IMG/VR virus record: IMGVR_UViG_3300032308_000878
Location: 1-41,986 of that record
Direction: 5' to 3' (one strand)
DNA length: 41,986 bases
From: a virus
Shown: one piece after another, positions 1-41,986 of the stretch
Position numbering within the stretch: position 1 is the stretch's first letter
How the letters are laid out: every line of letters starts with the position of its first letter
Made by a program: the position numbers and the translations under genes
The notes under the pieces: generated by a model
Told to the model about the DNA's origin: nothing
What the model saw: only the letters and a program-made list of their open reading frames with translations
Database searches by the model: none

Positions 1-945
1 ATCTTCGACGAAGCGAGCGGTATCTTCAAGAAGATATGGGAAGTGTCGGAAGGTGCGCTCACCGACGGCGAGGCGTTCTTCTTTGCGTTCGGCAACCCCA
101 CGCGTCCCGACGGCGAGTTTGCTGACTGCTTCGACAAGCACTCCCACCTCTACTGGAACAGGCACGTTGATAGCCGTGAGGTGACGCACACGAACAAGGC
201 GGCGCTGCAAGGCATCATCGACAAGTACGGTGAGGACAGCGACGAAGTTAAAGTACGTATTAAAGGTGTGTTCCCTAACCAAGCGTTCAACGGATTCATC
301 AGCGTAGACATCGTGCGCCAAGCGCAAAACCGCGAGCTGCACCCCGATTCTGACGCTGGCCTGATCATGGCCGTTGACGTGGCGCGGTACGGCACTGACC
401 ACTCAGTCATTCGGTTCCGCAAGGGGCGCGATGCGCGCAGCTTCCCGGCGCGCAAGTTCAAAGGTCTTGCACTTACGAAGCTCGCAGAGATATGTATGCG
501 AGAAGCAGACATACATAAACCCGATGCTATCGTCATTGAGTCCACCGGCGTAGGCGCTGGCGTTGTGGACATCATGCGCGACAGAGGATACCGCATCGTA
601 GAAGTACACCCCGGCGCTCAGTCGAGCGAGCCAGAGAGGTACATGAACAAGCGCGCCGAGTACTGGTCGCTGATGCGCGATTGGCTGTTTGAGCAAGGCT
701 GCATTAACGAGGACGACGACTTGTTCTCTCAGCTAACAACCATTCTTTATTCAATGGATAGGCACGAACAGCGCTTGAAACTTGAGGCCAAGGAAGACAT
801 GCGCAAGAGGGGATTGCCTTCGCCTGACGATGCGGATACACTGGCGCTGACATTCGCGGTGCGGGTCGCGCGTCGGGATAGGACGAACGAGTACGCCAAG
901 CGAGGGCCAAAAGTTTTATCAGACTACGACGAGTTCGCTTTGTAG
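1..945 (+). CDS. terL: Terminase large subunit, C-terminal part (5' end outside window)
   Basis: The frame is open from base 1, so the N-terminal ATPase half lies outside the window. The first visible residues, IFDEASGI, match the Walker B/DEAS region of TerL ATPases. The nuclease half follows: an acidic strand MAVDVARYGTD, a second strand IVIESTGVG and a late DDADTLALT, together the three acidic positions of the RNase H-like TerL nuclease. The enzyme pumps DNA into the procapsid through the portal and cuts the concatemer. The portal gene lies just downstream, as usual. A GTG at base 43 is in frame but would delete the Walker B motif, so it is not the start. The family call is secure; the packaging type (cos, pac or direct terminal repeats) cannot be read from this part. 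Confidence 0.93.
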   Translation: MFDEASGIFKKIWEVSEGALTDGEAFFFAFGNPTRPDGEFADCFDKHSHLYWNRHVDSREVTHTNKAALQGIIDKYGEDSDEVKVRIKGVFPNQAFNGFISVDIVRQAQNRELHPDSDAGLIMAVDVARYGTDHSVIRFRKGRDARSFPARKFKGLALTKLAEICMREADIHKPDAIVIESTGVGAGVVDIMRDRGYRIVEVHPGAQSSEPERYMNKRAEYWSLMRDWLFEQGCINEDDDLFSQLTTILYSMDRHEQRLKLEAKEDMRKRGLPSPDDADTLALTFAVRVARRDRTNEYAKRGPKVLSDYDEFAL

Positions 946-953
946 GAGGCAAC

Positions 954-1178
954 ATGGGAAGTATCATTGGGGGCGCTAAGCCCGCACCTATCGCACCGGC
1001 TCCCGCTCCGCTACCTCCGGCCCCCGCGCGCAGTGATGCGCAAACTCAAAAGCTGGCCGACGAGCAACGTCGTATCTTCGCAGGCGGTGGTAGTCGCGCT
1101 ATGACGTACTTCACCGGCGGTGGTACAGCACCCAAGAACAGCGCTGTCTCTTATCTCGGCGCGGCAGGAGCAACTTAA
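954..1178 (+). CDS. Small Pro/Ala/Gly-rich protein between TerL and portal
   Basis: A 74-residue protein starting MGSIIGG, followed by a Pro/Ala-rich stretch (about residues 9-25), a short charged helix and a Gly-rich tail. It lies 8 bases after terL behind a GGAGGC Shine-Dalgarno, and its stop overlaps the portal start (TAATG). The proline-rich N-terminus suggests an extended or disordered protein. Small proteins at this site in podophages are often minor virion proteins, but no domain is recognised here. Position and tight coupling support a real gene; the function is unknown. Confidence 0.7.
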   Translation: MGSIIGGAKPAPIAPAPAPLPPAPARSDAQTQKLADEQRRIFAGGGSRAMTYFTGGGTAPKNSAVSYLGAAGAT

Positions 1179-2830
1179 TGGCACGTCCCCTCGCGTCCGA
1201 CATCATCACGCGCTACGAAGAAGCTAAGACGATCCGTAGCCCTCACGAGAATGACTGGAAGATGGCGGCGGCTTACTGCCTGCCGCGTCAGTACGGCGCG
1301 TGGAATGTAGACGGCCCGTCCATGCTGGTAGGCCAGAGCAAGGGGCAAGCAGCCCGGCGCGTTGCGTTTGACACGACCGGCACGCGCGCCCTGCCAAAGT
1401 ACATGGCCATCTTGGAGCGCATGATCACGCCGCACAACATGGTCTGGCAAACGCTCGCTGTCTCCGACCGCAACCTTGCGCGCTCGATGCGCGTGCGCAA
1501 TTACTTCGACGAGCTGAATAGCTTGCTGTTTCGGATGCGCTACGACGAGAAGGGCAAGTTCAAGCAGGCTTCGTCCGAAACGTATGCGTCGATCGGCGTC
1601 TATGGTATGGGGCCGATCTTCTACGGTCGCCGTCGCAAGTCGAATCAGTTTCTGTACCGCGCGTGCTCGATGCGCGACATCTATGTGCTGGTCAATGACG
1701 AAGGCGATGTCGATACAGTCTTCTATCGCTTCTGGTTGAACCGCCGCCAGTTCGCGCAGAAGTTCCCCGGCGAGCAAGAGCCGCCGTGCATGAAGTTGTC
1801 CGTCGGAGCTGCGCAAAAAGAAACGGACATGAAAGAGTTTGTCCACGTTGTGCACCCGCGCACCGATTACGACCCCGAGGCCATTGATGCCCGCCGCCAT
1901 CCGTATGTCAGCAGCTACATCTGCGTGACGGATCGCTACTACATCGGCGAAGAGCAAGGCTTCAAGTCCATGCCGTACCTAACCCCGCGCACCTTCACTG
2001 AGGCGGGCGACCCCTACGGCTTTGCTCCTGCGGCGCAAGCGCTCGGCGCGCTCGGCACTGCCAGCGCCATGAAGAAGAGCATCTTAAAGGTTGGCCAGCG
2101 GATCGCTGAGCCTACGCTTCTCGTGCACGACGATGGCGTGACTAACGGCGTCATCGACCTTCGGCCTAACGCCAGCATCCCCGGCGGCCTCGACAATCAG
2201 GGCCGCATGATGGTCCAGCCGTTCCCTGTCGGCGATCTGCGCATACCCGACAAGTTGCTCGAAGAAGAGCGCATGGACATAAACGACAGCTTCTTCGTGA
2301 CCATATTCCAGATCCTGATGGAAACGCCAGAGATGACGGCCACCGAGGTGATGGAGCGCATGGCAGAGAAGACGGCATTGATGGCCCCCACGATGGGCCG
2401 CTTGCAGTCAGAGTTCACCAGTCCCGGCGTGCTGCGCGAACTCGACATGCTCGACGAGATGGGCCTGATGCCTCAGATGCCGCCCGAGCTTATTGAAGCC
2501 CGAGGCGAGTACGACATTCTGCACACGTCGCCGATGGCCAAAGGCATGTACGCCGAAGAGGTCAGCGGCTTCATGCGCATCGTCGAGATGGCGACCAACC
2601 TCGTCAACGTCACGCAAGATCCGTCGCACTTCGACCACTTCAACTTCGACGCTGCGATCCCTGAGATCAGCGAGCGCATGGCGGTTCCCGCTCGGTGGAT
2701 GAATGACGATCGCACGAAGAGCACGCTCGCCACGGCGCGCCAGCAGCAACAGCAGCAAGCCGAGCTTCTCAAGAACGCAGCCCCGTTGGCCTCGGCGGCT
2801 AAGACCCTCACAGCACAAGGTGCACAATGA
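1178..2830 (+). CDS. Portal (head-to-tail connector) protein
   Basis: A 550-residue protein with the length and composition of the podovirus head-tail connecting family (T7 gp8 type; T7 gp8 is 536 residues). Visible hallmarks are an N-terminal helical region with charged and aromatic residues (RYEEAKTIRSPHENDWKMAA), a central segment reading PYLTPRTFTEAGDPYGFAPA, and the helical ETPEMTATEVMERMAEK region typical of this portal family's stem and wing. The C-terminus is Gln/Ala-rich. The dodecameric portal sits at one capsid vertex, where it nucleates procapsid assembly and docks the terminase and tail tube. It follows TerL and precedes the scaffold and capsid genes. It overlaps the next gene by 4 bases (ATGA). 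Confidence 0.92.
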   Translation: MARPLASDIITRYEEAKTIRSPHENDWKMAAAYCLPRQYGAWNVDGPSMLVGQSKGQAARRVAFDTTGTRALPKYMAILERMITPHNMVWQTLAVSDRNLARSMRVRNYFDELNSLLFRMRYDEKGKFKQASSETYASIGVYGMGPIFYGRRRKSNQFLYRACSMRDIYVLVNDEGDVDTVFYRFWLNRRQFAQKFPGEQEPPCMKLSVGAAQKETDMKEFVHVVHPRTDYDPEAIDARRHPYVSSYICVTDRYYIGEEQGFKSMPYLTPRTFTEAGDPYGFAPAAQALGALGTASAMKKSILKVGQRIAEPTLLVHDDGVTNGVIDLRPNASIPGGLDNQGRMMVQPFPVGDLRIPDKLLEEERMDINDSFFVTIFQILMETPEMTATEVMERMAEKTALMAPTMGRLQSEFTSPGVLRELDMLDEMGLMPQMPPELIEARGEYDILHTSPMAKGMYAEEVSGFMRIVEMATNLVNVTQDPSHFDHFNFDAAIPEISERMAVPARWMNDDRTKSTLATARQQQQQQAELLKNAAPLASAAKTLTAQGAQ

Positions 2831-3201
2831 GCCACGATCTTTTTGAGGACGGCGACCCGTTCGATCCCGAGGCGCTTGAGCGCCACGAGGCAGCAGTCAA
2901 AGCGGCTGTGCGCTCTGAGGTTGTCGATGCCGAGGGCGAGCTGCGTCGCCGCCGTCAAGCCTACATCGCTGTGTTCACCGCAGGCGAGCGATCGCAGGCT
3001 GACATCGACATAGTGCTGTGCGATCTCATGTTCTTCTGCAAGATGCTCGTGTCTACCTACAACATCGCTGACGGCCCCCACGCTCAAGTGCTGATGCACA
3101 TGAAGGAAGGCCGTCGAGAAGTATTCCAGCGCATCAAGGACTTTACGCGCCTAGACTTTGATGTGCTGTTTGCTAAGTACACAGGCGCGCTCTCACGATA
3201 G
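2827..3201 (+). CDS. Bbp19-like phage protein
   Basis: A 124-residue, mostly helical protein. The segment from IDIVLCDLMFFCKM to the conserved GRREVFQRI near residue 100 matches the Bbp19-like phage domain, named after a Bordetella podophage protein. It lies between portal and scaffold, where that family is normally found in podophages, and is translationally coupled to the portal gene (ATGA). The family's function is not established; its position suggests a minor head or head-assembly role, which is inference. The N-terminal 25 residues are acidic. Confidence 0.72.
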   Translation: MSHDLFEDGDPFDPEALERHEAAVKAAVRSEVVDAEGELRRRRQAYIAVFTAGERSQADIDIVLCDLMFFCKMLVSTYNIADGPHAQVLMHMKEGRREVFQRIKDFTRLDFDVLFAKYTGALSR

Positions 3202-3209
3202 GAAACAAC

Positions 3210-4163
3210 ATGACTGACACGACGAACACGGCACCCGCCGCTCCGGCTCCCGGCGCTGGCGCACCACCACCACCCGCTGCGGCCCCCGCCGCTCCTGCGA
3301 CCGGCGCACCTCCGCCTGCCGCTACTCCGCCCGCACCCGCCCCGACCGGCGATGTGGTTATCAAGGCCCCATGGTCTGACGCTAAAGGCGTCTACACGAT
3401 CGGCGAGAAGCCGTGGTTCGAGAGCATCCCGGAAGAACCTGTCCGCGAAACGATGCGCGCCAAGAACTACAGCAACCCTAACGAAGTGGCCATGGCGTAC
3501 CACAACCTTCTCAAGCTGCAAAACGGCAACCCCGAAGTCACTTCGGTGCCGAAGGCCGACGCGCCGCAAGCTGAGTGGGACGCGTTCTACAACAAACTTG
3601 GCCGCCCCGAATCGCCGGACAAGTACGAACTCAAGCCGGGCGAGGGCGTTGCTGTCGATCAGCCGACGCTTGAGTTTGGCAAGAAGCTGTTTCACAAACT
3701 CGGCGCGCCCCCGGCCAAGGCACAGGAAGCGGTCGATGAATGGAATAAGTTTGTCGGCGAACAGATGGCAGCGCGTGTCGAAGCTGATCGTGTGGCCAAC
3801 GAACAAGCCCTTGCCGCCCTTGAAACTAAATGGGGCGCGGAGCTGAAGGCCAATCAGGCAGCGGGCCTGCGGGTTATCAAGTCCCTCAAGCTCGACCCGG
3901 CGCTGCTAGAAGGTGTGGAGAAGAGCGTGGGCTTGGCTCCTGTAGTCGAACTGTTGGCCGCGATCGGTCGCCGTTCTGACGAAGGCGCTGGCCCCCTCGG
4001 CGGCACCAGCGGCGATCCGACCAACCCGGCCAACATGTCGCAGGAAGCGATTAAGAACGCGATCTCAACGCTGCAAGCGGATGCGGCGTACAACGACGCG
4101 AAGCACCCCGGCCATGGGCAGGCGGTGGAGCGTATGGCGCAGCTTTTTGCGGCACAGAAGTAG
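3210..4163 (+). CDS. Scaffolding / capsid assembly protein
   Basis: A 317-residue protein. About the first 45 residues are almost only Ala, Pro, Gly and Thr (low complexity, probably disordered). A mixed domain with an LGRPESPDKYEL motif follows, then a long charged helical region (about residues 150-240) and a basic, helical C-terminus. The order of disordered N-terminus, coiled helix and capsid-binding C-terminus, lying directly before the major capsid gene, fits podovirus scaffolds such as T7 gp9. The LGRPxxPDKY signature recurs in podophage scaffold/capsid-assembly proteins. Scaffolds direct procapsid assembly and leave before maturation. The Shine-Dalgarno is AGGAAACAAC before ATG. Confidence 0.82.
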   Translation: MTDTTNTAPAAPAPGAGAPPPPAAAPAAPATGAPPPAATPPAPAPTGDVVIKAPWSDAKGVYTIGEKPWFESIPEEPVRETMRAKNYSNPNEVAMAYHNLLKLQNGNPEVTSVPKADAPQAEWDAFYNKLGRPESPDKYELKPGEGVAVDQPTLEFGKKLFHKLGAPPAKAQEAVDEWNKFVGEQMAARVEADRVANEQALAALETKWGAELKANQAAGLRVIKSLKLDPALLEGVEKSVGLAPVVELLAAIGRRSDEGAGPLGGTSGDPTNPANMSQEAIKNAISTLQADAAYNDAKHPGHGQAVERMAQLFAAQK

Positions 4164-4181
4164 GCTACTTGACAAAGTAGC
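4164..4181 (+). other. Small perfect hairpin after the scaffold gene
   Basis: GCTACTT, a GACA loop, then AAGTAGC form a 7-bp perfect stem starting the base after the scaffold stop codon. It overlaps the TTGACA of the promoter candidate, so it could be an operator-like element or an RNA hairpin at the end of the upstream message. It has no T-run. Confidence 0.45.
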
Positions 4182-4196
4182 GAATATAGGTATGGT
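4169..4196 (+). promoter_or_regulatory. Sigma70-like promoter candidate upstream of the capsid gene
   Basis: TTGACA at 4169-4174 matches the -35 consensus exactly. It is followed after 16 bases by TATGGT at 4191-4196 (4 of 6 matches to -10). The predicted start of transcription falls near 4202-4204, at the foot of the next hairpin, so the capsid mRNA would begin with a stem-loop. It lies in the longest plus-strand gap (about 150 bases) before the gene needing the highest expression. Confidence 0.5.
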
Positions 4197-4200
4197 GAAG

Positions 4201-4230
4201 GGAAGTCGGGTTTGCTCGACTTCCTTTTAT
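4201..4230 (+). terminator. Hairpin followed by T-run before the capsid gene
   Basis: GGAAGTCG and CGACTTCC form an 8-bp stem around an 8-base loop, followed by TTTTAT. This has the form of a modest intrinsic terminator after the scaffold gene. Because a promoter candidate fires at its base, it could instead be a 5' mRNA-stabilising stem-loop or an RNase processing site. The bases from 4231 to 4311 hold only the capsid leader, with the Shine-Dalgarno GGGAG near 4301. Confidence 0.5.
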
Positions 4231-4311
4231 CGTTAAGGGCCGTCTTGTACGAACACCCCTTGGTACACTGAGCAACTCGACGCAATGTGATCAACCAAGG
4301 GAGTATCCAAT

Positions 4312-5226
4312 ATGGCTGAAACTCTAGCGACCTACTCGGTTCCCGAGCACCACGTCAAAATGTACACGGCGAACGTCGTGGCTGCGCTCAACAAGAAGGG
4401 TGGCATCCTGATGCCTCTCGTCAGCTCGAACACCTACATGGGTGAGAAGAGCCAAGTCGTCAATTTCATCGGCAAGGTCGAGTTCGTTGAACGCGATACG
4501 CCTTATGCTGACACCAAGCTGACCGAACTTGAGCACACTCAGGTTTGGGTGTCCGGCAAGGAGTATGACTGCGCCGTACTGGTCGATCGTCTTGATACCC
4601 TCAAGATGATCTATGATCCGACCTCGCCCTATGTCGAGCGCTTCCGCGAAGCCGCTGCGCGCAAGATGGACGAGATCATCATGGACAAGTACTTCGCGAC
4701 CATGAAGACCGGCAAAGACGGCACCACCAACACCGCGTTCCCTTCGCAGGACATCGTGGCGCACGGCGGTACCGGCATGACTGTGGCCAAGCTGCGCTCG
4801 CTGCGTAAGCTCTACAAGAAGCGCCATGTCGATGTGCGTAGCGTCAAGCCGTACATCGCCGTGACTTCCGAAGAGACGGACGATTTGCTCGGTGAAGTGG
4901 CTGTTGGGTCGAGTGACTACAACGCCGTCAAGCCGCTGGTCGATGGCGAAGTCACTCAGTTCATGGGCTTTGTGTTCGTGCCTTATGAGAACGACGGCAG
5001 CGATCTCAATGGTAAGGGCATCCCCACCTTCTCTGATTCGGGTACGGTTCGCCGTTGCCCGTCTTGGGTCAACGAAGGTATGCACTATGGTGCGTGGGAC
5101 GGTCTGACCATTACGATTGGCAATCGTCCTGACAAGAACAACATCAAGCAGATTCACGGCACGTTCACCGGTGGTGCGACCCGTCGTGAAAACGGCAAGG
5201 TGTTTCAGGTCCAGTGTAAGGAATAA
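4312..5226 (+). CDS. Major capsid protein
   Basis: A 304-residue protein resembling the phage capsid family found in many podophages with HK97-fold coats. The N-terminus (MAETLATYSVPEHHVKMY) and the central segments ending in KMDEIIMDKYF and the VRSVKPYIAVTSEETDDLL strand fit that family. Its place after scaffold and before the tail tubular genes supports the call. Capsid genes are among the most highly expressed: this one has its own leader with a promoter candidate and hairpins, and is followed by a GC-rich hairpin. The start is the ATG with GGGAG 8-9 bases upstream. Confidence 0.9.
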   Translation: MAETLATYSVPEHHVKMYTANVVAALNKKGGILMPLVSSNTYMGEKSQVVNFIGKVEFVERDTPYADTKLTELEHTQVWVSGKEYDCAVLVDRLDTLKMIYDPTSPYVERFREAAARKMDEIIMDKYFATMKTGKDGTTNTAFPSQDIVAHGGTGMTVAKLRSLRKLYKKRHVDVRSVKPYIAVTSEETDDLLGEVAVGSSDYNAVKPLVDGEVTQFMGFVFVPYENDGSDLNGKGIPTFSDSGTVRRCPSWVNEGMHYGAWDGLTITIGNRPDKNNIKQIHGTFTGGATRRENGKVFQVQCKE

Positions 5227-5238
5227 CGTAGCGGGGAC

Positions 5239-5260
5239 AGGGCGGGCTTCGGCCCGCTCT
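5239..5260 (+). terminator. GC-rich hairpin downstream of the capsid gene
   Basis: The core stem is GCGGGC / GCCCGC around a TTCG tetraloop. It extends outwards by a G-T pair, a G-C pair and an A-T pair to about 9 bp. It starts 13 bases after the capsid stop. No strong T-run follows (CTACTCC), so it is more likely a partial terminator or a 3' stabiliser of the capsid message. UUCG loops are unusually stable. Confidence 0.5.
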
Positions 5261-5319
5261 ACTCCACTGAGTTATGAGAAGCCCAAAACCAGTTTACTTA
5301 ACTACGGAAGGAATACATC

Positions 5320-5784
5320 ATGGCAGTTGACGCTCTTGTTTCTTTGCAGCTCGCCGAAGACTATCGGAAGCTCCCCGTCGAAGAGCACGGCAAAATCCGT
5401 TTTGCCAGCTTTGAGATGCCCCCTATCACTGTGGCCAGTGATGCCGGGTCCACTATCGACCTCGTTGAACTGCCCGCCGGGCGCGTTCGGGTTCTCCCGA
5501 GCATGTCCCGCGTGCAGACCTCAGCTTTCGGCGCGAGCCGCATCCTCGACATTGGCCACACGGCCTATGCGAGTGGCGACAACACGACCGAAGCCTACGA
5601 TGACGATGCGTTTACTCCTGCGCACCTCGACATCGCCAGCGCCACGGCGGACCTCAAGTTTGGCAACTTGCTTGAGTTCGACCTCTACTCGAAAGCTGGT
5701 GTGCTCGTGCAGGCCAAAGTCACCGGCGGCACCATTCCGATCGGCGCTACACTGAAGGGCTTTATCGCCTACGTTTACGAGTAA
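5320..5784 (+). CDS. Structural protein of unknown role after capsid
   Basis: A 154-residue protein, rich in beta-prone sequence (for example TIDLVELPAGRVRVLP and LLEFDLYSKAGVLVQAKVTGG). It lies alone between the capsid and tail tubular A genes behind a strong GGAAGG Shine-Dalgarno. The position and all-beta look suggest a head decoration, head-fibre or connector protein. That is inference from context; no named family is recognised. Confidence 0.72.
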   Translation: MAVDALVSLQLAEDYRKLPVEEHGKIRFASFEMPPITVASDAGSTIDLVELPAGRVRVLPSMSRVQTSAFGASRILDIGHTAYASGDNTTEAYDDDAFTPAHLDIASATADLKFGNLLEFDLYSKAGVLVQAKVTGGTIPIGATLKGFIAYVYE

Positions 5785-5814
5785 TAAGGTCCTCGTGAGG
5801 GCAAGGGGGACGCA

Positions 5815-6393
5815 ATGTACACAGACACGCAGATCATCAACATCGGCTTGTCCGGCATTGCGTCCTCTACGGTCCAGACTATTAGTCCGCCCCGCACGGC
5901 GATCGAGCGGTACTTTTCTTCCAACTACACTCACATCAAGCGAACCGAACTGGCCAAGCGCCGTTGGGTGTTTGCACGTGTGGCTGACTACAAACTTACT
6001 CTTGTGCAAACGCTTACGGACGTAGAGAAGCCGTACAAATACGCGATGCCGATAGACTGCTTAGTACCGATACGTATAAAGAGTACGGAGTGGGTGCAGC
6101 GCGGGCGCTTCATCTACAGCGAGAATCCCACGCTGGCCATTGAGTACACCAAGAACGCGAACGAAGACGAGTTCGATCCGCTGTTCGTTGATGTGCTGGC
6201 CTGTGCTCTGCGCCGGTTCTCGGCTGAGTATATCACTGGCTCGTCCAGTAAAAACCAAGAAGCTGACGCGAAATACCGCGATGCCGTTGACACAGCGGCC
6301 AAAGCTAATGCTTTCATTATCGGCACAGAAGAGATACAACAGGATGATGGGGAGTATAGCTGGCTCTCCGCTCGTGCAGGCCAGCTACCCTAA
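5815..6393 (+). CDS. Tail tubular protein A (T7 gp11-like adaptor)
   Basis: A 192-residue protein, almost the length of T7 gp11 (196). The N-terminal pattern (two helices around an IERYFSSNY segment, then LAKRRWVFARVADYKL), the P-rich middle and the helical C-terminal half (FVDVLACALRRFSAEYITGS) match the tail tubular A / gp11 adaptor family. Twelve copies form the adaptor ring between portal and nozzle. The next gene is its usual partner, tail tubular protein B. The Shine-Dalgarno is AAGGGGGA. Confidence 0.86.
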   Translation: MYTDTQIINIGLSGIASSTVQTISPPRTAIERYFSSNYTHIKRTELAKRRWVFARVADYKLTLVQTLTDVEKPYKYAMPIDCLVPIRIKSTEWVQRGRFIYSENPTLAIEYTKNANEDEFDPLFVDVLACALRRFSAEYITGSSSKNQEADAKYRDAVDTAAKANAFIIGTEEIQQDDGEYSWLSARAGQLP

Positions 6394-6405
6394 CGGGGGT
6401 TTGTC

Positions 6406-9174
6406 ATGGCTAAAGCGTCACCTATTATTCGGTCTTTCAACGGCGGCGAATGGTCGGCTCTCATGGAGGGCCGCACGGACATTGACCGCTATCCGTCAAG
6501 CGTTCGCAAGATGGAAGGTTATGTCGCCGCGCCGCAAGGCCCCGCGATTCCGCGCAGCGGTACGGCCTTCATGGGCAAGGTGTACGACGAGACTAAGAAG
6601 ACCGTTCTGATCCCCTTTGTGTTTTCTGAGACTGACTTCTTGCAGCTTGAGTTCTCGCCGGGGCGGCTGCGCTTCTTTACCGAGTTCGGCCTACTCACGC
6701 GTCAGCCTGAGTTCTGCACCATGGTCGCCCGGTCGCCGATCGTCGTTGAGCTGGACCCCGCATGGGGCGGCGTCGTCGGCGAAGAAGTTGTCATCAGCTT
6801 GCTTCCCGAGGCATCAAACCTCAATGGCACCACCGCGCGCATCACCGCAATCTCGGGCAATCAGTACACGCTCGACGCCACGTACTTACCGATACCCGAC
6901 CCGGCCAGTATGCAAGTGGCGCGTGTGTACCACGTGGACTCCCCCTACACGGAGGACCAGCTAGAAGAGATATGTGATCTACAGCGGTTCGACACCTTTT
7001 GGCTGTTGCACCCCACGGTCAAGCCTTACAAGTTAAAGCGGCTCGACACTTACGATTGGCGGTTCGAGGCCATCGTTTTTACCGACGGTCCTTACCTACC
7101 GCAAGTAGACACGACGACTAAATTGACGCTGAGCGCTACGGGTAAAGCCACGCCTAACATGACGAGCAACACAACGCCCTCTGGCGTTTGCTCGGGCAGC
7201 AGCAATGACGCGGGCAGCGATTACTATTTGGCGTTCGACAATCCAGCTTTGCCGAGCTATTGGCGCAGCAACACGAACCAGTCAGGCATAATCCAGTACC
7301 GCTCCACCGGCGCGCCATTCGTGGCCGACGGGTACTCGATCGCGCTTGGTGACTACAACGCCAACACCAGCTACACGAGCAAAGACCATGCGCCATCTAA
7401 CTTCACGTTTGAAGGCAGCAACGACGGAACTAACTGGACTATTCTTGATACCCAAAAAGATTATGTGCTTTACGACGGCATGAAGTCTGTCTTTTTCCCG
7501 CTCGATAACGCAGTGGCGTATGAGTACTATCGTTTGAACGTGACGGCGTGCACGCGCAACGGCACGGTGAACCCCACGATCCGCAGCCTGATTATCCGCT
7601 CTACCACTTCGGTCAACGTCACGATCACTGCGTCGTCCACGACCGACATCAACGGCGGCTTAGGGTTTTTGACTACCGACGAAGGCAGACTGATTCGCAT
7701 CCAAGGCAGCGATGCTGTGTGGCGATCCCTGCGCATCACGTCGCGCACGTCAGCTACCGAAGTGCAAGCCGTGCTGCTAGACGAGCCGTTTCCCGATCTT
7801 GCGCCGTCGTCGAAGTGGCGTCTCGGTGTTTGGAGCGACACGACCGGCTACCCCAACGCGGGCGTGTTTGGCCCCGAAGACCGCTTGTGGCTCGGCGGCT
7901 CGACCAAGTACCCCGACGCGCTGGCCGCGTCCATGCCCGAGTTCTACGATCGCTTTGCGCCCACGACCCCGGACGGCGAAGTGCTCGATACCAGCGGCAT
8001 ATTCGTGCAGCTCAACACACCTAAGCTCTCGCGTATCCGCTGGCTGGCCGTGGGCAAAGACGGCATCCTCGCTGGCACCGGCCTGACCGAAGCGCAAGTG
8101 TTGCCGCTCGAAGGGTCGGGCAAGAACGTGACGGCCAACTCGATACGCGTTAAGACGCCCACGCAACGCGGCAGCGCCAACGTGCGCGCGGTGTCGGTGG
8201 ACGGCCAGACATTGTTTGTGCAGCGCTCGGCCCGTACTCTGCGTGAGTTTGCGTACTCCTACGAGGCCGATAGCTTCAAAGCGCCGAGCATGTCGCAGCT
8301 CGCGAGCCACCTCGGTATAACCAAGTTCAAGAAGCTGGCCTACGCGGCGGAACCGTACAGTATCGTTTGGGTCCTGCGCGAAGACGGGCGCATTGTCGGA
8401 CTGACGTATAACCGCGACGAGAACGTGGTGGGCTGGCACCAGCACCCGCTCCCCGACCTCGGTAGCTCGGAAGCCTTTGTCGAAAGCATATCAGTTCTGC
8501 CCGGCACTGAGCGGCAGCAAGATGTGCTGTGGATGATTGTGCGTCGTACTGTCAACGGGCAAACGCGCCGCTTCGTGGAGAAGCTCACTCCGTTTTGGGA
8601 CTTCGGCATGGATCTCTCGGACGCGCATTATGTGGACTGTGCGCTCCGCTACAGCGGCGCTCCGGCGACCCGGCTGTACAACCTCACGCACGTCGAAGGC
8701 CGCGTCCTCTATGGGCTGGCGGACGGCGCGCCGATCGGACCTATCACCGTGGCCGACGGGTCTGTGCTTCTGCCATTCGCAGCATCGAACGTCATTCTTG
8801 GCTTTGGGTTTGATTCCCTCGTGACCACCGCGCGCTTAGAGAATGGCGCTGCGGACGGGACGGCCATTGGCAAAGTAAAGCGTATGCACAACGTGACTGT
8901 CCTCGTGTGGGATTCTTTCGGCGGCGACATCGGCGTTAAGAACCATGACACAGGCGTGATTGAGTACGAGCCGATGGAGTACTACTACAAGGACTACAGC
9001 ATCGAAGTAAATGACGGCGTGGTTCTGCAAACGGGCTTCACGAAGCCGATACCTCTGGCGGCAGGATACGAAGTGGACGGATGCCTGTACATACGACGCA
9101 GGAAAGAGACGCCACTACCGTGCAACGTGCTGGCATTGCTACCGCAGCTCGTGACACAGGACAACCCGAAATGA
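6406..9174 (+). CDS. Tail tubular protein B (T7 gp12-like nozzle) with a discoidin-like insertion
   Basis: A 922-residue protein, longer than T7 gp12 (794). The N-terminus SFNGGEWSALMEGRTDIDRYP, the core GPEDRLWLGGSTKYPDALAASMPEFYDRF, and the later TQRGSANVRAVSVDGQTLFVQRSARTLREF are typical of tail tubular B nozzle proteins. About residues 235-398 look like an inserted F5/8 type C (discoidin) beta-sandwich, with FTFEGSNDGTNWTILDT, AYEYYRLNVTA and a terminal PTIRSLIIRS. Such domains usually bind carbohydrate. The nozzle is a hexamer below the adaptor and holds the fibres. The gene overlaps the next by 4 bases (ATGA). Confidence 0.88.
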   Translation: MAKASPIIRSFNGGEWSALMEGRTDIDRYPSSVRKMEGYVAAPQGPAIPRSGTAFMGKVYDETKKTVLIPFVFSETDFLQLEFSPGRLRFFTEFGLLTRQPEFCTMVARSPIVVELDPAWGGVVGEEVVISLLPEASNLNGTTARITAISGNQYTLDATYLPIPDPASMQVARVYHVDSPYTEDQLEEICDLQRFDTFWLLHPTVKPYKLKRLDTYDWRFEAIVFTDGPYLPQVDTTTKLTLSATGKATPNMTSNTTPSGVCSGSSNDAGSDYYLAFDNPALPSYWRSNTNQSGIIQYRSTGAPFVADGYSIALGDYNANTSYTSKDHAPSNFTFEGSNDGTNWTILDTQKDYVLYDGMKSVFFPLDNAVAYEYYRLNVTACTRNGTVNPTIRSLIIRSTTSVNVTITASSTTDINGGLGFLTTDEGRLIRIQGSDAVWRSLRITSRTSATEVQAVLLDEPFPDLAPSSKWRLGVWSDTTGYPNAGVFGPEDRLWLGGSTKYPDALAASMPEFYDRFAPTTPDGEVLDTSGIFVQLNTPKLSRIRWLAVGKDGILAGTGLTEAQVLPLEGSGKNVTANSIRVKTPTQRGSANVRAVSVDGQTLFVQRSARTLREFAYSYEADSFKAPSMSQLASHLGITKFKKLAYAAEPYSIVWVLREDGRIVGLTYNRDENVVGWHQHPLPDLGSSEAFVESISVLPGTERQQDVLWMIVRRTVNGQTRRFVEKLTPFWDFGMDLSDAHYVDCALRYSGAPATRLYNLTHVEGRVLYGLADGAPIGPITVADGSVLLPFAASNVILGFGFDSLVTTARLENGAADGTAIGKVKRMHNVTVLVWDSFGGDIGVKNHDTGVIEYEPMEYYYKDYSIEVNDGVVLQTGFTKPIPLAAGYEVDGCLYIRRRKETPLPCNVLALLPQLVTQDNPK

Positions 9175-9602
9175 TCGAGTACGTTAAGCTCCGGCAGGAA
9201 CACATAGCGCTGGTGGCGGCGCAAGAGGGCGACAAGCAAACTCAGCTTGCATACCTTGACCCCGCTCTGCGCACGGCGTTGGAAAACGAGTTCTCTTTCA
9301 CGGCGTTTTGCGGCAATAAATGCTTGGGCGCTGCGGGTATTATCCGCGTCACAAACCGCCGGGCGATGGCGTGGGCGATGCTTTCGCGAGAGGCAGGCCC
9401 GCACATGATGGCCCTGACGCGCAAGGTTAAACGCGCGCTAGAGCTGCACCCTTGCCCTCGCGTCGAGATGACGGTATTATGCGACTTCGAGCCGGGGCAT
9501 CGGTGGGCTAGATTGCTCGGTATGGATTTGGAGGCCCCCCGCATGAGGGGCAGTAGCGCGAGTGGGCTTGACGAAGCTCTCTACGCGCGCGTTAGGGGGT
9601 AG
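9171..9602 (+). CDS. T7 gp13-like protein with acetyltransferase-type fold
   Basis: A 143-residue protein starting at the ATG that overlaps the tail tubular B stop (ATGA). An in-frame ATG at 9081 would add 30 residues overlapping the nozzle gene in another frame, so it is rejected. Size, place and sequence pattern (early ALENEFSFTAFCGNKCLGAAGII, then WAMLSREAGPHMMALTRKVKRAL, then the RWARLLGMD loop) match the T7 gp13 family, which has a GNAT-like fold and is needed for assembly of the internal core. Acetyl-CoA binding has not been shown from sequence here. It begins the internal virion gene block. Confidence 0.75.
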   Translation: MIEYVKLRQEHIALVAAQEGDKQTQLAYLDPALRTALENEFSFTAFCGNKCLGAAGIIRVTNRRAMAWAMLSREAGPHMMALTRKVKRALELHPCPRVEMTVLCDFEPGHRWARLLGMDLEAPRMRGSSASGLDEALYARVRG

Positions 9603-9604
9603 GC

Positions 9605-10108
9605 ATGGCCGCAGCTACAGTACTAGCCGTAGTGTCGGGACTGAGTACGGCCCTGTCCGTAGTTGGAGCCATCAGCGAGGGCAACGCTGAGCGCGCAGCG
9701 GCCAACCGGGCGGCGGAGCAAGACCGTCGCGACGCACAGATCCGAACCCAAGACCGTATCAACGCCATCAACACCGCAGAGCTGGCCGCCGAGGACCAGC
9801 GCCGCGAGCATCGCCGTCAGCTTGCCACGATCAAAGCCAGCCTTGGCTCGTCGGGCGTGGACATGGCGGGGTCGCCGCTCGATGTCCTTGCTGATTCCGC
9901 TGTGGGTATGGCGCTCGATCAGCGTCGCACATCTTACGAAGGCCAAGTGCGCGGGCGCGACGCGGCTATGGGTATCATAGGTGCGAACGAGAGTGCCGAC
10001 GCCAACATAGCAGCGGGTAAGAACGCCAAGAAGTCGAGCTACGTGAAGGCCGGTAGCGCGCTATTGAGCGGCGCGAGCAAAGCATACGGATATTACAAAG
10101 GGGTCTAA
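9605..10108 (+). CDS. Internal virion protein (T7 gp14-like)
   Basis: A 167-residue, Ala-rich protein. The N-terminus is a hydrophobic small-residue helix (about residues 2-27, including TVLAVVSGLSTALSVVGAI). A long charged helix follows, with EQDRRDAQIRTQDRINAINTAELAAEDQRR, then the SSGVDMAGSPLDVLADSA motif common to gp14-type ejection proteins. The C-terminal segment is SALLSGASKAYGYYKG. In T7, gp14 is ejected into the outer membrane to form the entry channel. It lies between the gp13-like gene and the large ejection proteins, exactly as in T7. Confidence 0.8.
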   Translation: MAAATVLAVVSGLSTALSVVGAISEGNAERAAANRAAEQDRRDAQIRTQDRINAINTAELAAEDQRREHRRQLATIKASLGSSGVDMAGSPLDVLADSAVGMALDQRRTSYEGQVRGRDAAMGIIGANESADANIAAGKNAKKSSYVKAGSALLSGASKAYGYYKGV

Positions 10109-10111
10109 GCT

Positions 10112-13100
10112 ATGCCTAACCTTCCTTACACGTCGCAAGTGGACGCTCGGTCGCTGCGCAGCAGCGCGAGCGGCATCGCACGTTCCGGCGGGGCCGATGC
10201 GTTTGGCGCTCAGGTAGGCGGCGCGCTGCAAGAGTTAGGGCAAGCGGTAGGCGTGACGACTGACGTAGTGGCGCGCGTTGCAGACAAGAAGCGGCGCGAA
10301 GACACGGCGAACGCGATGGCCAACTTTGATCCCACGCCGGATCTTTTGCAGCTTCGCAATCAAGTCGGCCCCGACGGCAAAGGCTACCACGATCTAGTGA
10401 AAGAGAAGTACCCCGCGCTCGTTGAGGACCACGCGAACAGATTGGCTGACGACGCCGCGCGCATGGCCTTCCGCCAAGAAGCCATGTCCCGCTTCCCGCA
10501 GTATACAAGCAACGCCGCCGAGTACGAGTGGTCTGCGATGCAGGAGTTTGGCAAGCGCGAAGCTAACACGGCGCTGTCCACGTTGCAGAACAAAGTCATG
10601 GGCGACCCGACCGCGTATGATCTGAGCGTGCAGGACGGCTTCGCTGTGATCGACAGCCGCACCGACATGCCCGCCTCGCAGCGCGAGCTGATGAAGCAGG
10701 AGTGGCGCTACAACGCAGCCAAGAGCCGGTTCGACGGTATGATGAACGCCGCCACGACAGCGGCTGCGGTAGACGCTATCGCCGCAGACTTGGCCGGACA
10801 AGGCGGCAAGGACTGGACGGCTGAGATGAAGCCCGAGGACTATGCGCGCGTAGCGGACAAGCTCGGCTCGATGCGCACTCAGTTGCGCACCAAGGTCAAG
10901 GCCGAAGCCGACGCGGCGGTCAAGGTACTGAAAGAGCGTAGCGAGACTACCACATCATTTATCGACCCCGAGGATTTGCGCAGCGCGCAGTCGCTGGTCA
11001 AAGAAGTGGGCGACCCGGTGCAGGCCGCGCAGATCGCACGCGTTGCCCGCAATGAGGACATCAAGCGCACGATCATGAAGTTGCCACCGAGCGAGATCCG
11101 CGCCCGCATAGCACAGACCAACGGAAGCCCTGACGCTGTGTTCCCCAACTTTGCGCCGGAAGTATCGACCGCGATAAACAGCGCGGCTAAAGTGTACAAC
11201 GACGTAAGCCCTGCTTTACTGGCCGCTACGTGGGGGGCGGAGGCTGGCAATAAATTGAAGGCCAAGCGCCCCAAAGTTAAGCCTGAATATACGCCAATGG
11301 CGCTCACAACCGGCTTCGACGTGCGGAACATGCGCCCTGACGTGCTAGACGCCGCCACTATGGCTGGTCAGATGCTAGGGTCCGCGTTGCCCGTTGTGCG
11401 CCTGCCGGACACGCCCGGCCAAAAGTCGGACAACACGATCGACGTTTCGACCTTGGGCATGAGTGCGGCGGATAAAGCGCGCACCGCAGCGGCGCTGATC
11501 GACGCGGGGTTTACAGGCTTTAGGGAAGAGGCGGGCGTATTGCGCGCCAAGATGATTGACGCTGTGCCAGCAACCTTCAAGCAAAAGGAAGGCGGCGTTG
11601 TGTTCGGCGGGTGGAGCGACCTGTCGCCCGAAGTATCGTCCGTGCTGATGGAGCGCGGCTTTATGGCGGGCGCGAAGTCTGACGTGATTAAGCGTACACC
11701 TCTTGTCACCGTCGAGCCAAATAGATACGACTTTCCTACAGATATTTTAGGCCCTGACGGTAAGCCTGCTTCCACGGCTATAGGCCCCGGTCAATTTATA
11801 GAAAGCACGTGGCTAGAGTTGGTTTACTCGCCCGGTGTCGCCGAGCAATGGGGCCTTGACCTAAGCGCTATGTCTAAGCAAGAGGTTTTAGCTTTGCGTG
11901 GTGATGTCAATTTTGCTGCGCTAGGCACCGCGTTGTTGGCCACGCGCAATAGAGCAGCGCTAAGCACGGCGTTAGGGCGCGAGCCTTCCGACGCTGAGAT
12001 ATACATGGCGCACTTTATGGGCGCGGACGGGGCAAGTACACTGATAGCGGCGCGGGAAAGGGACCCGAGTATATCTGCGGCAGACCTGATGCCAAAAGCA
12101 GCCGAAGCCAACAAGCCCATATTTTACCGAGACGGGCAGAAACTGTCAGTGCAAGATGTCTACGTGGGGCTGGCGCAGAAGTTCGGTTTGTCGCCCGACA
12201 ACGTGGCTTTTGAGGACGTGCAGCAATACCAACGTGGCCTGACCGCGCTTGAGTCCGGGCTGGCTAAAGACCCGATGATGACAGCCGCGCAGACCGGCAC
12301 GTTTGTGATGCCTGACCTCGGCGCGGAGGGCGGGTTCGCCGCGCAGTCTGGCGTGGCGCAATCTGTGGCCAACTACTACAACATTCCGATGCGCGACATG
12401 AAGCCGTTTACTGACGAGCAAGCAAACTATCTCAAGTCGCAGATCGACACAGGCAGCGCCGACGACATCGTGCGCGTGATGGCTGGCGTCGCGCAGATGG
12501 GACCTGACGTGTCGAAGGCAGCGCTGCGCCAGCTAGGTGAGAAGGACCCCGCGTTCGCGTTTGCCGGTAAGCTCTATATGGCAGGCGGGGTTAATGCCGC
12601 GCAAGAGATCATCCGTGGCCGTAAGATCCTCAACGACAATCCGTCGATCCGCACGCAGCTCGGGCTTGGCGACGGCAGCAATAAGGCCATGCAAGTGTTT
12701 AGCGTGCAGGCTGGTCCCGCGCTGGCGCTGTTGAAGCCCGAAGACCGGCAGTCGATACTCGATGCTTCTGTTGCGCACTGGACTAACCGCTCAGTGTCGG
12801 CGGGCAGCTCAGAGCAACTAGGCAACTCTAAGATCAAGTTTGAGGATTCAGTAAACGCTGTGCTCGGCGGCTCAGCCGACGCGCCCGTTATCGACGTGGT
12901 GAACGGTGAGAAAACGCTACTGCCGACCGGCATCAGCGCTGACGTGCTCGACCGCGCGATCGACAGGATCACGCTAGAGGACATAGTTGCGATGTCTACG
13001 TCAAAGCAAGCGCCAGTGCTGGCCGACGGTACAGTCGCGGACCCTGCGGACTTCAAGTACGAGTTAAAGCTGCGCGCGGTGGGCGACGGTACATACCGGC

Positions 13101-13270
13101 TGATGCTGGCCGACGGTAGCTTCTTGGCGGTGCCGTCTGCGCCCGGCTCTCCGATCGAAGCGTACACGATTAAGCCGACGCCCGAGCTGGTGAACAGCAT
13201 TGTGTCGCGACCGGGGCCGCGATCGACGGCTAGTCGCGGGGACACGTGGTTCAACTTTTTAGCGAACTGA
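10112..13270 (+). CDS. Large internal virion protein with lytic transglycosylase domain
   Basis: A 1,052-residue protein. The N-terminal 500 residues are helical and charged and resemble T7 gp15-type ejection proteins. About residues 525-690 carry a lysozyme-like SLT domain: TVEPN with a candidate catalytic Glu535, IGPGQFIESTW (557-567), and IYMAHFMGADGAS (about 630). A helical C-terminal part follows. In T7 the transglycosylase is at the N-terminus of gp16; here it sits inside the protein in the gp15 position. Its role would be local cell-wall thinning during DNA entry. The domain's codons are visibly richer in A/T than the flanks, which suggests it was acquired. Confidence 0.82.
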   Translation: MPNLPYTSQVDARSLRSSASGIARSGGADAFGAQVGGALQELGQAVGVTTDVVARVADKKRREDTANAMANFDPTPDLLQLRNQVGPDGKGYHDLVKEKYPALVEDHANRLADDAARMAFRQEAMSRFPQYTSNAAEYEWSAMQEFGKREANTALSTLQNKVMGDPTAYDLSVQDGFAVIDSRTDMPASQRELMKQEWRYNAAKSRFDGMMNAATTAAAVDAIAADLAGQGGKDWTAEMKPEDYARVADKLGSMRTQLRTKVKAEADAAVKVLKERSETTTSFIDPEDLRSAQSLVKEVGDPVQAAQIARVARNEDIKRTIMKLPPSEIRARIAQTNGSPDAVFPNFAPEVSTAINSAAKVYNDVSPALLAATWGAEAGNKLKAKRPKVKPEYTPMALTTGFDVRNMRPDVLDAATMAGQMLGSALPVVRLPDTPGQKSDNTIDVSTLGMSAADKARTAAALIDAGFTGFREEAGVLRAKMIDAVPATFKQKEGGVVFGGWSDLSPEVSSVLMERGFMAGAKSDVIKRTPLVTVEPNRYDFPTDILGPDGKPASTAIGPGQFIESTWLELVYSPGVAEQWGLDLSAMSKQEVLALRGDVNFAALGTALLATRNRAALSTALGREPSDAEIYMAHFMGADGASTLIAARERDPSISAADLMPKAAEANKPIFYRDGQKLSVQDVYVGLAQKFGLSPDNVAFEDVQQYQRGLTALESGLAKDPMMTAAQTGTFVMPDLGAEGGFAAQSGVAQSVANYYNIPMRDMKPFTDEQANYLKSQIDTGSADDIVRVMAGVAQMGPDVSKAALRQLGEKDPAFAFAGKLYMAGGVNAAQEIIRGRKILNDNPSIRTQLGLGDGSNKAMQVFSVQAGPALALLKPEDRQSILDASVAHWTNRSVSAGSSEQLGNSKIKFEDSVNAVLGGSADAPVIDVVNGEKTLLPTGISADVLDRAIDRITLEDIVAMSTSKQAPVLADGTVADPADFKYELKLRAVGDGTYRLMLADGSFLAVPSAPGSPIEAYTIKPTPELVNSIVSRPGPRSTASRGDTWFNFLAN

Positions 13271-13277
13271 GGACCGC

Positions 13278-15251
13278 ATGTCTTTCCTAGAAGCTGACCA
13301 AGATAACCGATACCTCAGCCCCGAGAGCGTGGCCACCGGGCCTAAGATTGGGCCGTTGCGTGGCGCGCAGTACGCGTTTGAGGCACAAGATCGCGCTATG
13401 TCCTCGCGTGGTGTCAACGAATATCTCTACGACGAAGTAGGCACGCAGCGCGAAAAGCTGGTGAAGCTCGGTGAGGTTGCCCCGGACTGGCCAATTCTCA
13501 AACCTCCTACGCTGATGGACGCTACTTCGTTCCGTCCCTTTGAGGACGTGGCCCGCTTCTACACGGACGGCGGCACCGAAGAAGAAGCCAATGCGCTACG
13601 TCAATACGACGAACGCATTGAAGCCCTGCGCCAGAAGTACCCTGACGCGCAACTACGCACGACGTATGAACTGTGGCAATCGGTACGAGGCGCAGCACGT
13701 GATGCCGTCGATCGCGACGCGGCGGCGCGCAAGGGCGTCACTGGCACTGTTGGGTCGTTCGCGGGCGCAATAGCTTCGGGCGTCAACCCTGTCACCAACC
13801 CGATGCTTGCGGCCACGCTCCCGATCGGCGGCTTCGGGCGCACAGCGGCTATGCGTATCGCGACGGAAGCGGGGTCCCAAGGCGCGATCGAGCTGGCCAA
13901 CCAGTTGACCGGCGCGCAAGAGAACATGCGCCTGTTGGGGCTGGAAACGGGCGCAGCACAGATCGCATCTCAGGTAGGATTAGCCGCAGCGGGCGGAGCG
14001 GCCATTCGTGGCGTAGGCGAGGGCGCGGTGGCGCTCGGCAACCGCTGGTTCCGCAACACGCCTGACGACCCTGCGCCCCCTGTGCCGCCGCGCCCCGAGC
14101 CTACCGTGTCACGCCGACCGATGACTAAGGCAGAGCAAGACTTGGCCGACGTGATGTCTGGCAAGCGCAGCTTTGACGAAGTGTACGCCCGGCAGGAAGG
14201 GTCGCCCGTAGGCCCCACGCGCCACGATGCGCGCGGCATGGCAGAAGACCTGTCGCATTTGGAAGCTCGGCTGCAAGCATGGGACGGCGACGCGCCTATG
14301 GCGGTTCGTGCGCCCACGCCCGAAGAGATACTGGCGCGCTCAGAGCCTAGCATTAATTACGCCGCCATGACGCCCGACGCTCGTGCAGCGTTAGGGCGCG
14401 CATCGCCTGACGATCTAGCCCGCACGATCGACCCTGACGTGTTCCGCGTCTACGACAAGCTCGGCGCTGAGATGGAGCAAGTGCGGCAGTACATCGAGAT
14501 GGCTAAGCCTAACGACGCCAGCCGGGCGCTGGCCGTGCAGGACATCGAGGTCAAGATCGCCGAGGTCGAAACGCGGTTGCGCGCAATCACGCCGCGCGAT
14601 CCGGCCAAGCTAAAGCGCACCCTAGAAGCAGAGCGTAAGAGCCTAGTAGAAGAGCGCGATCGCGTGGCCCACGCGCACGATACGGCTGACAGCCCCACGA
14701 TCAAGGCGTACCGAGACGAGCTGGCCCGGCTCGACTACAAGCGCCGCGACCTTGCACCCGCTGTGTCGCGTGCCTACGCGCGGGCGCGCAAGAAGTGGGC
14801 GGCTGGCGACGCCGACCTGCGCGCCGTGCAGGACATGCTGCGCCGTGGCGAGAGCAAACTTCCAGACCAAGCGCCCGGTATGCTCGACGCGTTCGACGCG
14901 TTTGAGCGCACAGCGGCTGATGACATACCGGCTTTGCGGCAGTCTGCATCTGTGCGCGACCGGCTACCCGAGAACGCAGGCGTGGCCGACATTGCATCGG
15001 CAGTCATGAAGCACAACGACGAAGTATTGACTGACGGTTTGCAGTCGTTCCGTGATAGTCTGCCTAAAGTACTTGCCGATCAGACTGACGCCATCGTTCC
15101 CGGCACTGACATACGGTTGCCACTTGAGACAAAGATGATGGTGCCGAACGAAGACGGCGTTGGTATGCGCGAGATGTCGTTGCGCCAAATGCTACAAGAA
15201 CAGATTGATGCTGACGAAGACCTGAAAGCGGTGACAACATGCCGAATCTAA
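13278..15251 (+). CDS. Internal virion protein, coiled-coil rich
   Basis: A 657-residue protein between the SLT protein and the last large ejection protein. About residues 155-250 are rich in Gly and Ala with hydrophobic stretches (GVTGTVGSFAGAIASG; VGLAAAGGAAIRG), like membrane-active segments. A proline-rich linker follows (about 268-282), then long charged helices (about 385-530). The C-terminus overlaps the next gene by 13 bases in another frame. Together with the next gene it may correspond to a split T7 gp16-type protein. That is inference from order, size and composition; no enzymatic motif was seen. Confidence 0.75.
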   Translation: MSFLEADQDNRYLSPESVATGPKIGPLRGAQYAFEAQDRAMSSRGVNEYLYDEVGTQREKLVKLGEVAPDWPILKPPTLMDATSFRPFEDVARFYTDGGTEEEANALRQYDERIEALRQKYPDAQLRTTYELWQSVRGAARDAVDRDAAARKGVTGTVGSFAGAIASGVNPVTNPMLAATLPIGGFGRTAAMRIATEAGSQGAIELANQLTGAQENMRLLGLETGAAQIASQVGLAAAGGAAIRGVGEGAVALGNRWFRNTPDDPAPPVPPRPEPTVSRRPMTKAEQDLADVMSGKRSFDEVYARQEGSPVGPTRHDARGMAEDLSHLEARLQAWDGDAPMAVRAPTPEEILARSEPSINYAAMTPDARAALGRASPDDLARTIDPDVFRVYDKLGAEMEQVRQYIEMAKPNDASRALAVQDIEVKIAEVETRLRAITPRDPAKLKRTLEAERKSLVEERDRVAHAHDTADSPTIKAYRDELARLDYKRRDLAPAVSRAYARARKKWAAGDADLRAVQDMLRRGESKLPDQAPGMLDAFDAFERTAADDIPALRQSASVRDRLPENAGVADIASAVMKHNDEVLTDGLQSFRDSLPKVLADQTDAIVPGTDIRLPLETKMMVPNEDGVGMREMSLRQMLQEQIDADEDLKAVTTCRI

Positions 15252-17785
15252 TTGACTTTGAAACATGCGTGCGTGCGAACCTGAAAGACCGGCGCTTCGG
15301 TAAAGAGCGCGGCGATGCTATCGTCAAAGAGTTTCGCAGCCACTTTGCGTACCATAAGTCAACGGGTCTTAACGACAGCGTTGCTGGCCTCAATGCACTC
15401 AACGACTTGAACCAGCGCCTGACGCGCGACGCGGCTGAGCGCATGAAGCGCACAGCGGCCATGATGACGAAGCAGGCGCAGCTCAGCGCGCATCTCGATA
15501 AGGGTAAGACGGTTGACCTCAAGATCCTTGACGCCGGTAAGCCCGTTGACCAGCAGGCCACCAGCCGGGGCGAAGCTGTTGCCCGCGCAGCCGTAGCGCT
15601 TATCGGAAACAATCCACGGTTCGGCGGTACGGACTTCAACACCGCGTCGCAAAACATATTCGGGGAGTTTCACAAGTTCATGAGCAACGTCTTGCCTGAG
15701 ATGGGCAAGGGCGCGTGGGGCCGCCAGAAGGGCAAGGTTCACGAGCCTAACGTGATCGAAGAAGCGTTCGGCAAAAGCACCGGCGACGCACTGGCCGCTG
15801 ACTTCTGGCAGGCATGGAATAAGCTATCAGACTACATGGTCGATCGGTTTAATGCGGCTGGCGGCAGCATGAATAAGCTCAAGAACTATCTGCCGCAACC
15901 ACCGCCTAGCTTGGCCAAAATGGTGCAGAACGAAGACGCATGGCGCGCGAGCCGTATGGACAGGTGGGACTGGACAAAGATGCGCTACCCTGACGGTACG
16001 CTTATTCCGCCGGAGCGTCGCGCCGAAACGATTGACGCTGTGTGGAAGTCGATGACACTGGACGGCGCGAACAAGATCGACCCGACGGCGTTTCGCGGGC
16101 AAGGCCGCGCCATAGGTAATGCGCTCGAACAGCATCGCTTTGTGCATTACAAGGACGCAGAGTCATGGCTGGCCGACCTCAAAGAGTTTAGCGACTCGGG
16201 TATCACGGACGTGTTCTTCTCGCACATCGAGGACATGACGCATAAGGTCGCTATGATCGACACGTTCGGTCCTTCGCCCGAAGCGATGTTTGCGAACATA
16301 AGGTCTATGGTTCGGGCTAAAGCATCCGAATACGGAGCCGTTGAGCTTGGCCGCGCCGAGGCCATCTTGAAGAATAAGTTTGACCCCATGGTGGACTTCA
16401 TAACGCGGTCGAACCCGGTGGACTCCGAGAGTCGCGGGGCCGCCGCCATTTACGCCGTGGCCAACACGCTAACCGCAGCGCAACTCGGGAGCGCCGCGAT
16501 CCCCGCCGTGCTCGGTGATCATGCTACCCTGCACATGGTCGCTAAGTTTAACGGCAGCAACATCGGCGGCGCGATGCGTATGTATCTTGATGGCTTGTTG
16601 GCTAACCCCACAAAGCTGCGCCAAGAACTAGCAGCCGCAGGGTTCGTAGTAGACGACACTGTTCGCACGATGTACGCGGCCACGCGCTTCAATGGCTTCG
16701 CCACGATGGGGCCGATGATAACGCGCCACTTCCCGGACAAGGTATTGCGCGCATCAGGCATGGCCGCTCACACCAACGTGTTGCGTGGTGTCGCGCAGAA
16801 GCTGATGCTGATCGACTTTGCGCGCAATGCTGACGTTCCGTTCGATAAGCTACCCAACCGCGATATGATGGCGCGCCACGGCGTCACGAGTGCTGAATGG
16901 GACGAGTTCCGCAAAGCGGTCAAGCCGAGTTCGCCGCGCGAAGGCGTATCGTGGATGCGCCCGATTGACTTGCTCGACACTGAGCTTCCGAACAAGCAAG
17001 CCCTGTTCAAGAAGTTTCAGGGACTTGTGCACATCGAGTCACGCAGCATGGTACTGGACAGCTCGGTCGAGGCAGCGGTAGGGCTTAAAGGCACGACGCG
17101 TCCTGACACGCTGGCCGGTGCGATACTGCACAGCTTTGCCATGTACAAGAACTTTGCGGTTGCGTTCTGGCTGCGCTATGGACGGCTCGGCATGTCAGGC
17201 AAGAGCGCTCAAGGGCGGCTCGGTTTCTATGCCGCACTCGGTACGTCGATGACATTGATGGGCGCGCTCGGGATTCAGATCAAGGAGCTTCGCGACTTTA
17301 AGGACCCGGTGCCGATGGACACCCTCGCCTTTTGGGGGCGTGCGATGCTGGCCGGTGGCGCGCTCAGTATATGGGGCGACTTCCTGACTTCGGGCGTTAA
17401 CCGCATGGGCGGCGGCCCCGTCGAGACAGCCGCTGGCCCGATCGCGGGGTTCGCAGGCGACACGGCGCAGCTTGTCTTAGGCGACCTGTTTAACTGGGTT
17501 GACAGCCCGGCTGGTTTGAGCCAAGGGCAATCCGCTACGTTCCTTGCTAAAGCCGCGCAGTACACCAAGCGCTACACGCCCGGCACAAACCTTTGGTGGG
17601 CCAAGGGTTTGCTCGAAAAGGGCGTGTGGGAGAACGTCGAAAACTTGGCCGACCCGGACATTTACGAACGCCGTTTACGCCGAGAGCAAAATCAGCTAAA
17701 GAATGGAGGTAATAGGTTCTTCGTGCGGCCCGGCGAATCGGTCTTTGAAGGACGCTTACCTGAGTATCAAGGGAGTCCGCCATGA
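15239..17785 (+). CDS. Large internal virion / DNA ejection protein
   Basis: An 848-residue protein closing the internal virion block before the tail fibre. It is mainly helical. The C-terminal third has hydrophobic stretches that could insert in membrane (AALGTSMTLMGALGIQI and AFWGRAMLAGGALSIWG). Near residues 165-240 there is a KLSDYMVDRFNAAGG segment, followed by NYLPQPP. The position and features fit a T7 gp16-like ejection protein without its transglycosylase part, which here lies two genes upstream. Its start overlaps the previous gene by 13 bases and its stop overlaps the fibre start by 4. A structural role is likely; details are inferred. Confidence 0.75.
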   Translation: MPNLIDFETCVRANLKDRRFGKERGDAIVKEFRSHFAYHKSTGLNDSVAGLNALNDLNQRLTRDAAERMKRTAAMMTKQAQLSAHLDKGKTVDLKILDAGKPVDQQATSRGEAVARAAVALIGNNPRFGGTDFNTASQNIFGEFHKFMSNVLPEMGKGAWGRQKGKVHEPNVIEEAFGKSTGDALAADFWQAWNKLSDYMVDRFNAAGGSMNKLKNYLPQPPPSLAKMVQNEDAWRASRMDRWDWTKMRYPDGTLIPPERRAETIDAVWKSMTLDGANKIDPTAFRGQGRAIGNALEQHRFVHYKDAESWLADLKEFSDSGITDVFFSHIEDMTHKVAMIDTFGPSPEAMFANIRSMVRAKASEYGAVELGRAEAILKNKFDPMVDFITRSNPVDSESRGAAAIYAVANTLTAAQLGSAAIPAVLGDHATLHMVAKFNGSNIGGAMRMYLDGLLANPTKLRQELAAAGFVVDDTVRTMYAATRFNGFATMGPMITRHFPDKVLRASGMAAHTNVLRGVAQKLMLIDFARNADVPFDKLPNRDMMARHGVTSAEWDEFRKAVKPSSPREGVSWMRPIDLLDTELPNKQALFKKFQGLVHIESRSMVLDSSVEAAVGLKGTTRPDTLAGAILHSFAMYKNFAVAFWLRYGRLGMSGKSAQGRLGFYAALGTSMTLMGALGIQIKELRDFKDPVPMDTLAFWGRAMLAGGALSIWGDFLTSGVNRMGGGPVETAAGPIAGFAGDTAQLVLGDLFNWVDSPAGLSQGQSATFLAKAAQYTKRYTPGTNLWWAKGLLEKGVWENVENLADPDIYERRLRREQNQLKNGGNRFFVRPGESVFEGRLPEYQGSPP

Positions 17786-20700
17786 GCGTAGCTACAGAAA
17801 AAACGTCAGAGACTTTCTTGAACGTAGTAGCTGGTACGCCAGTCAATCTCGCGTTTCCTTTGTACAACGCCAGCGAAGTTAAGGTCGTGTACGGCAAGGC
17901 CAGCCTTACGGCTACGCCTAACTCTGACTACACTGTGCAGTTGTCGTCCCCTAACTTCGATCAGTTTACCGTCACCCCGCTCGCTCCGCTTATCGCTAAG
18001 ATAAACGCGCTAATCGTTCTCGACGCCACCGAGACAAACTACATCACGGTTCGCCGCGACATGCCTGTGCTGACCAGCGCCGACGCCAACACGGTGCGGT
18101 CTAACGACTTCATGGGTGTTGAGATGTCGCGCTTCACCATGATGCTGCAAGAGCTTAGGGAGAAGTTCAAGCGTTCGGTCGTGCGCCCCGAGCGCGTGCC
18201 GGGCGCTGACGCTACGCAGATCACGATCGACGATCCTGTCGCCGACAACGTGCTGATCTACAGCAGCGACGCCAAGCGCATCATCCCCGCTACCGTGGCC
18301 TCACTGCCGGGCAGTCTCGATACAGTCATCACGTCGCCCCAAGATGGCGACCAGCTCAAGTATTCCGCGTCATCGAGCGCGTGGATCAACACTGCGGCTC
18401 CTGCTACCGGCGAGATCATCAAGTTCTCCGAGCTTGGCATTTCGGCCAGCAAGACCGCCGCGCAGAACACCACTCTGCTTAACAACGCGCTTACCGCCGT
18501 TGCGTCTAAGGGCGCGCGTTTCGTAGGCGATGTGGCCGAGCAGCCGCGTATCAATCGCATCGCCCGTACTGGCATCAGCAAGTTGAGCTTTGAGGGCGTG
18601 CCGGGCTTCCGCCTGATCGGCGATAGTTTTAGCGGGACTCAGGACCGTGGCTTGCTGCAATTCTCCGGCGTGACGACCGCGACGACCACCATGTCCGCGT
18701 CCGCCGCGAAGGGCGCTACGTCCATCCAAGTCACTAACCCCGACGCGCTTACCGTCGGCAAGCCTTTTCGTATCACGTCGAGCGGCGAGAAGTTCAACGG
18801 TCTTGATTCCGTCGGCGGATACCCGAACGTCAACAAGCAAGAGCTGCGCTGGTGCGACGCCAAGTCCGGCTCAACAATCACGCTCGACAGCCCGCTTGAG
18901 GACAGCTACGACGCTTCGACTTACACAGTCACGATCACACCGATCGACCACATCACTGACATCATATTTGGCCACGGCTTCAATTCGGAGAACGACCAGC
19001 CTGACGACCCCGCGCTTACTAATGGCATCGGGCCGGTTGGCTTCTACGTCGAGTACTGCTTGCGTACTTCGTTCTTCGGGCATGATGCACGCCAGTGGCA
19101 GAACGCGGCGGCTAAAGCGCGGCTGTGTTGGGACGTGAGCTTTGGCGTCGGCGGGTTGTTGACCGGTGTGGGGCGCGACGCGGGCGTGCCGGACGATTGC
19201 TACTATGGCTGGAACGCGCATGGTTCTGTCGGCGTCATTTGGGACGGTATTCACTTCAAACATGGCCGCCGCCCGGCTGACAGTGGTGTCGGCGAAATTA
19301 TGCGCCGCTTTAAACAGTGCAACATTTACGCCGACGGCATGAACGGCTCTTTGGGTGGAACGCACCACGCGCAGCACGGCGAAATCTACGCCATTAGCGG
19401 ACGTAATATCGTTAGCGCGTTGGCCACCGCTATCGCTGGACGCGCGCGTGATATTCGTATCCATAGCTGTAAGGACCTTCCCGGCTGCATCCAGCTAGGC
19501 ACCAGTCTGACAGCGGGTATCGACGTTAAGAACGCAACAGTCGGCAACGTAGAGATCGAAGATGTTTCGTTCGACTTGCCTAATGGCGGTAGCTACATTC
19601 GGTCCGACGTGAACTATGAGTCCTTGACCATTACGGGCGTCAAGGGCCGAGGGGCCACGACTACGCCGATCACGCTTCGCGGCAACAAGCGCGCTAAGAC
19701 TATCATCGACGGCAACGACATCGACGCTAACGGTCAAGCGTTTGGTGTCGATTTCCAAAACAATAGCTCCGCGCTCACCGAGGACGTGGGCATCAGCATC
19801 GGCGTCAATCGGTTCCGCAACGTGTCCGACTCCCTCGTCCGCATCGCCTCCGCGACAGGCGCGAACAAGACGGACAAAGTATTGGTTATGCCGCAGATCT
19901 CCGATCGGACAGAGAAGAACCAATTGCTTCTCAGCGGCACAAACTTCGGCCCGAGCGTCGTAAACCTTCAGGGGCTTTTCACGCCCGGCGCGACCAGCGG
20001 CATTAAGAACCGTATTCACAACGGCGACGGATCGGTCAACAAGCGCAATGGCTTGGGGGCCGACGTGACGAACGCCACCGCGTTCACGTGCGATCGTTGG
20101 CGCTTGACCGCAGGGTCGCAGACCTTGCGCTCAGGCATTATAACTACGTCGCTCGACTACGGGATGCGGCAGGCCATGACGGTGCAGACGCGCCTCGTGC
20201 CTGCGGGCGCTCCGGGCGCAGCGGTCGATGCTCGCTACGAACAGGTTATCGAAGGCATAGACTGGGAAGACTTGCTGTGGGGTACTGCAAACGCCAAGCC
20301 CATTACGCTGCGCATAGGGTATCGCGTATCTGTCACAGGTACGTACTACTTCGCAATTCAGAACGCAGCTAAAGACCGCAGCTATGTGTTCTCGCTTACG
20401 CTACAAGCTACGACGTGGACGTACATCGAAGTGACTATACCGGGCGACACGGCAGGCACGTGGCCTACCGGCGCTAACGCCGCCGCGCGCTTTGTGATGG
20501 ATATGGGCTGCGGGTCGAACTTTGAAACGACGCCGGGCGCGTGGCAGGCGGGCAACTTCACGTGCGCGGCTGGCGGCCAGAAGCTGACAAACCAAGCACA
20601 GTTCAACCTTATCCGTTTCACCGAGCCTGTGCTTGTTGAAGGCGTCACGGCTATGGGTATTGAGCGCCACCCCCGCGTAATTGAAGAAGCGATTTGTGCG

Positions 20701-20898
20701 CGCTACTACAACACGTTATCTGTCAATGTGCCTGCATCCCCCGCTGTGGCCAACATTCCTATCGACATGCGCGCTGTGCCTGTAGTCGCCGGGGGCGGCT
20801 CGGGCTTTGCGAGCGCAGGCACAACGGCTACTATGTTACAAGTCACGCAGACCTCGCAGGCCGTGCAGACACTAACCCTAGACGCTGACTTGACGTAA
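17782..20898 (+). CDS. Tail fibre / tailspike protein with T7-type N-terminus
   Basis: A 1,038-residue protein. The first ~130 residues match the T7 gp17 virion-anchoring domain (FLNVVAGTPVNLAFPLYNASEVKVVYG, later YITVRRDMPVLT and FMGVEMSRFTMMLQELREKF). The middle (about 210-720) looks like a right-handed beta-helix of the pectate-lyase type, with repeated short strands around ITLRGNKRAKTIIDGNDIDANG, so a depolymerase activity is possible. The C-terminus (about 740-1035) is a beta-rich receptor-binding region ending with EEAICARYYNTLS, a motif common in phage fibres. It attaches to the nozzle/adaptor. The stop codon sits inside the next promoter candidate. Confidence 0.88.
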   Translation: MSVATEKTSETFLNVVAGTPVNLAFPLYNASEVKVVYGKASLTATPNSDYTVQLSSPNFDQFTVTPLAPLIAKINALIVLDATETNYITVRRDMPVLTSADANTVRSNDFMGVEMSRFTMMLQELREKFKRSVVRPERVPGADATQITIDDPVADNVLIYSSDAKRIIPATVASLPGSLDTVITSPQDGDQLKYSASSSAWINTAAPATGEIIKFSELGISASKTAAQNTTLLNNALTAVASKGARFVGDVAEQPRINRIARTGISKLSFEGVPGFRLIGDSFSGTQDRGLLQFSGVTTATTTMSASAAKGATSIQVTNPDALTVGKPFRITSSGEKFNGLDSVGGYPNVNKQELRWCDAKSGSTITLDSPLEDSYDASTYTVTITPIDHITDIIFGHGFNSENDQPDDPALTNGIGPVGFYVEYCLRTSFFGHDARQWQNAAAKARLCWDVSFGVGGLLTGVGRDAGVPDDCYYGWNAHGSVGVIWDGIHFKHGRRPADSGVGEIMRRFKQCNIYADGMNGSLGGTHHAQHGEIYAISGRNIVSALATAIAGRARDIRIHSCKDLPGCIQLGTSLTAGIDVKNATVGNVEIEDVSFDLPNGGSYIRSDVNYESLTITGVKGRGATTTPITLRGNKRAKTIIDGNDIDANGQAFGVDFQNNSSALTEDVGISIGVNRFRNVSDSLVRIASATGANKTDKVLVMPQISDRTEKNQLLLSGTNFGPSVVNLQGLFTPGATSGIKNRIHNGDGSVNKRNGLGADVTNATAFTCDRWRLTAGSQTLRSGIITTSLDYGMRQAMTVQTRLVPAGAPGAAVDARYEQVIEGIDWEDLLWGTANAKPITLRIGYRVSVTGTYYFAIQNAAKDRSYVFSLTLQATTWTYIEVTIPGDTAGTWPTGANAAARFVMDMGCGSNFETTPGAWQAGNFTCAAGGQKLTNQAQFNLIRFTEPVLVEGVTAMGIERHPRVIEEAICARYYNTLSVNVPASPAVANIPIDMRAVPVVAGGGSGFASAGTTATMLQVTQTSQAVQTLTLDADLT

Positions 20899-20918
20899 GA
20901 TACCACCGCCTATAGAAT
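20890..20918 (+). promoter_or_regulatory. Sigma70-like promoter candidate before the post-fibre and lysis genes
   Basis: TTGACG (20890-20895, 5 of 6 matches) and TAGAAT (20913-20918, 5 of 6 matches) are separated by 17 bases. This is the best -35/-10 pair found on the plus strand. The -35 hexamer ends in the codon just before the fibre stop, and transcription would start about 16 bases upstream of the next ATG. It could give the accessory and lysis genes separate timing. Confidence 0.55.
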
Positions 20919-20940
20919 GGCTTAACACACGGAGGACTAA

Positions 20941-21336
20941 ATGCCTGATTATCCCGTACTTGATGGAAACGGCAATGTGATCGTCGGGGCACCCAACGTG
21001 TCTAACTACGATGCCCGCACTCAATTTGCGCTGACCGACGTAGCCGCAGCGGCCACCGTCACCGGCAAGTGGCTGCGTCTGACAGATCCCAACACACGTA
21101 ATGTCGTGGTGCAAGGACACATCTCTGGCACTGGCTCTGTGTCTGCCACGATCATCTTTGACGTGGCTAACGACATCAAGTTCCCGCAGCTCGGCATCGT
21201 CACTTTATCACTGAGCGGTACGGGTAGCGATAGCGCGGCTAACGCAGACACGATCGCCGGGTGGGCTTTCATTCGCGCGCGCCTCACCGCTGTCTCCGGC
21301 ACGGACCGCAAAGTCAACGCAATCGTAAGGGGCTAG
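20941..21336 (+). CDS. Beta-rich virion-associated protein, unknown
   Basis: A 131-residue protein with alternating hydrophobic strands and small residues (NVVVQGHISGTGSVSATIIFDV and LGIVTLSLSGTG) and no Cys or signal peptide. It is first in the block behind the 20890 promoter candidate, with a strong GGAGG Shine-Dalgarno 7-8 bases before ATG. The all-beta look and the position after the fibre suggest a small surface or fibre-associated protein. No family is recognised. Confidence 0.7.
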   Translation: MPDYPVLDGNGNVIVGAPNVSNYDARTQFALTDVAAAATVTGKWLRLTDPNTRNVVVQGHISGTGSVSATIIFDVANDIKFPQLGIVTLSLSGTGSDSAANADTIAGWAFIRARLTAVSGTDRKVNAIVRG

Positions 21337-21337
21337 C

Positions 21338-22039
21338 ATGAAGTACGCTGTAATCCTCGTTCTCGCCGCGCTGTTAGGGGTTCTCGCCCCGGCGCACGCA
21401 GGCACGTCCACGTCCACGCAGTCCCTGACCGGCGCGACGACGCTCGGTTCTCTCGGCGGCCAGCCGCTTGACAGCGATCTCACATGCGTTGCCGGGCTGG
21501 CCACAACGGGTGTTATCAATCGTACAGGCACCGGCACATGCGCCACGGTGTCTGTTGCCCCCGGCACTGGCACCCTGCCGATCTATCTGTACAACGTGAA
21601 CACCTCGGCTGTCCGCAACAGCGTCAACGCGGCGGGCGATGCTACGTTCGCAGCGCTTGCGTCCGTGTCCATCCCGGCTATGGGCGCTAATGATACTCTG
21701 TGCGTGCGGGCTACGTTCTCGTACTCGAACAGCGCGAGCACGAAGAACCTGATCATTCGGTTCGGCGGTACGAACTTCCAAGCGCTGAGCGCCACCACGA
21801 CCGCTCACGCACGCAACGAGATCTGCATCGGCAACCGAAACTCTACCAGCTCGCAGATTGCGGACGCGGGGAACAGCAGCGGCAGCGGCGGCTGGTCCCT
21901 CGGCACCGGCACGCTTATCACAGGTTCTATCAACACGTCCGTGCCTACCACGCTGGACATTGGGGGCAATTGGAGCGCTGCGGCAAACGCTGAAAACATC
22001 ACGCTGCAACGCTACACAGTCTGGCTTATCCGGGGCTAA
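21338..22039 (+). CDS. Sec-signal-bearing, Ser/Thr/Gly-rich beta protein
   Basis: A 233-residue protein. Residues 1-21 (MKYAVILVLAALLGVLAPAHA) form a classical signal peptide with an AHA cleavage site, so the product is expected in the periplasm or beyond. The mature part is beta-rich, full of Ser, Thr, Asn and Gly, with five Cys residues (near 51, 70, 125, 168 and elsewhere) that could form disulphides after export. A signal peptide is unusual for a gene lying between tail fibre and lysis genes. Possible roles are a secreted receptor-masking or superinfection-exclusion protein, or a secreted structural adhesin. The function is not known. Confidence 0.72.
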   Translation: MKYAVILVLAALLGVLAPAHAGTSTSTQSLTGATTLGSLGGQPLDSDLTCVAGLATTGVINRTGTGTCATVSVAPGTGTLPIYLYNVNTSAVRNSVNAAGDATFAALASVSIPAMGANDTLCVRATFSYSNSASTKNLIIRFGGTNFQALSATTTAHARNEICIGNRNSTSSQIADAGNSSGSGGWSLGTGTLITGSINTSVPTTLDIGGNWSAAANAENITLQRYTVWLIRG

Positions 22040-22050
22040 GGGAGGCGCGT

Positions 22051-22362
22051 ATGTCGAGCGCGACGGAGTTGGTTGATGCTGGCCTAGCGACTACAAAGCT
22101 GGTCGAAACAAGCGTAGCCTACTCGGCTCTCATTGTTCTTATTGCGGTTCTGATCTGGCTTCTCAAGTCGGAGCGTGAGCGCGGCAACGAAGCGGTAAAG
22201 GCTGAGCGCGATCGCGCCAACGCCGCGCAGACCATGTTGGTGACAGGATACGCGGAGGACAGTAAGGCATCCACATTGGCCATCAATCGCGCCACTGATG
22301 TTATCGCGGACCAAGGGCGCGGGTTCGAGAAGCTAGTAGACGAAGTGCGGAGAAAGCCATGA
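22051..22362 (+). CDS. Candidate holin (single membrane segment)
   Basis: A 103-residue protein with one clear transmembrane helix at about residues 22-39 (SVAYSALIVLIAVLIWLL). A highly charged coiled-coil tail rich in Arg/Glu/Ala follows. It starts 11 bases after the signal-peptide gene behind GGGAGG and lies two genes before the endolysin, the usual holin position. One membrane span with a cytoplasmic coiled coil fits T7-type (class II/III-like) holins. Its role would be timed membrane permeabilisation that releases the endolysin. The call rests on topology and position, not on sequence similarity. Confidence 0.6.
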   Translation: MSSATELVDAGLATTKLVETSVAYSALIVLIAVLIWLLKSERERGNEAVKAERDRANAAQTMLVTGYAEDSKASTLAINRATDVIADQGRGFEKLVDEVRRKP

Positions 22363-22559
22363 AACTGTTTAGCCTGATCGGTGCCGGTTTCCCCCGAGCC
22401 GCGCCTAAAGCAGAAGACCACACGACGCCCGAGTGCATGGCGCGCATAAACGACGAGCGCAAGAGCGCGCTTGCCCGGCTGAGCGAAGCTGTGTCTAAGC
22501 ATAAGACCGTTGTGTCTCGCGCCACTCAGTCCCACGCGCTTGTGAAAGTGAAGACCTGA
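22359..22559 (+). CDS. Small protein in the lysis cassette
   Basis: A 66-residue protein overlapping the candidate holin stop by 4 bases (ATGA); its own stop TGA shares a base with the endolysin ATG (TGATG). Its first 14 residues (MKLFSLIGAGFPRA) are weakly hydrophobic; the rest is a charged helix rich in Lys, Arg and Ser. It could be a second holin component or an antiholin, but it has no convincing transmembrane segment. Function unknown. Confidence 0.6.
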   Translation: MKLFSLIGAGFPRAAPKAEDHTTPECMARINDERKSALARLSEAVSKHKTVVSRATQSHALVKVKT

Positions 22560-23014
22560 TGTCGAAAAACTTAGAAGCCTTCCTTGACACGATCGCTTAT
22601 GCGGAAGGCACCTACGGTCGCGGCGACAATGGGTACAACGTGCTCGTGGGCGGCACCCTATTCGACAGCTACGCTGACCACCCCGGCAAGCGCATTTGGA
22701 TTGGCCGCTGGAATATCTGGTCTACTGCGGCTGGCCGCTATCAGATCCTAAAGCGCTATTACGCGGCGTACAAAAAGATTCTAAAGCTCCCTGACTTTTC
22801 GCCTGCATCACAGGACGCGATCGCGATCCGTATGATCAAAGAGCAAGGCGCGCTGATGGACATCGAGCGCGGTAAGATCCGTGACGCTATCCGCAAGTGC
22901 CGCAACATTTGGGCCAGCTTCCCCGGCGCAGGGTACGGTCAGCGCGAGCACAGCATGGACGAGCTGTTGCGGTTCTACGTGAGCGCGGGAGGTACCATAC
23001 ATGAATCTGCTTAA
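22559..23014 (+). CDS. Endolysin, lambda R-like lytic transglycosylase (GH104)
   Basis: A 151-residue protein that aligns along its whole length with lambda R: FLDTIAYAEGT with catalytic Glu16 (lambda Glu19), GYNVLVGGTLFDSYADHP, AAGRYQILKRYYAAY, DFSPASQDAIAIRMIKEQGAL, IRKCRNIWASFPGAGYGQ, and the C-terminal AGGTIHES. It cleaves the MurNAc-GlcNAc bond, forming 1,6-anhydromuramic acid. There is no signal peptide, so release depends on a holin. It is followed directly by the Rz/Rz1 spanin pair, the full lambda-type lysis order. Confidence 0.95.
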   Translation: MSKNLEAFLDTIAYAEGTYGRGDNGYNVLVGGTLFDSYADHPGKRIWIGRWNIWSTAAGRYQILKRYYAAYKKILKLPDFSPASQDAIAIRMIKEQGALMDIERGKIRDAIRKCRNIWASFPGAGYGQREHSMDELLRFYVSAGGTIHESA

Positions 23015-23447
23015 ATACTGGTCGCAAGCGCTGTCCGCGATCGGCGGCGGTACCTTGGTGTTTGTCATCATGTGGTCGATCTGGTCTGCGGACGCGGCGC
23101 TCACACGAATCGCGCATCAGGAAGAAGTCCGCGCCACTGAGGCCCGAGCCGTTGCCGTTTGCGAAAAGGACAAGCTGATAACACAGGAGGCCAACAATGC
23201 GTACCTACAAAAAGTCAATGATCTGTCTCGCCGTCTTGATGCTGCTAAGCGGGTGCGCAAGTCGGAGTGTGTGCCAGTTGCCCGCCAAGCCCGCAGCGGT
23301 AATGCAACCTCGGGAGACACCAGACTTCCTGTCACGGATGCTGTCCCTGCTTCCGACCTACTCGACTTCGCAGCCGACGCCGAGCGAGTCGCCCAACAAC
23401 TAGATGCCTGTCAGAAGTTTATCGACGACACGTGGTCCTCGCGTTAA
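23001..23447 (+). CDS. Rz: Inner-membrane spanin (Rz)
   Basis: A 148-residue protein with an N-terminal membrane anchor (about residues 9-26, SAIGGGTLVFVIMWSIW) and a long periplasmic coiled coil rich in Glu, Arg and Ala, the topology of Rz i-spanins. It overlaps the endolysin end by 14 bases and contains the o-spanin gene in another frame. The pair links and fuses inner and outer membranes at lysis. Its stop codon lies in the TTAA shared with the convergent primase-helicase stop. Confidence 0.88.
   Translation: MNLLKYWSQALSAIGGGTLVFVIMWSIWSADAALTRIAHQEEVRATEARAVAVCEKDKLITQEANNAYLQKVNDLSRRLDAAKRVRKSECVPVARQARSGNATSGDTRLPVTDAVPASDLLDFAADAERVAQQLDACQKFIDDTWSSR
23197..23403 (+). CDS. Rz1: Outer-membrane lipoprotein spanin (Rz1), nested in Rz
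   Basis: A 68-residue protein read in the +1 frame entirely inside Rz. It has a lipoprotein signal with the lipobox LSGC (lipidated Cys20), a mature part of about 49 residues, and a Pro/Ser-rich C-terminus ending PTPSESPNN, all typical of Rz1 o-spanins. An excellent AGGAGG Shine-Dalgarno lies 6 bases before its ATG. It would sit in the inner leaflet of the outer membrane and bind Rz. Confidence 0.88.
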   Translation: MRTYKKSMICLAVLMLLSGCASRSVCQLPAKPAAVMQPRETPDFLSRMLSLLPTYSTSQPTPSESPNN

Positions 23448-25411
23448 GTCATGCAGACCACGAGCTTGTCGGCGTCGTCACGCTTGACTTGAAGGCCGTG
23501 GCCCTGCACGACAACCGGCATTGAGAACAGCCCTTCGATCTTCTTGCGCAGCTCTGTGTCTGTCTTGTTGGCCATCAATGGCTCTGACGTTTTGACAACA
23601 GACACTGCGGTCGCCATGGGCGTAGAGCCTGCGCCGGTCGCGACCATGTGGTTCATCAGCACGGTAGCTATGCGCATACGGAGATGACTGCGGCTCTTCT
23701 CTAGCGCCGTGTGCTTGAGCACGCCGACCGCATCGCCCGACGGAATCGTGACGCCCTCTTTGCGGAACCACGTTGCGTTGACCGAGGCCAGTTGCAAGTT
23801 CATCTTGGCATCGTCGAGCCGCACCCATGTGTGGCGCTCTTCGTCTTGCAGGCCGTAGTCCTCGGCGTCTTGCTGGCTGGCGTTCAACAGAGTGAAGGCG
23901 ATACGTGCAGCGTTGACCACGGAAGACGCACCGCGCGCGATGTCCATGTTGCCGACGCGGGCCTCTTGGCGATCGCCGCCCTTAGTCGTGTGGTGTAGCA
24001 GCATGATGGCCGTATCGGCTTTCTGTGCTACGTCGGTCAGTGCGTCCATCACGTAGTCCATCTCGACGTTATCGTTCTCGTCGCACTGGTGGATCTTGAC
24101 CAGCGGGTCGATCACGATCAGGCCGACGCCGTTGCTCTTCGCCTTGTTCGTGAGCTGGTCGAGCAAGATGTCGTTGCGCTGTGGTTTGTATCCGTCCTTC
24201 GTCACCACGGTCAGGCGCATCTCGCGCGGTGACAGCAGCAGCACGTTCTTTTTGACCTCGTTGAAGTCAAGCCCGTAGGAGTAGCACACGGCAAACAGGC
24301 GGCGCGATTGCTCCATCAGATCGTCCTCGCCGTTGTAGACGATAACCTTGCAGGCTTTGTGAACCTTGCGCCCGGCGAACTCACGGCCAAGCGCTACGTG
24401 CGCTGCGAGGGCCAAGGACACGGTGGACTTGCCAGCGCTACCGGCGGCCAGCAGGACAGTGACAGTGCCGTGCATGAGCGTGCGGTCCACCAGCCATGGC
24501 CTCGGCGTCAGGGCCTGCGGCGTGATGGCGTTCCCGAAGTCCAGCCCGCTCGCCTCGAACACTGTGGGCGGGGCGACGATCTTGACCCCGGCGAACAGGG
24601 TTTCAGGGGACAGGGACGCGAAGTCCGCCGAGCCGTAGCGGACGGCATTGTTAACTTTGATTAACAGCTCGTCGAGTGACCACGGCGGTTGGCACCGGGG
24701 ATTCCAGTGCTCGGCCATTAATTGATACGCCATCCCCTCAGAGATGGCCAGCTCGCGCACCAAACGCGCCGCCGTGGTGAATGTAGTCTCGTCGCCGCGC
24801 TGGCCCTCTACGGCCACCGGGCAGGACTGCAAGAAGTTAATCGCGGCGGCCACGGCACCGGGCTTGTCTAGGCCCTCGGTCGGGGCGTCTACTTCCTTAC
24901 GCGTGTACGGCGGCGTCAGGCGTTGTTCGATGCTCTTGGGTATCCACGCGAGTTCGGTATCGTTAACAATGGTGTACGGAACCCCATCAACGACCGAGCC
25001 GGGAGCGACGACATACCCATTATGTGAGCGCACATCAACGCCGCCAGCGCCAGCGGCAAGGGCCGCGTTAGAACTCGGCGGTCCGTAGAAGTAGCAATGA
25101 TAGCCACCACTGGTTGTCCTGACCACCAGAGTATCAAATGTACCGCCCATTTGTAAGTATTGGTTGTACCCATCTTTGCCCTTCTTGGTGTCAATGTCCA
25201 CGACCACGTAGTCGTTGCACAGACAGCCGATGTTGTAGTCACGCTCGTATCCCATAACCGGGTCGGTCCACATGGAACGAATAGCTGCTTCGTTCGTTGT
25301 AGCTGTAGTGACCCAAGAGTCAGCCCATAGGGGCAACTTCGTGTTCTCGATAAGCGGGAATACAGGGAAGCCCCGGCGTGCCCACTCTAGCGCTGCGGCC
25401 AGTTTGGACAT
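23444..25411 (-). CDS. Primase-helicase (Prim-Pol plus RepA/AAA_25 ATPase)
   Basis: A 655-residue protein. Residues 1-165 form a bifunctional primase/polymerase (AEP) domain: GFPVFPLIEN near 14, the catalytic VVDIDTKKG (Asp72 and Asp74) and SGGYHCYF (His105). Residues 300-530 form a RecA-like helicase: Walker A GSAGKST (324-330), VIVYNGED (358-363), Walker B LIVID (431-435), and LLHHTTKGG (471-479). It probably primes and unwinds at the fork with the neighbouring DNA polymerase. It is last in the minus-strand operon and its stop overlaps the convergent Rz stop. The start is the ATG behind AAAAAGGCG. Confidence 0.9.
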   Translation of the reverse strand: MSKLAAALEWARRGFPVFPLIENTKLPLWADSWVTTATTNEAAIRSMWTDPVMGYERDYNIGCLCNDYVVVDIDTKKGKDGYNQYLQMGGTFDTLVVRTTSGGYHCYFYGPPSSNAALAAGAGGVDVRSHNGYVVAPGSVVDGVPYTIVNDTELAWIPKSIEQRLTPPYTRKEVDAPTEGLDKPGAVAAAINFLQSCPVAVEGQRGDETTFTTAARLVRELAISEGMAYQLMAEHWNPRCQPPWSLDELLIKVNNAVRYGSADFASLSPETLFAGVKIVAPPTVFEASGLDFGNAITPQALTPRPWLVDRTLMHGTVTVLLAAGSAGKSTVSLALAAHVALGREFAGRKVHKACKVIVYNGEDDLMEQSRRLFAVCYSYGLDFNEVKKNVLLLSPREMRLTVVTKDGYKPQRNDILLDQLTNKAKSNGVGLIVIDPLVKIHQCDENDNVEMDYVMDALTDVAQKADTAIMLLHHTTKGGDRQEARVGNMDIARGASSVVNAARIAFTLLNASQQDAEDYGLQDEERHTWVRLDDAKMNLQLASVNATWFRKEGVTIPSGDAVGVLKHTALEKSRSHLRMRIATVLMNHMVATGAGSTPMATAVSVVKTSEPLMANKTDTELRKKIEGLFSMPVVVQGHGLQVKRDDADKLVVCMT

Positions 25412-25413
25412 GA

Positions 25414-25653
25414 CTACGCCTTTTTGCTAACGGTGAGGCGGTATGTCCGCTTCATTTCTCCTAGCTCAATGGTCTTGCCCTTCAATCGGGCGTTGACGTT
25501 TCGGAACAGCGGCGCGAGTTTCATCTGCATCTCGCGCACGGTCTTGACGCCGGGGTCGCCATAGATGCGGGCGTACAGAACCACGATGTCGATGTCCTGA
25601 TTGTCCGGGGTAAACGCGGCCAACGCTTTTAGTTGTACTGCCGTCAGTGTCAT
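25414..25653 (-). CDS. Small protein between polymerase and primase-helicase
   Basis: A 79-residue basic protein with helix-strand alternation (LTAVQLKALAAFTP, then VKTVREMQMKLAPLFRNVNARLKG). It ends in a beta-prone basic tail. It overlaps the polymerase stop by 4 bases (ATGA) behind GAGAGG and lies 2 bases before the primase-helicase start, so it is clearly part of the replication operon. The pattern could be a small winged-helix or replication accessory protein, but no family is recognised. Confidence 0.72.
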   Translation of the reverse strand: MTLTAVQLKALAAFTPDNQDIDIVVLYARIYGDPGVKTVREMQMKLAPLFRNVNARLKGKTIELGEMKRTYRLTVSKKA

Positions 25654-27833
25654 TTCACGTACCTCTCATCTGTCCATGCTTTAGCCGCCAGCGGTAGACC
25701 CGCCACAAACGGAGGTGTCACCGACATGATGGCCTCCAAAGTCTTATCGTTATAATGCTCGGCCAGCTTGCTAACCTCGGCGAGCAACTCGTCGTGAACT
25801 GTCAGTACTAACGGGAACCCTGCATCCTCGGCGGCGAACATGCGGTCCACCATGATGCAGCGCGCGGTGCCTTGCACAATGTTCTCGCATTGCAGCCCGC
25901 CGTACAGGCTAAGCTCTCTCCACTGGCCTTCCTTGAACCCCCAAAAGACAACCTTGCGTTTGACCCGCTCTTTCTCCTGACCATACTTGTCGATGTAGGT
26001 CGTGCGCTCTTGCTCAACGCGCGGGTTAGCATAGCATATCATCCGGCCCGACGGGAGTACGCACCACAAGCAGCGGCCATCGCAGTAGTACGTGACCTTG
26101 CCGCCGAGCACTGCGACCGCGCGGCCCTGATTCATTACGGCGTCGATCGCTGCGTCCTGTAGGTCCCACCACGACTGGACGATGCCGGGGTTGGCGTTGC
26201 GCCAGTTGGTGACGAGCACAGACAGCGCCGTCCACTCACGCTCTTGCAGTCCGTTCTTGTCGCGCGCGTGTTCGTATCTCTCGGCGATCGCGTCCCATTG
26301 CTGCGCAGATGTGGCCTTCTGCACTGGCCCGGCCACGGTGTACGGGTCGAGGCCGTAGGTATCGCCCATGTCAATGAACGCACCAACGCCACCTTGGTAC
26401 CCGAGGGCCAGCTCTTGAACCTTGCCGATCTGGCGCTCGGCTTTCTTTACTGTGTCTACCTCAACGCCGAATGACTTGGCGTATGCTAGGTTGTAGAGGT
26501 CTGGCCCCTTGCGTATCTCAGTGCCGTCGTCCTTGTATCCGATGATCGTATCGTAATCACGGAAGGCTTGCAGCTTCCACTCTTCGCCAGCAAACCACGC
26601 GTTCGTCCGGCCTTCGATGTTCGAGAAGTCACCGCCCACCAGCTTGTTGCCGGGACCGGCTACGATGACGGAGCGCAGGAACCGGGACAGCAAGCGCAGC
26701 GGCGAAGTGTCACCCGCTGTGCCATAAACGGACGTTAGGGTTTCATAGACCTGAGCGGCGGGCATCTTGCTGGACAATAGCTGAGCGATCCACTCGAACG
26801 TCTTGCCTCCGCGATCGTAGTCCATGCGCGGGAAGTTCTGCGGCTGTACCAAGCGGCCCGCCCACCGACCGGGGCCTGCGCCGTGATAGTTAAGCAAGCC
26901 ACGGATGCGCCCGTCAGGACACACGCAGTCAAGCATCGCTTCGTACTTTGCAGTCGATGTCTTCTTGGCCTCACCGCGCAAGCGAATCGCGGCGCGCACC
27001 GTCTCGTCATTGGCCAGCCCGGCCATGAATAGCAAGTCATCCTGCACGCCCTTCTTGACGGTCGTGCACTCAATGCCGCGACTGCCGATCCACTCGATCA
27101 GCTTCTTGTCGTTGGTGCAGCGCGGCACAGCGCGGCCCGTCAGCGATCGCATCTCTGCGTCGGCATCCTTCTTGGCCAGCTCGACCATGACGGCGCACTT
27201 CTCGACCGCCTTCACGTCGACGCAGATGCCGCGATCGTTAATGCGCTGGTCGAGGTGCCACACCTTGCGCTCGTAGTCTGACAGCGGCGGGATCTTGGCG
27301 TCCACGTCGATCTCAGTGAGCACGTCTAAGTCGCAGTAGTCGCCGAGCCGCTCGATGTTCTCGGGTTCGTCCCACCAAATGATCGTGCCGTCCGCAGCGT
27401 AGGAGCGCGGCTTAGCCATCTTCATCATCAAGGCGTGGCCGCCCATGTCTTTCTGGTTGCGCGTGTGCAGCACGCGGCACAGCACGTCAAGCGACTGAGG
27501 GTGGCTGATAGCAGCAGCCCGCGCCATCGTGCAGTCCATCTGTTCGATCGTCAGCTCTGGCCAGTGCGGGTACCAGCGAAGCATAATGTAATTCCAAATG
27601 ATGCGCTCAAAGCCCGAGTTGTGCGCACCGACGATACCACCAGCGGCTATGTGCTCTAGTAATGCAGTTGGCTCGGGGTCGCCCGGTCGCCAGCGAAAGA
27701 CAGGCCCACGCTCGCTAAGCGCGTAGCTAAACAGCCAAGGTCTAGTCGTCGGGTCGAGTGCGTAGCGATGCACCCCCGACTTCTTCAAGTCTGTCTTGCT
27801 TCGCGTCTCGAAGTCGAGGTGGGCCTTGTCCAT
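25650..27833 (-). CDS. Family A DNA polymerase with 3'-5' exonuclease
   Basis: A 727-residue protein, close to T7 gp5 (704). The N-terminal proofreading domain begins AHLDFETRSKTDL (ExoI Asp and Glu). Polymerase motif A is GGDFSNIEGR (about 400), the finger helix motif B is AERQIGKVQELALGYQGG (about 450), and motif C is LTVHDEL (about 678). A CDGRCLWC-type cysteine cluster lies in the palm near residues 585-590. It would replicate phage DNA with the primase-helicase. The first in-frame codon is TTG at 27836; the following ATG at 27833 is preferred because AGGA lies 8 bases upstream. Confidence 0.93.
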   Translation of the reverse strand: MDKAHLDFETRSKTDLKKSGVHRYALDPTTRPWLFSYALSERGPVFRWRPGDPEPTALLEHIAAGGIVGAHNSGFERIIWNYIMLRWYPHWPELTIEQMDCTMARAAAISHPQSLDVLCRVLHTRNQKDMGGHALMMKMAKPRSYAADGTIIWWDEPENIERLGDYCDLDVLTEIDVDAKIPPLSDYERKVWHLDQRINDRGICVDVKAVEKCAVMVELAKKDADAEMRSLTGRAVPRCTNDKKLIEWIGSRGIECTTVKKGVQDDLLFMAGLANDETVRAAIRLRGEAKKTSTAKYEAMLDCVCPDGRIRGLLNYHGAGPGRWAGRLVQPQNFPRMDYDRGGKTFEWIAQLLSSKMPAAQVYETLTSVYGTAGDTSPLRLLSRFLRSVIVAGPGNKLVGGDFSNIEGRTNAWFAGEEWKLQAFRDYDTIIGYKDDGTEIRKGPDLYNLAYAKSFGVEVDTVKKAERQIGKVQELALGYQGGVGAFIDMGDTYGLDPYTVAGPVQKATSAQQWDAIAERYEHARDKNGLQEREWTALSVLVTNWRNANPGIVQSWWDLQDAAIDAVMNQGRAVAVLGGKVTYYCDGRCLWCVLPSGRMICYANPRVEQERTTYIDKYGQEKERVKRKVVFWGFKEGQWRELSLYGGLQCENIVQGTARCIMVDRMFAAEDAGFPLVLTVHDELLAEVSKLAEHYNDKTLEAIMSVTPPFVAGLPLAAKAWTDERYVK

Positions 27834-27842
27834 CAAACAATC

Positions 27843-28721
27843 CTACCGGCCAAGCGAACGCATGAACTCAGCGTCGTCATCGTCAGAAGGGGATGTCGTC
27901 ATCGAGAAAGCTCCCGGCTGCGCTCCGCCTAACTGCTGCGGCAAGTGCTGCGCTCCGGGCATCTGAAAACCCTGCTGCATCGGGGGCTGATAGTGCGTCT
28001 GCGGGATAGGCGCTGGTTGGCCCATCATCGGTTGGCCCATCGACACGCCGGGCATCAAGCCGGGGCGCGCGATCGGCGCATCGACCTTGACCTTCGAGAA
28101 CATCGTGCTGGTGTCAGGACCGCCACCGAGCAAGCGCGTATCGTCGCCGATGATCATGATGCCTTGAATACCAACGCCCACGCCCTTCTTCGGCTGCGGC
28201 GGGCTGATGCCATAGGTGTACGCATTGACGCCAACGATGGCCCACACGCCCGGATAGATACGGCTCGGGTCGGTGATCACGTTGCCGCGCACGTCCACGA
28301 TGGCTGGCTTGAACTTCGAGCTGGCGTTGAGGTAGACACTGCCCGGCGTAAAGCCCGAGTACTGATGCGCCTTCTCGGCCTGATCGTGGAAGGGCGTGAA
28401 GACCCCGGCGTACTGGCCGGTGTGCGGGTTGAACGACTGCGCGAAGCTGCGCTGTAGTTGCTCCTGCACCTTCTGCGTCAAGAGCGTCAGGTCAGCCTGC
28501 GGCGTGAACATGATGGCGCAGCCGTACTTGGGCGCTTGGCCCGGCTTAGCGGCGGGTTCAAGCAATGTGTCCGTGAAGTTGAGACGGACGGGGCCGGTCG
28601 TCAGGTTATCACTCGGCTGACCAGTCTTCGGGTCAGTGATGCTGGCCATGGGGTTAGCGGCTACACTCTGGCGTATCCAGTTATCGCCAACGATACTGTC
28701 CTTCATAATGGTAGTAGTCAT
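27843..28721 (-). CDS. DUF2815-type single-stranded DNA-binding-like protein
   Basis: A 292-residue protein. Early VRLNFTDTLLEPA and YGCAIMFTPQADL, then FKPAIVDVRGNVITDPSRIYPGVWAIVGVNAYTYG, match the DUF2815 family, OB-fold proteins of phage replication modules considered ssDNA-binding. The C-terminal 80 residues are rich in Pro, Gln and Gly and end with an acidic DDDDAEFMRSLGR, like the acidic tail of SSBs that recruits partners. It is flanked by polymerase and DUF2800 nuclease, a conserved association. The Shine-Dalgarno GGAGAGAA overlaps the previous gene's last codons. Confidence 0.83.
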   Translation of the reverse strand: MTTTIMKDSIVGDNWIRQSVAANPMASITDPKTGQPSDNLTTGPVRLNFTDTLLEPAAKPGQAPKYGCAIMFTPQADLTLLTQKVQEQLQRSFAQSFNPHTGQYAGVFTPFHDQAEKAHQYSGFTPGSVYLNASSKFKPAIVDVRGNVITDPSRIYPGVWAIVGVNAYTYGISPPQPKKGVGVGIQGIMIIGDDTRLLGGGPDTSTMFSKVKVDAPIARPGLMPGVSMGQPMMGQPAPIPQTHYQPPMQQGFQMPGAQHLPQQLGGAQPGAFSMTTSPSDDDDAEFMRSLGR

Positions 28722-30022
28722 TTGTTCTCTCCGTTGCTCAGTTGTTGCGGGACTAATTCTTTAACGCCCGAGAAGAGCGATAAAGCTCGGTTAGCCGGTG
28801 GCCTCGGATCATCCTCTAAGGCCACGGCGTATGTTCCTGTCGGTTCTTTGATTGTGAAATATGCGAAGAGTTTGCGCGCTTGCTCGGCTGCTTTGTTTCT
28901 CCGTCCTCTACCTACGCGCGCTTTAAACGCTTCGACTATCATGTTCTCGACCTCGGTTATCGGTTTAAACTCAGTTCTGTACAAATCAGTTTCTTTGCAT
29001 CCTATCAGTGCTGCTAACTTCTTGCTTCTGACTTTCTCGTCTTCATAGTACTTACGTCTCGATTCTGTCTCTACCATTTTCAGACCGGGTATCGTTCTGC
29101 CCTGTTCGAGAATCAGTTGATCAGCTCTAGCTTCGATTGCCTTCTTCCAAATGCTCAGCAACTTGAGCGAGCGCATGACGTAGGCTAGGCGATCGTATGG
29201 AATGTTGGCCGCCGAGGCCACCGCGTCCTCAGTGACATCGCGCACCGAGACGAACGAAGGGTTGACTGTCTCGACGATAGCGCGCTCGATCGCGGGGCAT
29301 GTGTCGCGCGCATCGCAGAAGCGGCACTGTTCTTCGCCGGGTACGAGCGCCGGTATGTCGGACATGCAGGCGACCACGGCTTTGTCTAGGTCGATCGCGT
29401 AGCTCAGCACCTGATCGCGCGTCGTGTACCATTCGCGGATCTCGCCCTTCGGGTGGAAGGCGCGCGGCTGCACGATGACGTTCACGATGTCTTCGATCTC
29501 GGCCAGCTCGGGTACCGAACTGATAAGGCCGAGCGAGTACTGCAAAACTTGGCGGTTGCTGTTAGCGCCTTTAGGCACACCGATGCCGTGCTTGTAGTCA
29601 ATCACGTACATCAGTGATGCGCGCAGCGAATAGATAACCACATCGACGTGGCCGTCGCCCTCGCCCGGCGCGCTTGGCAGCGGCACCTTGACGGGATGCT
29701 CGATCAGCATGACGGCATCGCCGTACACATCGTTTAGGCCGTCGAACACTGACCACACATAGTCTAGCGCGTCATTGATGGCCGATCTGAAATCTGATGC
29801 GAACTCTTTGTCCGCGTGGCGGCTGGCGAGGATGGCGTCTTGCGCACCGCGCGCGCCCGACCGCAGGCCAGCTTCGAGAACTTCATGCGCGAGCGTACCC
29901 GCGAGCTGATACTCGGTGACAAGCGGTGCCGCGACCTCGCATAACTTGACGGACCCCGGACAGAGAGTGAACCTGTCCGCCTGTGAGGGTGAGAACCGTC
30001 CGTGTTTGCGTTCGCTGTGCAC
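28718..30022 (-). CDS. DUF2800 PD-(D/E)XK nuclease with Fe-S cysteine set
   Basis: A 434-residue protein of the DUF2800 family. Nuclease elements are GTLAHEVLE (His46), GHVDVVI (Asp127), then VIDYKHG (D142-x-K144). A cysteine near the N-terminus (Cys21 or Cys28) and CRFCDARDTC (Cys233, 236, 242) give the C...CX2CX5C pattern of the 4Fe-4S AddB/Cas4-type exonucleases. It likely resects DNA ends for phage recombination, alongside the DUF2815 protein. The start is GTG behind AAAGGGG. Codons in the last ~110 residues are richer in A/T than upstream, hinting at a recombined C-terminus. Confidence 0.85.
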   Translation of the reverse strand: MHSERKHGRFSPSQADRFTLCPGSVKLCEVAAPLVTEYQLAGTLAHEVLEAGLRSGARGAQDAILASRHADKEFASDFRSAINDALDYVWSVFDGLNDVYGDAVMLIEHPVKVPLPSAPGEGDGHVDVVIYSLRASLMYVIDYKHGIGVPKGANSNRQVLQYSLGLISSVPELAEIEDIVNVIVQPRAFHPKGEIREWYTTRDQVLSYAIDLDKAVVACMSDIPALVPGEEQCRFCDARDTCPAIERAIVETVNPSFVSVRDVTEDAVASAANIPYDRLAYVMRSLKLLSIWKKAIEARADQLILEQGRTIPGLKMVETESRRKYYEDEKVRSKKLAALIGCKETDLYRTEFKPITEVENMIVEAFKARVGRGRRNKAAEQARKLFAYFTIKEPTGTYAVALEDDPRPPANRALSLFSGVKELVPQQLSNGENK

Positions 30023-30038
30023 CGCCTATCCCCTTTCC

Positions 30039-30449
30039 TTACGCGTGACCGTGAGCGGCCAGCGACTTCGTGAACTCGCTGAACACGGTGGCCAGCAGTT
30101 CGGGCTTGACTTGCTGCAAGTTAGGCGTGCCGCCGTACTGCACCAAGAGCGCCTTCGTGGGCTTCGGCCCGACCTTCTCGGCGTGCTTCTGCACAACAGC
30201 GAGAACCGTAGCGAGGTCAACAGTCTGCGCCGCTGCGGGCGGAGCGAACTGTTGAGCGGCAGCGCCGGGCTGCGGCTGCGGCACGAACGACTGTTGCACT
30301 GGCGGTGCGTACTGTTGCACCGGCGGAGTGTACGACGCGATCGTCCCGGCTGCGGGCGCGGCGGTGTACGCTTGCGTACGTGCAGCGGCTGGCTGACCGA
30401 GCGCAGCAACGGCTTCTTCAAGGCTGTTAAACTCGACTAGAACTTTCAT
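30039..30449 (-). CDS. Pro/Gln/Ala-rich protein in the replication operon
   Basis: A 136-residue protein. Residues 1-20 form a strand-helix start (MKVLVEFNSLEEAVAALGQP). Residues 25-75 are low-complexity Pro/Gln/Ala/Tyr with a repeated YAPPVQQ-type unit (TPPVQQYAPPVQQ). The C-terminal 60 residues are helical (TVLAVVQKHAEKVG through VFSEFTKSLAAHG). It sits behind AGGAGT at 7 bases and is the first gene after the 30470-30505 promoter/operator candidate, so it would lead the nuclease-SSB-polymerase transcript. The function is unknown. Confidence 0.72.
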   Translation of the reverse strand: MKVLVEFNSLEEAVAALGQPAAARTQAYTAAPAAGTIASYTPPVQQYAPPVQQSFVPQPQPGAAAQQFAPPAAAQTVDLATVLAVVQKHAEKVGPKPTKALLVQYGGTPNLQQVKPELLATVFSEFTKSLAAHGHA

Positions 30450-30469
30450 GGTGTACTCCTGTGTTGTGG

Positions 30470-30505
30470 TTAAACATGTTTAAGCTAGGTATCTCACGCT
30501 GTCAA
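30470..30505 (-). promoter_or_regulatory. Sigma70-like promoter with a palindromic operator candidate
   Basis: On the minus strand TTGACA (30505-30500, perfect -35) lies in the last codons of the SNF2-like gene. Seventeen bases on is TAAACA (30482-30477), a weak -10. The -10 lies within a perfect 14-bp palindrome TTAAACATGTTTAA (30483-30470). Repressor binding there would block the promoter. A near copy of the palindrome occurs at 36820-36833, also next to a TTGACA. Confidence 0.55.
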
Positions 30506-31852
30506 GAGGGGAGCCGCAGTTAATTCTCCACCTCCTGCCTGCGCGATTGACGCTGTTTTTGCAGCGACAATTCGGTTGACAGATTCGTCGATTGATTTGG
30601 CCAGCGTAATAAAGCGAGCACGCACCGCTTTGGTCTGGCCGTATCTGTGCACGCGCTTGATGGCCTGCGCGTTGCCCGCTGGCGACCAGTCACTTTCAAA
30701 CATGTCTAGCTCGCAGCTCTCAGTGAGCGTCAAGCCTGTGCCTGCAACCTTGATGTTGCCGACAAACACTTTGCAGTTAGGGTCTTGCATGAATCGACGC
30801 ACCGCTTCGATGCGCTCGGCCTCGTTCGTATCGCCGTTCACGATCACGCTGTCGAACCCGTACTTGCGCATGTAGTTGTGAATGTAGTAGAGCGGCTCGA
30901 CGTGCAGCCCGAACACCACGCGCTTGCCCGCACCGGCTTCCATCTCGAAGCGCAGCATCTGCGCATAGGGGATAGCCTTGGCCTTACCGACAAGGCGGCG
31001 CAGCGTTGCGATGTGCTGAGCATCCAAGAAGGACAGCCCGCCCGCTTCGATCGCCTTGATGATAGACTGTTCGAGGCCGGGGTACTGACGCACCATGTCG
31101 GTGATCTCGCGCGTGTCGCCATCGACAAGTACTTCCTGCATCCATATCTCGGGCAGCTCCATGCCTACCTCCCTGTGCGTGCGGCGAATCGAATTGTTAG
31201 CGAGCAAACTCTGCAACGTCTTGGCCATCTCGGGCTTGACTGTAGTGCGGGTGCCGTATGCGCTGTACGTGCTGTCGAAGAACATACGCTCGAACTCACG
31301 CGGGGCTAAGTCAATGGCGCGGGCGAAGCGCAAGAACGTGTAGGAATCCATCGGGTCGTTCGCCATGGGCGTGCCGGTGATGTGCCACGCATGGTCAGCG
31401 TTCTCGATCCAACAGTTCCTGCCGTCCGCTTCGTGGCCGAGCAACATGCGCGACCGGGCAGCGGAATGGTTCTTGACATAGTGCGCTTCATCGAGCGCCA
31501 CGAAGTCGGGGAAGTCACCTGACTTTGCGTAGTCGGCGTACCACTTTGTCGCCAGCTCGTAGCTTGTGACCAGCACATCGAACCGGCCCCGGCTCCACGC
31601 GATGAAGTCGTGAATGTTCTGGCCTTTGCACAAGCGCAGCGGGTACGTGCTAAACTTGCGGAACTCATTGATCCAGTTCTCGCGCAGCATGGCGGGCGCG
31701 ATGACGATGCCGCGCTCAGCATAGATGCGGTTGATAGCGCCAATCGTGGTGGCCGTCTTGCCGATACCCATCTCGTCGTGCAGGCCATAGCGATCGCGCG
31801 AGGCCATGATGTCAGCGGCTTGTGCCTGATAGCCGAAGAGGGGCAGCGTCAT
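30494..31852 (-). CDS. SNF2-type DEAH helicase/ATPase
   Basis: A 452-residue protein with compact superfamily 2 motifs: LFGYQAQAADIM (motif Q region), Walker A DEMGIGKT (26-33), motif Ia IVIAPAMLRENW, DEAH (121-124), motif III ITGTPMAN, and in the second RecA lobe VFVGNIKVAGTGLTL then AIKRVHRYGQ (motif VI). Phage SNF2-like helicases act in replication and recombination; T7 has none. It overlaps the upstream 60-residue gene by ATGA. Its C-terminal codons host the -35 of the next promoter. Confidence 0.9.
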   Translation of the reverse strand: MTLPLFGYQAQAADIMASRDRYGLHDEMGIGKTATTIGAINRIYAERGIVIAPAMLRENWINEFRKFSTYPLRLCKGQNIHDFIAWSRGRFDVLVTSYELATKWYADYAKSGDFPDFVALDEAHYVKNHSAARSRMLLGHEADGRNCWIENADHAWHITGTPMANDPMDSYTFLRFARAIDLAPREFERMFFDSTYSAYGTRTTVKPEMAKTLQSLLANNSIRRTHREVGMELPEIWMQEVLVDGDTREITDMVRQYPGLEQSIIKAIEAGGLSFLDAQHIATLRRLVGKAKAIPYAQMLRFEMEAGAGKRVVFGLHVEPLYYIHNYMRKYGFDSVIVNGDTNEAERIEAVRRFMQDPNCKVFVGNIKVAGTGLTLTESCELDMFESDWSPAGNAQAIKRVHRYGQTKAVRARFITLAKSIDESVNRIVAAKTASIAQAGGGELTAAPLLTA

Positions 31853-32031
31853 GGTAGTAGCTCTTTCACAAAGGCGTCAGTGATAGTCGTCATGTTCTCA
31901 AGCGTGAGCGGCAAACCCCACCATTCGGGGCGGCGGTTAAACTCGATCCAGCGGCGCGTGACTTCTGCCTCTTCGATAACACCAGCCGCGACAGCAAGCC
32001 TGACGCGCTCTCTGTTTTCTTCTAAGCTCAT
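31849..32031 (-). CDS. Small acidic helical protein between resolvase and SNF2
   Basis: A 60-residue protein, largely helical (ENRERVRLAVAAGVIEEAEVTRRWIEFNRR), overlapping both neighbours by 4 bases (ATGA at each end). The consistent overlap and in-operon position support it. No family is recognised. Confidence 0.68.
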   Translation of the reverse strand: MSLEENRERVRLAVAAGVIEEAEVTRRWIEFNRRPEWWGLPLTLENMTTITDAFVKELLP

Positions 32032-32687
32032 GCTCCCGTCTCCGATTGACGGTAGCGCTGTTCGAGCACGGCGTCAGGTAGCGCCTCGCCGATCGTGCGT
32101 AAGATGTAGTCGCCGCCGAACTTAGCCAACAGCGCAGCGTCCGCCCTGTCCATGCGATACGCGCCGCGCTCAGTGCGGAAGTGCGCGTCGTCGCCGGGGA
32201 ACAGCTCGGCCACTTTGCGCATGATGTCGCCCTCGGCCTGCTTAATAACCTGACGAGTGGCTTTCTTCTTGTCGTCGCCCTCGCTCATGTCGCGCAGTTT
32301 CTTCTTGCCCTCTTTGTCACCGCGCTTGCCCGGCACACCCATCAGCGGCTTCCATTTACTCGGCGGTACTGTCTCGATCGGAAGTCTGGCCACCATGCAG
32401 GCCATGTAGATAAGCCCAACGGAATAGCCGAACGCGAAGCCTGACGATGCGCTCTGTTGCGGTCTGCCACCGACAGCTTCCAGCACCACGAGCTGCACGC
32501 CGTAGGTTTGCAGCATATCAATCTGATCGCGCAGCGAAACGGGGTCGAGGCGCTTGCGCTTCTTGGCCCCCACTGTTTGCAGCCAGTACGGTAGGTCCTG
32601 CACAAAGGCGATCTTGCGCGTCTCCGCATCGTACACTGCGATCGCGCCCGACGCACCGGGGTCGATGCCCGCCACTAGCTTTGCCAT
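32028..32687 (-). CDS. RuvC-like Holliday junction resolvase
   Basis: About 220 residues. The first strand GIDPGASGAIAVYD carries the catalytic Asp, the second strand VVLEAVGG supplies Glu, and the late RMDRADAALLAKFG supplies the acidic pair of the RuvC RNase H fold. It lies in the replication module and would resolve branched DNA before packaging. A longer frame exists to 32753, but GGGGAGG lies 5 bases before the ATG at 32687 (the second of ATGATG), which overlaps the upstream stop. That choice fits the operon's overlap pattern. Confidence 0.84.
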   Translation of the reverse strand: MAKLVAGIDPGASGAIAVYDAETRKIAFVQDLPYWLQTVGAKKRKRLDPVSLRDQIDMLQTYGVQLVVLEAVGGRPQQSASSGFAFGYSVGLIYMACMVARLPIETVPPSKWKPLMGVPGKRGDKEGKKKLRDMSEGDDKKKATRQVIKQAEGDIMRKVAELFPGDDAHFRTERGAYRMDRADAALLAKFGGDYILRTIGEALPDAVLEQRYRQSETGA

Positions 32688-32875
32688 CATAGCCTCCCCG
32701 ACCAGTACTCGTCCCACATCTCTGCGTAGTATGAAATCGTTTTGTCGTAGCAAGGTTCACAAGAAAGGGTGAAGTTGCTCTCGTCATTCACGTAGGCAGT
32801 GTTCATGCGACGAGACTCCACGCCGCGCCTAAGCCGATTGCAATGCGGGCATATGCCGATACCGAAGATAGGCAT
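32687..32875 (-). CDS. Small zinc-ribbon-like protein
   Basis: About 62 residues. It contains two CxxC pairs, CPHC (near 9-12) and CEPC (near 40-43), the spacing of a treble-clef or zinc-ribbon fold, then an aromatic helix YYAEMWDEYW. The frame begins GTG ATG; the ATG at 32875 overlaps the upstream stop (TGATG) and is preferred. Small CxxC phage proteins often bind nucleic acid or host enzymes; the role here is unknown. Confidence 0.7.
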   Translation of the reverse strand: MPIFGIGICPHCNRLRRGVESRRMNTAYVNDESNFTLSCEPCYDKTISYYAEMWDEYWSGRL

Positions 32876-33063
32876 CACATGTCTCTCTCAATAGTTTCCT
32901 CGATGATAGCAACGAACCACAAGATCACTGTGACCGGCCACGCCATGCACGCGACGGCCATCACGTTGATGCCGTACCATTGACACTCCCAGTCACGCAC
33001 TGTCGCCGCGCACCACACAGACAAGCCGCCCATGCAGTACAGAAAGATGCACCAGCCGATCAT
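32875..33063 (-). CDS. Small two-span membrane protein
   Basis: A 62-residue protein with two hydrophobic segments (IGWCIFLYCMGGLSVWC at 2-18 and INVMAVACMAWPVTVILWFVAII at 32-54). The short loop between them (about 19-31) contains WECQWYG, and the acidic C-terminus reads EETIERDM. It overlaps the next gene by 1 base and is itself overlapped at its start. Possible roles are membrane defence, exclusion or early host takeover. Not recognised. Confidence 0.7.
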   Translation of the reverse strand: MIGWCIFLYCMGGLSVWCAATVRDWECQWYGINVMAVACMAWPVTVILWFVAIIEETIERDM

Positions 33064-33341
33064 TGCGCGCCCTCCGTCTTCGGCGCGGGAGTCCTGCGCT
33101 CTAGCCCACTAACAGCGACGGCCAGCAAACTTACTTGCTCTAGTAGAACCGATACGCTTTTCATGTCGGGAACGGCAATGAATACCCCCTCTTCGTCTTC
33201 TTGGTGTGTCTTAGGCGCGTCGTGGCATACCTCGCCCATGCGAGCGGGCCTGTGGGCTGGCGCTATCAATATGCCGTGTCGTCCGCCGCGCGTAGCTTGG
33301 CTAAACAGAAAAGCACCACGCCCCATCTCTACGATATACAT
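33060..33341 (-). CDS. Hypothetical small protein
   Basis: A 93-residue protein with an N-terminal strand MYIVEMGRGAFLF, a central His/Asp/Glu-rich segment (HDAPKTHQEDEEGVFIAVP), and a hydrophobic helix (VLLEQVSLLAVAVSGL). The start is ATG overlapping the upstream stop as TGATG, with GGGGAGGG upstream. No family is recognised. Confidence 0.66.
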   Translation of the reverse strand: MYIVEMGRGAFLFSQATRGGRHGILIAPAHRPARMGEVCHDAPKTHQEDEEGVFIAVPDMKSVSVLLEQVSLLAVAVSGLERRTPAPKTEGAQ

Positions 33342-33643
33342 CAGTGTACCCTCCCCATCTTAGGTACAGCCATCGCGACAATCTCGGACGCATAGACCAC
33401 TACCTGTTGGCCATCGACCTTACCATTGATGTCGTGCAGCGTATCGCAGAAAGACTTGGTGATCGTCAGCGGCAGTTGTACTTTTTTCGCCATGCGCTCA
33501 AGCGCTTCGTAGATCTGGTCCTGCACGTTCGCAGGCCAGTCCTTTATCTCGCCCTCAAGCCAGCCCGTCACAGGTATCTTTAGCTCAAACGTGCGCACAT
33601 GCTGCACAGAAGAGACAAGGGGTTCACCGAGTTTGATAGTCAT
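33341..33643 (-). CDS. Hypothetical protein, 100 residues
   Basis: The frame is open to 33760, but the ATG at 33643 (MTIKLGEP) has GGAGG 5 bases upstream and overlaps the previous stop by ATGA, so it is chosen. It contains a helix-rich core WPANVQDQIYEALERMAKKVQLPLTI and two C-terminal strands (GQQVVVYASEIVAMAVPKMG). Function unknown. Confidence 0.7.
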   Translation of the reverse strand: MTIKLGEPLVSSVQHVRTFELKIPVTGWLEGEIKDWPANVQDQIYEALERMAKKVQLPLTITKSFCDTLHDINGKVDGQQVVVYASEIVAMAVPKMGRVH

Positions 33644-33927
33644 TCTGCCTCCGTGATAATAAAGCCTTCGGTCGGATTGCGCCCCGCCTCTGGCGGTGCC
33701 AAGTACCGATTGATGATGCGCTCTAGCGCCTTGTGATCTGACATGCCCTGCACCACCCAAACAGGCGTGCCGTACCCGTTGATCTTGAGCGAGCGCAGAA
33801 AGTATGTCTCAGGGAACAAGCGGCCCTGATCGTTCGCGGCTATCACGACCAGCGATCGCGAGTTAGACATGCGAGCTTGGCCATCGAGCGACCCGCCCAC
33901 GCAAACACCTGTGTATCCGTAGCCCAT
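33640..33927 (-). CDS. Hypothetical protein, 95 residues
   Basis: An alpha/beta pattern: a Gly-rich first strand (GYGYTGVCVGGSLDG), strand SLVVIAANDQG, strand TPVWVVQGMSD, then helix HKALERIINRYL. The alternation resembles a small Rossmann- or ferredoxin-like protein, but no motif decides. The frame begins GTG ATG; the ATG at 33927 overlaps the upstream TGA. Confidence 0.66.
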   Translation of the reverse strand: MGYGYTGVCVGGSLDGQARMSNSRSLVVIAANDQGRLFPETYFLRSLKINGYGTPVWVVQGMSDHKALERIINRYLAPPEAGRNPTEGFIITEAE

Positions 33928-34238
33928 CACACCTCTCCCTTCATGCGCTTGATGCGCATAATTCTGTTAGCCCTGTCTGCCTGCAACTTGCGATCGAGCT
34001 GTTCCTTGACCGCCATGAAGACACCTAGTTTCTCTGCCACGAAAGCCGACAGCTTCCATAGCGTCTCGTTCATGTCCACCTCGGCCAACATGACAGCCTT
34101 TGTATCCATCAGCAACTTTAGCTCCGCGTACTCGACCCCTAGCTTGGCCGCCAAGGCACGCGGTGGAATGTCGAGCGCATCGCATATCAGGTTGACAAAC
34201 CCGTCACCCGACCCTGTTGTTCTTGCCCGGTCGCCCAC
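33927..34238 (-). CDS. Helix-turn-helix-like regulator
   Basis: A 103-residue protein. Residues 14-45 (FVNLICDALDIPPRALAAKLGVEYAELKLLM) look like a Cro/XRE-type HTH. The C-terminal half is helical and basic (ANRIMRIKRMKG). It starts at GTG with GGGAGAG upstream and overlaps the previous gene by 35 bases, the longest overlap in this region. It is one of two HTH candidates encoded upstream of the TTAAAC palindromes, so it may regulate them (inference). Confidence 0.65.
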   Translation of the reverse strand: MGDRARTTGSGDGFVNLICDALDIPPRALAAKLGVEYAELKLLMDTKAVMLAEVDMNETLWKLSAFVAEKLGVFMAVKEQLDRKLQADRANRIMRIKRMKGEV

Positions 34239-34419
34239 CTACACTCTCCCAAAACTTATTCCAGTCAGCCTGTGTGGCTGGCACGTCTACCTTCTCTTCG
34301 GCTCGTTGCTTGCGAACGTCGTCGTGCGCACAGGGCGGGCGCTCTTCGTCAATCTGCCACCGTGCGCCGCACGCACAGGCCATCTCGTCGCCCTCACGGC
34401 GCGCACGACACGTCAGCAT
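34204..34419 (-). CDS. Small Cys-rich zinc-binding-like protein
   Basis: A 71-residue protein. The ATG at 34419 (MLTCRARREGDEMACACG) lies 1 base after the upstream stop and is preferred over the frame start at 34458. CRxR...CxC... and a later C near HDD give potential metal ligands (C4, C15, C17, C29 with H30). The C-terminal half contains the helix ATQADWNKFWESVGG. It resembles small phage zinc proteins; function unknown. Confidence 0.66.
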   Translation of the reverse strand: MLTCRARREGDEMACACGARWQIDEERPPCAHDDVRKQRAEEKVDVPATQADWNKFWESVGGRPGKNNRVG

Positions 34420-34420
34420 A

Positions 34421-35572
34421 TCAGTACACCGAAGCCTGCGGCTCGTTGCTCCCGTCAAAATTAGCGAGCGCTTCGAGTAGCCGGTTAACCCGCGTCACCA
34501 TTTCGCTGCGCAAGAGCGACGCCTGATCAGCGGTCGGAATGAAGGGTGTCTTGCCGGACACGTAGTTGCCTGCGGTAGAGCGCGACACGCCAAGAATCTT
34601 GGCCAGCGGGGCCTCGGGCATACCGCAGTCGCGAAGCACAGTCAGGACTACGGGGTCTACCGCGCCGTCCTTGTCCGCCTTGGCGGCCTTAGCCTTGGCT
34701 TTTGCGGGGGCCTTTGGCTTCTCGACGGGGGTTTCTGCCCCGGCTTCGCTCTCTTCCTGCTTGGCGGCCTTCTTTTTGGGGGTAGCGGCCTTTTTAGGGG
34801 CCTCTTTGAGCATCTCGATCAGCACGTCAGCCGTCTCATCGCCGTGTTCAAATCTAAACATTTGAAATACGCGCACGTCCTCGGGCGCGAGGCCAAGGCG
34901 CGGCGCTGCACCGGCGGCCAAGATCTCGTCGTCATCTGAGATCAGATCGAAGTCGGAGTACACCGCCATGATGTCGTACCCTTTGCCCAAATGCTCGCGC
35001 ACTTTGTCAACGAGTACTGTTATCTCTGTGTTGCTATCAGTCATATCGTTTGTTCCTTCCTTGCTTTGCGTTAAGATGTGTTCGTTAAGCGTGGCCTCAA
35101 AGACCTTGTGCGGGATGCCTGCGCTGGTCAGGATCTGGTTCGGTGTGCGGTCGGCGGTGAACTGCTTGTACACCTCAGTCCCTACACGTGAGGCCAGCGC
35201 TGGCACTGCGTCCTCTTCGTGCAGCGCCGTGTCGATCGTGTTCTTGGCCAACCAGTCATGCGATAGGTACTCGTTGTACGGCTTCAAGAGTTTCTCGACA
35301 GCCTCGTCGATCGCTTCGTCCCATGCGCTCTGGTCGTCGCACTCATTGCGCTCGCCAAGCAGCAAGCTCTGCGTCTCCATGGCGTCGTGCAGTAGCGGCT
35401 CGACTTCCGATGCGATGCGCTCGATAAACTGTTTCTTGATGACGTTGATAAACGCCTTGGCGCACTCGGCGGAATCAGGCACGCGATTGTTGCGGCCACC
35501 AGCTTTGAATACTGGTAGGGCTAGGGCCTCGGCCCACACGGCGTTGCTGTCGATCTTGTCGCTGATGTTCAT
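34421..35572 (-). CDS. Composite protein: N-terminal helical domain, histone-H1-like linker, C-terminal HTH
   Basis: A 383-residue protein in three parts. Residues 1-250 are mixed helical and acidic. Residues 258-305 are a Lys/Ala/Pro-rich linker (KKAATPKKKAAKQ; then KPKAPAKAKAKAAKADK) like histone H1 tails. Residues 308-370 are an XRE-like HTH (MPEAPLAKILGVSRSTAGNYVSG). Such a layout would let the protein bind DNA both specifically and non-specifically, so a nucleoid-like or regulatory role is possible. It starts behind a copy of the GGAGAGAARYCATGA element. A stretch near residue 175 (GTNDMTDSNTEITVLVD) with an internal ATG and GGAAGGA could be a second start. Confidence 0.72.
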   Translation of the reverse strand: MNISDKIDSNAVWAEALALPVFKAGGRNNRVPDSAECAKAFINVIKKQFIERIASEVEPLLHDAMETQSLLLGERNECDDQSAWDEAIDEAVEKLLKPYNEYLSHDWLAKNTIDTALHEEDAVPALASRVGTEVYKQFTADRTPNQILTSAGIPHKVFEATLNEHILTQSKEGTNDMTDSNTEITVLVDKVREHLGKGYDIMAVYSDFDLISDDDEILAAGAAPRLGLAPEDVRVFQMFRFEHGDETADVLIEMLKEAPKKAATPKKKAAKQEESEAGAETPVEKPKAPAKAKAKAAKADKDGAVDPVVLTVLRDCGMPEAPLAKILGVSRSTAGNYVSGKTPFIPTADQASLLRSEMVTRVNRLLEALANFDGSNEPQASVY

Positions 35573-35582
35573 GACTTCTCTC

Positions 35583-35777
35583 CTATGCTTTCAATGTGTC
35601 GTATTGCGTGGTGCGGCGCGAGGTGTCAGGCGCGATAACCAGAAAGCGCGTGCCGTCGATAGACTGCTTGACCATGAGTACGTCGAACAGCCAATACTGT
35701 TTGCCCTTGATCTCGACGGCCACGTCTTTGTCGCCCTCGACGTTGTGCAGGCAAGCGATTAGGTCCGCTACTTTCAT
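35583..35777 (-). CDS. Hypothetical small protein, 64 residues
   Basis: The ATG at 35777 (MKVADLIACLHNVEGDKDV) overlaps the upstream stop by 4 bases (ATGA) and has GGAGG 8 bases upstream; the GTG at 35792 is rejected. The MKVADLIxxLxxxxGDxxV pattern, then strands with WLFDVLMV and FLVIAPD, resemble the small phage proteins that begin MTVAELIEKLKxxDGDxEV. The function of that group is unknown. Its stop TAG overlaps the next initiation element. Confidence 0.72.
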   Translation of the reverse strand: MKVADLIACLHNVEGDKDVAVEIKGKQYWLFDVLMVKQSIDGTRFLVIAPDTSRRTTQYDTLKA

Positions 35778-35932
35778 TCTCCGTACCTCCACAGTCTAAA
35801 AAGTAGTTGCAGCCCACATATCAGCGCGATTAACGTGGAGATTATGGCGGCGACTTTATCTCCGTTCATGTATTGCAGATTGCCTACGGCCATCCACGCG
35901 GGGGTGGCAAAGAACAATGCTTCTCGACTCAT
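35774..35932 (-). CDS. Small membrane protein, 52 residues
   Basis: Translated by hand: it starts MSREALFFATP behind GGAGAGAAGCC, contains one hydrophobic helix at about residues 27-46 (VAAIISTLIALICGLQLLF), and ends RLWRYGE. Its stop overlaps the next start by ATGA and its start lies in one of the eight copies of the junction element, so two independent coupling signals support it. A single-span inner-membrane protein of unknown role. Confidence 0.74.
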   Translation of the reverse strand: MSREALFFATPAWMAVGNLQYMNGDKVAAIISTLIALICGLQLLFRLWRYGE

Positions 35933-35942
35933 GGCTTCTCTC

Positions 35943-36260
35943 CTAGACTGATTGCAACGCGGTGGTGCCGAGCAACCACTTACGGAAGGTCGGCTTCGTG
36001 TCGATCACAGGGCCGATCAGCGCTGCGAGGTTGGCGTTGCGTGCTTGCTCAAAGCGCTTAGCTTGTAGTGCCTCTTGCGCCGCAGCGTACTTAACGCCAT
36101 TGCTGTCTTCGTAATTTACCATGGCCCCCGCGTGGCCAAAGCCTGCGAACGCTTGAGCGGGTACGGCTTGGCCTTGTCCGATGATCTGCACATTGCCGCC
36201 CTCGTGCTTAACTTGCTCGGGCATTACGATCTCGCCGTCGTAAACTATTGTCTTCGTCAT
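35943..36260 (-). CDS. Hypothetical protein, 105 residues
   Basis: The start is the ATG at 36260 (MTKTIVYDGEIVMPEQV) with GAGG 8 bases upstream; an in-frame GTG at 36269 is rejected. It has beta-rich N-terminal half, a Gln/Gly/Ala segment, then a helical, basic C-terminus with NLAALIGPV and TFRKWLLGT. First gene downstream of the 36261-36361 structured gap. Function unknown. Confidence 0.68.
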   Translation of the reverse strand: MTKTIVYDGEIVMPEQVKHEGGNVQIIGQGQAVPAQAFAGFGHAGAMVNYEDSNGVKYAAAQEALQAKRFEQARNANLAALIGPVIDTKPTFRKWLLGTTALQSV

Positions 36261-36361
36261 GATCTTCACCTCGTTAGGGACACAGGGACTAGCAGCGCGG
36301 CGCTGGCCGGGGAGGTGAGCACCCTAAAGCGCTCAGCACCACCAGCCCCTGTGCCATCTCG
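36261..36361 (-). other. Intergenic region with nested inverted repeats
   Basis: A 101-base gap, long for this region. CACAGGG (36281-36287) pairs with CCCTGTG (36347-36353). Inside it TGAGC (36316-36320) pairs with GCTCA (36331-36335). Together they could fold a cruciform or an RNA leader before the 35943-36260 gene. No clear -35/-10 pair or T-run was seen, so its role (leader, attenuator or protein site) is open. Confidence 0.35.
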
Positions 36362-36787
36362 TTAAACCTCTTCGCGGCGCACGGCCACACCAAGGTCAGA
36401 TGCGAACCCGAGCTTACCACCCTCGCGGATGATGCGCACGGTAAACTTGCGGCCCTCGGTGTCATGCTTCTTGAACCGGCGCACCGCACCGCTCAACCGG
36501 CTTGACAGGGCGTAAAGCTCTTCACGCTTGGCCTTCTCAAACTCAGCGAGCAACGGATAGTCGTCGGCCTTGATGTCGATCGGCACAAACAACGCAGCGC
36601 CCTCGGTGATCTCAGCGATCGGATAGCGCGGATCGCCCTTGAGCGCACGCGTCGCAGGGATGGGGGCCACGTCGATAATCTGAAAGCCCTTCGTATCAAC
36701 AGGCTTGGCCTCAACACGCTTAGCGATCTTGGCTTTAATGCTCGGCGTCGCCTTTTTCTTGGCGGGCTTTGCTGTCTTTTTGCTCAT
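36362..36787 (-). CDS. Lys-rich N-terminus protein, 141 residues
   Basis: The frame is open to 36817, but the ATG at 36787 (MSKKTAKPAKKKATPSIKAK) carries the GGAGAGAAACC element and is chosen. Residues 1-30 are Lys/Ala/Pro-rich, like a DNA- or RNA-binding tail. A globular part follows with strands (EGAALFVPIDI) and a basic helix-strand RLSGAVRRFKKHDTEGRKFTVRIIR. It is the first gene after the second palindromic operator pair. A nucleic-acid-binding role is plausible, not shown. Confidence 0.72.
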   Translation of the reverse strand: MSKKTAKPAKKKATPSIKAKIAKRVEAKPVDTKGFQIIDVAPIPATRALKGDPRYPIAEITEGAALFVPIDIKADDYPLLAEFEKAKREELYALSSRLSGAVRRFKKHDTEGRKFTVRIIREGGKLGFASDLGVAVRREEV

Positions 36788-36798
36788 GGTTTCTCTCC
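36784..36798 (-). repeat. Junction element copy (representative of eight)
   Basis: Minus-strand consensus GGAGAGAARYCATGA. The eight copies end, in plus-strand coordinates, at 35583, 35943, 36798, 37255, 38475, 38684, 38962 and 39273; each is 15 bases long, starting at 35569, 35929, 36784, 37241, 38461, 38670, 38948 and 39259. Each carries the Shine-Dalgarno and start codon of the gene to its left. In four cases (37241, 38461, 38670 and 38948) the same bases encode Gly-Glu-Lys-Pro or Gly-Glu-Lys-Ser and the stop of a gene, depending on frame. Confidence 0.8.
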
Positions 36799-36804
36799 TA
36801 GTTA

Positions 36805-36818
36805 GATGCACGTGCATC
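36805..36818. promoter_or_regulatory. Perfect 14-bp palindrome (operator candidate)
   Basis: GATGCACGTGCATC is self-complementary. It lies between the adjacent TTAAAC palindrome and the Shine-Dalgarno of the 36362-36787 gene, separated from the former by one base. It may be a second operator in the same leader or an RNA hairpin near the ribosome-binding site. Confidence 0.5.
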
Positions 36819-36819
36819 G

Positions 36820-36860
36820 TTAAACAAGTTTAAGTTATGCGCTGTCTTTCTTGGTGTCAA
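36820..36860 (-). promoter_or_regulatory. Sigma70-like promoter with second TTAAAC palindrome
   Basis: TTGACA (36860-36855) lies in the end of the 36835-37071 gene, followed after 17 bases by TAACTT (36837-36832), a weak -10 that starts on that gene's stop codon. The -10 overlaps a 14-base imperfect palindrome, TTAAACAAGTTTAA on the plus strand (36820-36833), differing from the 30470-30483 copy by one central base. The layout repeats that of 30470-30505, which suggests co-regulation. Confidence 0.55.
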
Positions 36861-37071
36861 GTGCTTTTCCAAAGCGCTCTTTGTTTCGTAGTGTCTGGCA
36901 CTTCGCGCAGTTATCAGGGCTATTCGGTTCGTCGCCGTCAAACTCTGGTTTGCCGAGCAACAGAAACTTACGGCACAGCGAGCGGCCATCCCTAAAGTAA
37001 TGCCACTTCGGGCTATTTAGAAGATACGTCCAGCCCTCGTTCTCTTTGACGTTGCTCGGGTGGTGAATCAT
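36835..37071 (-). CDS. Small Cys-containing protein, 78 residues
   Basis: It starts behind AGGAAAG, overlapping the previous stop by ATGA. It contains CRKF...(19)...NCAKC, a possible metal site, within a basic, aromatic protein (GWTYLLNSPKWHYFRDGRS). CxxC with a distant Cys suggests a zinc-finger-like fold of the type common in phage early proteins. Function unknown. Confidence 0.68.
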   Translation of the reverse strand: MIHHPSNVKENEGWTYLLNSPKWHYFRDGRSLCRKFLLLGKPEFDGDEPNSPDNCAKCQTLRNKERFGKALDTKKDSA

Positions 37072-37244
37072 GATACTTTCCTTTCGCCTGTCTCAAACGC
37101 TTCGCGCCCATCTGCCGAATTGTGCACCACGATGATGCCCTCTTGCAGTACAGGCTTGCACCAACAGCCCATGCCGTGAACGTGCACCTTCAAGTCGTCA
37201 ACAGGTGCAACGTCGCAGCCGCTTATAGTCCACCCGCCCATCAT
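37068..37244 (-). CDS. Small Gly/His/Cys protein, 58 residues
   Basis: The start is the ATG at 37244 behind the GGAGAGAAGCC element (an in-frame ATG 3 bases on gives MGGWTISG). It reads SGCDVAPVDDLKVHVHGMGCWCKPVLQEGIIVVHNSADGRE, with a GCWCKP motif and a strand-then-VHNSADGREAFE ending that recurs in small phage proteins. It overlaps both neighbours by 4 bases. Function unknown. Confidence 0.72.
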   Translation of the reverse strand: MMGGWTISGCDVAPVDDLKVHVHGMGCWCKPVLQEGIIVVHNSADGREAFETGERKVS

Positions 37245-37432
37245 GGCTTCTCTCCTGCGCGGGTGTTCCAATCTTTAATCAATGACTTGCGCGACCTTTT
37301 CCAATACAAACTGAACGCCCCCATCACCTTGCAGATGTGGGTCAAACGCCACGTTTTGTCTATGGGATGCTGCTCTATATCCGGCTGTTTGCCGCACCAA
37401 GGGCAAGGCTTCAGCGGTGTTTCTGTGGTCAT
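37241..37432 (-). CDS. Lar-like restriction alleviation protein
   Basis: A 63-residue protein with LKPCPWCGKQPDIEQ at the start and IKDWNTRAG near the end, the two signatures of the Lar family (usually LKPCPFCGG ... WNxRA). Lar from the Rac prophage reduces type I restriction by changing EcoKI modification/restriction balance. It has one CPxC pair visible. It lies among small early-looking genes, consistent with a role soon after DNA entry. The assignment is by motif; the anti-restriction activity is inherited from the family. Confidence 0.8.
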   Translation of the reverse strand: MTTETPLKPCPWCGKQPDIEQHPIDKTWRLTHICKVMGAFSLYWKRSRKSLIKDWNTRAGEKP

Positions 37433-37441
37433 GGCGCGGCC
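37429..37441 (-). repeat. Second junction repeat, 13 bases, three copies
   Basis: TCATGGCGCGGCC (plus strand) occurs identically at 37429-37441, 37584-37596 and 37754-37766. On the minus strand each reads GGCCGCGCCATGA and joins two overlapping genes: it encodes the upstream protein's last residues Ala-Ala-Pro and stop, and the downstream ATG. The three upstream proteins therefore end SEAAP, LKAAP and GKAAP. Confidence 0.8.
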
Positions 37442-37587
37442 TCCGATGTGGGGTTAAGCCTTGGGCAGGGCAGTCCGTTGCCATGAATACTGCCGCACAT
37501 TAAGCACTTTTCCTGCCAAGGGATTGAGCCGCTGATGGGGTCTGCGTTGACATACGGTATTTCAATCGTCGGAGGTTTTTCTTTCAT
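37429..37587 (-). CDS. Small zinc-site protein, 52 residues
   Basis: The start is the ATG at 37587 (MKEKPPTIEIPYVNADP), in the second junction element; the frame to 37716 is rejected. It contains CLMCGS ... GLPCPRL, a CxxC...C set. It ends SEAAP. It overlaps the Lar-like gene by ATGA. Function unknown. Confidence 0.7.
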   Translation of the reverse strand: MKEKPPTIEIPYVNADPISGSIPWQEKCLMCGSIHGNGLPCPRLNPTSEAAP

Positions 37588-37757
37588 GGCGCGGCCTTTA
37601 AGTCTAAGATTGAGTAGGCTTCGTTTATTAAGTATGGAGGCACTAAGTCCTCTAACGCCCCGTTGCCGTGAATGTCTGTCCGTCTTGCGCCTTCGCATAT
37701 CTTTAGCAAAACGCACTCTAGTTCGTTTATACGCAGCCTTAGTTGAAGTTCACTCAT
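37584..37757 (-). CDS. Small helical protein, 57 residues
   Basis: Translated by hand: it starts MSELQLRLRINELECVLLKICEG and ends YSILDLKAAP, mostly helical with a likely coiled coil at the N-terminus (leucines/isoleucines at 4, 6, 8, 10, 13, 17, 18). Both start and stop overlap neighbouring genes by ATGA inside the 13-base junction repeats. No family recognised. Confidence 0.74.
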   Translation of the reverse strand: MSELQLRLRINELECVLLKICEGARRTDIHGNGALEDLVPPYLINEAYSILDLKAAP

Positions 37758-37912
37758 GGCGCGGCCTTTCCGGCTAGGGCTGCTTCCATAGTCTCGATAA
37801 AGCCATCAGTCAGAGGAACTAAGGTTTCGTCAGTAGGTTCGCCATCTTCCAGCGTAAACATATTGCTGGCATTAGCTTCATCTACTACGGCTTGAACAAG
37901 CCCCTCCAACAC
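37754..37912 (-). pseudogene. Downstream half of a frame-split coiled-coil gene
   Basis: Read by hand from the GTG at 37912: LEGLVQAVVDEANASN, then an acidic middle (TLEDGEPTDETLVPLTDGF) and ETMEAALAGKAAP, 52 residues. No convincing Shine-Dalgarno precedes the GTG. Joining this frame to the 38063 gene at the G6 run (37917-37912, minus strand) restores one coiled-coil protein of about 102 residues, so this is probably its C-terminal half. It could also be a separate gene or be reached by a +1 ribosomal shift. Confidence 0.6.
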
Positions 37913-38063
37913 CCCCCACCCGCGCCTCTAGCTGGTCGATGCGTGAATCCTGCGCACCGATATGGTCGAGAGTAATGCGGGCCGCTATGTCGCCCTTGTC
38001 CTTCTTGCGCTGTAATTCTCGCTTCGCTAAAGCCACCAACGGCTCCGGCACTGTTTTGCTCAT
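37878..38063 (-). CDS. Upstream half of a frame-split coiled-coil gene (61 residues as read)
   Basis: It starts MSKTVPEPLVALAKRELQRKK behind AGAGGGATAAG, overlapping the previous stop by ATGA. Residues 30-48 form a coiled-coil start (ITLDHIGAQDSRIDQLEARV). After the G6 run the frame reads GGVGGACSSRSR, low-complexity and unlike a natural ending. Skipping one base there continues into the 37754-37912 frame. As read, it is a 61-residue protein; the family pattern (helix, then LEARV coiled coil) is common in phage early genes. Confidence 0.65.
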   Translation of the reverse strand: MSKTVPEPLVALAKRELQRKKDKGDIAARITLDHIGAQDSRIDQLEARVGGVGGACSSRSR

Positions 38064-38464
38064 GACTTATCCCTCTTTATTTTGTACTCGTGGATAGCTT
38101 CGCGCAGTTGGATTGCGTCAAGTCCCTTGAAGCGCCTAGCCCTCGCGGTGAAGTTCATGTTGCCAGCTTTCACACCGCACGGAACGCCCACGTCCACCAA
38201 GTGCGCCGTCATAACTTCTAGTGCTAGTTTCAGCCTCGCGATTTGGCGCTTAGCGTCCTCATGCTTGTCGTTCTGTTCCTTCGCGTACTGTCTGGCCAGT
38301 TGGTCGATGTCGGCGGCGCAGCGCCTAACTACTTCAAGTGGCGCGTTGCCGTTGCAGTACCTGAAAGCTATGGCCCCGGCTCCGTGCGATACTGTGTCGC
38401 CATTTATGCCCTCGATGGCCATTTCTAGGCGACGTTTGAAGTACTCCAAATCGAAATTGCTCAT
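38060..38464 (-). CDS. Helical protein, 134 residues
   Basis: The start is the ATG at 38464 (MSNFDLEYFKRRLEMAIEG) behind GGAGAGAAATC; the frame to 38569 is rejected. Central helices are long and charged (DIDQLARQYAKEQNDKHEDAKRQIARLKLALEVM). The end is basic (RRFKGLDAIQLREAIHEYKIKRDKS). It overlaps the split gene by ATGA. Function unknown. Confidence 0.7.
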   Translation of the reverse strand: MSNFDLEYFKRRLEMAIEGINGDTVSHGAGAIAFRYCNGNAPLEVVRRCAADIDQLARQYAKEQNDKHEDAKRQIARLKLALEVMTAHLVDVGVPCGVKAGNMNFTARARRFKGLDAIQLREAIHEYKIKRDKS

Positions 38465-38673
38465 GATTTCTCTCCTGTTGTTTCGCATGTATAGACTGTA
38501 GCCGTGCCGACGACAGCTAACCCGTTGCGCCACTCTTGAACCAATATGTCTAGCCCGCAAGTCTTGCACTCGCTGCGGCTTCCCTTCTCGGTCTTCTCGT
38601 ACCGCGTCATGCTGTGGCCTTTAGCCTTAGCTTCACGCGTGGCTTTGCGCTTCTCTGCGTCGATCGTACTCAT
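38461..38673 (-). CDS. Small basic Cys-containing protein, 70 residues
   Basis: It reads MSTIDAEKRKATREAKAKGH, then ECKTCGLDILVQ and VYTCETTGEKS. CKTC and a later Cys form a possible zinc site in a basic protein. The last residues GEKS and the stop are encoded by the junction element that also starts the next gene, and its own start lies in another copy of that element. Confidence 0.72.
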   Translation of the reverse strand: MSTIDAEKRKATREAKAKGHSMTRYEKTEKGSRSECKTCGLDILVQEWRNGLAVVGTATVYTCETTGEKS

Positions 38674-38951
38674 GGTTTCTCTCCTTTTGCTTTAGCGATT
38701 AACTCCGCAAAGCGCACCATTTTCGGCTGCTTCATGCCCTCGTTAGTGTAGCACTCCGCCAGCAACTGCACCGCCAGCTCTAGTGACTCAAGCAATTCCG
38801 GCGCAGCGGCGAACAGCCGCGCCGTCGCTTCGTCAACCCCTAACGTAGTGCGCACTCCGCCCGCGCGGCCAATGACAACCCACCTGTTGTCTTGCATCGC
38901 CAAGATGGCCGTGCCGTTAGTTTTATACGGCCCTCTTATAATTTTACTCAT
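38670..38951 (-). CDS. Phage small-protein family member with AAPELLE motif (copy 1)
   Basis: A 93-residue protein. Its C-terminal half, EATARLFAAAPELLESLELAV then AELIAKAKGEKP, is shared with the genes at 38948-39262 and 41489-41746. The N-terminal half is beta-rich and differs (IIRGPYKTNGTAILAMQDNRWVVIG). This family is very frequent among tailed phages and its function is unknown. It ends GEKP in a junction element. Confidence 0.8.
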   Translation of the reverse strand: MSKIIRGPYKTNGTAILAMQDNRWVVIGRAGGVRTTLGVDEATARLFAAAPELLESLELAVQLLAECYTNEGMKQPKMVRFAELIAKAKGEKP

Positions 38952-39262
38952 GACTTCTCTCCTGTTGCTTTAGCGATTGCTGCGTGCGCGGCCAATAACT
39001 GGCGCAGGCTATCGCGCTCCGGGTCCTCCACAGCCTGCACTAGGTCACGCAGCGCGGCCAGCAAATCCGGCGCTGCGGCTATCAGCTTGGCGTTTGCTTC
39101 GCGTGTAGCTTCGTCCTTGCAGCTTTGCGGGTATGTCTGCCCGATTATATCAGCGGCACCGCCAATATAAGGCCCGCATATTCTGTGCGCCCAAGACTTC
39201 ACTTTGGGGTTATATACTCGGCGATAAGACCAAGGCCCCGCCGTGTGTTGTATTTTGCTCAT
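38948..39262 (-). CDS. Phage small-protein family member with AAPELLE-type motif (copy 2)
   Basis: A 104-residue protein from the ATG at 39262 (MSKIQHTAGPWSYRR) behind GGAGAGAAGCC. It has the family's N-terminal HTAGPW signature, then EANAKLIAAAPDLLAALRDLV and AHAAIAKATGEKS. Typical members read HTPGPWxx...ANAxLIAAAPELLEAL. It neighbours copy 1, which suggests tandem duplication followed by divergence. Function unknown. Confidence 0.82.
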   Translation of the reverse strand: MSKIQHTAGPWSYRRVYNPKVKSWAHRICGPYIGGAADIIGQTYPQSCKDEATREANAKLIAAAPDLLAALRDLVQAVEDPERDSLRQLLAAHAAIAKATGEKS

Positions 39263-39334
39263 GGCTTCTCTCCTCACCTCTTGCCCTCTGAGTGCCGCCG
39301 AGGGCGTGCGTTCTGGTCTTTAAGGCCATAGCAA

Positions 39335-39362
39335 GGGGCGCGATTAGTACGCGCCGCGCCCC
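39335..39362 (-). other. GC-rich hairpin in a 111-base gap
   Basis: GGGGCGCG (39335-39342) pairs with CGCGCCCC (39355-39362); within it GGCGCG-ATTAGTA-CGCGCC offers an alternative stem. It lies in the gap 39263-39373, between two blocks whose genes differ in their ribosome-binding sites. No T-run follows on the minus strand, so it may be an RNA processing or pausing structure rather than an intrinsic terminator. Confidence 0.45.
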
Positions 39363-39373
39363 TACCTATAGGC

Positions 39374-39736
39374 TTAAATTGGTACGCGTATGCGCTTAAT
39401 TCTGTGTGGTACCTCTGGCTGATTCGCGCGGTATTCAGTGACAAGCCGCCGCGCCTCTTCCCAGCTATCCGCCGCCGTTTCTGTTTCCCATTGGCCAGCC
39501 CATAGCCCTTGCACTTCCCATTCAATCACTGTTTTAGGCGCGCGGGGTGAGCGATAGGCGGGCGGCTGTTTAGCGTGGTCGCGCCCGAATAGCCGCGCAA
39601 CGTGCACCCCTACCGCCGCCCGCGCCATATTAAGGCTAGGCCGCGTGCATATGTAGGTTGCGCCGTGGTACACGTCATAGCCCGCGCCATCCTCGGCGGG
39701 GCTGATATCGTGGCCCCTGTATTGTTCTTTCTGCAT
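39374..39736 (-). CDS. Hypothetical protein, 120 residues
   Basis: It starts MQKEQYRGHDISPAEDGAGYDVYHG with AAGGGG upstream. The YRGHDI...GYDVYxG pattern, then a Pro/Arg-rich stretch and the helix WEEARRLVTEYRAN, occurs in small phage proteins of unknown role. Its reading frame is preferred over the overlapping frame at 39274-39525, which has no Shine-Dalgarno. First gene right of the hairpin. Confidence 0.72.
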   Translation of the reverse strand: MQKEQYRGHDISPAEDGAGYDVYHGATYICTRPSLNMARAAVGVHVARLFGRDHAKQPPAYRSPRAPKTVIEWEVQGLWAGQWETETAADSWEEARRLVTEYRANQPEVPHRIKRIRVPI

Positions 39737-39739
39737 GTT

Positions 39740-39952
39740 CTAACCCCTTGGCATTTTGGTTAAGCATATTTGCGCGCAACCGTTTGCGTGCACTGTGTGG
39801 CGTTCGTACTCAATAGGCCAAGGGCTGGCCAGAAAGTCCGCTTCATCACACTCGCGCAAGTCGCCCGGATCACCGCTATAATTATCCGTTGCCTCTTCAT
39901 CATAAATAAAGAAACGAACGGGCAGATTCTTAAACCCTAGCTCTTTTGTCAT
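39740..39952 (-). CDS. Hypothetical acidic protein, 70 residues
   Basis: The ATG at 39952 (MTKELGFKNLPVRFFIYDEE) has GAGGGGG 7-9 bases upstream and is preferred to the frame start at 39967. It contains DPGDLRECDEADFLASPWP and ends HANGCAQICLTKMPRG. Function unknown; closely spaced with its neighbours. Confidence 0.7.
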   Translation of the reverse strand: MTKELGFKNLPVRFFIYDEEATDNYSGDPGDLRECDEADFLASPWPIEYERHTVHANGCAQICLTKMPRG

Positions 39953-39963
39953 AGTGCACCCCC

Positions 39964-40323
39964 TCACAATGCGCGCAAAGTTTTGACGTGAGCGCGCTTA
40001 AAGTCATCTTTCCAGTCGCTGCCCTCGCCCTTAACCGCCTTGCGCAAAGCGATTGCTAACTTGCTGGCCAGCGGTTGCCCGCTATCAGTCGGAATATTCT
40101 GCACCGCTGCAAACGCGGCGGCGCTTGTCTTGTCATACCCATAGCCGCCCGCATAGCCGCGCGCCATAGTAAGGCCGAATAGGTGCACGTAGCACCACAA
40201 GCGCCCCGCCCCGTCATTCGGATATTTAAAGCTGATTAGGCCAACGTGTTGCCCTTTGTGCACTAGCGCATAGGCGCGTACATGCTGAAAGGCTTTATCG
40301 TGCAATTCGTATATTGTAGTCAT
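39964..40323 (-). CDS. Hypothetical protein, 119 residues
   Basis: The ATG at 40323 (MTTIYELHDKAFQHVRAYAL) has AGAGGTG 5-8 bases upstream. It has a beta-rich middle with aromatic and Gly residues (GRLWCYVHLFGLTMARGYAGGYGYDK), then a basic helical end. The GxAGGYGYDKTSAAAF pattern is seen in phage accessory proteins of unknown function. Confidence 0.72.
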   Translation of the reverse strand: MTTIYELHDKAFQHVRAYALVHKGQHVGLISFKYPNDGAGRLWCYVHLFGLTMARGYAGGYGYDKTSAAAFAAVQNIPTDSGQPLASKLAIALRKAVKGEGSDWKDDFKRAHVKTLRAL

Positions 40324-40405
40324 GTCATCACCTCTTGTTATCACTGCCCGTCATTGGCCAGTGCTCATAGGGGAAGGCGTAAAGCCCGCCCCCATGGTGC
40401 ACGGG

Positions 40406-40837
40406 TCAACCCTCGCGAGCTATAAGCGCCGCCGCGAGCTTTAGTAATTCGATCCGTTTTTGCGTTCTGTCATAGCGCCCTTCTGTCACGCCATAGGACA
40501 AAAGCTCATAGGGCGCGCGGCCCGCCGTGATAAACCAACCCGCAACATTTGCGGCGTTGCCCTTGAAAGTACGCAACACGTGTACGCACACACTAGCGCC
40601 GCATTTATCGGCCAATTCGGCGGCTTGCTCAATTGCACGCGGGGGAACATACCGAGGGCGGCGGCAAGAGTCTAAGTCATAGCGTTGCGCCGCGCCGTAT
40701 TCCGTTTGCGGCTGGCCGCCGTTGTTCTTATCGCGTACATAATTGCACCAATGGTGCCTGCCGCCTGTGTGCGAGCCTACTTGCGTTATAAACGCGCCTT
40801 CATAGCCCTTTAAGGGGCTGTTTCTGATAACTGGCAT
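40406..40837 (-). CDS. Hypothetical protein, 143 residues
   Basis: It starts MPVIRNSPLKGYEGAFITQVG behind AGGAAAGGGG. Residues 25-60 are rich in His, Trp and Tyr (GGRHHWCNYVRDKNNGG), and a helix AIEQAAELADKCGASVCVHVL follows. No catalytic motif is clear. The 82-base gap to its left (40324-40405) holds only the next gene's leader and no convincing promoter. Confidence 0.7.
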   Translation of the reverse strand: MPVIRNSPLKGYEGAFITQVGSHTGGRHHWCNYVRDKNNGGQPQTEYGAAQRYDLDSCRRPRYVPPRAIEQAAELADKCGASVCVHVLRTFKGNAANVAGWFITAGRAPYELLSYGVTEGRYDRTQKRIELLKLAAALIAREG

Positions 40838-40838
40838 T

Positions 40839-41027
40839 TTATGCCCCTTTCCTGCTCTTAGTTTTTGCGTTGCCTGTAAAGCGCGTGAATACCAAGTGAC
40901 TACACGCTATGGCGGTTAGCTCGCGCAATTCGTTAAGCTCTTCTAGCGTCAATTGGCGCGTTTCACGTATGGCAAACAATTCATTTTTGCGCGCCTCTTG
41001 TTCTAGTGTTTCATTCGGTGCAGGCAT
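40839..41027 (-). CDS. Small helical protein, 62 residues
   Basis: It reads PNETLEQEARKNELFAIRETRQLTLEELNELRELTAIA, an alpha-helical hairpin with Leu and Glu repeats, then a basic tail NAKTKSRKGA. Possible coiled coil. Behind AAAGGGG. Function unknown. Confidence 0.68.
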   Translation of the reverse strand: MPAPNETLEQEARKNELFAIRETRQLTLEELNELRELTAIACSHLVFTRFTGNAKTKSRKGA

Positions 41028-41029
41028 GA

Positions 41030-41224
41030 TTAGGCCCCTTTCATGGTTGCGTGTGAATAGTTAACCCGCTTAAAGCCGCCCTCTACTGGCCAGCAGCGCG
41101 TATGGAAGCAATCAAGCCGCGCGGCGCTATCGCGTACAAAGTCAAAGCGCGAGCGGCTTACCCGCTTGCCGTCAATGTAGCAACGGGCGGGCGCGTCGGG
41201 ATAAAGCCACTGAGTCAGCTGCAT
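41030..41224 (-). CDS. Small basic protein, 64 residues
   Basis: It starts MQLTQWLYPDAPARCYIDGKRVSRSRFD behind GGGGG. The CYIDGKRVSRxRF motif recurs in short phage proteins. Two more Cys lie at about 40-45 (CFHTRCW). Function unknown. Confidence 0.7.
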   Translation of the reverse strand: MQLTQWLYPDAPARCYIDGKRVSRSRFDFVRDSAARLDCFHTRCWPVEGGFKRVNYSHATMKGA

Positions 41225-41226
41225 GA

Positions 41227-41343
41227 TTAACCCCCAAAAGCTACGTTAAGCCACACAAAGAGCACGGCACCCGCCGCGCCCATTAAAGCCGCTTGCCCTG
41301 CCACAATGGCCACAGGTTTAAGGCTGTTTAGTACATTGCGCAT
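41227..41343 (-). CDS. Single-span membrane microprotein, 38 residues
   Basis: Translated by hand: MRNVLNSLKPVAIVAGQAAL, then a hydrophobic helix ending VLFVWLNVAFGG. One transmembrane segment covers about residues 11-36. The Shine-Dalgarno GGAGAGGTGAAAA is excellent, and the gene fills the space between its neighbours with 2- and 3-base gaps. Function unknown. Confidence 0.68.
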   Translation of the reverse strand: MRNVLNSLKPVAIVAGQAALMGAAGAVLFVWLNVAFGG

Positions 41344-41346
41344 TTT

Positions 41347-41487
41347 TCACCTCTCCAACATATCAGCGATAAACTTAACGGCGGCGGGGTCGTAAGCCTT
41401 GGCCCGCAATAGCTTTACGATTCCGTTAATCGTGTAATGGCCCGCTATTATGCCGTACTTGTTTTGTGGTATAAGCACTGATTCCAT
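41347..41487 (-). CDS. Small protein, 46 residues
   Basis: Translated by hand: MESVLIPQNKYGIIAGHYTI, then NGIVKLLRAKAYDPAAVKFI and ADMLER. Helical C-terminal half. AAAGGGGGCGG lies upstream. It starts within 2 bases of the next gene's stop and ends 3 bases before the microprotein start, so it fits the tight array. Function unknown. Confidence 0.66.
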   Translation of the reverse strand: MESVLIPQNKYGIIAGHYTINGIVKLLRAKAYDPAAVKFIADMLER

Positions 41488-41488
41488 T

Positions 41489-41746
41489 TTATTCCGCCCC
41501 CTTTGCCTTAGCGATTGCAGCGCGCGCCATTTTTGCCGCGTGCTCTTCCAGCGCCCTCTCGCAAAGCTCTAGCGCCTCTAGTAGCTCAGGCGCGGCGGCT
41601 ATCAGGCGGGCGTTTGCTTTATGCGCGCCGCGTGCATTGTGCAAGCTGGCAATCATTACAGGCGCGGGCGCTTCAGTCTTGGGGCCAAATATCGTTTGCC
41701 CCGCGTCACCAATGCGCCAAGGCCCTTGCGTATATTGTGTAGTCAT
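41489..41746 (-). CDS. Phage small-protein family member with AAPELLE motif (copy 3)
   Basis: An 85-residue protein from the ATG at 41746 (MTTQYTQGPWRIGD), with GAGGTGG 4-5 bases upstream. It carries the family's QGPW start and KANARLIAAAPELLEALELCE, then AARAAIAKAKGAE. It is a third paralogue, 2.2 kb from the tandem pair at 38670-39262. Function unknown. Confidence 0.82.
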   Translation of the reverse strand: MTTQYTQGPWRIGDAGQTIFGPKTEAPAPVMIASLHNARGAHKANARLIAAAPELLEALELCERALEEHAAKMARAAIAKAKGAE

Positions 41747-41815
41747 TCTGCCACCTCTTGTTCGTATGCGGTGCACTATCGCCCCGCCCCTTCTTTATGC
41801 GCCCTTGTTCGTACC

Positions 41816-41857
41816 TTTGCAAGTATTATCTTTCGTTGTTATTCAATCACTTGCAAA
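41816..41857. repeat. Nine-base inverted repeat flanking a gene end
   Basis: TTTGCAAGT (41816-41824) and ACTTGCAAA (41849-41857) are perfect inverted copies with centres 33 bases apart, about three helical turns. The right arm lies in the last codons of the partial gene and the left arm lies in the 92-base gap (41747-41838). This could be a protein-binding pair or an mRNA hairpin. No strong promoter was seen. Confidence 0.4.
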
Positions 41858-41986
41858 CTTTCATAAGAGCCTTTAGCCCGCCGCCCCTTTTTGGCCTCTG
41901 GTTTTAGCGCTTCATAGTGTTGCGGTATTGGCCAGCCCCGCCGCCCTATCCAAACGCGTCGCCCCTGCACTTCAATGCGCCGCCCC
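41839..41986 (-). CDS. C-terminal end of a basic protein (5' end outside window)
   Basis: An open frame runs from the window edge to a TAA at 41841-41839: 48 residues reading RRIEVQGRRVWIGRRGWPIP, then HYEALKPEAKKGRRAKGSYESL, very basic. The high Arg/Lys content and the arrangement match the neighbouring array. The N-terminus and identity are not visible, and an alternative, that this is non-coding leader, cannot be excluded. Confidence 0.5.
   Translation of the reverse strand, partial: GRRIEVQGRRVWIGRRGWPIPQHYEALKPEAKKGRRAKGSYESLQVIE

Follow-up and report, generated by a model that had tools for sequence, protein, structure and literature searches.

A discoidin domain inserted in a phage tail nozzle protein as a candidate receptor at the tail tip

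The tail nozzle is a core protein of the DNA conduit, and the question raised by this locus is what a module from a family of binding domains would be doing inside it. The window, by which we mean the whole analysed stretch of a virus record (41,986 bases) from an uncultured short-tailed phage, encodes at 6406-9174 on the + strand a protein of 922 aa whose residues 1-919 match PHROG 376 (phrog_376, tail protein) with an E-value of 2.5e-149. This protein is a nozzle of the T7 gp12 (tail tubular protein B) type, because its predicted structure matches solved nozzles. The full-length model (pLDDT 87.6, pTM 0.83, from an alignment of 39 sequences) contains their platform, propeller and tip fold, and Foldseek relates it to the nozzles of Carin-1 (8ck1, E 1.4e-45) and LME-1 (9efk) as well as to several T7 gp12 chains (E about 1e-17 to 1e-19, probability 1.00). 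The full-length fold is shared with all three, and the sequence profile of the nozzle with two of them, as hmmsearch finds 8ck1 at 3e-164 and also LME-1; T7 gp12 has no similarity to the window nozzle that sequence and profile searches could detect.

The gene order is also that of T7, Carin-1 and LME-1. An adaptor gene of the T7 gp11 type (5815-6393, +; phrog_394, E 1.8e-28) adjoins the nozzle gene directly upstream, and downstream a phrog_4177 protein is followed by genes for a gp14-like internal virion protein and a transglycosylase. The phrog_4177 gene (9171-9602, 143 aa) has its ATG start at 9171, where start and nozzle stop overlap as ATGA, and in many relatives, pelagiphages included, its position is held by a gene annotated as a GNAT acetyltransferase. 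Between the transglycosylase and a phrog_684 virion protein lies a 657-aa protein (13278-15251) with no PHROG match and no convincing Pfam match. A candidate for the tailspike or fibre, recognised by eye from its position and sequence, has its own gene (17782-20898, +; 1038 aa); its N-terminus resembles T7 gp17, and none of the Pfam, PHROG or NCBIfam models recognises it.

From the sequence alone, the original prediction had placed an F5/8 type C domain within the nozzle at 7111-7600, separate from the fibre. The peptides that it quoted are found at that place in the 6406-9174 frame on the + strand, and the spike candidate is indeed a separate gene; the domain itself begins about ten residues further 3', at residues ~246-400 (7141-7605, +), as delimited by profiles, model and alignment. 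These residues form a discoidin (F5/8C) β-sandwich, and the agreement is beyond chance. With the window segment alone, the Pfam model F5_F8_type_C gives a weak match (E 0.0015-0.0018, 19.1 bits against a gathering score of 28.2) which is too weak to decide the matter, while phmmer finds the GH92 protein 7nsn at 2.7e-11; matches of phmmer to the Notch partner RBPJ are short (E ~0.01) and were dismissed as chance. The fold assignment is right because the Pfam matches of the relatives, a family profile, an AlphaFold2 model and Foldseek all agree on it. The family profile was built from 78 aligned copies, that of the window together with 77 others from phages in IMG/VR. Of these, 62 match PF00754 individually (E<=0.01; best 5.4e-15), while the window copy by itself scores below the Pfam cut-off. 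Searched against the PDB, the profile finds 7nsn (2e-41), neuropilin-1 (b1, 7e-7), a chitosanase CBM32 (3e-6) and factor VIII C2 (1e-4).

The AlphaFold2 model of the domain (pLDDT 94.1, pTM 0.89) is a jelly-roll β-sandwich of the discoidin type, as had been predicted. Foldseek matches it in the PDB with a probability of 1.00 to 7nsn, CBM32 modules, APC10, muskelin and galactose oxidase domain 1, and its neighbours also include HECTD3; the bacterial ones are mostly sugar-binding CBM32 modules, and among viral models the best match is gp365 of Bacillus phage G. The domain has the β-sandwich and the sequence profile of the discoidin superfamily (PF00754, CBM32 and the discoidin-like domains of GH92 7nsn) in common, but differs from it in its place inside a phage nozzle, in the Pfam score of the window copy and in loops specific to its clade (YVLYD and RNG).

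As judged from alignments, the domain is a clean insertion into the nozzle. Of 13 reference nozzles, 12 lack the whole segment (~152 aa), for example those of HTVC010P, BcepC6B and BPP-1, and the thirteenth (L018) has an unrelated longer stretch at the site; the metagenomic relatives L002 and L003 carry it. In relatives free of the insert, usually about 36-51 residues (a linker of ~45) join the same flanking strands. The nozzles of pelagiphage HTVC010P and of BPP-1 and BcepC6B are similar in sequence to that of the window, and many have a GNAT-type gene downstream, but the insertion site is empty in HTVC010P and BcepC6B and holds a short FN3-looking stretch in BPP-1, where the window has the discoidin domain. 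No discoidin domain is seen in T7 gp12, Carin-1 or LME-1 either, Carin-1 having a different, unmatched stretch at the site. The possibility of an intein or intron at 7141-7605 was dismissed, because the reading frame runs through without a break and what is inserted makes up a whole discoidin fold. The insert had been held to account for the extra length over T7 gp12; it contributes, but a second insert described below does so too, and T7 gp12 cannot be detected by sequence. In the open literature that was searched, no description of a discoidin domain in a nozzle was found. F5/8C domains are common in other phage proteins.

In a tree of 72 nozzles, computed with the inserted regions left out, the clade to which the window belongs has 21 members (support 1.0). 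The domain is present in 20 of the 21; L112 is without it, and in L114 and L116 it is shortened at the front. All sister clades are without the domain though their tip barrel is the same. Far outside the clade, L149 and L151 have a discoidin-like domain at the same site (PF00754 E 1.2e-5 in L151), apparently a separate gain, given their distance from the clade and the absence of its specific motifs. Within the clade, the insert of the window is 32-61% identical to those of other members, and because this identity follows that of the backbone, the domain appears to have been inherited vertically and not to be hypervariable; accelerated evolution of the insert was not seen. Its composition is uninformative as to a recent foreign acquisition (GC 0.548 against 0.600 in the rest of the gene, with similar GC3). 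Clade members stem from many different samples. The search for a host in genomes gave only three loci, and the one with the insert, L176, is a contig in a MAG of Candidatus Sabulitectum and may be of phage origin, binned with that genome.

In the full-length model, the strands of residues 190-222 form a blade-like unit which is followed by the discoidin domain, a small barrel (404-474) and further strands, with the insertion site between propeller strands 217-222 and the barrel. This conserved small β-barrel (residues 401-470; 7606-7815, +), a putative nozzle-tip domain delimited from the model and the relatives, is also conserved in alignments of insert-free relatives. In T7 the propeller opens at the blade-3 loop leading to the nozzle tip, which protrudes toward the outer membrane (PMC6702177). 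In the SU10 nozzle, too, additional β-sandwich domains form the tail tip and interrupt the propeller between its second and third blades, but these are four Ig-like domains and not discoidin (PMC9509320). By analogy, the small barrel would be the counterpart of the tip domains of T7 and SU10 (PMC6702177, PMC9509320). We infer from the strand topology that the discoidin domain joins the nozzle where the distal tip begins, since its site falls in the excursion that forms this tip in T7.

The distribution of conserved residues points to one end of the sandwich. When 14 nozzle copies were compared with 64 other phage copies, 16 positions were specific to the clade, i.e. conserved in >=85% of the nozzle set and rare elsewhere, and by strand topology 13 of these lie in loops at a single end. 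This corresponds to 13 of the 50 loop positions of that end against 3 of 103 elsewhere (Fisher p 3.6e-5, a descriptive value, as the ends were defined after the conservation had been seen and the sequences are related); at the opposite end none of 26 positions is specific. The residues at the putative ligand end are Q292 in the loop before strand 2 (7279-7281, +), the N318-D327 loop with the pattern NxxxxYxxxD (7357-7386, +), the Y353-D357 loop, YVLYD/E (7462-7476, +), and R384-N385-G386 before the last strand (7555-7563, +). L176, which was outside the defining set, keeps Q292, N318, Y323, D327, YVLY and RNG, with D357 changed to E. In the family profile, neuropilin b1 aligns with the family across these loops, which puts its known ligand pocket in three of them. 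The two termini of the domain should lie at the opposite end of the sandwich, so that the conserved loops would point away from the attachment.

Ligand binding at the tail tip is likely on these grounds, and contact of the domain with the cell surface is plausible because the insertion falls within the excursion to the tip and the conserved residues occupy that end of the fold which canonically takes up the ligand. The discoidin fold binds non-sugar partners in APC10, muskelin, HECTD3 and neuropilin, and sugar binding can for this reason not be read from the fold; a sugar is a reasonable guess for the putative ligand. In alignments aimed at the sugar sites of known CBM32s only 7nsn was a genuine match, and none of the putative binding residues could be paired with those of a solved complex with a sugar.

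The best explanation is a receptor mounted on the tip, for which the chances of being right and wrong are about evenly balanced. The nozzle would be a hexamer in which each subunit contributes one discoidin domain, six in all, at the point where its chain presumably leaves the β-propeller to build the distal tip, and the conserved loops, away from the attachment point, would form a ligand pocket. Once the tailspike has found the cell, the six pockets would bind an envelope component common to many cells, most probably a glycan such as the LPS core or another conserved surface sugar, and this binding could keep the tip on the outer membrane and assist the opening of the nozzle for DNA ejection. 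By analogy, precedents exist for nozzle proteins in host recognition: in a Vibrio phage, nozzle and adaptor proteins bind a host receptor (PMC7241545), and in an Acinetobacter phage with a capsule receptor one mutation in the nozzle was enough to broaden the range of hosts (PMC10904470). Carbohydrate-binding modules have also been added to virion structural proteins other than the receptor-binding protein in lactococcal 936 phages, where those in neck and tail proteins bind host cells, but these are siphophages of Gram-positive hosts with the modules in neck passage and major tail proteins, not in a nozzle (PMC6669499). The tail tip itself, besides the spike, may bind the cell surface, and the locus shows that modules from a family of binding domains can enter a core protein of the DNA conduit as well as fibres and spikes. 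A discoidin domain on six tip arms, with its conserved putative pocket, would be a concrete and deletable candidate for the sensor by which the nozzle opens after fibre binding.

Against a receptor at the tip speaks the slow, backbone-like evolution of the domain, unlike that of a strain-specific receptor binder. The same tracking of the nozzle backbone, together with conserved loops common to a clade from many different samples, would be expected from the main rival, an architectural contact inside the tail in which the loops touch the tailspike or an adjacent subunit of the nozzle and so keep the closed tip stable. A parallel exists in SU10, where the Ig-like nozzle domains contact neighbouring subunits and a short fibre and stabilise the tail (PMC9509320). 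This role, possible and on balance rather unlikely, does not easily explain why L112 and all sister clades, whose tip barrel is the same, cleanly lack the domain, nor does it fit the position of the conserved residues at the end where related domains have their ligand pocket. The absence from L112 and the shortened copies of L114 and L116 also weigh against the tip receptor, as the domain is then not essential in every relative.

The use of the discoidin fold for protein and lipid binding is a further point against a tip receptor for glycans, and leads to an unlikely alternative in which a host-surface protein or lipid is bound instead of a sugar. Peptides, proteins or lipids are the ligands of the structural or profile neighbours neuropilin, APC10, muskelin and factor VIII C2, and a nozzle that binds a host membrane protein is already described (PMC7241545), but the bacterial structural neighbours, mostly sugar-binding CBM32 modules, speak against this alternative. 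Very improbable is a passive passenger, a mobile phage domain held in a tolerant loop with no selected function. The site often is empty or takes other domains, such as the FCCH-like stretch of L129, L131, L137 and L138, as this would predict; retention in 20 of 21 clade members with invariant residues specific to the clade, at only 32-61% identity between window and members, nevertheless requires selection on the domain.

The second insert of the nozzle is FCCH-like and spans residues ~98-176 (~78 aa; 6697-6933, +), as delimited by alignment and profile. It is missing from the shortest relatives in the alignment; profile A4 (positions 82-171) matches the FCCH domain of the ubiquitin-activating enzyme E1 (2lzj) with an E-value of 0.004, and PF16190 is above its cut-off in the relatives L149 and L129. 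This insert is the fastest-changing part of the nozzle, with 13-43% identity to the window within the clade. In the nozzles of short-tailed phages, the junction of propeller and tip barrel may be a general exchange site at which discoidin, FCCH-like and FN3-looking β-domains are swapped in and out. The tail tip would then have a second-stage receptor of its own, open to change and able to trigger opening without the fibre. This extension is less likely than not.

Several further observations concern individual loci. In L129 (4001-6520) the insert with the PF16190 match lies at or near the discoidin site, and in L112 (4001-6571), where the discoidin domain is missing, an FCCH-like-looking stretch is found inside the tip barrel. 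The nozzle gene of L118 (3998-6677) is split over three frames, probably by sequencing error or decay. In BPP-1-type nozzles (L011, 6001-8046, which is BPP-1 bbp13, as well as L019 and L021), an FN3-looking stretch is seen by eye at the same junction and reads DYTYRYVVTALDAEG...ASRYNVYK.
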